From Candidatus Wirthbacteria bacterium (GTDB taxonomy: Bacteria > Patescibacteriota > CG2-30-54-11), in NCBI GenBank assembly GCA_903889905.1, contig CAISZI010000060.1, positions 1 to 32,348 on the forward strand: a DNA stretch of 32,348 nucleotides, written 5' to 3'. Positions 1 to 32,348 of the stretch are shown one piece after another (the stretch's first letter is position 1; each line of letters opens with the position of its first letter). Below the pieces are notes generated by a model, which was not told the origin of the DNA, made no database searches, and saw only the letters and a list, made by a program, of their open reading frames with translations. A program made the translations under genes and the position numbers.

Positions 1-14
1 GGTCGACCGGCCAC

Positions 15-44
15 AGATGGGCGACCGCAAGGGTACGCCCCTAC
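15..44. repeat. GGGCG...CGCCCCTAC hairpin repeat, copy 1
   Basis: A short hairpin (GGGCG pairing with CGCCC) ends in CCCCTAC just upstream of argG. A near-identical unit lies at 28488-28514 just upstream of nadB, with looser relatives at 26438-26464 and 28388-28411. It is a dispersed intergenic repeat with no coding capacity. Confidence 0.6.
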
Positions 45-72
45 GGCAGCCTTATTATCAAAGGAGAATCCC

Positions 73-1290
73 ATGGACAAGAAAAGAGTGTTGATCGCGT
101 TTTCGGGTGGATTGGATACCAGTTTTAGTGTGCCGTTTTTGATGGAGAAGGGATATGAAGTCATCACCATGACGCTTAACTCGGGTGGTTTTACGCCTAC
201 AGAGATGGCCGAGATCGAAGCCAAGGCGCTGAAGCTGGGTAGCAAAAAACACATTGCCCTGGACGTGCAGCAGGAAATGTTTGAGCAAATGATTGGTTAT
301 CAGATTCAAGCCAATGGCTTGTTTGAGGGCAGTTACCCGCTGATGTGTTCGGACCGGTATCTGATAGCGGAAAAGTTGGCGGAATATGCCAAACTGGAAA
401 ATTGCACGGCGGTGGCGACCGGGAATACCGGACAAGGAAATGATCAGGTAAGAATTGATGTGACATTGGGTATCCTGGCACCGGAACTTGAAAACATTGC
501 ACCGATCCGGGATTGGGCGCTAAAACGGGAGGAAGAGAAGAAATACTTGATTGACCACGGCTTTGAGGTACCCGCCAAGCACTCGAATTACACCAAAAAC
601 CAGAATGTGCTGGGCGTGACGATTTCGGGATCGGAGATTGATCAATTGCAGGAACCCAAAGCAGAAGCATTTGAGTTGACCAAACAGACAGCCTCTGAGC
701 CAACTTATGTTGAGCTGGATTTTGAGGCCGGACTGCCGGTGGCGATGAATGGTAAGGCCATGGCGGGAGTAGAAATTTTGAAACAGCTCAATCGAATCGC
801 TGGCAGTTATGGTTTTGGTCGCAGTCGCTACATTGGAGACTGTATGGTGGGAATCAAAGGTGCGATCTGGTTTGAGGCACCGGGAATATTGACACTGATT
901 GCGGCGCACCGGGCGCTCGAACAACTGGTTTTGACGTGGAAGCAACAGGATCTCAAAGCCATCATCGACCGAGAGTGGGCGGAACTTGCCTATAATGGAT
1001 TGTTTGGGAGTCCACTTACGGAGGATTTGAAAGCATATCTTGAGCAAAATCAACAACGGGTAAGCGGCCACCTTAAAGTCAAAATCGAACCCAACCGTGT
1101 GAGCGTCGTCGAAATCTCCTCGCCTTATTCCCTGATCGATCGCAGCATCGCGGACTATGCGCAGACAGCGAGTTGGAATGGCGAGGAAGCCAAGGCGTTT
1201 ATCAAAATTTATGGGATGCAGACGTTGATTGCGAGTCGGAAGGGGAAAACTCTCCCTCAATCCCTTTCTTTGGTAAAGGGAGGGAAGTAA
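73..1290 (+). CDS. argG: argininosuccinate synthase
   Basis: ArgG joins citrulline and aspartate, using ATP, to give argininosuccinate in the cytoplasm, the penultimate step of arginine synthesis. The 405-residue product carries the pyrophosphatase-type ATP loop AFSGGLDTS at residues 9-17. It also has the family's TGxxGQGNDQVR segment near residue 116 and the GIKGAIWFEAP...AHRALE region near 260-285. Length is normal. The start is fixed by AAGGAG at 61-66, six bases before ATG. It heads a block with a GNAT-like gene, an M20 deacylase and argH. The last ~15 residues (KTLPQSLSLVKGGK) are encoded by a hairpin repeat at 1248-1288, so the native C-terminus was probably elsewhere. Identification is secure; only the tail is odd. 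Confidence 0.96.
   Translation: MDKKRVLIAFSGGLDTSFSVPFLMEKGYEVITMTLNSGGFTPTEMAEIEAKALKLGSKKHIALDVQQEMFEQMIGYQIQANGLFEGSYPLMCSDRYLIAEKLAEYAKLENCTAVATGNTGQGNDQVRIDVTLGILAPELENIAPIRDWALKREEEKKYLIDHGFEVPAKHSNYTKNQNVLGVTISGSEIDQLQEPKAEAFELTKQTASEPTYVELDFEAGLPVAMNGKAMAGVEILKQLNRIAGSYGFGRSRYIGDCMVGIKGAIWFEAPGILTLIAAHRALEQLVLTWKQQDLKAIIDREWAELAYNGLFGSPLTEDLKAYLEQNQQRVSGHLKVKIEPNRVSVVEISSPYSLIDRSIADYAQTASWNGEEAKAFIKIYGMQTLIASRKGKTLPQSLSLVKGGK
1248..1288. repeat. CTCTCCCT...AAAGGGAGGG hairpin repeat inside the argG 3' end
   Basis: TCCCTTT at 1261-1267 pairs with AAAGGGA at 1275-1281. The unit resembles the intergenic hairpins at 4861-4885 and 21126-21163 (C-rich arm, AAAGGG-type arm, then GGGAAG). Here it lies in frame and supplies the ArgG C-terminal tail and is followed directly by the stop codon. 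Confidence 0.5.
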
Positions 1291-1405
1291 GATGTCATTG
1301 CGAGGACTTTCTGAAGTCCGTGGCAATCTAGTTTCTTTAGTTGCTTGGATAGAAGCGATTGCCCCGCTGTGCGGGACTAAGACCGCACATGGCTCGCCAT
1401 GACAG
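1291..1405. repeat. GTCATTGCGAG palindromic element, copy A
   Basis: The element begins GATGTCATTGCGAGGA, runs through GGCAATCTAG, then returns through GATTGCC and CTCGCcATGACAG, forming an imperfect long inverted repeat. Copies B (3300-3410), C (31036-31128) and a half copy (26466-26498) share both arms. It fills almost all of the gap between argG and the next gene. The 3' arm of this copy has an extra stretch of about 20 bases. No ORF is inside, so it looks like a MITE-type passenger. Confidence 0.7.
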
Positions 1406-1438
1406 ATCAATAAATGAATTATTAAGAAGGATTAGAAA

Positions 1439-2230
1439 ATGCTTACCGATTTTTTGGGGAAATACAGTGACTTGCAGCTGGAGGCTTATGTGGTGGCCAA
1501 CCGCATGCATTGGGACAAGTTGAAAATCAACCTCAAGACGCTGCCGTATTCGATCCGGTTTGTGGATGCGGGCAGTTACCGGGGGCAGGATTTTGTGCGG
1601 GAAATGATTTCGCTAAACGAAAAAGCCTATGGCGTGGGTATGGCGGCGCCTTCGTGGACGTATGCCAATTTCGGGACGATCGGAGCTGGGGTTACCAGCG
1701 GATTTCTGTCACAGGGTGTACCGGTGAGCAAGTTCAATATCGTGGGCAATGCCATGGATCCCGAGATCGCACATGAGTGGACGCTTCTGGTGGATCCGGA
1801 TTTTCAGGGTAGAAGTCTGGCGTCGCTCACGGTAGCCTTTGCGTTGCAGATGGTCAGTGATAAGAAATATTTCACCTTTTTGACACAAACCGACAATAGC
1901 GCGATCAATACTTACCTCAAATTTCCCAAGCCACTACAGATTCTGGCCTATGGATTTGTGCATACCAAACGCAACAGCTTCATGTTCAAGACCGAGATTC
2001 CCCAGAATCCTTTTTCGAGCTTTTTGCAAAACCTGGCCAAGGAGTATTCACTGGAGGATTATCCTATTGTGAAAATGCTTCCCAAAGACGTCTCAATGTT
2101 CTGGGTGCCGGCACAAAATCACCAGTTGCTGCTCGATTTGAATGAGCAGATAATTACTGGCGGTAGTTTCAGCCTGCGGGGCAAAACGACCAAAGGGACG
2201 ACGACCTATCTACTCATTAGCCGGGACTAA
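1439..2230 (+). CDS. GNAT-like N-acyltransferase, possible arginine-pathway acetylase
   Basis: This 263-residue protein has one recognisable feature, VDPDFQGRSLASLTVAFAL at residues 118-136. It matches the acetyl-CoA pyrophosphate-binding loop and helix of GNAT proteins (V.P..QG.G/S...L). The remainder is not recognised, and there is no signal peptide or membrane segment. AAGGA at about 1426-1431 precedes the ATG. The gene lies between argG and an M20 deacylase, two bases from the latter, with argH beyond. An acetyltransferase paired with a deacylase inside an arginine block suggests an N-acetylation step, such as N-acetylglutamate synthase activity, but this is inferred from context only. 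An unrelated acyltransferase is possible. Confidence 0.6.
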   Translation: MLTDFLGKYSDLQLEAYVVANRMHWDKLKINLKTLPYSIRFVDAGSYRGQDFVREMISLNEKAYGVGMAAPSWTYANFGTIGAGVTSGFLSQGVPVSKFNIVGNAMDPEIAHEWTLLVDPDFQGRSLASLTVAFALQMVSDKKYFTFLTQTDNSAINTYLKFPKPLQILAYGFVHTKRNSFMFKTEIPQNPFSSFLQNLAKEYSLEDYPIVKMLPKDVSMFWVPAQNHQLLLDLNEQIITGGSFSLRGKTTKGTTTYLLISRD

Positions 2231-2232
2231 AT

Positions 2233-3297
2233 ATGATCATCGACACCTTGCGCGAACTGGTGAGCATGCCGTCCTTTGGTGGCAATGAAGTCTTGATTGC
2301 TGATTATCTGGTGGCCAAACTCCAGTCACACAAAACCCATCGCGTGGTGGTGCAGAATTATGCCGAAGGTGGGCGCAATGTGCTGATCCTTCCACCGGTA
2401 CCGAGGATCATTCTGGACGCGCATCTGGACACGGTTCCGCCGGGGAATCTGGAGAACTGGACCGCAAGCCCGTTTGCATTGGTGGAGAAGCAGGGGCAGC
2501 TGATTGGCCTGGGGGCGCTGGATGACAAAGTGAATATTGCCATAGCGCTGGAACTTTTTGAAACAATGGATTGCCATCAGGTCGGATTTGTTTTTTGTGG
2601 CGGCGAAGAAACAGCTGGCGATGGTCTGGCGTTTGCCTTGAAAAGTGGTCAAATTCCGGCTGTCGAACTGGCGATAGCGATGGAGCCAACCAATGCCCAG
2701 GTCATCACTGCGCACAAAGGCGTAGGGTGGGTGAAGTTGGTCTTCCGCGGCAAAGCTACGCATGCATCAACGCCGGAAAAAGGTGAAAATGCCATCGAAA
2801 AAGCACTGCGATTTGGAGAATATTTTTTGCATCACAAAAGCAGTTTGATCAAACAGCACGCATTGTTGGGCAGCAATTCCTTTAATCTGGGGACGATTAA
2901 TGGCGGAACCGTCCCCAACGTGGTGCCGGAGCGATGTGAAATGCAAATTGATATCAGAACGTTACCGGGACAAATCGAGGCGGATTTTGGGGCAATGTTT
3001 GAACAACTGGTGAAAGCAAGCGGCAGCGAGGCCGAAATTGTGACAGAGGCCTTTGCGCCCGCCATGGACTATTCCGGCAAGTCAAAATGGCTGAACAAAT
3101 TGCGGGATTTGAGCGGCAAAGAAACCAGCACGGTGACTTTTTGGTCGCATAGTGGATTTTATGAGGCGGCCGGAATTCCATCCTTGGTCTTTGGCCCGGG
3201 CGATATCCGGAGTGCGCATCAGCCCAATGAGCAAATCGCGGTGGCGGAGGCAGAAAGAGTGCTGGGGATTTGGAGGGAATTCTTTAAATATATCTAA
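2233..3297 (+). CDS. M20-family metallo-deacylase (ArgE/DapE/LysK-like)
   Basis: M20 enzymes are two-metal amidohydrolases that remove acyl groups from amino acids. Visible metal and catalytic residues include H64 and D66 in DAHLDTVP, D97/D98 in GLGALDDK, E125/E126 in CGGEE, E151, and a C-terminal His in GPGDIRSAHQPNE. The 354-residue length fits. The dimerisation (lid) domain would lie around residues 165-275, including H177 in ATHAST. The gene follows the GNAT-like gene by two bases, suggesting translational coupling, and sits between argG and argH. Candidate substrates are N-acetylornithine, N-acetylcitrulline (as in Xanthomonas-type pathways) or an acyl-lysine; sequence alone does not decide. 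No carbamoyltransferase is in the window. Confidence 0.85.
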   Translation: MIIDTLRELVSMPSFGGNEVLIADYLVAKLQSHKTHRVVVQNYAEGGRNVLILPPVPRIILDAHLDTVPPGNLENWTASPFALVEKQGQLIGLGALDDKVNIAIALELFETMDCHQVGFVFCGGEETAGDGLAFALKSGQIPAVELAIAMEPTNAQVITAHKGVGWVKLVFRGKATHASTPEKGENAIEKALRFGEYFLHHKSSLIKQHALLGSNSFNLGTINGGTVPNVVPERCEMQIDIRTLPGQIEADFGAMFEQLVKASGSEAEIVTEAFAPAMDYSGKSKWLNKLRDLSGKETSTVTFWSHSGFYEAAGIPSLVFGPGDIRSAHQPNEQIAVAEAERVLGIWREFFKYI

Positions 3298-3299
3298 AG

Positions 3300-3410
3300 A
3301 ATGTCATTGCGAGGAATCTTCGACGTGGCAATCTAGTTGTTTGAGCTTTTTGAATACTAGAGCCAATCAAGAACTTGATTGCCACGTTCCTGCGGTCCTC
3401 GCAATGACGG
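3300..3410. repeat. GTCATTGCGAG palindromic element, copy B
   Basis: ATGTCATTGCGAGGA at the left and TCCTCGCAATGACGG at the right are near-perfect inverted ends. The inner arms GTGGCAATCTAG and GATTGCCACG also pair. It occupies the gap between the M20 gene and argH, starting three bases after the stop codon. This is the cleanest copy of the family in the window. Confidence 0.75.
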
Positions 3411-3438
3411 CAAAAGGATTTAATAAAAAGGGAAAAAG

Positions 3439-4851
3439 ATGCCCGTCAACAAAGCCATCTGGGGCAGTGTCTATGAGAAGAAAACCCATCCTCTGGTGCT
3501 GAAACTGATTGCGAGTGGCGAACAAATGCAGCTGGATGCCATGTTGCTGGAGGATTATCTGCTGGAAACCACCGCCCATGTCACCATGCTCGGGAAGCAG
3601 GGCATCATCAAAGTCAGCGAAGCCAAAAAGTTGACCAAGACGCTTGGCGAAATAGGCAAGCAGGCAGCCAAGGGAATTTTTAGACTGGATGCCACGTTGG
3701 GTGACGTGCATGAAAATGTCGAACATTATTTGATCCAGACTTTGGGTGAGGTGGGCAAAAAGGTGCATACCGGTCGTAGTCGCAATGACCAGATTGAGAC
3801 GGATACGCGGCTCTTTTTGAAGCGTAAAGTCGAGGAGGTTCTCCAGCAATTGAAATTATTGCAGGCGGAACTGGTGAAATTTGCCAAGCAGCATGTCGAG
3901 ACACTGATGCCGGGGTACACACATCTGCAGGTGGCACAACCCATGACGGTTGGATTTTGGATGATGAGTTATTGCACCGCTTTGCAGCGTGATCGGGAGC
4001 GATTGCAGGAAAATTTGAAACGGATCAGTAAGTCTCCGCTGGGTGCTGGTGCTTCGTTTGGGGTCACGTATCCGATTGACCGCGAGCTGACGGCAGAATT
4101 GATGGGTTTTGCGGCGGTGGAACCCAATTGTCTGGACGCAATTTCGAACCGCGGAGAGCTAGTGGCAGAAACAATGTGGAATCTGGCGTTGGTGTTTACC
4201 CACTTGGGCAAACTGGCGAATGAGTTAATCTTGTTTAGTTCAGCTGAATTTGGTTTTTTTACGATCGGTGAGGAGTTTACAACGGGGAGCAGCATCATGC
4301 CTCAGAAGCGCAACCAGGATGCCCTGGAACTGATTCGTGCCAAAAGTGCGGTTTTGATTGCCGAGAGCGGCAAGGCGCTTAATCTGATGCGCAATTTGCC
4401 CTCTGGTTACAACCGCGATGCGCGCGAGACCAAGGTGTCACTCCAATATTTTGATGATTGCTTGCTTGGACTGGCGGTGATGACAGAATTGGTCAAAACG
4501 ATTCAACCGAATGCAGCCAAAATGCGGGAATCCATTGACCGTGGCTTTGCGCTCGCCACCGATCTGGCAGATGCACTGGTACGAGAAAAAGGTCTGGCCT
4601 TTCGGGATGCACACCGGGTCTCGGGTGGACTGGTCAAAAAAGCTTTACAGCAGAATAAAACCTTGAATGAGCTCGACACCAAGGAGATTGCCAGCGTGTT
4701 GAAGGAATTGGGGATGAAAACGTTGGCGGTGACATCAATTTGGATCGTAAAGTCCACCGATCCGTTTGAAGCAATAGGGCGGCGTTCGCATACAGGTGGC
4801 ACGGCGCCAAGCGCGGTGAGAAAGATGATTAAGGAGTGGGAGCGGGAGTAA
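3439..4851 (+). CDS. argH: argininosuccinate lyase
   Basis: ArgH cleaves argininosuccinate to arginine and fumarate. The 470-residue protein belongs to the fumarase/aspartase superfamily. HTGRSRNDQ begins at residue 110, and the superfamily signature GSSIMPQKRNQ begins at residue 283 with the flexible-loop serines. The usual N-terminal motif is present as IWGSVYEKK. The NQ after the signature lysine replaces the more common NP, which does not touch the catalytic Ser or Lys. A purine-rich AAAGGGAAAAAG lies just before ATG. It ends the arginine block and is followed by a hairpin repeat. Confidence 0.96.
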   Translation: MPVNKAIWGSVYEKKTHPLVLKLIASGEQMQLDAMLLEDYLLETTAHVTMLGKQGIIKVSEAKKLTKTLGEIGKQAAKGIFRLDATLGDVHENVEHYLIQTLGEVGKKVHTGRSRNDQIETDTRLFLKRKVEEVLQQLKLLQAELVKFAKQHVETLMPGYTHLQVAQPMTVGFWMMSYCTALQRDRERLQENLKRISKSPLGAGASFGVTYPIDRELTAELMGFAAVEPNCLDAISNRGELVAETMWNLALVFTHLGKLANELILFSSAEFGFFTIGEEFTTGSSIMPQKRNQDALELIRAKSAVLIAESGKALNLMRNLPSGYNRDARETKVSLQYFDDCLLGLAVMTELVKTIQPNAAKMRESIDRGFALATDLADALVREKGLAFRDAHRVSGGLVKKALQQNKTLNELDTKEIASVLKELGMKTLAVTSIWIVKSTDPFEAIGRRSHTGGTAPSAVRKMIKEWERE

Positions 4852-4854
4852 CGC

Positions 4855-4887
4855 CCCCTGCCCCCTCTTACTCTAAGTGGGGGTAAG
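4855..4887. repeat. C-rich/G-rich hairpin repeat after argH
   Basis: CCCCC at 4861-4865 and GGGGG at 4879-4883 form a bulged stem four bases after the argH stop. It resembles the units at 1248-1288 and 21126-21163. There is no U-run, so I treat it as a repeat rather than an intrinsic terminator, though it may protect the mRNA 3' end. Confidence 0.4.
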
Positions 4888-4935
4888 ATAGTTAAAATAA
4901 GCTTGAGAAAAAGCGGTAGTCAAAGCGGGATTGCG

Positions 4936-4944
4936 TGTTATAAT
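4936..4944 (+). promoter_or_regulatory. extended -10 promoter (TGTTATAAT)
   Basis: TG at 4936-4937, one base, then a perfect TATAAT at 4939-4944 forms an extended -10. No good -35 is seen at 16-18 bases. Transcription would start near 4951 and meet the terminator at 5001-5027, giving a product of about 75 nt. Confidence 0.45.
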
Positions 4945-4950
4945 AGTTAT

Positions 4951-5027
4951 CCAGTCCCAAACAAAGTTAGTGTCTCCCGAACTTCCGTCCACACAAAGAA
5001 GCCCCCACCTAAAAAGGGGGTTTTTTT
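4951..5027 (+). ncRNA. candidate short RNA between an extended -10 and a terminator
   Basis: The interval is bounded by an extended -10 box and a strong intrinsic terminator and contains no plausible ORF. I recognise no RNA family. It could equally be an attenuated leader of the downstream orphan gene whose terminator usually stops transcription. Existence is inferred only from the two signals. Confidence 0.22.
5001..5027 (+). terminator. intrinsic terminator
   Basis: CCCCC pairs with GGGGG (5016-5020) around the loop ACCTAAAAA, followed by seven T (5021-5027). This would stop transcripts from the arginine block and from the promoter at 4936-4944. Confidence 0.8.
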
Positions 5028-5028
5028 G

Positions 5029-5060
5029 TGGTATAATTTATTATTAAGGGTTAATAAATT
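5029..5060 (+). promoter_or_regulatory. extended -10 promoter with operator-like inverted repeat
   Basis: TGGTATAAT at 5029-5037 is an extended -10 with a perfect hexamer. A perfect 9-base inverted repeat, AATTTATTA (5035-5043) and TAATAAATT (5052-5060), overlaps the hexamer and the expected start near 5044. It could be a repressor operator or a 5' UTR hairpin for the gene at 5079. Confidence 0.5.
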
Positions 5061-5078
5061 ATTGCGACGGTAAACAAA

Positions 5079-6050
5079 ATGGGTACTGACGCACTGGGAG
5101 AGTGGCTGTCGGCAGCAAGTGTGCTATTGGATAATAGGGATGCGGCTGAAAGTGCGATAACACAAATGCGATTTCCGCAGCATGAGAATGCGGAGGGCAC
5201 GCTTGTTGATAATGATGATGTTGATAATGAATTGGATGGTACGGTTAGTCCGGATGACTATGAAACGGATGCAAGCTATAAACTTGGACCAATGACTTCG
5301 GAACAAAAAGAGCAGCTGGCGACGAGAAAAGCTAAAGCGTTGCAGGAGGGAAGTGCTGTTTGTCTGGTCGCTTTTGTGCATCCGCATGAGCGGTTCAATG
5401 AAGCAGCCCAACAGGAGCGGTTAACCACCCATCGAGTAAGATTGCAGGGGGAAAGTCCGGAAGTAATGCGGAAGATTGATCAACTTTGTCAGACGCGCCC
5501 TTTGACCGAGTGGGTAGGGGACGAACAAACTAAAATACACTCAAGCAGTGGAGGGTTGACGCGGTCAGCTGCAGAACTTTCCGGAGGGTTGCTGCAAAAT
5601 GATCCAGTCCTGTCTGTTGATTCATCAAGCAATTCGGCGGACAGCAGAGTTCCATGTTTTGGGTGGGATTATACAGGGAAGAACTCAAGCGGAAATAATG
5701 TTAAAACAACAATTGAGGTTACACAAGATGGAACCAGAATTACTTGTTATGGGGCAAACAGAGAGAAACCAGAGAGAATCCATTTAGTGATTGAAGGTGA
5801 TAGAATTGTTCAAATCAGGGAATGTTACGAATTAACCAGCGGGACGACACAATTTGAGCGTGTTTTAAATGCAGACACGATGACAGTCTCGATCAATGCT
5901 TATGAAGTGCTGGAAAATGGGAAAAGGAATTATCGTAATGATCAGGATTATCGAGTGTTTGATGTGGCGCAGATTTCAGCTGAAGATATTCAAGCTATCC
6001 TGCAGAGGGCTATTGCACAGGCATTGCCAGAAGCAATGAATAAAAAGTAA
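5079..6050 (+). CDS. hypothetical protein, acidic, no recognised family
   Basis: I do not recognise this 323-residue protein. It has no signal peptide or membrane segment. The first ~75 residues are acidic with Asp/Asn runs (NDDVDNELD), followed by a charged helical stretch around 75-130 and a Ser/Gly-rich linker near 155-190. From about 195 to 285 a probably beta-rich domain begins PCFGWDYTGKN and includes TIEVTQDGTRITCYG and HLVIEGDRIVQI, with a helical tail. Composition is more AT-rich than its neighbours. It has its own extended -10 promoter and an operator-like repeat, and a terminator isolates it from argH. The ribosome site before ATG 5079 is weak. A recently acquired or fast-evolving orphan gene is likely. 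Confidence 0.7.
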   Translation: MGTDALGEWLSAASVLLDNRDAAESAITQMRFPQHENAEGTLVDNDDVDNELDGTVSPDDYETDASYKLGPMTSEQKEQLATRKAKALQEGSAVCLVAFVHPHERFNEAAQQERLTTHRVRLQGESPEVMRKIDQLCQTRPLTEWVGDEQTKIHSSSGGLTRSAAELSGGLLQNDPVLSVDSSSNSADSRVPCFGWDYTGKNSSGNNVKTTIEVTQDGTRITCYGANREKPERIHLVIEGDRIVQIRECYELTSGTTQFERVLNADTMTVSINAYEVLENGKRNYRNDQDYRVFDVAQISAEDIQAILQRAIAQALPEAMNKK

Positions 6051-6076
6051 CAGTTTTTCATATTCAGTGTTAATTT

Positions 6077-7489
6077 TTACCCCACCAGCGCTTTTAGATT
6101 CACCCCATCATTGAAATCCACATTGGGGTTGGCTTTGAGGATTTGGAGTAATTCGACGCGGCGGCCTTCGTATTGTTCCTGGGTGTTGCCCTCAAACTTG
6201 ACGGTGATGTAGGGGCCGTTTTGGGAGGCGCGGATGATTTCCATCCACTCGGGCTTGTCGGCGCGGATGCCGTCGATGGTGACAAATTCGGCGTCGGGAT
6301 GCTTGCTTTGAATGACTTTGGAAAGTTCGTCGATGGTCTGCCACTTGATCGCGTCACTGCAGCCGAGTTTGATCTCGGGGCTGGAGATGTACTGGGGCAG
6401 GGAATCGAGGATTTCGGCCAGGGAACGGTCTTCGCTGCAAAGGAATTCCAGCAGCCGGAGCGAGGTAAAGGCGCCATCGTCGTGGCCGTAGAAGTTGTCG
6501 GTAAAGAAGAAGTGGCCGCTGAGCTCACCACCAAAGGGAGCGCGGACTTCCTTGAGTTTGGCTTTGATGAAACTGTGGCCGGTCTTCCACATGAAAGGTG
6601 TGCCGCCGGCGGTACGAATGACGTCGGTGACGAGCTTGGAACAAAGGGTGTTGTAAACAATCGTGGCGCCAGGCAGGTATTTGATGATGTCTTTGGCAAA
6701 GAGCGCTACCAGGACGTCGTTCCAGATGGGTTTGCCGTTGCCGTCGACGATACCCAGGCGGTCGCCGTCTTCGTCGTAGGCAAAGCCCATGTCGGCTTTT
6801 TCGGCCAGTACACGTCTGGCAAGGTTAGCCAGCACGCCTTCTTCGGTCGGGTCGGGTGTGCCATTAGGAAAATTGCCATCGGGCGTGGTGTTTTGTTCGA
6901 TTACTTCCACCCCGGCACGACGCAGGATAGTGGGTAAAAACGGCCCAGTTGAGCCGCTTACACTGTCCACGACGACTTTGAATTGCTTGGTGATGTTGAC
7001 GCGTTTGAGCAGGTCGCTGTAGTAAGCTTCCACCCAGCTGCGGTCTTCGGTCACCGTTCCCTTGCCGCTTACAAATTTGCCGGTTTTGATCAGGTTTTTG
7101 AGTTCAATGATTTCTTCTGTGCCCAATGTTGAGGAATAACCCAGCGCCAGTTTGCAACCGTTGTAGTTTTTGGGGTTGTGTGAGGCTGTGATGGTGGCGC
7201 CACCATTGGTTTTGTAATGATATTGGGAAAAGTACATGGTTTGTGACAAGCCCAGGCCAAGGTCAATGACATTGACGCCGGTGCTGGTCAGACCCTTGAT
7301 AAAGGCGGCTTGGTAGGCAGGGGTAGTCAAGCGGCAACCGCCGCCCACGACGGCGTGTTTGATGCGGCGCTGGGCAATGTAAGTACCATAGCCCTGGCCG
7401 AGTACGGACATGACTTCTTCGTTGAGATCCTTGCCCGCAACGCCACGGATATCATAGCCACGGAAGATGTGGTCTGGGATTGCAGTCAT
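6077..7489 (-). CDS. phosphomannomutase/phosphoglucomutase family protein
   Basis: This is an alpha-D-phosphohexomutase of 470 residues, interconverting hexose 6- and 1-phosphates to feed nucleotide-sugar synthesis for the cell envelope. Diagnostic sites in order: GYDIRG near residue 11; the phosphoserine loop TASHNP with Ser103; the metal loop DEDGDRLG at 239-246; and the sugar-binding loop GGELSGH at 321-327. The usual early GxDxR-type motif reads GGGCRLTTP. Start ATG at 7489 is preceded by AAGGA on the minus strand. It may be transcribed after the orphan gene at 7601-8026, with a hairpin repeat between. Specificity (mannose versus glucose) cannot be set from sequence, so no symbol is given. 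Confidence 0.93.
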   Translation of the reverse strand: MTAIPDHIFRGYDIRGVAGKDLNEEVMSVLGQGYGTYIAQRRIKHAVVGGGCRLTTPAYQAAFIKGLTSTGVNVIDLGLGLSQTMYFSQYHYKTNGGATITASHNPKNYNGCKLALGYSSTLGTEEIIELKNLIKTGKFVSGKGTVTEDRSWVEAYYSDLLKRVNITKQFKVVVDSVSGSTGPFLPTILRRAGVEVIEQNTTPDGNFPNGTPDPTEEGVLANLARRVLAEKADMGFAYDEDGDRLGIVDGNGKPIWNDVLVALFAKDIIKYLPGATIVYNTLCSKLVTDVIRTAGGTPFMWKTGHSFIKAKLKEVRAPFGGELSGHFFFTDNFYGHDDGAFTSLRLLEFLCSEDRSLAEILDSLPQYISSPEIKLGCSDAIKWQTIDELSKVIQSKHPDAEFVTIDGIRADKPEWMEIIRASQNGPYITVKFEGNTQEQYEGRRVELLQILKANPNVDFNDGVNLKALVG

Positions 7490-7532
7490 TTTTTTCCTTA
7501 TTAGAATAAGTAAAAAAAAGCATGGAACTGTG

Positions 7533-7596
7533 GGCAGGGAGCTTGGAGTGGGGGAAATCAGTTTACTCCATGCTCAAAGCTCCAAGCTCCCTGCTC
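7533..7596. repeat. GGGAGCTTGGAGT inverted repeat, intergenic copy
   Basis: GGCAGGGAGCTTGGAGT at 7533-7549 is mirrored by CTCCAAGCTCCCTGCTC at 7580-7596, giving a long hairpin between two minus-strand genes. The same sequence units occur as direct repeats inside mutL at 27530-27582. Confidence 0.7.
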
Positions 7597-7600
7597 GTCT

Positions 7601-8026
7601 TTATTTTTTGTTGAATTTGCGCAGTTGGGCCTGGGTACGGCGGACCAGCACATTGAGGCTGCGCAGGAAATTGGTGATTTCCGGAGGCGAGTCCTGGTTG
7701 ATGTCGCCAATCACTTCAAAGTGCATATCGAGTGAGCCTTCGTCAAAGTCATTGGCATTCTGATCAGAGCTGGCGTCGACGGTGTCGAGCGAGTTGTCGA
7801 TCAGATTTTCGAGGTACATGACACGCATGTCGGCAGCCAGTTCGTCCAGGCTCCAGGCTTGCGGGTCGACACCGATGTGTTTGGTGAGGAGTTTGTTGAT
7901 TTCTTTTTGGGAGGAACTGCGCAGTTTGCCGGTGAGGTGTTTGAGGTCGGTACGGCTCACGGTTGAACCCGTAATCGGGCTGCTGGCTGTGGTTTGTACG
8001 GTCGAATTCTTCTTGGGATCGTCCAT
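7601..8026 (-). CDS. hypothetical protein, helical, 141 residues
   Basis: Unrecognised soluble protein. The N-terminal 25 residues are Ser/Thr-rich and probably disordered. The middle (about 25-75) is predicted helical (LKHLTGKLRSSSQKEINKLL, then SLDELAADMRVMYLENLID). An acidic stretch follows near 80-95, and the C-terminus is basic (RRTQAQLRKFNKK). GAGG precedes ATG 8026 on the minus strand. It has a good promoter (8058-8086) back to back with that of lexA, so it may be co-regulated with the SOS repressor, though nothing in its sequence indicates a repair role. Confidence 0.72.
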   Translation of the reverse strand: MDDPKKNSTVQTTASSPITGSTVSRTDLKHLTGKLRSSSQKEINKLLTKHIGVDPQAWSLDELAADMRVMYLENLIDNSLDTVDASSDQNANDFDEGSLDMHFEVIGDINQDSPPEITNFLRSLNVLVRRTQAQLRKFNKK

Positions 8027-8057
8027 GGTCGGCCTCGTCGGAAATTTAAGTAGTCAA

Positions 8058-8086
8058 ATCCTATCCTAGAAAGGGGTTTTTTTCAA
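8058..8086 (-). promoter_or_regulatory. minus-strand promoter, TTGAAA-17-TAGGAT
   Basis: Read on the minus strand, TTGAAA (8081-8086) and TAGGAT (8058-8063) are 17 bases apart. It would drive the 141-residue gene and perhaps the phosphohexomutase. Its -35 lies three bases from the lexA -35, forming a compact divergent promoter. Confidence 0.5.
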
Positions 8087-8089
8087 GTC

Positions 8090-8118
8090 TTGACACTTCG
8101 CATTATGTTCGCTACGCT
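8090..8118 (+). promoter_or_regulatory. lexA promoter with possible SOS box in the spacer
   Basis: A perfect TTGACA at 8090-8095 is followed after 17 bases by TACGCT at 8113-8118, a weak -10. The spacer holds CGCATTATGTTCG, with a clean GTTCG half-site and an imperfect partner. Autoregulation by LexA is usual; whether this is the operator is uncertain. Confidence 0.45.
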
Positions 8119-8150
8119 GAGAGCGTTCAAATTTGATGGAGAAAACCCAA

Positions 8151-8783
8151 ATGGCAGCGACACTTTACCGGCGGCAGCGGCAGATTCTGGATTATATCAA
8201 GAAATACATCAACGAACGCGAAGCTTCTCCAACACTTCAGGAAATTGCCAGACAATTCAAGTTGTCGTCGTTGGCCACGGTGCATGCCCATCTCAAACGG
8301 CTGCAGGAAAAAGGCTATATCGAACGGGATTTTCATGGTGAACGTGGGATCCGGGTCACTGACCCGCGTGATGGCCTTATGTTCCGTGATGTGGTGGACG
8401 TGCCGCTGGTGGGAGTGATCGCTGCGGGCAAGCCGATCATGGCGATTGAAGAGCCGGATCAAACTCTGACCGTGCCGGCGGATATGGTGGGGAATAAACA
8501 CGTCTTTTGCCTGAAGGTACGCGGAGACAGCATGGTGGAATCGATGATCAGCGATGGTGACTTTGTGGTGGTGGAGAAAACCGATTACGCCAAAGATGGC
8601 GATACCGTCGTTGCACTCTTGCAGGACGGCACCGCCACGGTCAAGAAATTATTTCATGAACACGACAAACAGCTGATTCGTCTGCAACCAGCCAACCCGA
8701 ACTACCAGCCTATCATGGTGAGCAGCGTGGTGATTCAGGGCAAGGTGATCGGGATTTACCGTAAATTTGAAACGCAGGCCTAA
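8151..8783 (+). CDS. lexA: LexA SOS repressor
   Basis: LexA represses DNA-damage genes and self-cleaves when RecA is activated. The N-terminal winged helix (residues 1-70) includes the recognition region SLATVHAHLKRLQEKGYI. The cleavage site is Ala92-Gly93 in GVIAAGKPI. The serine/lysine dyad is Ser127 in GDSM and Lys165 in ATVKKL, so autoproteolysis should be intact. At 210 residues the length is typical. I chose ATG 8151 because GGAG at 8138-8141 sits nine bases upstream; ATG 8136 or TTG 8133 would overlap that ribosome site. The stop overlaps the end of the convergent small membrane protein gene by four bases. Confidence 0.95.
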   Translation: MAATLYRRQRQILDYIKKYINEREASPTLQEIARQFKLSSLATVHAHLKRLQEKGYIERDFHGERGIRVTDPRDGLMFRDVVDVPLVGVIAAGKPIMAIEEPDQTLTVPADMVGNKHVFCLKVRGDSMVESMISDGDFVVVEKTDYAKDGDTVVALLQDGTATVKKLFHEHDKQLIRLQPANPNYQPIMVSSVVIQGKVIGIYRKFETQA

Positions 8784-9022
8784 AACCAGTGGAAGGTGGA
8801 ATTTCCCAGATAGATCACAATGTAGGCAACCAAAATGGTGCCCAGTACTACAGCAATGCGTTTGAGATCACTGACCACATAGGCGAAGCGGTCCATGGAG
8901 GCAAGTGCGGGAGTACTGTTGCTGGAAGTTACTTTGACTGATTCCGTCGCCGTTATCGCAGCAGGGGCACTGGCGACAGGTTTTTTGCTGGAAGCGGTAT
9001 GTTTTTTGAGTTTGCGGGCCAT
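8780..9022 (-). CDS. small single-pass membrane protein, 80 residues
   Basis: A lysine-rich N-terminus (MARKLKKHT) leads into an Ala/Ser/Thr-rich, probably disordered stretch to about residue 42. One strong membrane segment follows at about 56-73 (AVVLGTILVAYIVIYLG), then a short tail ending STFHWF. No family is recognised. ATG 9022 is preferred to GTG 9034 because GGAG lies six bases before the ATG. It has an extended -10 promoter at 9054-9083. The gene converges on lexA with a 4-base overlap of stop codons. Confidence 0.75.
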   Translation of the reverse strand: MARKLKKHTASSKKPVASAPAAITATESVKVTSSNSTPALASMDRFAYVVSDLKRIAVVLGTILVAYIVIYLGNSTFHWF

Positions 9023-9053
9023 GGGATTCTCCACAAATAGGGCAACTTGGGGT

Positions 9054-9083
9054 AGTATAGCAAGCGAATGACGGGAGTGGCAA
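9054..9083 (-). promoter_or_regulatory. minus-strand promoter, TTGCCA-18-TATACT, extended
   Basis: On the minus strand TTGCCA (9078-9083) precedes TGCTATACT by 18 bases from hexamer to hexamer; the -10 is at 9054-9059. It would start transcription about 25 bases before the 80-residue membrane protein gene. Confidence 0.55.
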
Positions 9084-9129
9084 GATCAGCAGGCTGATGG
9101 CGGGATTCTTTTTTAACTGCAGGAGAGCG

Positions 9130-9621
9130 ATGGATATTTTACAAACAATTTTTGGACACTGGTTTGTGGTGCTGACACTCACGGTCACGTTGATCGGATT
9201 ACTGTTCTGGGTGGCGTCACTGCAGAGCAAATTGAACCATACGCATTTGCTCATGCACCAGCTCGGGCAGGACGCCGGTGGTGCTAATCTGGAGCAAGGG
9301 ATGCGCGCCATTTACGGGCGGCTTGAGCAACTCGGTTTACACCTCAATGAAATTCAGGCGGCGGAGAGGGAACTGCGCGCTCTGGTGATGACGTCCGTGC
9401 GGAGAGTCGCGATCAAGCGGTTTAACCCATTTGAGGACACGGGCGGGGACCAGAGCTTTGCACTGGCCATGCTCAATGAAGAAGGCAGTGGTGTGGTCGT
9501 TTCCAGCCTGCACGCACGCGAAGGCACTCGGGTTTACGCCAAACCAATTGTGAAGGGCAAAGCCAAATATCAACTTACGGATGAAGAAAAAGACGTCCTG
9601 CAGCAGGCCTTTGGGGGGTGA
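9130..9621 (+). CDS. DUF4446 family protein
   Basis: The C-terminal half has the DUF4446 signature: KRFNPFEDTGGDQSFALAML, then GSGVVVSSLHAREGTRVYAKP and a tail LTDEEKDVLQQAF. An N-terminal membrane segment spans about residues 9-29, followed by a helical, possibly coiled region to about 85. The family has no established role. ATG 9130 is preceded by AGGAG; an upstream in-frame extension to 9097 lacks a ribosome site. It leads a + run with bactofilin, a lipid-kinase-like gene and a YfhO-like gene, suggesting an envelope function. Confidence 0.88.
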   Translation: MDILQTIFGHWFVVLTLTVTLIGLLFWVASLQSKLNHTHLLMHQLGQDAGGANLEQGMRAIYGRLEQLGLHLNEIQAAERELRALVMTSVRRVAIKRFNPFEDTGGDQSFALAMLNEEGSGVVVSSLHAREGTRVYAKPIVKGKAKYQLTDEEKDVLQQAFGG

Positions 9622-9651
9622 ATTAAAGCTTATTAATCAAGGAGAACCATT

Positions 9652-10044
9652 TTGGCTAAAAACATTGATTCCGACCAGTACCCCAACATTTTGGGCCAGG
9701 GGACCAAACTCAAAGGCGAACTCAGTTTCAGTGAAAACGTCATGATTGACGGTGAAATGGAAGGCAATGTTACGGTAGTTGGCACGCTGGTTCTGGGCGA
9801 ACATGCACTGCTCACGGGTGGCATTGATGCCAAGAATGTCCAGGTGCAGGGCACTGTCAAAGGCAAGATCAAAGCCAATGGGCTGGTCAGTTTGAGCGCT
9901 ACAGCACACGTCAGTGGGGAGATCTCCTGCACATTGATCAGCATTCAGGAAGGGGCCATTCTGGAAGGCAAAGTGGCCATGCAGAAAGATGCCAAACAAA
10001 TGGGTATGCCCGAGCCACTCATGGATGGCGAAGATAGCAAATAG
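9652..10044 (+). CDS. bactofilin (polymer-forming cytoskeletal protein)
   Basis: Bactofilins form nucleotide-free filaments on the inner face of the membrane and organise wall synthesis or polarity. The 130-residue product shows the beta-helix ladder of short turns: LGQGTKLKGELSF, NVMIDGEMEGNV, ALLTGGIDAKNVQVQGTVKGKI, AHVSGEISC, AILEGKVAM. The short N-terminal and C-terminal tails are typical. The start is TTG 9652, seven bases after AGGAG (9640-9644); no ATG is available nearby. Confidence 0.92.
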   Translation: MAKNIDSDQYPNILGQGTKLKGELSFSENVMIDGEMEGNVTVVGTLVLGEHALLTGGIDAKNVQVQGTVKGKIKANGLVSLSATAHVSGEISCTLISIQEGAILEGKVAMQKDAKQMGMPEPLMDGEDSK

Positions 10045-10052
10045 GAGGCCTT

Positions 10053-10925
10053 TTGTATTTATTCCTGGTTGACCTGCGATCAGTAACCGATGAGCGTTAT
10101 CGCTATTGGGAGCGGTTGATTCCTGAGTTGCACGCGCACCACCTGATGGGCGAAATACGTGAGGTGGAAAGTAATGCGGCACTGGTGCAGGTGGTGGCAG
10201 AAAGTTTAAAAAAAGCGCGCTACAAAACGATCGTGGCAGTGGGTGATGATGCCTTTCTGGCTGCGCTCGCGGGGGCCACGCTGGAGGCAGGGACGGCGCT
10301 GGGGTATGTCCCACTGGGTGAGCGTTGTGCCTTTGGCTGGGCCGCAGACTTGAGCGCCACGCCAGGGATGGTGGGAGCCAAACTGGCAGGACGCAAGCTT
10401 AAAACGTTTGACCTGTTTCGCATTGGGCGCTGGTATGTGGTCGATGGTCTGCACATTGGATATTTGCGTCAATATGTGGAAAATTTTCGGCCGACAGAAG
10501 GGATGAGTCTGGGCAAATCATGGCAGCGGTTGAAGGCCTCGGCGTTATTTTGGCAACAAACCGAAAAATTTACCGTGGAATTGCAGCTGGGTGAAGCGGA
10601 GCTTCGGGCCACTGTTTCCAGCCTGTCGATCCTCAATGCAGCACGGCTGGGAAGCCGTTGCATTCCAGGCGGACAGGTTTCACCACAGGACGGGCTCCTG
10701 AGTGTGCTGCTATTAAACCCTGGCAGCGCTGCCACCTGGCAGAAGCTGCTGCAGGACCCTGGTAAGCTGTTTGCGTCGCCTGAACGCATGAGCCACCTCA
10801 GATTGAAGGAATGCGTGGTACGGTTGGCGCAGGCTTTACCGGTCTGGGTGGACGGCCAGGAAGTGCAGATGGGCCGCGAGTTTGGTGTGCGCGTGATTGC
10901 GTCGGCGTTTCGTCTGATTGTTTAG
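10053..10925 (+). CDS. diacylglycerol/sphingosine-kinase-like protein with degenerate motifs
   Basis: The fold signature of the lipid-kinase family is visible but altered. The usual GGDGT nucleotide loop reads VGDDAF at residues 63-68, and the later PLGTxND-type motif reads PLGERCAF at 87-94. The C-terminal beta-rich half (from about 125) keeps family features such as ILNAARLGSRCIPGG and SPQDGLLSVLLL. At 290 residues the length fits. TTG 10053 follows AGGAGG (10043-10048) at only four bases. Known relatives phosphorylate diacylglycerol or similar lipids; with both motifs changed this may be catalytically dead or have a different substrate. Confidence 0.72.
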   Translation: MYLFLVDLRSVTDERYRYWERLIPELHAHHLMGEIREVESNAALVQVVAESLKKARYKTIVAVGDDAFLAALAGATLEAGTALGYVPLGERCAFGWAADLSATPGMVGAKLAGRKLKTFDLFRIGRWYVVDGLHIGYLRQYVENFRPTEGMSLGKSWQRLKASALFWQQTEKFTVELQLGEAELRATVSSLSILNAARLGSRCIPGGQVSPQDGLLSVLLLNPGSAATWQKLLQDPGKLFASPERMSHLRLKECVVRLAQALPVWVDGQEVQMGREFGVRVIASAFRLIV

Positions 10926-10936
10926 AAACACAAACC

Positions 10937-13174
10937 ATGGGTAAAAAATACCCTTTTAACCGTCATCACCTGGTTGTCCTACCCTGGGTCAGTGTTGAAA
11001 GCCTGCTGGGGATCGGTTTGTTTTTGGCGGTGGCGATTTGTTTTAATGTCACCTACTTGTTTGGTGGGAAAATTCCGGCCACTTTGCCAAGTGTTACCGC
11101 TCAGACCAGTCCGGCGACAACTGATTGGGTGAAATATGGTGAGGATTACCTGCAGTCGCAGCAATACGGCTATGTGCGCATGCATGCCGGGGAGTTACCT
11201 TTTTGGAATCCTTATGTCCGGCTCGGGGTGCCACAGCTCGACCAGATGACGGCTGCGCCCCTGGAACCACTGAAGTTAATCCTTTACTGGTTGCCAAGTT
11301 TTGGTACTTTTTGGGTGGTGCTGATCACATTGCGGTTATGGATGAGCGGGTTGGGCGTGTTCCGCTGGCTGAGGGAATTGAAATTGCCTTTTTGGCCGGC
11401 CGTGATCGGCGGGCTTTCCTGGATGCTGGGAGGAGCAGTGGCCACGCAGGTGTTCTTGCCGAGCGGCGCAACATTGTGCTGGCTGGGGTGGTTATTCTGT
11501 ACATCCGAAATTTACATGAGCAAGCCGCAGCCCAAACGGCTTATCCCCGTTGCCTTGAGTGTGACGGCGATTTTACTGGGTGGCGACCTGGCGATGGCAG
11601 TTGTGGTGTTGGGGCTGTGGCTTTCCTACCTGGCGGGTTTGATGGTGATTCGCTGGCTCGATCATGGCGTGGTGGTAGAACACAAAACAACCTTGCAGCA
11701 ACTGGTTTTGGCTTTTGGCGTTGGCTGTCTGCTGGCTTTACCGATGATCTTTGCCGTTGTGGGCAGGGCATTGATGCAAGGATCCCTGGGTGCTTTGATC
11801 AGAATTCCTGTTGATATTGTTCCGGCTACTGTTTTTTGGACGTTTGACCAGAAAACGGCGGCTGTGCGTGCCTTGCTGCAGGCGTTACTGCTGCCGCCCC
11901 TGATCGCGGGAGGAAGCGAAACCACGGTGCATCTGGACATGTATGCTGGCGTGGTGGTCTGGCTGCTGGCGCTGGTGGCTGTGGTCTATGCCCGGCAGAG
12001 TCGGCGGCTGTGGCTGCTCCTTAGCTGGGTGGTGGGCGGTCTGGTCATGCTGGTGCTACTTCCCAACACCTGGATGTGGAACACAGCGACGGCCGTCCCC
12101 AGTTTGCTCTTACGTTTTAAAGTCATTTTGTTGTTTCCGCTTGCCATCCTGTCGGCATTTGGACTGCGCAGCCTGATTGAAAAAGTGTCCTGGCGGAGGC
12201 TGCTGCCCATCTGGATCGTACTGCTTGCCGGCGTCGAATTGGCGTTGGCGCATGGTGGGCTGTGGCCGGAGCTGAGCCGGGATTTGTGGCAACCGGTGGA
12301 CGCGACGATGAATTTTTTACATCAAAAAACTGTCTCCCAGGAACGTGTGCTGATTCTGCCTGAGGTTAAAACCGCTGTGCCCATGACCCAGTTCTTTCAG
12401 GCCAGCGGCAGCGTTGAGCCCGTTGCGTTGAGCGCATTGCCTACGGAAACGTATATGGGCGGATGGTCAGCGCAAGCGGGTCAGATTGAGATCCAGAAAA
12501 ACATCTGGAATTTGGCGGGAGTGCGCTATGTTCTGGCCGGTGACTGGAAACAACTAGCTGCGAGTAATGCCAACAGTTCGCTCGAAACATCACTGCAGGA
12601 CCGGGGTTTTGGTATCTTGCAGAAAACACCGCGCTTGCTGCTGGAAAATATGAACTACCTGCCCAAAGCCTATGTGGTGAATTCTGTGCAGACCTTTGGC
12701 ACGGTGGCAGCGGCCAATGCTTTTATGGTGTCCAATACGGTGGATTTCAGTAAGCAGGCAGTGGTTGTCCTGGCTTCCACCAACAGCAACATTGAAAGCA
12801 TGGAAACCACCACGCCACTGCTTCAAACTGGCACCAAGGTCAAAATGCTGAATTATCAGAGCGAACAAATGGCTCTGCAAGTGACGACGACGCAGGATGG
12901 ATTGATGGTGATCAATGACCGCTATGATGGCAATTGGTCAGCCAGTATTGATCATATGGGTGTTAATATCTATAACGCCGACGGTGGACTGCGGGGCATC
13001 TTTATCCCATCCGGAAATCGTCATGTTGAGTTGCGCTACCACGAAACAGCTTTTTATCTGGGTTTACTGGGGACAATTGGTGGTAGTGTGATTTTGCTCT
13101 TTTGGCTACTGATCGACTTTAGCCGCGTACGACGGGAGCTGAGGGCGATGAAGAAGGATTTTCATATCCGATAA
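10937..13174 (+). CDS. YfhO-like large multipass membrane protein
   Basis: A 745-residue protein with an N-terminal membrane segment at about residues 20-43. An extracytoplasmic stretch includes ELPFWNPYVRLGVPQ, a pattern shared by YfhO and GT-C-type glycosyltransferases. About ten further hydrophobic segments follow to about residue 450. A soluble domain then shows YfhO-family landmarks (NLAGVRYVLAGD, PKAYVVNS, NDRYDGNWSASID, HVELRYHE), and a final membrane segment lies near 705-730. YfhO relatives are implicated in glycosylation of wall or lipoteichoic polymers. ATG 10937 lies 11 bases after the previous stop; an in-frame extension back into that gene is rejected. Confidence 0.8.
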   Translation: MGKKYPFNRHHLVVLPWVSVESLLGIGLFLAVAICFNVTYLFGGKIPATLPSVTAQTSPATTDWVKYGEDYLQSQQYGYVRMHAGELPFWNPYVRLGVPQLDQMTAAPLEPLKLILYWLPSFGTFWVVLITLRLWMSGLGVFRWLRELKLPFWPAVIGGLSWMLGGAVATQVFLPSGATLCWLGWLFCTSEIYMSKPQPKRLIPVALSVTAILLGGDLAMAVVVLGLWLSYLAGLMVIRWLDHGVVVEHKTTLQQLVLAFGVGCLLALPMIFAVVGRALMQGSLGALIRIPVDIVPATVFWTFDQKTAAVRALLQALLLPPLIAGGSETTVHLDMYAGVVVWLLALVAVVYARQSRRLWLLLSWVVGGLVMLVLLPNTWMWNTATAVPSLLLRFKVILLFPLAILSAFGLRSLIEKVSWRRLLPIWIVLLAGVELALAHGGLWPELSRDLWQPVDATMNFLHQKTVSQERVLILPEVKTAVPMTQFFQASGSVEPVALSALPTETYMGGWSAQAGQIEIQKNIWNLAGVRYVLAGDWKQLAASNANSSLETSLQDRGFGILQKTPRLLLENMNYLPKAYVVNSVQTFGTVAAANAFMVSNTVDFSKQAVVVLASTNSNIESMETTTPLLQTGTKVKMLNYQSEQMALQVTTTQDGLMVINDRYDGNWSASIDHMGVNIYNADGGLRGIFIPSGNRHVELRYHETAFYLGLLGTIGGSVILLFWLLIDFSRVRRELRAMKKDFHIR

Positions 13175-13386
13175 ACCACTTTATTTAAATTCACTTATTG
13201 CTCGCCCCGGGTTGAATGAGGAAGAACAGGAACGGTTGAGTTCGATTGAAGGGGGGCCCGGGCCTAGGCTTGAAGGTGGCGTTGAAGTGGGGCATGGATT
13301 GCTTTCTGCAAGCTAATTCTTTACGATACAGCCAGCATTAGTTGGGAGTGGTGAGAATTGAGTTTTTGAGAGAAAGAATTCCGGTT
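13175..13386. other. unassigned gap before mutS
   Basis: About 210 bases with no gene. It contains two CCCGGG sites roughly 55 bases apart with flanking partial complementarity, and a G-rich run (GGGGGGCCCGGG near 13251-13262). I see no clear promoter, terminator or known RNA. Confidence 0.4.
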
Positions 13387-16038
13387 ATGCCTGAACTTAC
13401 GCCCATGTTACGACAGTACCAGCAAATCAAATCCCAGTACCCGGACGCGATTTTGATGTTCCGGCTGGGGGATTTTTATGAAATGTTTGGCGAAGATGCC
13501 AAGCTCGCTTCGAAAATCCTGGACATTGTGCTCACCGCGCGCAACCGCGAAAAGGATTTTCAGATTCCGATGTGTGGCGTGCCCTATCATGCCGTGGATA
13601 GTTATATTGCGAAACTTGTCAAAGCTGGCCAAAAAGTGGCGATCTGCGACCAGATGGAAGATCCGGCGGCGGCCAAAGGCATTGTCAAACGTGCTGTGAC
13701 GCGCATCATCACGCCCGGCACGTTTGACGACAGCAATTATCTGTCGAGCGCCAAAAACAATTTCACCGCTGTGATTTATGAACAAGGTGATAAAATTGGT
13801 TTGTCCTGGTGTGACGTCACGACCGGGGAGCTATGGGTAACAGAAATCGATGGACTTGGGGACACGACTTGGGACACGTTGCGCAGTGAATTGGCCCGTA
13901 TCCAACCGTCGGAGATTGTGCTCCAGGGCAGTTTGTTTGAACGTGAAGAACCGGTCAGGCTGCTGCGGTTTTTGTCCGAAGAAGGCTTTCAGAATCGTTA
14001 CGCCTTTGGCGACTGGGCTTTTGTGGCTGACAACGCGCTGGGGGAAGTCAAAAAGCAGTATCAGGTGCTGGGCGTGGAGGGGCTTGGCCTGGGTGAATAC
14101 ATTGTCGGGACCACAGCACTCGGGGCGCTGCTCTCGTACCTTGAGGAAACGCAAAAGCAGTCACTCAAACATTTGCGCCGGCCACAGGTTCGCCGCACGC
14201 ACGAGGGCATGTACTTAGATAGTGCGAGCATCCGGTCTTTGGAAATTGTCGAGAGTCTGCACGAGGGTCAACTCAAAGCGTCACTTTTGAGTGTGTTCGA
14301 ACCCTTTGTCGTGACGCCCATGGGTAAACGCGGACTAAGGCAGTGGTTGCTACGGCCTCTGGCAAATCTGGAGGCGATCAACCAGCGGCTGGATGCCGTC
14401 GCGTTGCTGGGGCAGCAGCAAGCATTACGGGATAAAGTCGGGGAAGCATTGCTGGAACTGGCGGATCTGGAACGGCTGGCCGCACGGCTGGCGCTGGGCA
14501 GAATTATGCCGCGGGAGATTTTGAAACTGCAAGACAGCCTGCAAGCCATACCGAAACTGCAGGCTATTTTAGCACTAGCCAAGGTTGAAGGTTTGTTGGG
14601 CACGCTGCAACACGAGTTGCAGTTTTTGCCGGAGCTCGTGGACCTGGTTGGCAAAACGATTGCCGCTGAACCGGCTGCGGTCATCGCCAAGGGCGGCGTG
14701 ATTCGTGATGGTTTCCACTCTGAACTGGATGAATTGCGCGCGATCAAAGGCTCTGGCAAAAACTGGATCCGGGAACTGGAAGTCAGGGAAAAAACACGGA
14801 CTGGAATCGGTTCACTCAAAGTGGGTTACAACAAAGTCTTTGGCTATTTTCTGGAAGTCACCAACAGCAATCTGGCGCAGGTTCCAACGGAATGGATGCG
14901 CAAACAAACGCTTGTGAATGCCGAGCGCTATATCACGGACGAACTCAAAACGTATGAAGCCAAGGTGCTTGGTGCCGAAGAACGCATTGTCGAACTGGAG
15001 ACCGCACTGTATGAGGATTTGGTAGGCAAACTCCTGCCTCACATCCCGGCCATTCAGCAAAACGCCAAAGCGGTAGCGAGTCTGGATATATTGTCCGGAT
15101 TTGCGCAACTTGCTAGGGAACAATATTATGTGCGGCCACAAATGGTGGAGGAGACGATTCTTGATATTCGTGAGGGACGCCATCCGGTGGTGGAGAAGCT
15201 GGTGGAGGGCGAGCGGTTCATTCCCAATGACACGCGCCTGGCCAATTCGTTGGAACAGGTGATCGTGCTCACCGGACCGAATATGGCCGGCAAATCCACC
15301 TATTTGCGACAAGTTGCATTGATTTCACTGCTGGCACAGGTGGGCTCTTTTGTGCCCGCTAAAGCGGCACGGCTGGGGGTGATCGACCGGATTTTTACCC
15401 GCATTGGCGCGGCGGACAATCTGACGCGCGGCCAAAGCACCTTTATGGTGGAAATGCAGGAAACGGCGAATATTTTGAATAATGCGACGGAACACTCTCT
15501 GGTCATCCTGGACGAGATTGGTCGTGGCACCTCAACGTACGACGGCCTCTCGATTGCCTGGGCAGTGGTCGAGTTTTTACATGGTGCCAAAGACCGTGGC
15601 CCGATGACACTGTTTGCCACGCACTACCATGAGCTGACGCAGCTGGAACAGGAACTGCCAAGGGTCAAAAATTTCAATATTGCAGTCCGCGAAAGCGGTG
15701 GCAAGGTCATCTTTTTACGCAAAATTATTCGTGGTGGCGTGGACCAGAGCTACGGTATTCAGGTGGCGCAGCTTGCGGGATTACCGCGAGAAGTGATCAG
15801 CCGGGCGCACACAATATTGGCCAAGATCGAAGAACAAAGTTCAGGATTGGAACAGAAGATTGCGGATGGACGCGCCGCGACGGCGCAGATGACATTTATC
15901 GGTGCAGCGGAAACGGTTGGTGTAGAAAAAAGCAACGCGGCGCTCGATGATTTACGTGAGATGAAGATCGAGAGTATGACGCCACTGGATGCGCTGGTAA
16001 AGCTGGCGGAGTTGAAGAAGATGAGTGAGGGGGAGTAG
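13387..16038 (+). CDS. mutS: DNA mismatch repair protein MutS
   Basis: MutS recognises mispairs and recruits MutL. The 883-residue protein has the mismatch-reading F-x-E motif as F30-Y-E32 in the N-terminal domain. Connector and lever domains follow, with a clamp region around 430-540. The ATPase carries Walker A GPNMAGKST at 630-638, Walker B ILDEIGRGTSTYDG near 705-720, and an ATHYHEL segment. Full length and intact. ATG 13387 gives the standard MPELTPMLRQYQQIK start; an upstream TTG at 13342 would add 15 unconserved residues. mutL is 10 kb away on the same strand, and the endonuclease motif in MutL fits a methyl-independent repair system. Confidence 0.97.
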   Translation: MPELTPMLRQYQQIKSQYPDAILMFRLGDFYEMFGEDAKLASKILDIVLTARNREKDFQIPMCGVPYHAVDSYIAKLVKAGQKVAICDQMEDPAAAKGIVKRAVTRIITPGTFDDSNYLSSAKNNFTAVIYEQGDKIGLSWCDVTTGELWVTEIDGLGDTTWDTLRSELARIQPSEIVLQGSLFEREEPVRLLRFLSEEGFQNRYAFGDWAFVADNALGEVKKQYQVLGVEGLGLGEYIVGTTALGALLSYLEETQKQSLKHLRRPQVRRTHEGMYLDSASIRSLEIVESLHEGQLKASLLSVFEPFVVTPMGKRGLRQWLLRPLANLEAINQRLDAVALLGQQQALRDKVGEALLELADLERLAARLALGRIMPREILKLQDSLQAIPKLQAILALAKVEGLLGTLQHELQFLPELVDLVGKTIAAEPAAVIAKGGVIRDGFHSELDELRAIKGSGKNWIRELEVREKTRTGIGSLKVGYNKVFGYFLEVTNSNLAQVPTEWMRKQTLVNAERYITDELKTYEAKVLGAEERIVELETALYEDLVGKLLPHIPAIQQNAKAVASLDILSGFAQLAREQYYVRPQMVEETILDIREGRHPVVEKLVEGERFIPNDTRLANSLEQVIVLTGPNMAGKSTYLRQVALISLLAQVGSFVPAKAARLGVIDRIFTRIGAADNLTRGQSTFMVEMQETANILNNATEHSLVILDEIGRGTSTYDGLSIAWAVVEFLHGAKDRGPMTLFATHYHELTQLEQELPRVKNFNIAVRESGGKVIFLRKIIRGGVDQSYGIQVAQLAGLPREVISRAHTILAKIEEQSSGLEQKIADGRAATAQMTFIGAAETVGVEKSNAALDDLREMKIESMTPLDALVKLAELKKMSEGE

Positions 16039-16122
16039 GAATTTATGGTCTTGGGGTGTTTTCTTGGCAGATTAATGTATAATTAACCATGCCGTCTTCT
16101 CCATCTTTAATACAGGTAAACG

Positions 16123-16707
16123 ATGAATATTGCCATGAGCAAGTCGCGTGAACAGTTTCCTCTGAGTCAGAAAAAAGTGTTGAAAAAGACCGTCGTAGGA
16201 GCAATCGCCTGGTTCATTCTGCTTGGTATTCTGCTGGTCTTTTTCCTGATTGGCAGTCTGGCAGGGAGTTCCGATATCAGTGGTTGGAGCGGGGTAGGAG
16301 CTGCGCTTGTTGTGGGATTATTTGGTGTCATCGTGGTTATCAACTATTTATACCAGAAGTGGTACTTTTCTACTTATTTTTATGATTTGACTGCAGATTA
16401 TATCATCATCCGCAAAGGCCCGATTACACCACGGGAAATCACCATCCCATACGAACGAATTCAGGACGTGTATGTGGACCAGGATCTTTTTGACCGTGCG
16501 TTTGGTTTGTTTGATGTGCATTTGTCCAGCGCCACCATTTCATCAGGTATGGAGGCACATATTGACGGTGTCGAACGGGCAGCGGCGGACGGATTACGCA
16601 ACGTCCTGCTGAAGACCTTGAGCGAGAAAATCGGTAGAAATCGTGTCACTGCCGCACCGCCTTCTCCACCAGCTGCTGCGCCGGTATCTACACCCATTAA
16701 TTCATAA
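16123..16707 (+). CDS. PH-domain (bPH2/YdbS-like) membrane protein 1
   Basis: A 194-residue protein with two membrane segments at about 25-48 and 58-80, then a bacterial PH domain of the YdbS/DUF304 type. Its core is YDLTADYIIIRKGPITPREITIPYERIQDVYVDQDLFDRAFGLFDV (compare the pattern IPY.RIQ.V...Q...DR.FGL). The C-terminal tail is Pro/Ala-rich. Such proteins are anchored with the PH domain in the cytoplasm; function is unknown. A TGTATAAT -10-like sequence at about 16076-16083 lies upstream without a clear -35. It is four bases from a second PH-domain gene, so they probably form a pair. Confidence 0.85.
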   Translation: MNIAMSKSREQFPLSQKKVLKKTVVGAIAWFILLGILLVFFLIGSLAGSSDISGWSGVGAALVVGLFGVIVVINYLYQKWYFSTYFYDLTADYIIIRKGPITPREITIPYERIQDVYVDQDLFDRAFGLFDVHLSSATISSGMEAHIDGVERAAADGLRNVLLKTLSEKIGRNRVTAAPPSPPAAAPVSTPINS

Positions 16708-16711
16708 ACCT

Positions 16712-17416
16712 ATGCCTAACACCGAAATTGTCAGCTATATTAATGATCAAACACAGCAGGGGATTGCCAAGGATGCCATTCGTGAGGCGTTGCTGCAATC
16801 AGGCTGGGCTGCGGATGCAGTTGAAGAGGGCTTTGCCACAGTGGATGGACACAGCGGATCTCCGTTCCCGTCCGCAGCGACGGTTGCTACGGCGGCAATC
16901 ACCGAAAAAGATTACCCGGTTACTCTGCTTTGGGCATTTAAAAGTCCGATTATTTTTGGTTTGTTTCTGATTGTTTTGTTTGTGGTCGGGTATTATTCGT
17001 TGCCATTGGTCTTTTTTGCAATTTTTACTTTGATTGCCAATCCTTTGCTGCGCACCAATTTTCACTATTCGCTGGATGAGCACTTTTTTCAGCTCAAGCA
17101 GGGAGTTATTGCCAAGAAACAACGCAATCTACCTTATGGTGTGATCCAGAATGTTTTTTTGAAGCAGGATTTGTTTGATCGAATCTTTGGGCTTGCCACT
17201 TTGCGTATCGAAAATGCCGCGCAGGGCGGGACAAACGGGATGAAGCGCAAGTCCGTATGGACAAGCAATCGTAATGCTAACAACGAATTTCTGGGGTCGT
17301 CCGGCAATACAGTTAATATTCCCGGACTGAAGAAGAAAGACGCTGAAGCATTAAAAGAAGTATTACTGCAAAAAATCAAAGCCAATCCGCTAGCGGATAC
17401 TGGCGCGGGGCTTTAG
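16712..17416 (+). CDS. PH-domain (bPH2-like) membrane protein 2 with N-terminal helical domain
   Basis: The 234-residue product starts with a UBA-like three-helix segment (about 3-45: IVSYINDQTQQGIAKDAIRE and SGWAADAVEEGF). Two membrane segments follow near 75-115, then a PH core with LPYGVIQNVFLKQDLFDRIFGLATLRIENAAQGG. The same three-helix segment is common at the N-terminus of membrane proteins in candidate-phylum bacteria. ATG 16712 is chosen; an in-frame extension to 16643 would overlap the upstream gene. It ends about 50 bases before the FMN riboswitch. Confidence 0.83.
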   Translation: MPNTEIVSYINDQTQQGIAKDAIREALLQSGWAADAVEEGFATVDGHSGSPFPSAATVATAAITEKDYPVTLLWAFKSPIIFGLFLIVLFVVGYYSLPLVFFAIFTLIANPLLRTNFHYSLDEHFFQLKQGVIAKKQRNLPYGVIQNVFLKQDLFDRIFGLATLRIENAAQGGTNGMKRKSVWTSNRNANNEFLGSSGNTVNIPGLKKKDAEALKEVLLQKIKANPLADTGAGL

Positions 17417-17467
17417 CGCAGCGTCTTTACGGAACCACTGGTTAGCGACTATAATGCGGCTGCACAT

Positions 17468-17622
17468 AATCTTCGGAGGGTGGGAGAAATTCCCCACCGG
17501 TGGTGCTGAGGGGACAATTTGCTTTCCCTTGGCTATGAAAAGTCCATGAGCCTTGCTCTTGCACGAGCGGCTGATCTGGCGCAATTCCAGAACCGACGGT
17601 AAAGTCCGGATAAAAGAAGAAA
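17468..17622 (+). promoter_or_regulatory. FMN riboswitch (RFN element) aptamer
   Basis: The conserved RFN blocks appear in order: ATCTTCGGAGGGTGGGAGAA, then ATTCCCCACCGGTGGT, GAAAAGTCCATGAG, GCACGAGCGGC, TGATCTGGCGCAATTCCAG, AACCGACGGTAAAGTCCGGAT and AAAGAAGA. TCTTC (17470-17474) pairs with GAAGA (17616-17620) as P1. FMN binding normally terminates transcription or blocks translation of flavin synthesis or uptake genes. Here it precedes an ABC importer whose ATPase is fused to a flavokinase domain. A T6 run follows P1 directly (about 17624-17629). The main terminator lies 160 bases downstream, separated by a palindromic repeat. Confidence 0.93.
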
Positions 17623-17656
17623 CTTTTTTGTGGCGAATTGACTTGACTGGCGCTTT

Positions 17657-17741
17657 CGATGTCATTCCGGGTTTGACCCGGAATCTGCATTCGTCGTCAC
17701 TTGGAGGGATTAGATGCTGAATTAAGTTCAGCATGACATCG
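17657..17741. repeat. CGATGTCAT...ATGACATCG palindromic element, copy D
   Basis: Perfect 9-base inverted ends enclose two smaller hairpins, CCGGGTTTGACCCGG and ATGCTGAA...TTCAGCAT. The outer ends resemble those of the GTCATTGCGAG family (copies A-C), with a different interior. It lies inside the riboswitch leader, between aptamer and terminator. Confidence 0.7.
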
Positions 17742-17783
17742 TTAGAGTAGGATTACTCCCAAAGTCAAATTGCCATCCCCCCG

Positions 17784-17813
17784 AAGCATGAGTCAGGCGC
17801 TTATGCTTTTTTT
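17784..17813 (+). terminator. intrinsic terminator of the FMN riboswitch leader
   Basis: AAGCATGAG (17784-17792) pairs with CTTATGCTT (17800-17808), nine pairs with one wobble, followed by a T-run to 17813. It ends 11 bases before the permease ATG, the expected place for the off-state of a transcriptional riboswitch. Confidence 0.75.
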
Positions 17814-17824
17814 GTTGGGGAAAA

Positions 17825-18574
17825 ATGAAATTACGGATCAGTCGTCAGACTTGGCTTAGCTTGTTGTCGCTGCTGGTGACGGTGGCGGTGTGGATGTGGC
17901 TTGCCAGAGTGTATCCGTCGTACATTGTGCCCTCGCCGGCCAAAGTCTGGGCCAAGTGGTGGCAGCTTTCCCGGGATGGGCGCATTGCTGTGCATTTGTG
18001 GGCAACATTGTCGCCGACACTGGTGGGTTTTGTCCTGGCAACTGGTCTGGCCTTTGGCCTCGGGTATCTGGCGGCGCAGTTCAAGTGGCTGCGCGAGCTG
18101 GCCTGGCCACTGACGGTAGTGATGCAGACGGTGCCGATTGTGGCGATGCTGCCATTGCTGGTGATCTGGTTTGGTACGGGGGCGTCAACGCATACGTTGA
18201 TCATTGTCCTGGTGGCTTTTTTCCCCATGTATGTGACGGCCCTGCAAGCGTTTGGGCGTCGGAGCCGCGCATTGGAAGGCTGGATGCGAACGCTGGCGGC
18301 CGGGCGAGTGGCGCGGTTCTGGTATCTGGAATTGCCACTGGCGCTCCCGGAACTGTTTGGCGCACTTAAAGTCGGGTTTAGTTTTGCACTGATTGGCGAA
18401 GTGGTAGCCGAGCTGATGATGGGGCAGCAGGGTTTGGGATTTTTGATTAACTTTGGACGCGGTGTGCTGGATACGGCATTGGTGTTTGCAGCGCTGCTGA
18501 CGCTGATTGGTCTGGGGTTGGTGATGCAACTGGCCTTTCGACTGCTGGAAAAATATACGCTTAACTTACGCTAG
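17825..18574 (+). CDS. ABC transporter permease, probable riboflavin importer (RibX-like)
   Basis: A 249-residue inner-membrane permease of the binding-protein-dependent type with about six membrane segments. The cytoplasmic EAA-like loop is at about residues 160-190 (ELPLALPELFGALKVGFSFALIGEVVAE). It resembles SsuC/TauC/RibX permeases. It is the first gene after the FMN riboswitch and is followed by an NMT1-type binding protein and an ATPase. RibXY-type riboflavin importers with FMN riboswitches are established, so riboflavin is the likeliest substrate. The leader terminator ends just upstream, and GGGG at 17817-17820 precedes the ATG. Confidence 0.87.
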   Translation: MKLRISRQTWLSLLSLLVTVAVWMWLARVYPSYIVPSPAKVWAKWWQLSRDGRIAVHLWATLSPTLVGFVLATGLAFGLGYLAAQFKWLRELAWPLTVVMQTVPIVAMLPLLVIWFGTGASTHTLIIVLVAFFPMYVTALQAFGRRSRALEGWMRTLAAGRVARFWYLELPLALPELFGALKVGFSFALIGEVVAELMMGQQGLGFLINFGRGVLDTALVFAALLTLIGLGLVMQLAFRLLEKYTLNLR

Positions 18575-18586
18575 AGGAGGACACTG

Positions 18587-19636
18587 ATGCCTGATCATTG
18601 GGGTTGGTGGAGGAAAATAGTCCGGCTTGCAACGGTCACAAATATTTTGCTGATGGTTGTGGTTTTTTTTGGGCTGCTGGTGATAGGATTGTTGGCAGTC
18701 AAAGGAACAACGACAAAAATCAGCAGTACATCCCCACTCAAGCAAGTCCGCATTTCTCTTGGTTACATCCCCAATGTCCAGTTTGCGCCGTTTTATGCGG
18801 CGCAGAATCTGGGATATTTTGCGGAAAATGGTTTGCAGGTGACGCTGGATCACGGCATGGTGACGGACATCTTGCCACTACTCGGGAGTGGCCAAACAGA
18901 CTTTGCGATCACGGATTCGGATCAGGTGATTTTGGCGCGTAGCCAGGGAGTACCGGTCGAGTCAGTCATGGCCATATATCCTAAAACGCCAACGGGTATT
19001 GCCACGTTAGCTTCGAGCAACATCAAAACGACTGCTGACTTACGTGGCAAAAAGATTGGTATACCTGGAATGTATGGCGCGAGTTACGTGGCATTGCTGG
19101 CGTATCTGGATCTGAATGGGATGAAGGTAAGTGATGTTAATTTGCAAGCGATTGGTTATACGCAGGTGCAGGCACTGACCCAGAAATCGGTGGATGCGGT
19201 GGTTGTGTTTATGAACAATGAAGTGTTGCAGCTGGAGGATCAGGGGGTGGCAATAAATACAATTGCCTTTGGAGACCAGCTTGGATATGTCGGTCAGTCG
19301 CTGGTAGTGAGCGAGCAGGCGATCAAGGATTATCCGCAAGACGTAGCGGCTGTGATTAGGGCAATCAAGGCGGGCATGGATTATGTCCGGGCTAACCCGG
19401 ATCAAGGCATGACCATTTCTCAAAAATTTATCACTGACCTGAGCGCGAGTCAGTTGCCACTGCAAAAAAAAGTGCTGCAGGCAACCATTGTCCGTTGGTC
19501 AGAACCGGGGCAGGTACTTGGTTTTATGGATCCTTCATTGTGGCAGACGACTTATGCTGCGTTGAAAACGCAAAGTCTTTTGGGGAAACAGCTGGATGTG
19601 ACACAGGTTTATACCAATCAATTTGTGAACCCATGA
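18587..19636 (+). CDS. ABC transporter substrate-binding protein, NMT1/THI5-like (RibY-like)
   Basis: This 349-residue protein has an N-terminal membrane segment at about 12-38, then an NMT1-type binding fold: RISLGYIPNVQFAPFYAAQNLGYF, then DFAITDSDQVILARSQGVPV, and DLRGKKIGIPGMYGASYVALLAYL. I see no cysteine, so no lipobox; the protein is probably held by an uncleaved N-terminal anchor. Relatives bind pyrimidine, thiamine precursors or riboflavin; FMN-riboswitch control points to riboflavin. A strong AGGAGG precedes ATG 18587, 12 bases after the permease stop. Its stop overlaps the ATPase start as ATGA. Confidence 0.88.
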   Translation: MPDHWGWWRKIVRLATVTNILLMVVVFFGLLVIGLLAVKGTTTKISSTSPLKQVRISLGYIPNVQFAPFYAAQNLGYFAENGLQVTLDHGMVTDILPLLGSGQTDFAITDSDQVILARSQGVPVESVMAIYPKTPTGIATLASSNIKTTADLRGKKIGIPGMYGASYVALLAYLDLNGMKVSDVNLQAIGYTQVQALTQKSVDAVVVFMNNEVLQLEDQGVAINTIAFGDQLGYVGQSLVVSEQAIKDYPQDVAAVIRAIKAGMDYVRANPDQGMTISQKFITDLSASQLPLQKKVLQATIVRWSEPGQVLGFMDPSLWQTTYAALKTQSLLGKQLDVTQVYTNQFVNP

Positions 19637-20766
19637 GTCCTTTTCAAGTTAAACACCTACAGTATCAGTTTCATTCACCACAGCCCACGCCGGTATTGCG
19701 GGACGTGTCGTTTGGTCTGGACAAGGGCGAATTTGTCAGCATTGTCGGGCCGTCGGGCGCTGGCAAAAGCACGATCTTGAAACTGATGGCCGATTTGCTG
19801 CCGCTCCAGGGCGGTACGGTAACTTTGCAAAAGCATTTGCCGCAGGAAGCCCGGATACGGCGCGAATTTGCCTATGTCTTTCAGACACCGGCACTGCTGC
19901 CGTGGCGTTCCATTCGACGTAACCTGGAATTACCTTTGCAGATATCCAATCAAGCCATTGCTCCTGCCAAAATTGAACAGCTGCTGCAACTTACGGGACT
20001 GTCCGGTTTTCAGGAACATAAACCCAGCGAGCTGTCGGGAGGGATGCAGCAGCTGGCTGCGATTGCTCGGGCGTTGGTGCTTGAACCCGAACTGCTTTTG
20101 CTGGATGAACCCTTTAGCGCGCTGGACGCGGTGACGCGGGAAAAAATGAACACAGAACTGGAACGCATTGTCAGTTCAACTCACAAAACAGCGTTACTGG
20201 TAACGCACAGCATCGAGGAAGCGGTGTATCTGTCGGATCGGGTTCTGGTCTTGTCAGCGCGGCCGGGTCAGATCGGCGGGGAAGTCGTGATTGACGAGGC
20301 GCGTCCCAGATCCGCAAGCTGGCGCAAGACTAAAGCTTTTTTTGATAAGGCTGTGGCGGTACGGGAGCTACTGGAACGGGAATCCGCCACCTGGCGCGAC
20401 ATAGCAGTGGTGAGTGGCGAAGGCCGTGGCCGGACCATGGGATTTCCGACACTGAACCTCAACGTCGAAAAGTTGCCACTGCCGTATGGGGTGCATGCCG
20501 CCTGGGTCAAGATCGACGGACAGCTTTACCCATCGGCATTGCACTATGGCCCCAAGTCCACGTTTGGCGGGCACCAGGACACCGTGGAGGCGTTTGTGAT
20601 GGATTATGAGGAGAAGGCCAAGACGAAAATGGTGGACTTTGAGGTGGTGGGATTTGTGCGGTCGACAGTGAAGTTTGTTTCCAAGGAAGCGTTGGTCGCG
20701 CAGATGGAGAAAGATGTGGCGAGGACGAGGGAGATGTTGGGGGAGGGGATGAGTAGGTTGGGATAA
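19633..20766 (+). CDS. ABC transporter ATPase fused to C-terminal riboflavin kinase domain
   Basis: Residues 1-225 form an ABC ATPase of the SsuB/TauB type: Walker A GPSGAGKST at 39-47, Q-loop Gln84, signature LSGGM at 134-138, Walker B LLLLDEP at 154-160 and H-loop His192. After a helical linker, residues 262-377 form a flavokinase domain: GRGRTMGFPTLNLN at 264-277 (family GRxLGFPTAN), GVHAAWVKIDGQLYPSALHYGPKSTFG, then VEAFVMDY with candidate catalytic Glu319, and FVRSTVKFVSKEALVAQMEKD. No FAD synthetase domain is present. The start overlaps the previous stop (ATGA at 19633). The fusion suggests that imported riboflavin is trapped as FMN at the membrane. A sensing role for the domain is an alternative. 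Confidence 0.92.
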   Translation: MSPFQVKHLQYQFHSPQPTPVLRDVSFGLDKGEFVSIVGPSGAGKSTILKLMADLLPLQGGTVTLQKHLPQEARIRREFAYVFQTPALLPWRSIRRNLELPLQISNQAIAPAKIEQLLQLTGLSGFQEHKPSELSGGMQQLAAIARALVLEPELLLLDEPFSALDAVTREKMNTELERIVSSTHKTALLVTHSIEEAVYLSDRVLVLSARPGQIGGEVVIDEARPRSASWRKTKAFFDKAVAVRELLERESATWRDIAVVSGEGRGRTMGFPTLNLNVEKLPLPYGVHAAWVKIDGQLYPSALHYGPKSTFGGHQDTVEAFVMDYEEKAKTKMVDFEVVGFVRSTVKFVSKEALVAQMEKDVARTREMLGEGMSRLG

Positions 20767-20769
20767 GTA

Positions 20770-20798
20770 TTGACAACGACATCTTATAAATTTATATT
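20770..20798 (+). promoter_or_regulatory. strong sigma-70 promoter, TTGACA-17-TATATT
   Basis: Perfect TTGACA at 20770-20775, a 17-base spacer and TATATT at 20793-20798. Start expected near 20805, about 24 bases before the ATG of the 67-residue gene. It begins four bases after the ABC-flavokinase stop. Confidence 0.7.
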
Positions 20799-20828
20799 CC
20801 GCATCCTTAGTTATTTTTTGGAGAAGGC

Positions 20829-21032
20829 ATGACTCAAACCACAAATGATGGTTTTGATACAACAACAGAAGGAAAGGGATTGACCCAAATAGTGGAGCAG
20901 CTTGGAAGGGATATGGGAGGGCGCCATTTCATAAGCGATGAGGAAGTGGCAACTTACCAAAGTGCAGTTAATGATTATAATGCGCTGGCTGCATATATCG
21001 CAGCGCACGAAGGGAAAACAGAATCTCAATAG
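20829..21032 (+). CDS. small acidic hypothetical protein, 67 residues
   Basis: No family recognised. A Thr-rich N-terminus precedes two probable helices (about 17-28 and 37-61: SDEEVATYQSAVNDYNALAAYIAAHE). There is no membrane segment or signal peptide. Support for a real gene is good: GGAGAAGG immediately before ATG 20829 and a near-consensus promoter at 20770-20798. Its strong promoter directly downstream of the flavin cassette suggests independent, high expression. No partner gene suggests a toxin-antitoxin pair. Confidence 0.65.
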   Translation: MTQTTNDGFDTTTEGKGLTQIVEQLGRDMGGRHFISDEEVATYQSAVNDYNALAAYIAAHEGKTESQ

Positions 21033-21074
21033 AAAAGGAATTGTGATTTTTTAGAAAAATGCCTTTAATTTCTT

Positions 21075-21110
21075 TCAGGAATCAGGGGCATATTTGTATT
21101 ATACTGGGGG
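21075..21110 (+). promoter_or_regulatory. repeated promoter-like module, copy 1
   Basis: A 36-base segment matches 26368-26403 at 32 positions. It shares TCAGGAAT, AGGGGC and TTTGTATTATACTG. TATTAT preceded by TG, or TATACT, can serve as -10; the -35 (TTTCA here) is poor. It stands about 125-160 bases before the histidine phosphatase gene, with a hairpin repeat between. Confidence 0.5.
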
Positions 21111-21125
21111 CACCAATTGGGAGAT

Positions 21126-21163
21126 CCCCTCTCCCTGGCCCTCCCCCAAAGGGGGAGGGGAAG
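21126..21163. repeat. C-rich/G-rich hairpin repeat before the histidine phosphatase
   Basis: CCCTCCCCC (21139-21147) and GGGGGAGGG (21151-21159) form a perfect nine-pair stem with an AAA loop, preceded by CCCCTCTCCCTGG. No T-run follows, so it is not a classic terminator. It is related to the repeat at the argG 3' end. Confidence 0.65.
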
Positions 21164-21235
21164 AATTGTTTCCCGTAGGGGAGAAACTTTGTGGTTGCCC
21201 TGTCCACTTGTTTAAATCGTTCAAAGAGATAGTTT

Positions 21236-21790
21236 ATGAAAATCTACGTTGTGCGCCATGGTGTTACGGGCCTGAATAAGCAGAAGATTTTGAACGGCCA
21301 GATCGACGAGCCGCTTGCTCCTGAGGGCATGGAGCAGGCAGAAGTGGCGGTGTCACTGATTCCGGTCACGATCACGCAGATTTATGTGTCGCCTCTGATT
21401 CGGGCCCGGCAGACAACCGACATTCTCAATGCCACGCTCTGTAGACCGCTTTCAGTCCAGACCGAACTTACGGAAATTCACATGGGTACGGTAGCCGGTA
21501 AATCCTGGAAGCAGCTCGCAGACGGGGATGCCATGAAGCAGAAACATCGCCGTATGCAATTTGACTACAGCGAATTCGGAGGGGAATCGGTAGACCAGGT
21601 TAAACAAAGAGTGCTCAATTTTCTGCGTAGCATCAATGGCAAATACCAGGATCACGAAGTTCTAGTTGTCACCCACGGCGGCATTATCCGTTTGCTCTAT
21701 TTGTTGGAAAACGATGCGCCGCTCGTTGATGAGATTGAGCATATTGTGCTCAATACGTTCGACCTGGACAAGATTCTGTCAAAAGTTTAG
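21236..21790 (+). CDS. histidine phosphatase family protein (phosphoglycerate-mutase-like)
   Basis: The 184-residue protein carries the catalytic RHG at residues 7-9 (phospho-acceptor His8), arginines in SPLIRARQT near 56-58, the probable acid Glu80 and the second His147 in VVTHGG. This is the broad-specificity phosphatase branch (GpmB/CobC-like); length suits these enzymes rather than glycolytic mutase. The substrate is unknown. It converges with asnB, stop codons overlapping by four bases. The promoter-like module at 21075-21110 lies upstream. Confidence 0.9.
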   Translation: MKIYVVRHGVTGLNKQKILNGQIDEPLAPEGMEQAEVAVSLIPVTITQIYVSPLIRARQTTDILNATLCRPLSVQTELTEIHMGTVAGKSWKQLADGDAMKQKHRRMQFDYSEFGGESVDQVKQRVLNFLRSINGKYQDHEVLVVTHGGIIRLLYLLENDAPLVDEIEHIVLNTFDLDKILSKV

Positions 21791-23565
21791 GCTGCCGCGA
21801 CCGGTACCTTTTGCGTTGACCAGGACGGCAGGTTTTGCAGCCAGAGTTCAAGCACCAGCAAGGCCCACAGCAGGCGCCCGTGCTGACGCTGGCCGCTTTT
21901 GTGTTCCATGAGATAGCGTTCGATCATGTCCGGTTGCATCCAGGTGCGTGTGCGGGCAGCATTGTCCAGCAGTATTTCAGCCGCCCAGTTGGCTCCCTCT
22001 CCCGACAACCACGCATCGGGCAGGCTGGGAAAATGGATTTTTTTTCGATTCAGAATTTCGGCGGGAATATAGGGCCGGGCCACTTCCTGTAGCCAGCCTT
22101 TGCCGGTTTTGCCAAACAGGGTAGCGAGCGGAATCTGGAGGGCGTACTCCACAATGCGGCGGTCCAGAAAAGGCACTTTGGCTTCAACACCAAACGCCAT
22201 GGTCATGCGATCCAGGCGCATATTGTGATATTCGGAAAGACGGTCCAGTCGTTCAAACCGCAGCACCTGGTCAACGTTGGAAAAAGGTTCAACCGCGTGG
22301 CCCTCGGCATCGATCATGGGCCGTAACTGGGCCGCGGCGTCAGTACGGTAAAGCGCATGCGCCTCATCTGGTGTGAGTGTCCACAACCATTTGGGGTAGG
22401 TGATGGAAGCATCGTTAGCCGGTTGGTTGAACCAGCATCCATGCCGCGCATATCCCAGGAAAAGTTCATCCGACCCATCGCCGGTCATGACAGACTTGAT
22501 TCCCAGTTCGCGGGCACGTTTGGCCATGAGATAGGTCCCGATATGAATGGGATTTTCCAGCGGCTCATCCAGAAAGTGCACCAGTTCCATCAGTGCTTGC
22601 CGAGCGCTGGCATTGTTTATTTCAATCCAGTCAAATTTTATCCCCAAATGTTTTTCAAGTATTTCGCCATAGCCTTCATCCGCGACCGGTTTTGGCAGAA
22701 AGCGAAGAGAGATCGGTTTTTGATAAGGAGATTCCTTGAATTGCAGGGCGAGTGACGTGATCAGGGAAGAATCCAGCCCGCCGGAAACAAAAAAACCACC
22801 GGCAACATCAGCGCGGGTGTTTTCCTGTACTACTTGGGTCAGTAGATCCTGAAAACCTTCGACGCTGCTTTGAGCATTAGACGCGGTTCTATTGGTGCCC
22901 AGGTGCCAGTATTGACGGCGGGTGGTCTTGCCTTTGCCAAAGGTAACCGTTTCTCCTGGCAAGACACGTTTAATCTCCGGGAAAACTGTCGATCGGCCGG
23001 GGTGGAAGCGATATCTCAGCATGTGGTCAATGGCGGCAAAATCGGGTTCGGGAGGGCGGTCGATGGTGGCATAAATGGCTTTGACTTCGGAAGAAAAAAC
23101 AACGCCGGCGCCGGATTCATAATAATAAAGCGGCTTGATTCCCATTGGATCGCGCCAAAGCTGCAACTGATGGTCGTGGCGGTTATAGATGGCAATGGCG
23201 AACATGCCGGCAAATTCTTGGATAAAATCCTGCCCCAGTTCGGCATAGGATGGCATGATAATGGCGGTGTCCGTGTGTTCGTCGTGCGGGAATGTTTTTA
23301 GTTTTTTCCGTAATGTTTGGTAATTGACGATTTCGCCGTTGAAAAGGGCGTAATCCTCACAGCCTTGCAGCGTCTGGATGGTGGCGCGCTCGTCTGGAGC
23401 GATGATGGACAGGCGGTTCATTCCGAGTGCAGCCTGTGGCAGCACAACAATTTCTTTCTGATCCGGGCCGCGATGCGCGGTCAGGTTCAGCATGGCGTTG
23501 ATCCCAACTTCAAGCTCCCGCGCATTGGTGTCGTCGAAGCGGATGATGCCGTGGATGCCGCACAT
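21787..23565 (-). CDS. asnB: asparagine synthase (glutamine-hydrolysing)
   Basis: AsnB-type enzymes hydrolyse glutamine and use ATP to amidate aspartate or, in relatives, other acids. The 592-residue protein starts MCGIHG, leaving Cys2 as the N-terminal nucleophile. Glutaminase residues follow (R51, NGE at 76-78, around D99). The synthetase domain has the PP-loop SGGLDSS at 261-267 and later TGDGSDELFLGY. Both domains look intact. It is the second gene of a minus-strand pair, 11 bases after a dikinase-like gene. That pairing leaves open that it amidates a metabolite or envelope component rather than making free asparagine. Confidence 0.93.
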   Translation of the reverse strand: MCGIHGIIRFDDTNARELEVGINAMLNLTAHRGPDQKEIVVLPQAALGMNRLSIIAPDERATIQTLQGCEDYALFNGEIVNYQTLRKKLKTFPHDEHTDTAIIMPSYAELGQDFIQEFAGMFAIAIYNRHDHQLQLWRDPMGIKPLYYYESGAGVVFSSEVKAIYATIDRPPEPDFAAIDHMLRYRFHPGRSTVFPEIKRVLPGETVTFGKGKTTRRQYWHLGTNRTASNAQSSVEGFQDLLTQVVQENTRADVAGGFFVSGGLDSSLITSLALQFKESPYQKPISLRFLPKPVADEGYGEILEKHLGIKFDWIEINNASARQALMELVHFLDEPLENPIHIGTYLMAKRARELGIKSVMTGDGSDELFLGYARHGCWFNQPANDASITYPKWLWTLTPDEAHALYRTDAAAQLRPMIDAEGHAVEPFSNVDQVLRFERLDRLSEYHNMRLDRMTMAFGVEAKVPFLDRRIVEYALQIPLATLFGKTGKGWLQEVARPYIPAEILNRKKIHFPSLPDAWLSGEGANWAAEILLDNAARTRTWMQPDMIERYLMEHKSGQRQHGRLLWALLVLELWLQNLPSWSTQKVPVAAA

Positions 23566-23576
23566 AAAAAGCCCTT

Positions 23577-26246
23577 CTATTGGATTTTTTTTACAGTTCG
23601 GGTGACAGGATCAAATTTTACTCTCATTCCGGTTGGAAGGCGACTCACGTCGATCCCGCCAATCGCTCCCTTGCCAAGGTCCCTGGCTCGCTGGGCGCAG
23701 TGAGCCACAATGCCGGCATTCTCGATGACCAGACCATCCGCCTGCTCGATGAGCGGATCGTGGCTTAGATTCATCTGGGTGGCGACAAGAATGACATGAA
23801 GGTTTTGCTGTCGATAGGCTGCCATGGCCGCATCGACGGCTGCCAAACTGGAGAACTCATCCAAATTAACCACCACTCCCTCACAGGCTGTCCCATTGGC
23901 CAGGAAGATTCCAGTGGCTGACTCAAACTCTTCCAGATGTTCGCGCTTCAGATCCAGACCATCAATGTCCTGTTCCCGGATGACATGGGGCAGGTCAAGT
24001 TTGTTGTAATTTGCAAATGCCTGCGTGCGGGACCGGATCAGGTGCAGCATCGACTGCGGGTCTTGCACAAAACGGGGGATTTCCCTGGGATAGAGAAAAT
24101 AAATGGCGCCGTTTTCCAGCCCCAGCCGCGCACCCAGCAGTTCGAGGGTGTCCCGCAACAGTAGATATTCTTTGGTGAACAGATATTTGACCGTTTCGCG
24201 TAGCGCCATGTAAGTTTGGGAGGAATGGATCGTTTTTTCCAATTCAGGTTTTTGGTTCGGAGGCAGGGTGGAGAGCAGACTGGATTGCGTCTCGAGACGT
24301 TCCGCTTTTTGGTGTTCGTGATCGGCTTTGTAATGTCCGCTCTGACGGATTCCCCGCACATATTCCAATAACTGATCAGGGGCGTCGCGTAGTGGCGGAT
24401 GCCTGATCTCCAGCATTTCACCGGTACTGTAATGGCCGACGAGTTTGAGGGCCAATTGAGTCGCCTCTTTTTCAGAACCAGCTTCGGCAATGGCAACATT
24501 GGCATCCGTCAGTGCGCTGCCGTCCAAGCCCTTGTCCAGTTCCGAGTACATCGCTTCGGCTTGCTCTTTGGTGTAACCCAGCACGCTTTGCAGCAGTGTC
24601 TGCAGTCGCTGGGAATAGTAGAATCCCAACCGGGCGGCTTTGGCAAAATTGACATAGGTGCGGGTACGCAGATGCTCCAGAATTTTGTCAGCATGGTCAG
24701 CCAGTTGCGCATTCGTCATGGCGTTCAAATCCTCAGCTCCGGTTGCTGTCGTAAAGTCGTCAAGATGAGGACGTTCCGTAGTTTCGAACTGGGTAATAAA
24801 TTCATCCGCAAACCGCGCCATCCTGGCTGTGAATTCCTGATAGATTTGAAAGTATTCTTCAGCCTTCTCACCATATCGCGAGCGCAAGTCTGCGAGAGTC
24901 GGGTCTTGGAGATACAATCCCATCTGCGGATACGCACCTCTTCCGGGATCGGCCTGAACAGCTTCCAGATACTCTTTGACCAGGGTGGCAAAGTATTCTG
25001 CTTTGGTTGCCGGGAAGCCGACATAATAAATGGCCGCATTGCGAGCAATGCTGAAATAGGTTCTGCCACCGATAAACTTGATGATGCCGTTGGCTTCGTC
25101 CCCGACCTGGTAGCCCATTTCACGCCTGGCAAGATGGGTCGCAGCCGGGATCCCATCGCTACCGCCATGGATGTACATGTAAATGCCGATATCCATTGCC
25201 GTTGGCCGGGGAAGCAGTTCACTGTAGTTGGAGTCGCTGAAAACGGCTGTCTCCGTACCCAGTTGTGCCTTTTCCTCTGCCACGAGTTGGCGGAGTATGG
25301 TTTTGGTTTCTGCCAGACAGTCTTCCGGGGTCTGGTCCAGTGATACTTGACCCAGCTCGGTGGTGAGCGGACGGGCTTGCAGGATGTGTAGCTCCCCGCC
25401 GCGAATGGCAAATTCAATGTCTTGCGGGGCTTCCGGGAAAAGTTGCTGGATGAGACGGGCATGCTGATGCAATTGCTGAATGGCAGCTGGAGCCAGTGGT
25501 GCAACTTCGAATCCGGTGGACTGTGAAATGATCCCGGTGTCACGGATCAGCAAGGCCATACCATGGGTTTTGCCATCAACCAGTCTGGACCCAAATCCTT
25601 TAACGCATTGCACCAGCACATCATTCCCGTTGACACCGGTATACATGACGCCAGCCACTTCCGGTTCTATCAATTCCTGGACAATAAGTGCCATGCGGAC
25701 GTCCCCCACTGCCATGCCGTGCAGCGCCAGGGACTGGGCGACTTCAGCAGAGTGCGCCTGGGTATAAATTTGTTCGATTGCCGGACCAACCTGATCGTCG
25801 CCATAAACATAGAAGGTTGTAAATACGCCAGCCATACTTTTTTTGTCGCCGTCTTCGAGGTTGGCTGAGCTGCGGATCGCCACGTTGCCGCCCAGGGCGT
25901 GTTTCATTGCGATAACCGCCTTCACCAGACCTTCGGGGAGTCTGCCACTGCCCAGATAGGCTTCATGCGCCTCGGTCGAGATGACATAGCCGGGTGGAAC
26001 AGGCAACCCGGCCCTGCGTAGCTTGGCGAGGTTGGCTGCTTTGCCTCCAACCCACCATGGCGACACATCGCCCACAGCGTCGAAATGAGCGATAAGCATG
26101 CTTGGTATCCGTCCTTCGGTCCGTTCAGATTGATCAGAGTGAAGTCCGTCAGATGCCGCAGCACCCAAATCCAGATTGCTGCCATTGGCCCATGGAGAAA
26201 TGCTTTCTCCCGGAAATTGCACGACACTATCATCAAAAGTGGACAT
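23577..26246 (-). CDS. PEP-synthase/rifampin-phosphotransferase-like dikinase
   Basis: Domain order is ATP-grasp, middle domain, swivelling His domain at the C-terminus. ATP-grasp motifs include VGGKAANLAKLRRAGLPVPP, NVAIRSSANLEDGDKKSMAG, VQELIEPEVAGVMYTG and PQDIEFAIRGGELHILQARPLT (to about residue 305). The middle, about 330-790, is largely helical. The C-terminal domain reads ADGLVIENAGIVAHCAQRARDLG, with candidate phospho-acceptor His849, 40 residues from the end. The TIM-barrel PEP/pyruvate domain of true PEP synthase or PPDK is absent, so the layout matches rifampin phosphotransferase (about 870 residues). The acceptor is unknown. ATG 26246 is about 35 bases from a good promoter; ATG 26099 (residue 50) is an alternative start because the first 49 residues look unconserved. 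Confidence 0.85.
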   Translation of the reverse strand: MSTFDDSVVQFPGESISPWANGSNLDLGAAASDGLHSDQSERTEGRIPSMLIAHFDAVGDVSPWWVGGKAANLAKLRRAGLPVPPGYVISTEAHEAYLGSGRLPEGLVKAVIAMKHALGGNVAIRSSANLEDGDKKSMAGVFTTFYVYGDDQVGPAIEQIYTQAHSAEVAQSLALHGMAVGDVRMALIVQELIEPEVAGVMYTGVNGNDVLVQCVKGFGSRLVDGKTHGMALLIRDTGIISQSTGFEVAPLAPAAIQQLHQHARLIQQLFPEAPQDIEFAIRGGELHILQARPLTTELGQVSLDQTPEDCLAETKTILRQLVAEEKAQLGTETAVFSDSNYSELLPRPTAMDIGIYMYIHGGSDGIPAATHLARREMGYQVGDEANGIIKFIGGRTYFSIARNAAIYYVGFPATKAEYFATLVKEYLEAVQADPGRGAYPQMGLYLQDPTLADLRSRYGEKAEEYFQIYQEFTARMARFADEFITQFETTERPHLDDFTTATGAEDLNAMTNAQLADHADKILEHLRTRTYVNFAKAARLGFYYSQRLQTLLQSVLGYTKEQAEAMYSELDKGLDGSALTDANVAIAEAGSEKEATQLALKLVGHYSTGEMLEIRHPPLRDAPDQLLEYVRGIRQSGHYKADHEHQKAERLETQSSLLSTLPPNQKPELEKTIHSSQTYMALRETVKYLFTKEYLLLRDTLELLGARLGLENGAIYFLYPREIPRFVQDPQSMLHLIRSRTQAFANYNKLDLPHVIREQDIDGLDLKREHLEEFESATGIFLANGTACEGVVVNLDEFSSLAAVDAAMAAYRQQNLHVILVATQMNLSHDPLIEQADGLVIENAGIVAHCAQRARDLGKGAIGGIDVSRLPTGMRVKFDPVTRTVKKIQ

Positions 26247-26285
26247 AAACGGCTATGGGCCTGAATACAAAATTGTTGGACAATA

Positions 26286-26314
26286 ATTCTATACCTCAAA
26301 GTTCCAACGGGCAA
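26286..26314 (-). promoter_or_regulatory. minus-strand promoter, TTGCCC-17-TAGAAT
   Basis: On the minus strand TTGCCC (26309-26314) and TAGAAT (26286-26291) are 17 bases apart, giving a start near 26279 and a leader of about 33 bases before the dikinase ATG. Confidence 0.5.
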
Positions 26315-26367
26315 GGCTAAAAGCCGACAACTGGAATCAATAAACAGAATTCAATTTCCCGCAATTG

Positions 26368-26403
26368 TCAGGAATTAGGGGCTTTTTTGTATTATACTGT
26401 GGG
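26368..26403 (+). promoter_or_regulatory. repeated promoter-like module, copy 2
   Basis: Second copy of the module at 21075-21110 (32 of 36 positions). Here a TTGTCA at 26365-26370 could be the -35, 19 bases before TATTAT at 26390-26395. It is the likely promoter for mutL, about 120 bases downstream, with two repeat units between. Confidence 0.5.
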
Positions 26404-26437
26404 TACAGGTAAGGCGTCCCTTGTTCCGTCAAACTGA

Positions 26438-26464
26438 AGAGGGCGGTTCGTGAACCGCCCCTAC
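26438..26464. repeat. GGGCGGTTC...GAACCGCCCCTAC hairpin repeat
   Basis: GGGCGGTTC and GAACCGCCC pair perfectly and end in CCCCTAC, as in the units at 15-44 and 28488-28514. It lies in the mutL leader. Confidence 0.6.
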
Positions 26465-26465
26465 T

Positions 26466-26498
26466 GAGAGATTGCTGCGCATAGCCTCGCAATGACAG
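26466..26498. repeat. half copy of the GTCATTGCGAG element
   Basis: Only the 3' arm is present: GAGATTGCTGCGC then GCCTCGCAATGACAG, matching the right arms of copies B and C. It directly abuts the preceding hairpin and ends just before the mutL ribosome site. Confidence 0.6.
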
Positions 26499-26517
26499 CC
26501 AACAAAGGAATAAATAT

Positions 26518-28374
26518 ATGAAAATCCACATTCTTCCCAAAATTCTGCAGCACAAGATCGCAGCCGGCGAGGTGATTGAGCGGCCGGCGTCGATTGTGAA
26601 AGAGCTGGTTGAGAATTCGTTGGATGCGGGTGCAAGTTTTGTGAAAGTTGAACTAGTTGGCGGTGGGTTGGATCGGATTGTTGTCACAGACGACGGCTGC
26701 GGTATAGGACGGGATGATGTCAAACTGGCGTTCGAGCGTTATGCCACGAGCAAGATCACCGAAGAACAGGATTTGTTCCACATTGGCACGTTTGGCTTTC
26801 GCGGTGAAGCACTGGCAAGCATTGCGGCGGTAAGTGCGGTAACGCTGGAAACCAAGACAGAGGAAGAAACGGTTGGGACGCGCTTGGTAATGGTTGGCGG
26901 CAATCAGGAAGAACTTGGCGATGCGGCTTCGCCCAAAGGTACACAAATTGTGGTGAGCAAATTGTTTTTTAATACGCCGGTGCGACGCAAATATCTCAAA
27001 ACAGTTCTGACCGAAAATAACCACTGCATCCAGGCAGTGGAAGACCAGGCACTGTCTCATCCGGGTGTGGCGTTTGAAATGGTGAGCAATACGAAAGTGC
27101 TGTTTCGTTCAGCCGGGACAGAATCCTGGGCTAGTCGCGTGCGGGATATTTTGGGGCAGGAATGGGTGGACAGTGTGCTGCCAGTCGATTACACCTTTGG
27201 GCCGTATCAAATGCGAGGTTTTTTGGGCCGTCCCGAAGCAGCACGTGAGCATCGGCGACATCAGTATTTGTACGTGAATGGCCGGCGGGTCAATGATTAT
27301 TTGAGTGTTTATCACGTCAAGCACGCCTACAGTACGCTGCTCGAAAAGCATCTCAATCCGATTTTTTTGCTCGACCTGACGATGCCGACCGAGTCGGTGG
27401 ATATCAATGTGCATCCGCGTAAGGCCGAGGTAAAATTTCAGCAAAGCAAAGAAATTTATCAGCTGGTGGAAGACGGGGTTGCCTTGACGTTGCAGCAGAA
27501 CAATCTGGTGCCGAGGGCGAAAATTGGCGAGGAGCAAGGAGCAGGGAGCTTGGAGTTTGGAGCAGGGAGCTTAGAGAGGGGGAATGCGGCTGGGGGCGCT
27601 GGGTATGAATCAGGTCCCCCAGTGACGCAGGGCATTGCGTCGCAGCAAGCAGGAATGGATTACACCAACCAGTCGTTCGGGCAACGCGGAATTGGGGCGA
27701 TGCCGCTGGTCCGGCAGGGATATGAGGGGATGAATGCAGGGCAGGACATGCCATGGCAAGCCCCTACGCAAACAACGGTACCATTGCCGATGGGAAATGA
27801 AATGCAGGCGATGCTGCAGCTCTATGCCACGTTTATTGTGGCAGACAAGGCTGGGGAAATTTATTTGATTGATCAGCACGCGGCGCAGGAACGTGTAATG
27901 TACGAGCGCTTGATGGCCCGCTATGAGCACAAAGGGTCTGCAGGCAATCAGCCTTTGCTTTTGCCGCAGCATATTGAACTCGAAGCGCAGGAAATGGCGG
28001 TGGTTAGTGAGTCGTTTGATTTTTTGCAAACGCTGGGCATTGAGGCAGAGGAATTTGGCGAACGGGAAATTGTGGTGCGTAGTGTGCCGCTGGAACTGGC
28101 AAAAGCAGACATGTCGGCGCTGATCAAGGAATTTGTCAGCGCCTTGATTGAAGAACGGCATGGTAAACAGATTGATGCCAAGATTGCTGAGCGTATCATC
28201 ATGCGGTCGTGCAAGGTGAGCATCAAGGCCAATGAACGGCTGGAGATTGGGCGGATGCAGAAGATTGTCGACGCTCTATTGGTTTGTGAGCAGCCTTACA
28301 CCTGCCCGCATGGCCGGCCGACCATGGTCAAGCTGACCAGGGAGGAGTTGGAGAAGATATTTAAGAGAAGGTAG
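26518..28374 (+). CDS. mutL: DNA mismatch repair endonuclease MutL
   Basis: The 618-residue protein has the GHKL ATPase motifs in order: AAGEVIERPASIVKELVENSLDAGA, TDDGCGI, then TFGFRGEALASIAAV. The C-terminal domain holds the nuclease motif DQHA(X)2E(X)4E as DQHAAQERVMYE at 452-463, plus SCKVSIKANERL and the metal-site region CPHGRPTMVKL. MutL is therefore a nicking type, consistent with no MutH. AAAGGA precedes ATG 26518. The linker (about 325-440) is long and Gly/Gln-rich. Its residues 338-355 (QGAGSLEFGAGSLERG) are encoded by a genomic repeat also found at 7533-7596. Confidence 0.96.
   Translation: MKIHILPKILQHKIAAGEVIERPASIVKELVENSLDAGASFVKVELVGGGLDRIVVTDDGCGIGRDDVKLAFERYATSKITEEQDLFHIGTFGFRGEALASIAAVSAVTLETKTEEETVGTRLVMVGGNQEELGDAASPKGTQIVVSKLFFNTPVRRKYLKTVLTENNHCIQAVEDQALSHPGVAFEMVSNTKVLFRSAGTESWASRVRDILGQEWVDSVLPVDYTFGPYQMRGFLGRPEAAREHRRHQYLYVNGRRVNDYLSVYHVKHAYSTLLEKHLNPIFLLDLTMPTESVDINVHPRKAEVKFQQSKEIYQLVEDGVALTLQQNNLVPRAKIGEEQGAGSLEFGAGSLERGNAAGGAGYESGPPVTQGIASQQAGMDYTNQSFGQRGIGAMPLVRQGYEGMNAGQDMPWQAPTQTTVPLPMGNEMQAMLQLYATFIVADKAGEIYLIDQHAAQERVMYERLMARYEHKGSAGNQPLLLPQHIELEAQEMAVVSESFDFLQTLGIEAEEFGEREIVVRSVPLELAKADMSALIKEFVSALIEERHGKQIDAKIAERIIMRSCKVSIKANERLEIGRMQKIVDALLVCEQPYTCPHGRPTMVKLTREELEKIFKRR
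27530..27582. repeat. GGAGCAGGGAGCTTGGAG direct repeats inside mutL
   Basis: GGAGCAAGGAGCAGGGAGCT then GGAGCAGGGAGCTTAGAG form tandem units, in frame, in the MutL linker. The unit is the same as the arms of the intergenic hairpin at 7533-7596. Confidence 0.7.
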
Positions 28375-28387
28375 AGTGAGATTGGCA

Positions 28388-28514
28388 GGGACTTGTCGCG
28401 ACCGGTCCCTACGAGGATAATAGTGGAATTACAAAATTAGAATGCAGGGAGGGGCGGCCCTTGCGGCCGTCCGCATATGGAATGGGGAGGGCGACCGTAA
28501 AGGTACGCCCCTAC
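28388..28514. repeat. cluster of CCCTAC-ending hairpin repeats before nadB
   Basis: Three units lie in about 125 bases: GGGACTTG...GGTCCCTAC (28388-28411), GGGGCGGCCC...GGCCGTCCGC (about 28450-28474), and GGGCGACCG...ACGCCCCTAC (28488-28514). The last nearly matches the unit before argG. The mutL-nadB gap consists almost entirely of these. Confidence 0.6.
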
Positions 28515-28533
28515 ATTATTAGGGATACGTTCC

Positions 28534-30120
28534 ATGGACTTTATTCACACCGACTTTCTCATCATAGGTTCTGGTCTCGCCGGACTGTACGCAGCACAGT
28601 ATGCGGCGAAGCGGGGCAGTGTCTTGATCGTGACCAAGGCGAGCCGGGAAACCAGCAATTCCTGGAAGGCACAGGGCGGGATTGCGGCGGCGGTGGGAGA
28701 TGACGACGCACCGGATTTTCATCTTGAAGATACGTTGGTTGCCGGGCGTGGTTTATGTAACATTGAAGCTGTGCGGGTGTTAGTCGAAGAAGGCAAACGG
28801 GAAGTCGAAGCGCTGATTACCATGGGCATGGCGTTTGATCGTGACAGCTATGGTGAACTGCTGTTGGGGCTGGAAGGCGGCCACGGCAAGCGGCGCGTAT
28901 TGCATGCGGGCGGTGACTCCACGGGCTATGCAGTAACCAAATTTTTGTTGGATCAGGTGCGGCAAAATCCGCGGGTCAAGTGGTTGGAAAACACGATGGT
29001 AGCTGAACTCACGACTGAGGGCAAACAATGCTTTGGGGCAACGGTATTTGATTTGCATCAACAGCAGACATTCAGCATTCAGGCGGCTAACACGATTTTG
29101 GCCAGTGGTGGGGCTGGCGCAATTTTTGGTCGGACGACCAATCCGTCGACAGCGACGGGTGATGGCATGGCGCTGGCATATCAGGCTGGCGCGGAGCTGC
29201 GGGACATGGAATTCATGCAGTTTCATCCAACGGCTTTGTATATACCGGGTGAACGTGCTTTTTTGATTTCGGAAGCCGTTCGAGGTGAAGGCGCTTATCT
29301 GGTTAATGCAGCCGGTGAACGGTTTATGGTGGGCAGGCACTCCTTAAATGAACTGGCGCCACGCGACGTGGTGGCGCAGGCGATCCACGAACAAATTGTT
29401 TCGAGCGGAAAACCTTGCGTATATCTTAAATTGGATCATTTGGATGCCAACAAAATCAAGGTTCGCTTTGCCACGATTGGTGCTGAACTGCGTAAGTTTG
29501 GTATCGACATGGCGCGTGACCCGATTCCGGTGGCGCCAGCCGCGCATTACACGATTGGCGGGGTGAAGACGGATCTGGATGGCCGGACGTCGGTGGCGAA
29601 TTTGTTGGCCGTGGGCGAAGTGGCGTCAACTGGTGTGCATGGGGCCAATCGGCTGGCGAGCAATTCATTATTGGAATGTCTGGTGTTTGGGAAACGGGCG
29701 GCGCTGGCATCATCGAAGCGGGCGTATCGTGATACGCTCCTGCGGGAAAACATGCCAGAGGATAAATTCTATCTGGATGCCGTGAAACAGGAAGCTTCTG
29801 AAACATTCCAGAAACAACTTGGCTTGCTGATGAACGCTAAAGTCGGGATTGTGCGCAATAATGAATCCTTGGTGCAGGCATTGCTGGAAATTGACCGGCT
29901 AATGGTGACGTTTGGCGCAGCAGCGGGAGAAATTTATGGTCATCGCGTCAGGGCTTTGTCGTTGGTAGCCAAAGCAATAACACGAGGCGCACAATTGAGG
30001 GAAGAAAGCCGGGGCGCGCATTTGAGTACCAGCTACCCCGAAGAAGCCAAAGTGTTGTATCATACGTGCCAACAACGAGACGCCGCGGGACGGAAAGTTC
30101 ATCGAGTTATCAAGTTATAA
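28534..30120 (+). CDS. nadB: L-aspartate oxidase
   Basis: NadB oxidises L-aspartate to iminoaspartate, the first step of de novo NAD synthesis. The 528-residue flavoprotein has the FAD dinucleotide fold IGSGLAGLYAAQYAAKRG from residue 11, then SWKAQGGIAAAVGDDD. Further motifs are ASGGAGAIFGRTTNPSTATGDGMALAYQAGAELRDMEFMQFHPTALY, and GVHGANRLASNSLLECLVFGKRAA near the C-terminal third. Length is typical. AGGGA lies about nine bases before ATG 28534. It leads the nadB-nadC-nadA cluster, with 18 bases to nadC. Confidence 0.96.
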   Translation: MDFIHTDFLIIGSGLAGLYAAQYAAKRGSVLIVTKASRETSNSWKAQGGIAAAVGDDDAPDFHLEDTLVAGRGLCNIEAVRVLVEEGKREVEALITMGMAFDRDSYGELLLGLEGGHGKRRVLHAGGDSTGYAVTKFLLDQVRQNPRVKWLENTMVAELTTEGKQCFGATVFDLHQQQTFSIQAANTILASGGAGAIFGRTTNPSTATGDGMALAYQAGAELRDMEFMQFHPTALYIPGERAFLISEAVRGEGAYLVNAAGERFMVGRHSLNELAPRDVVAQAIHEQIVSSGKPCVYLKLDHLDANKIKVRFATIGAELRKFGIDMARDPIPVAPAAHYTIGGVKTDLDGRTSVANLLAVGEVASTGVHGANRLASNSLLECLVFGKRAALASSKRAYRDTLLRENMPEDKFYLDAVKQEASETFQKQLGLLMNAKVGIVRNNESLVQALLEIDRLMVTFGAAAGEIYGHRVRALSLVAKAITRGAQLREESRGAHLSTSYPEEAKVLYHTCQQRDAAGRKVHRVIKL

Positions 30121-30138
30121 AGCGGAAGAGATGAAGAT

Positions 30139-30990
30139 ATGTTGACGGAAACGGTGATGGATATAAGTCAGGCGGAAGAGATTATTGCGCTGGCACTCAA
30201 GGAAGATATCGGTAGCGGTGATCTCACGACCAATTTACTGCTGGCTGACGAGGCCAAACGGGATGCTTTTGTTTTGGTCAAAAGTGAGGGGATTGTGGCG
30301 GGTTTGCCGTTGGTGGAAATGATTTTTCGCAAGCTTGATCCTGCGATGACATTTGTGGCCAAAGCCAAAGATGGGGACAGGATCAAGGCCGGTACGGTGG
30401 TGATGGAAATCCGTGGTTCGTATCGGGCACTGCTCAGTGGCGAACGCACAGTGCTCAATTTCTTGCAGCGGTTGTCGGGTATTGCGACACGGACGGCGGA
30501 GTTTGCCGCAGCGGTGAAGGCGACCAAGGCGCAAATCCTGGATACCCGCAAAACAGCGCCCGGTATGCGACTGCTGGACAAATACGCAGTGCGCATCGGT
30601 GGTGGCACCAATCATCGCATTGGGCTTTTTGACATGGTATTGATCAAGGATAATCACATTCGGGTGGCGGGTAGTGTTACCGCGGCCGTTGCACAAATTC
30701 GTGCGGGTGCGTCAGAGGGGATGAAGATCGAGGTGGAAGTCCGTTCTCTGACCGAAACGCAGGAAGCCGCGAAGCTCAATGTGGATATGATTATGCTGGA
30801 CAATATGACGGTGGATGAAATGAAGCAGGCGGTTGGGATGATTGGTAATCAGGCAAAGGTTGAGGCGTCCGGTGGTGTGAACCTGGAATCGGTACGACGC
30901 ATTGCTGAGACGGGCGTGGATTATATTTCTATTGGTCAACTCACGCATTCGGTGCAGGCGCTGGATGTGAGTTTGAAGATCAGGGAATAG
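30139..30990 (+). CDS. nadC: nicotinate-nucleotide pyrophosphorylase (carboxylating)
   Basis: NadC (quinolinate phosphoribosyltransferase) converts quinolinate and PRPP to nicotinate mononucleotide. The 283-residue product shows KEDIGSGDLTT near residue 21, LNFLQRLSGIAT, the active-site stretch DTRKTAPGMRLLDKYAV and NHRIGLFDMVLIKDNHI. The C-terminal barrel ends with VEASGGVNLESVRRIAETGVDYISIGQLTHS. ATG 30139 has a purine-rich site (GGAAGAGATGAAG) upstream; ATG 30157 is a possible alternative. Its position between nadB and nadA supports the role. Confidence 0.96.
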   Translation: MLTETVMDISQAEEIIALALKEDIGSGDLTTNLLLADEAKRDAFVLVKSEGIVAGLPLVEMIFRKLDPAMTFVAKAKDGDRIKAGTVVMEIRGSYRALLSGERTVLNFLQRLSGIATRTAEFAAAVKATKAQILDTRKTAPGMRLLDKYAVRIGGGTNHRIGLFDMVLIKDNHIRVAGSVTAAVAQIRAGASEGMKIEVEVRSLTETQEAAKLNVDMIMLDNMTVDEMKQAVGMIGNQAKVEASGGVNLESVRRIAETGVDYISIGQLTHSVQALDVSLKIRE

Positions 30991-31035
30991 AATTCTGAGT
31001 TTATAAAGTTCTTAAAGTCATAAAGTTGAAAGTAA

Positions 31036-31128
31036 GATGTCATTGCGAGAAGTCTGCGACGAAGCAATCTAGTTCACTTCAACGACAGAGAGATTGCCAC
31101 GCCGCTTTGAAGCAGCTCGCAATGACAG
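31036..31128. repeat. GTCATTGCGAG palindromic element, copy C
   Basis: GATGTCATTGCGAGA...GAAGCAATCTAG on the left and AGAGATTGCCACG...GCTCGCAATGACAG on the right form a long imperfect inverted repeat. It separates nadA from nadB-nadC, so nadA either is read through the element or has a separate start. Confidence 0.75.
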
Positions 31129-31154
31129 ACATGTGTAAACTAGAAGAGAAAAAT

Positions 31155-32096
31155 ATGTCTGCCATCGATCTTGTTTCCGAAATCAATCGTCTTCGCCGCG
31201 AGCGCAAGGCAGTGATCCTGGCGCACAACTATCAGTTGCCGGAAGTGCAGGATATTGCTGATTTTGTGGGTGATTCGCTTGGTTTGTCGCAACAGGCAGC
31301 CAAAACGCAGGCGGAGGTGATTGTCTTTTGCGGTGTGCATTTTATGGCTGAGACGGCGTCAATTTTGTCGCCCACCAAGACGGTACTGATTCCTGATCTT
31401 GGGGCTGGATGTTCTTTGGCCCAAAGCATCACAGCAGAAGAGCTGATGAAATGGAAAGTGGAACATCCTGGCGCCACGGTGGTGAGTTATGTTAATACCA
31501 CGGCCGAAGTCAAAGCCTTGAGTGACTACTGCTGCACCTCTGGCAACGCGGTGAAAGTGGTGGAAAGCATTCCCCGTGAACAGGAAATTTTGTTTTTGCC
31601 CGACCGTTACTTGGGGCAATACGTGGAAACGGTGGCCAAACGACCGCTGCACATCTGGGGTGGTGCCTGCCACGTGCATGCCAAAATTCTGGATGAAGAA
31701 ATGGAAACCGCACGACTCGCTCACCCTGATGCCGATATCCTGGTGCATCCTGAGTGTGGCTGCTCGACGACCTGCATGCTCAAGTCCCTGCATCAGACGA
31801 GCGGTCAAAAAATGTTCATCTACTCAACCGAAGGCATGCTCAAACACGTTGAGAAATCGGATGCCAAGGAATTCCTGATCGCGACTGAAGTGGGTATTAT
31901 TCATCGTCTACACAAGCAATTTCCGGACCGGCGATTTTACCCATTATCCCCAAATGCGGTGTGCGAATACATGAAAATGATCACGTTGCCCAAAGTGTAT
32001 GAGACGCTCAGGGATATGAAGTTTGAGGTCAAAGTCGAGGCAAGCCTGGCAGCCAAAGCGCGCTTGCCGGTGGAGCGTATGATTACAATTGTTTGA
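31155..32096 (+). CDS. nadA: quinolinate synthase
   Basis: NadA condenses iminoaspartate with dihydroxyacetone phosphate to quinolinate using a 4Fe-4S cluster. The three conserved ligand cysteines appear as Cys86 (LGAGCSLAQS), Cys172 (GGACHVHAKI) and Cys270 (NAVCEYMKMITL). Other family motifs are ILAHNYQLPEVQDIADFVGDS and FCGVHFMAETA. At 313 residues it is the short, single-copy type. ATG 31155 is chosen; an in-frame extension to 31026 would be translated from the palindromic repeat. The stop codon overlaps the -35 of the downstream T-box promoter. Confidence 0.96.
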   Translation: MSAIDLVSEINRLRRERKAVILAHNYQLPEVQDIADFVGDSLGLSQQAAKTQAEVIVFCGVHFMAETASILSPTKTVLIPDLGAGCSLAQSITAEELMKWKVEHPGATVVSYVNTTAEVKALSDYCCTSGNAVKVVESIPREQEILFLPDRYLGQYVETVAKRPLHIWGGACHVHAKILDEEMETARLAHPDADILVHPECGCSTTCMLKSLHQTSGQKMFIYSTEGMLKHVEKSDAKEFLIATEVGIIHRLHKQFPDRRFYPLSPNAVCEYMKMITLPKVYETLRDMKFEVKVEASLAAKARLPVERMITIV

Positions 32097-32121
32097 CAAT
32101 GGCTGAAGCAGTCATTAGACT
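32093..32121 (+). promoter_or_regulatory. T-box leader promoter, TTGACA-17-TAGACT
   Basis: Perfect TTGACA (32093-32098) overlapping the nadA stop, 17-base spacer, TAGACT at 32116-32121. Start expected near 32128, just before the T-box leader. Confidence 0.6.
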
Positions 32122-32127
32122 TTAAGT

Positions 32128-32290
32128 GTCAGTTTAGTCGCGGGCTACAGACAGTGAGCTGGACCCAAGTGCAAACCAGCAAGGCCCAATGCGGCGCTCC
32201 CCACTGATAATTTTAGCAGCGGTGCTCTATAGCCGACACGAGTGTCTGCGCAGGCAGGCAATTAAGGTGGTACCACGATGCTTTCGTCCT
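32128..32290 (+). promoter_or_regulatory. T-box riboswitch leader
   Basis: The T-box core AAGGTGGTACCACG (32264-32277) is followed by CTTTCGTCC (32281-32289), the usual distal partner. Upstream, CAGTGAG and CACTGA bracket a stem I with an apical CTGG...AGTGCAAA...CCAG loop. T-boxes sense uncharged tRNA and control synthetase or amino-acid genes; the target lies beyond the window. The specifier codon should be within about 32181-32202 (region GCCCAATGCGGCGCTCC), but I could not fix it. Confidence 0.85.
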
Positions 32291-32298
32291 TTTATTGC

Positions 32299-32342
32299 GT
32301 CGTAGAAAACCCCTGGCTTTTAAGCCAGGGGATGAATACGAC
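32299..32342. repeat. perfect palindrome CCCCTGGCTT/AAGCCAGGGG at the window edge
   Basis: A 10-pair stem with a two-base loop (32310-32331) is flanked by GTCGTA (32299-32304) and TACGAC (32337-32342), which pair across symmetric five-base internal loops. It follows the T-box core directly. It resembles subterminal hairpins of IS200/IS605-type elements, but no transposase or TnpB gene is in the window, and no U-run follows. Confidence 0.55.
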
Positions 32343-32348
32343 ACCTTA

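Follow-up and report, generated by a model that had tools for sequence, protein, structure and literature searches.

The existence of RibXY, a ThiXYZ-like system without ATPase, was predicted on the basis of FMN riboswitches (PMC3766115), and later work showed that the RibXY of Chloroflexus aurantiacus can rescue a riboflavin-auxotrophic E. coli (PMC4418817). Described RibXY operons have no ATPase or, in a few Chloroflexi, a separate ATPase gene accompanying them (PMC4418817), and none is reported in these papers with a kinase. The window analysed here, which is the whole stretch of 32,348 nucleotides from Candidatus Wirthbacteria, a little-known bacterial group, harbours an operon that resembles the C. 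aurantiacus system (PMC4418817, PMC3766115) in presenting an FMN riboswitch upstream of tandem genes for a NitT-like permease and an NMT1-type binding protein. However, this operon has both an ATPase and a kinase, which are joined in a single polypeptide encoded by its last gene. The C-terminal part of this fusion is like the bacterial flavokinase module (the C-terminal domain of RibF/FAD synthetase, with that of C. ammoniagenes, CaFADS, as the example of known structure, 5a88-5a8a) in its fold, PTxN motif, catalytic Glu and Arg, but the fusion has no FMN adenylyltransferase module, its N-terminal partner being an ABC ATPase, and the D-x-Y-G motif is lost. As for the motor, NrtC and CmpC of the NrtBCD and CmpBCD importers belong to the same ATPase family and likewise carry an extra C-terminal domain on a motor subunit. 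In NrtC and CmpC this domain is binding-protein-like, ligand-binding and regulatory, while that of the fusion is a complete enzyme domain. No description of a kinase fused to an importer ATPase was found in the open-access literature searched, and the protein is a new domain architecture made from known parts.

The features of the operon are collected in Table 1. A single 377-residue ORF holding a complete ABC ATPase and a flavokinase domain had been proposed in the initial annotation, and both the Pfam matches and the motif positions bore this out. The ORF is intact and starts with an ATG at 19633, in a 4-nt overlap with the stop codon of the gene for the binding protein. Its N-terminal part matched ABC_tran (PF00005, 1.3e-32, residues 22-161) and its C-terminal part Flavokinase (PF01687, 7.9e-29, residues 258-369), both far over the curated cut-offs. 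The motif coordinates given initially were exact, namely Walker A (GPSGAGKST, 39-47), the signature (LSGGM, 134-138), Walker B (154-160), GRTMGFPTLNL from residue 266 and Glu319. All the elements of an ABC importer ATPase (Walker A, Q loop, LSGGQ-like signature, Walker B and H loop) were present, with Q84, S135-Q140, D158, E159 and H192 invariant across the three fusions found in Wirthbacteria, and by its sequence the N-terminal part is a complete ATPase of the NitT/ThiXYZ type. Moreover, the full-length model was of continuous high confidence (pLDDT 93.4, pTM 0.80), and the closest well-superposed PDB matches, which concerned the ATPase part, were CmpD and NrtD. The PDB matches also included chains of 658-660 residues, which are NrtC/CmpC with their C-terminal ligand-binding domain.

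Table 1. Features of the FMN-riboswitch operon, with positions in the window.
Feature	Positions	Strand	Evidence
FMN riboswitch aptamer (RF00050)	17465..17625	+	cmscan 88.2 bits, E 4.5e-19; gathering score 66.2
Leader, aptamer to terminator; outer 14-nt inverted repeat 17631-17644 / 17762-17775	17631..17775	+	Inverted repeats
Intrinsic-terminator-like hairpin, arms 17784-17792 / 17800-17808, followed by a T run, just 5′ of the first gene	17784..17813	+	Inverted repeats
RibX-type ABC permease, 249 aa	17825..18574	+	PF00528 (BPD_transp_1) 1.8e-20
RibY-type (NMT1/THI5) flavin-binding protein (predicted), 349 aa	18587..19636	+	PF09084 6e-50; 34% over 302 aa to S. camelliae homologue
ABC ATPase-riboflavin kinase fusion protein, 377 aa	19633..20766	+	ORF, Pfam, alignment, full-length model
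ABC ATPase domain, residues 1-225	19633..20307	+	PF00005; Walker A, Q84, LSGGMQQ, Walker B with E159, H192 intact
Helices, residues 228-251, finishing the NitT-type ATPase and running directly into the kinase	20314..20385	+	Full-length model
Riboflavin kinase domain, residues 254-369; PTLN 272-275, E319, R343	20392..20739	+	PF01687; PDB matches 5a89, 5a8a, 1nb0; active-site columns

The integrity of the kinase domain was supported by the two checks that had been proposed for it initially. In the HMM comparison, the C-terminal domain matched PF01687 with 100.8 bits against a cut-off of 19.6, and the structure model (pLDDT 88.5) presented a riboflavin kinase fold, the best PDB matches by Foldseek being riboflavin kinase modules and FAD synthetases (5a8a, 5a89 and 1nb0, TM about 0.7). 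In an alignment of 52 sequences, comprising the three fusions and 49 non-fused homologues, T273, N275, G286, R343 and F348 were invariant, while P272, G306, E319 and D361 were nearly so and were present in the three fusions. Thus every active-site position checked (P272, T273, N275, G286, E319, R343, F348 and D361) was kept in all of them. In particular, E319 aligned with E268, the catalytic base of CaFADS, and PTLN with its PTAN motif at 207-210 (PMC5428420). Reading of the loop after the catalytic strand showed the D-x-Y-G motif to be absent from the three fusions. This motif is common but not universal in flavokinases and hence not a defining feature, and its loss was set aside as a sign of inactivation because the Tyr was also missing in 6 of the 49 non-fused homologues. 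The C-terminal domain is a complete flavokinase with its active-site residues intact, which is predicted from these to be catalytic.

The position of the gene behind an FMN riboswitch, a permease and an NMT1-type binding protein, also noted initially, was confirmed by cmscan and Pfam. The leader (17626-17826) folded with -79.4 kcal/mol (z = -5.7), and a palindromic repeat-like element, enclosed by a longer inverted repeat, was observed inside it at about 17655-17745. The permease was 40-43% identical to those of the two other Wirthbacteria operons. Furthermore, one FMN riboswitch was found in each of the three Wirthbacteria genomes, always on the fusion operon. That of genome G039 (L034:5130-5400) scored just 18 bits owing to extra sequence, apparently hairpins, in the loops corresponding to L2, L5 and L6, although its core strands were recognizable by hand reading. 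The best plasmid match of the G039 binding protein adjoins annotated ribX, riboflavin synthase and rosB genes in Streptomyces camelliae, in a roseoflavin-type cluster.

The class and the order to which the window belongs are each represented by three genomes in the set analysed (G000, the window genome, G019 and G039), from three genera of one family. The fusion, the operon and the riboswitch were present in all three, which answered an initial suggestion to search other genomes for the fusion beside FMN riboswitches, and the three proteins aligned end to end, with 42-45% identity to the window protein and no stops. Among the three genomes, the identity was 39-62% for the kinase domain, 44-60% for the ATPase domain, 41-49% for the binding protein and 40-56% for the permease; thus the kinase domain was conserved about as well as the ATPase and the binding protein, which argues that it is under constraint. 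In the trees, the three kinase domains clustered together (support 0.94), as did the three ATPase domains (0.92), which is consistent with one fusion event followed by vertical descent. The nearest unfused Patescibacteria ATPases, near which no FMN riboswitch was found, stop close to model position 272 of 390, roughly the point at which the kinase begins in the fusions, which indicates that it was appended to a complete ATPase. The fusion had been called unusual, and among the 380 Patescibacteria genomes searched it was indeed confined to Ca. Wirthbacteria, with no case in the other 377. Beyond Patescibacteria, where pattern-seeded flavokinase matches and plasmids were searched, the 80 best GTDB flavokinase loci contained none except two Wirthbacteria contigs. 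A plasmid match (H4) with an apparent query span of 84% was rejected because the span ran past a stop codon and into a gene for a permease, and Deinococcus plasmid ATPases with 47-48% identity were located in pyrimidine-catabolism clusters, not flavin clusters. As a separate observation, the G019 ATPase (L035:1018-1190) carries an in-frame insert of ~50 residues, flanked by perfect 17-nt inverted repeats 133 nt apart, which resembles a small mobile palindromic element.

Regarding the flavin supply, exactly one PF01687 protein was present in each Wirthbacteria genome, always the fusion. Neither lumazine synthase nor a canonical FAD synthetase (PF06574) was detected in any of the three genomes, two of which have estimated completeness of 87% and 68%, while the positive controls of these searches were detected in reference genomes. 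Judged on lumazine synthase alone, Wirthbacteria seem unable to make riboflavin and would be auxotrophs. Pyr_redox-type proteins in all three genomes and MurB in two of them are expected to need FAD, and their presence despite the lack of a canonical FAD synthetase leaves the flavin economy not fully explained; import of FMN or FAD is possible. Across Patescibacteria, a flavokinase was found in 81 of 287 genomes, mostly as a free protein of ~130 residues, and a clear match to canonical FAD synthetase in only one of the 287, other matches being weak.

Operons encoding a kinase together with a predicted flavin importer were also found elsewhere, although in these the kinase is a separate protein. 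In G007 (L179), which belongs to a different family, one tandem operon with no detectable riboswitch contains the free kinase and, after it, orthologues of the permease and the binding protein, each 39% identical to its G039 counterpart; the ATPase is encoded elsewhere. In a Microgenomates MAG (L044:2943-5378), which unlike the fusion operon uses an ECF transporter, one operon contains an FMN riboswitch, an ECF S component (a weak Pfam match, under the cut-off), an ATPase, an EcfT-like protein and a free flavokinase. These two operons independently link flavokinase to import.

The operon is likely to encode a RibXY-type riboflavin importer serving an auxotroph, with a motor that carries an active kinase, the sole one, and with uptake, trapping and riboswitch feedback combined. 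RibY would capture riboflavin outside the cell and RibX would form the channel, while a dimer of the fusion protein would provide two ATPase motors and two kinase domains per importer, each subunit contributing one motor and, at its C terminus, one active ATP-dependent riboflavin kinase. Since each motor would carry the sole kinase detected, imported riboflavin would be converted to FMN at the cytoplasmic mouth of the transporter and could not leak back. The FMN would then switch the operon off via the riboswitch, with the terminator-like hairpin preceding the first gene. Uptake with immediate trapping as FMN, put forward initially, is supported by the single PF01687 protein of the genome and by the missing lumazine synthase, kinase activity and coupling to transport being predicted. 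A stricter coupling by vectorial group translocation, in which riboflavin would be phosphorylated on leaving the translocation path and FMN in the kinase site would feed back on ATP hydrolysis, is rather unlikely.

Uptake coupled to trapping was weighed against several other explanations. One of them shares the active kinase and differs solely on coupling, holding that the joining of two operon genes is a mere organisational convenience that ensures co-expression at a fixed stoichiometry. The fusion of Patescibacteria flavokinases to other partners (L127; L137 and L140) and the separate-gene operon of G007 speak for this explanation, which is possible yet doubtful, as flavokinase is joined here to the motor of the importer itself and has stayed so in three divergent genera, although this is no proof of coupling. 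A regulatory role, alone or added, is a serious rival because, as NrtC and CmpC illustrate, ATPases of this family can accommodate ligand-binding domains at their C terminus. A flavin sensor gating the ATPase had been offered initially as the alternative to trapping; it gained a structural precedent in NrtC of NrtBCD but need not exclude catalysis, and a sensing role of the kinase domain in addition to catalysis is possible by analogy. That the domain is mainly a sensor, with bound FMN or riboflavin exerting trans-inhibition on the ATPase like the C-terminal domains of NrtC, MetN and ModC, and with catalysis weak or lost, is improbable: the loss of D-x-Y-G in the three fusions and the relationship to NrtD/CmpD, whose partner subunits NrtC/CmpC carry the ligand-binding domain, would fit it, whereas the catalytic Glu, PTxN and invariant Arg are retained and no detected flavokinase would remain in these genomes if the domain were purely a sensor, a gap that only import of FMN itself would fill.

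The importer might instead transport something else, for instance a thiamin precursor like its ThiXYZ relatives, with the riboswitch and the kinase being coincidental. Relatives of the binding protein with solved structures include 3ix1, which binds formyl-aminopyrimidine, and THI5, and RibXY homologues elsewhere are governed by thiamine or other regulators (PMC4418817). However, all three operons have an FMN riboswitch, the flavokinase shares a polypeptide with the ATPase, and the binding protein is akin to one of a roseoflavin-type cluster, which makes this very improbable. An assembly or frameshift error joining two genes, raised initially as what would undo the fusion, is hardly credible. 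Although the window genome is a draft of 66 contigs (1.99 Mb, 97% estimated completeness) and the genomes of its two relatives are listed as MAGs, the full-length model is continuous and of high confidence, and the same stop-free architecture recurs in independent assemblies from two other genera; it is therefore not due to chance or to an assembly join.

The fusion thus probably unites the importer motor with the only detectable FMN-forming enzyme of the genome, riboflavin being pulled in and trapped in one step. If true, it would represent an ABC importer whose motor subunit bears the enzyme converting the transported vitamin, and the old question of uptake driven or retained by coupled phosphorylation would become testable in one polypeptide. 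It also suggests a way in which auxotrophic Patescibacteria secure scarce flavins, and provides a physical (Rosetta-stone) link backing RibXY-type annotations.

Finally, other flavokinase fusions were observed within Patescibacteria. In G081 (L127:697-1875), a riboflavin synthase with two Lum_binding domains is fused to flavokinase, which brings FMN formation together with the final reaction of riboflavin synthesis on one chain. In two genera of one family (L137:1000-1959 and L140:1471-2370), flavokinase is fused N-terminally to a 5-formyltetrahydrofolate cyclo-ligase.
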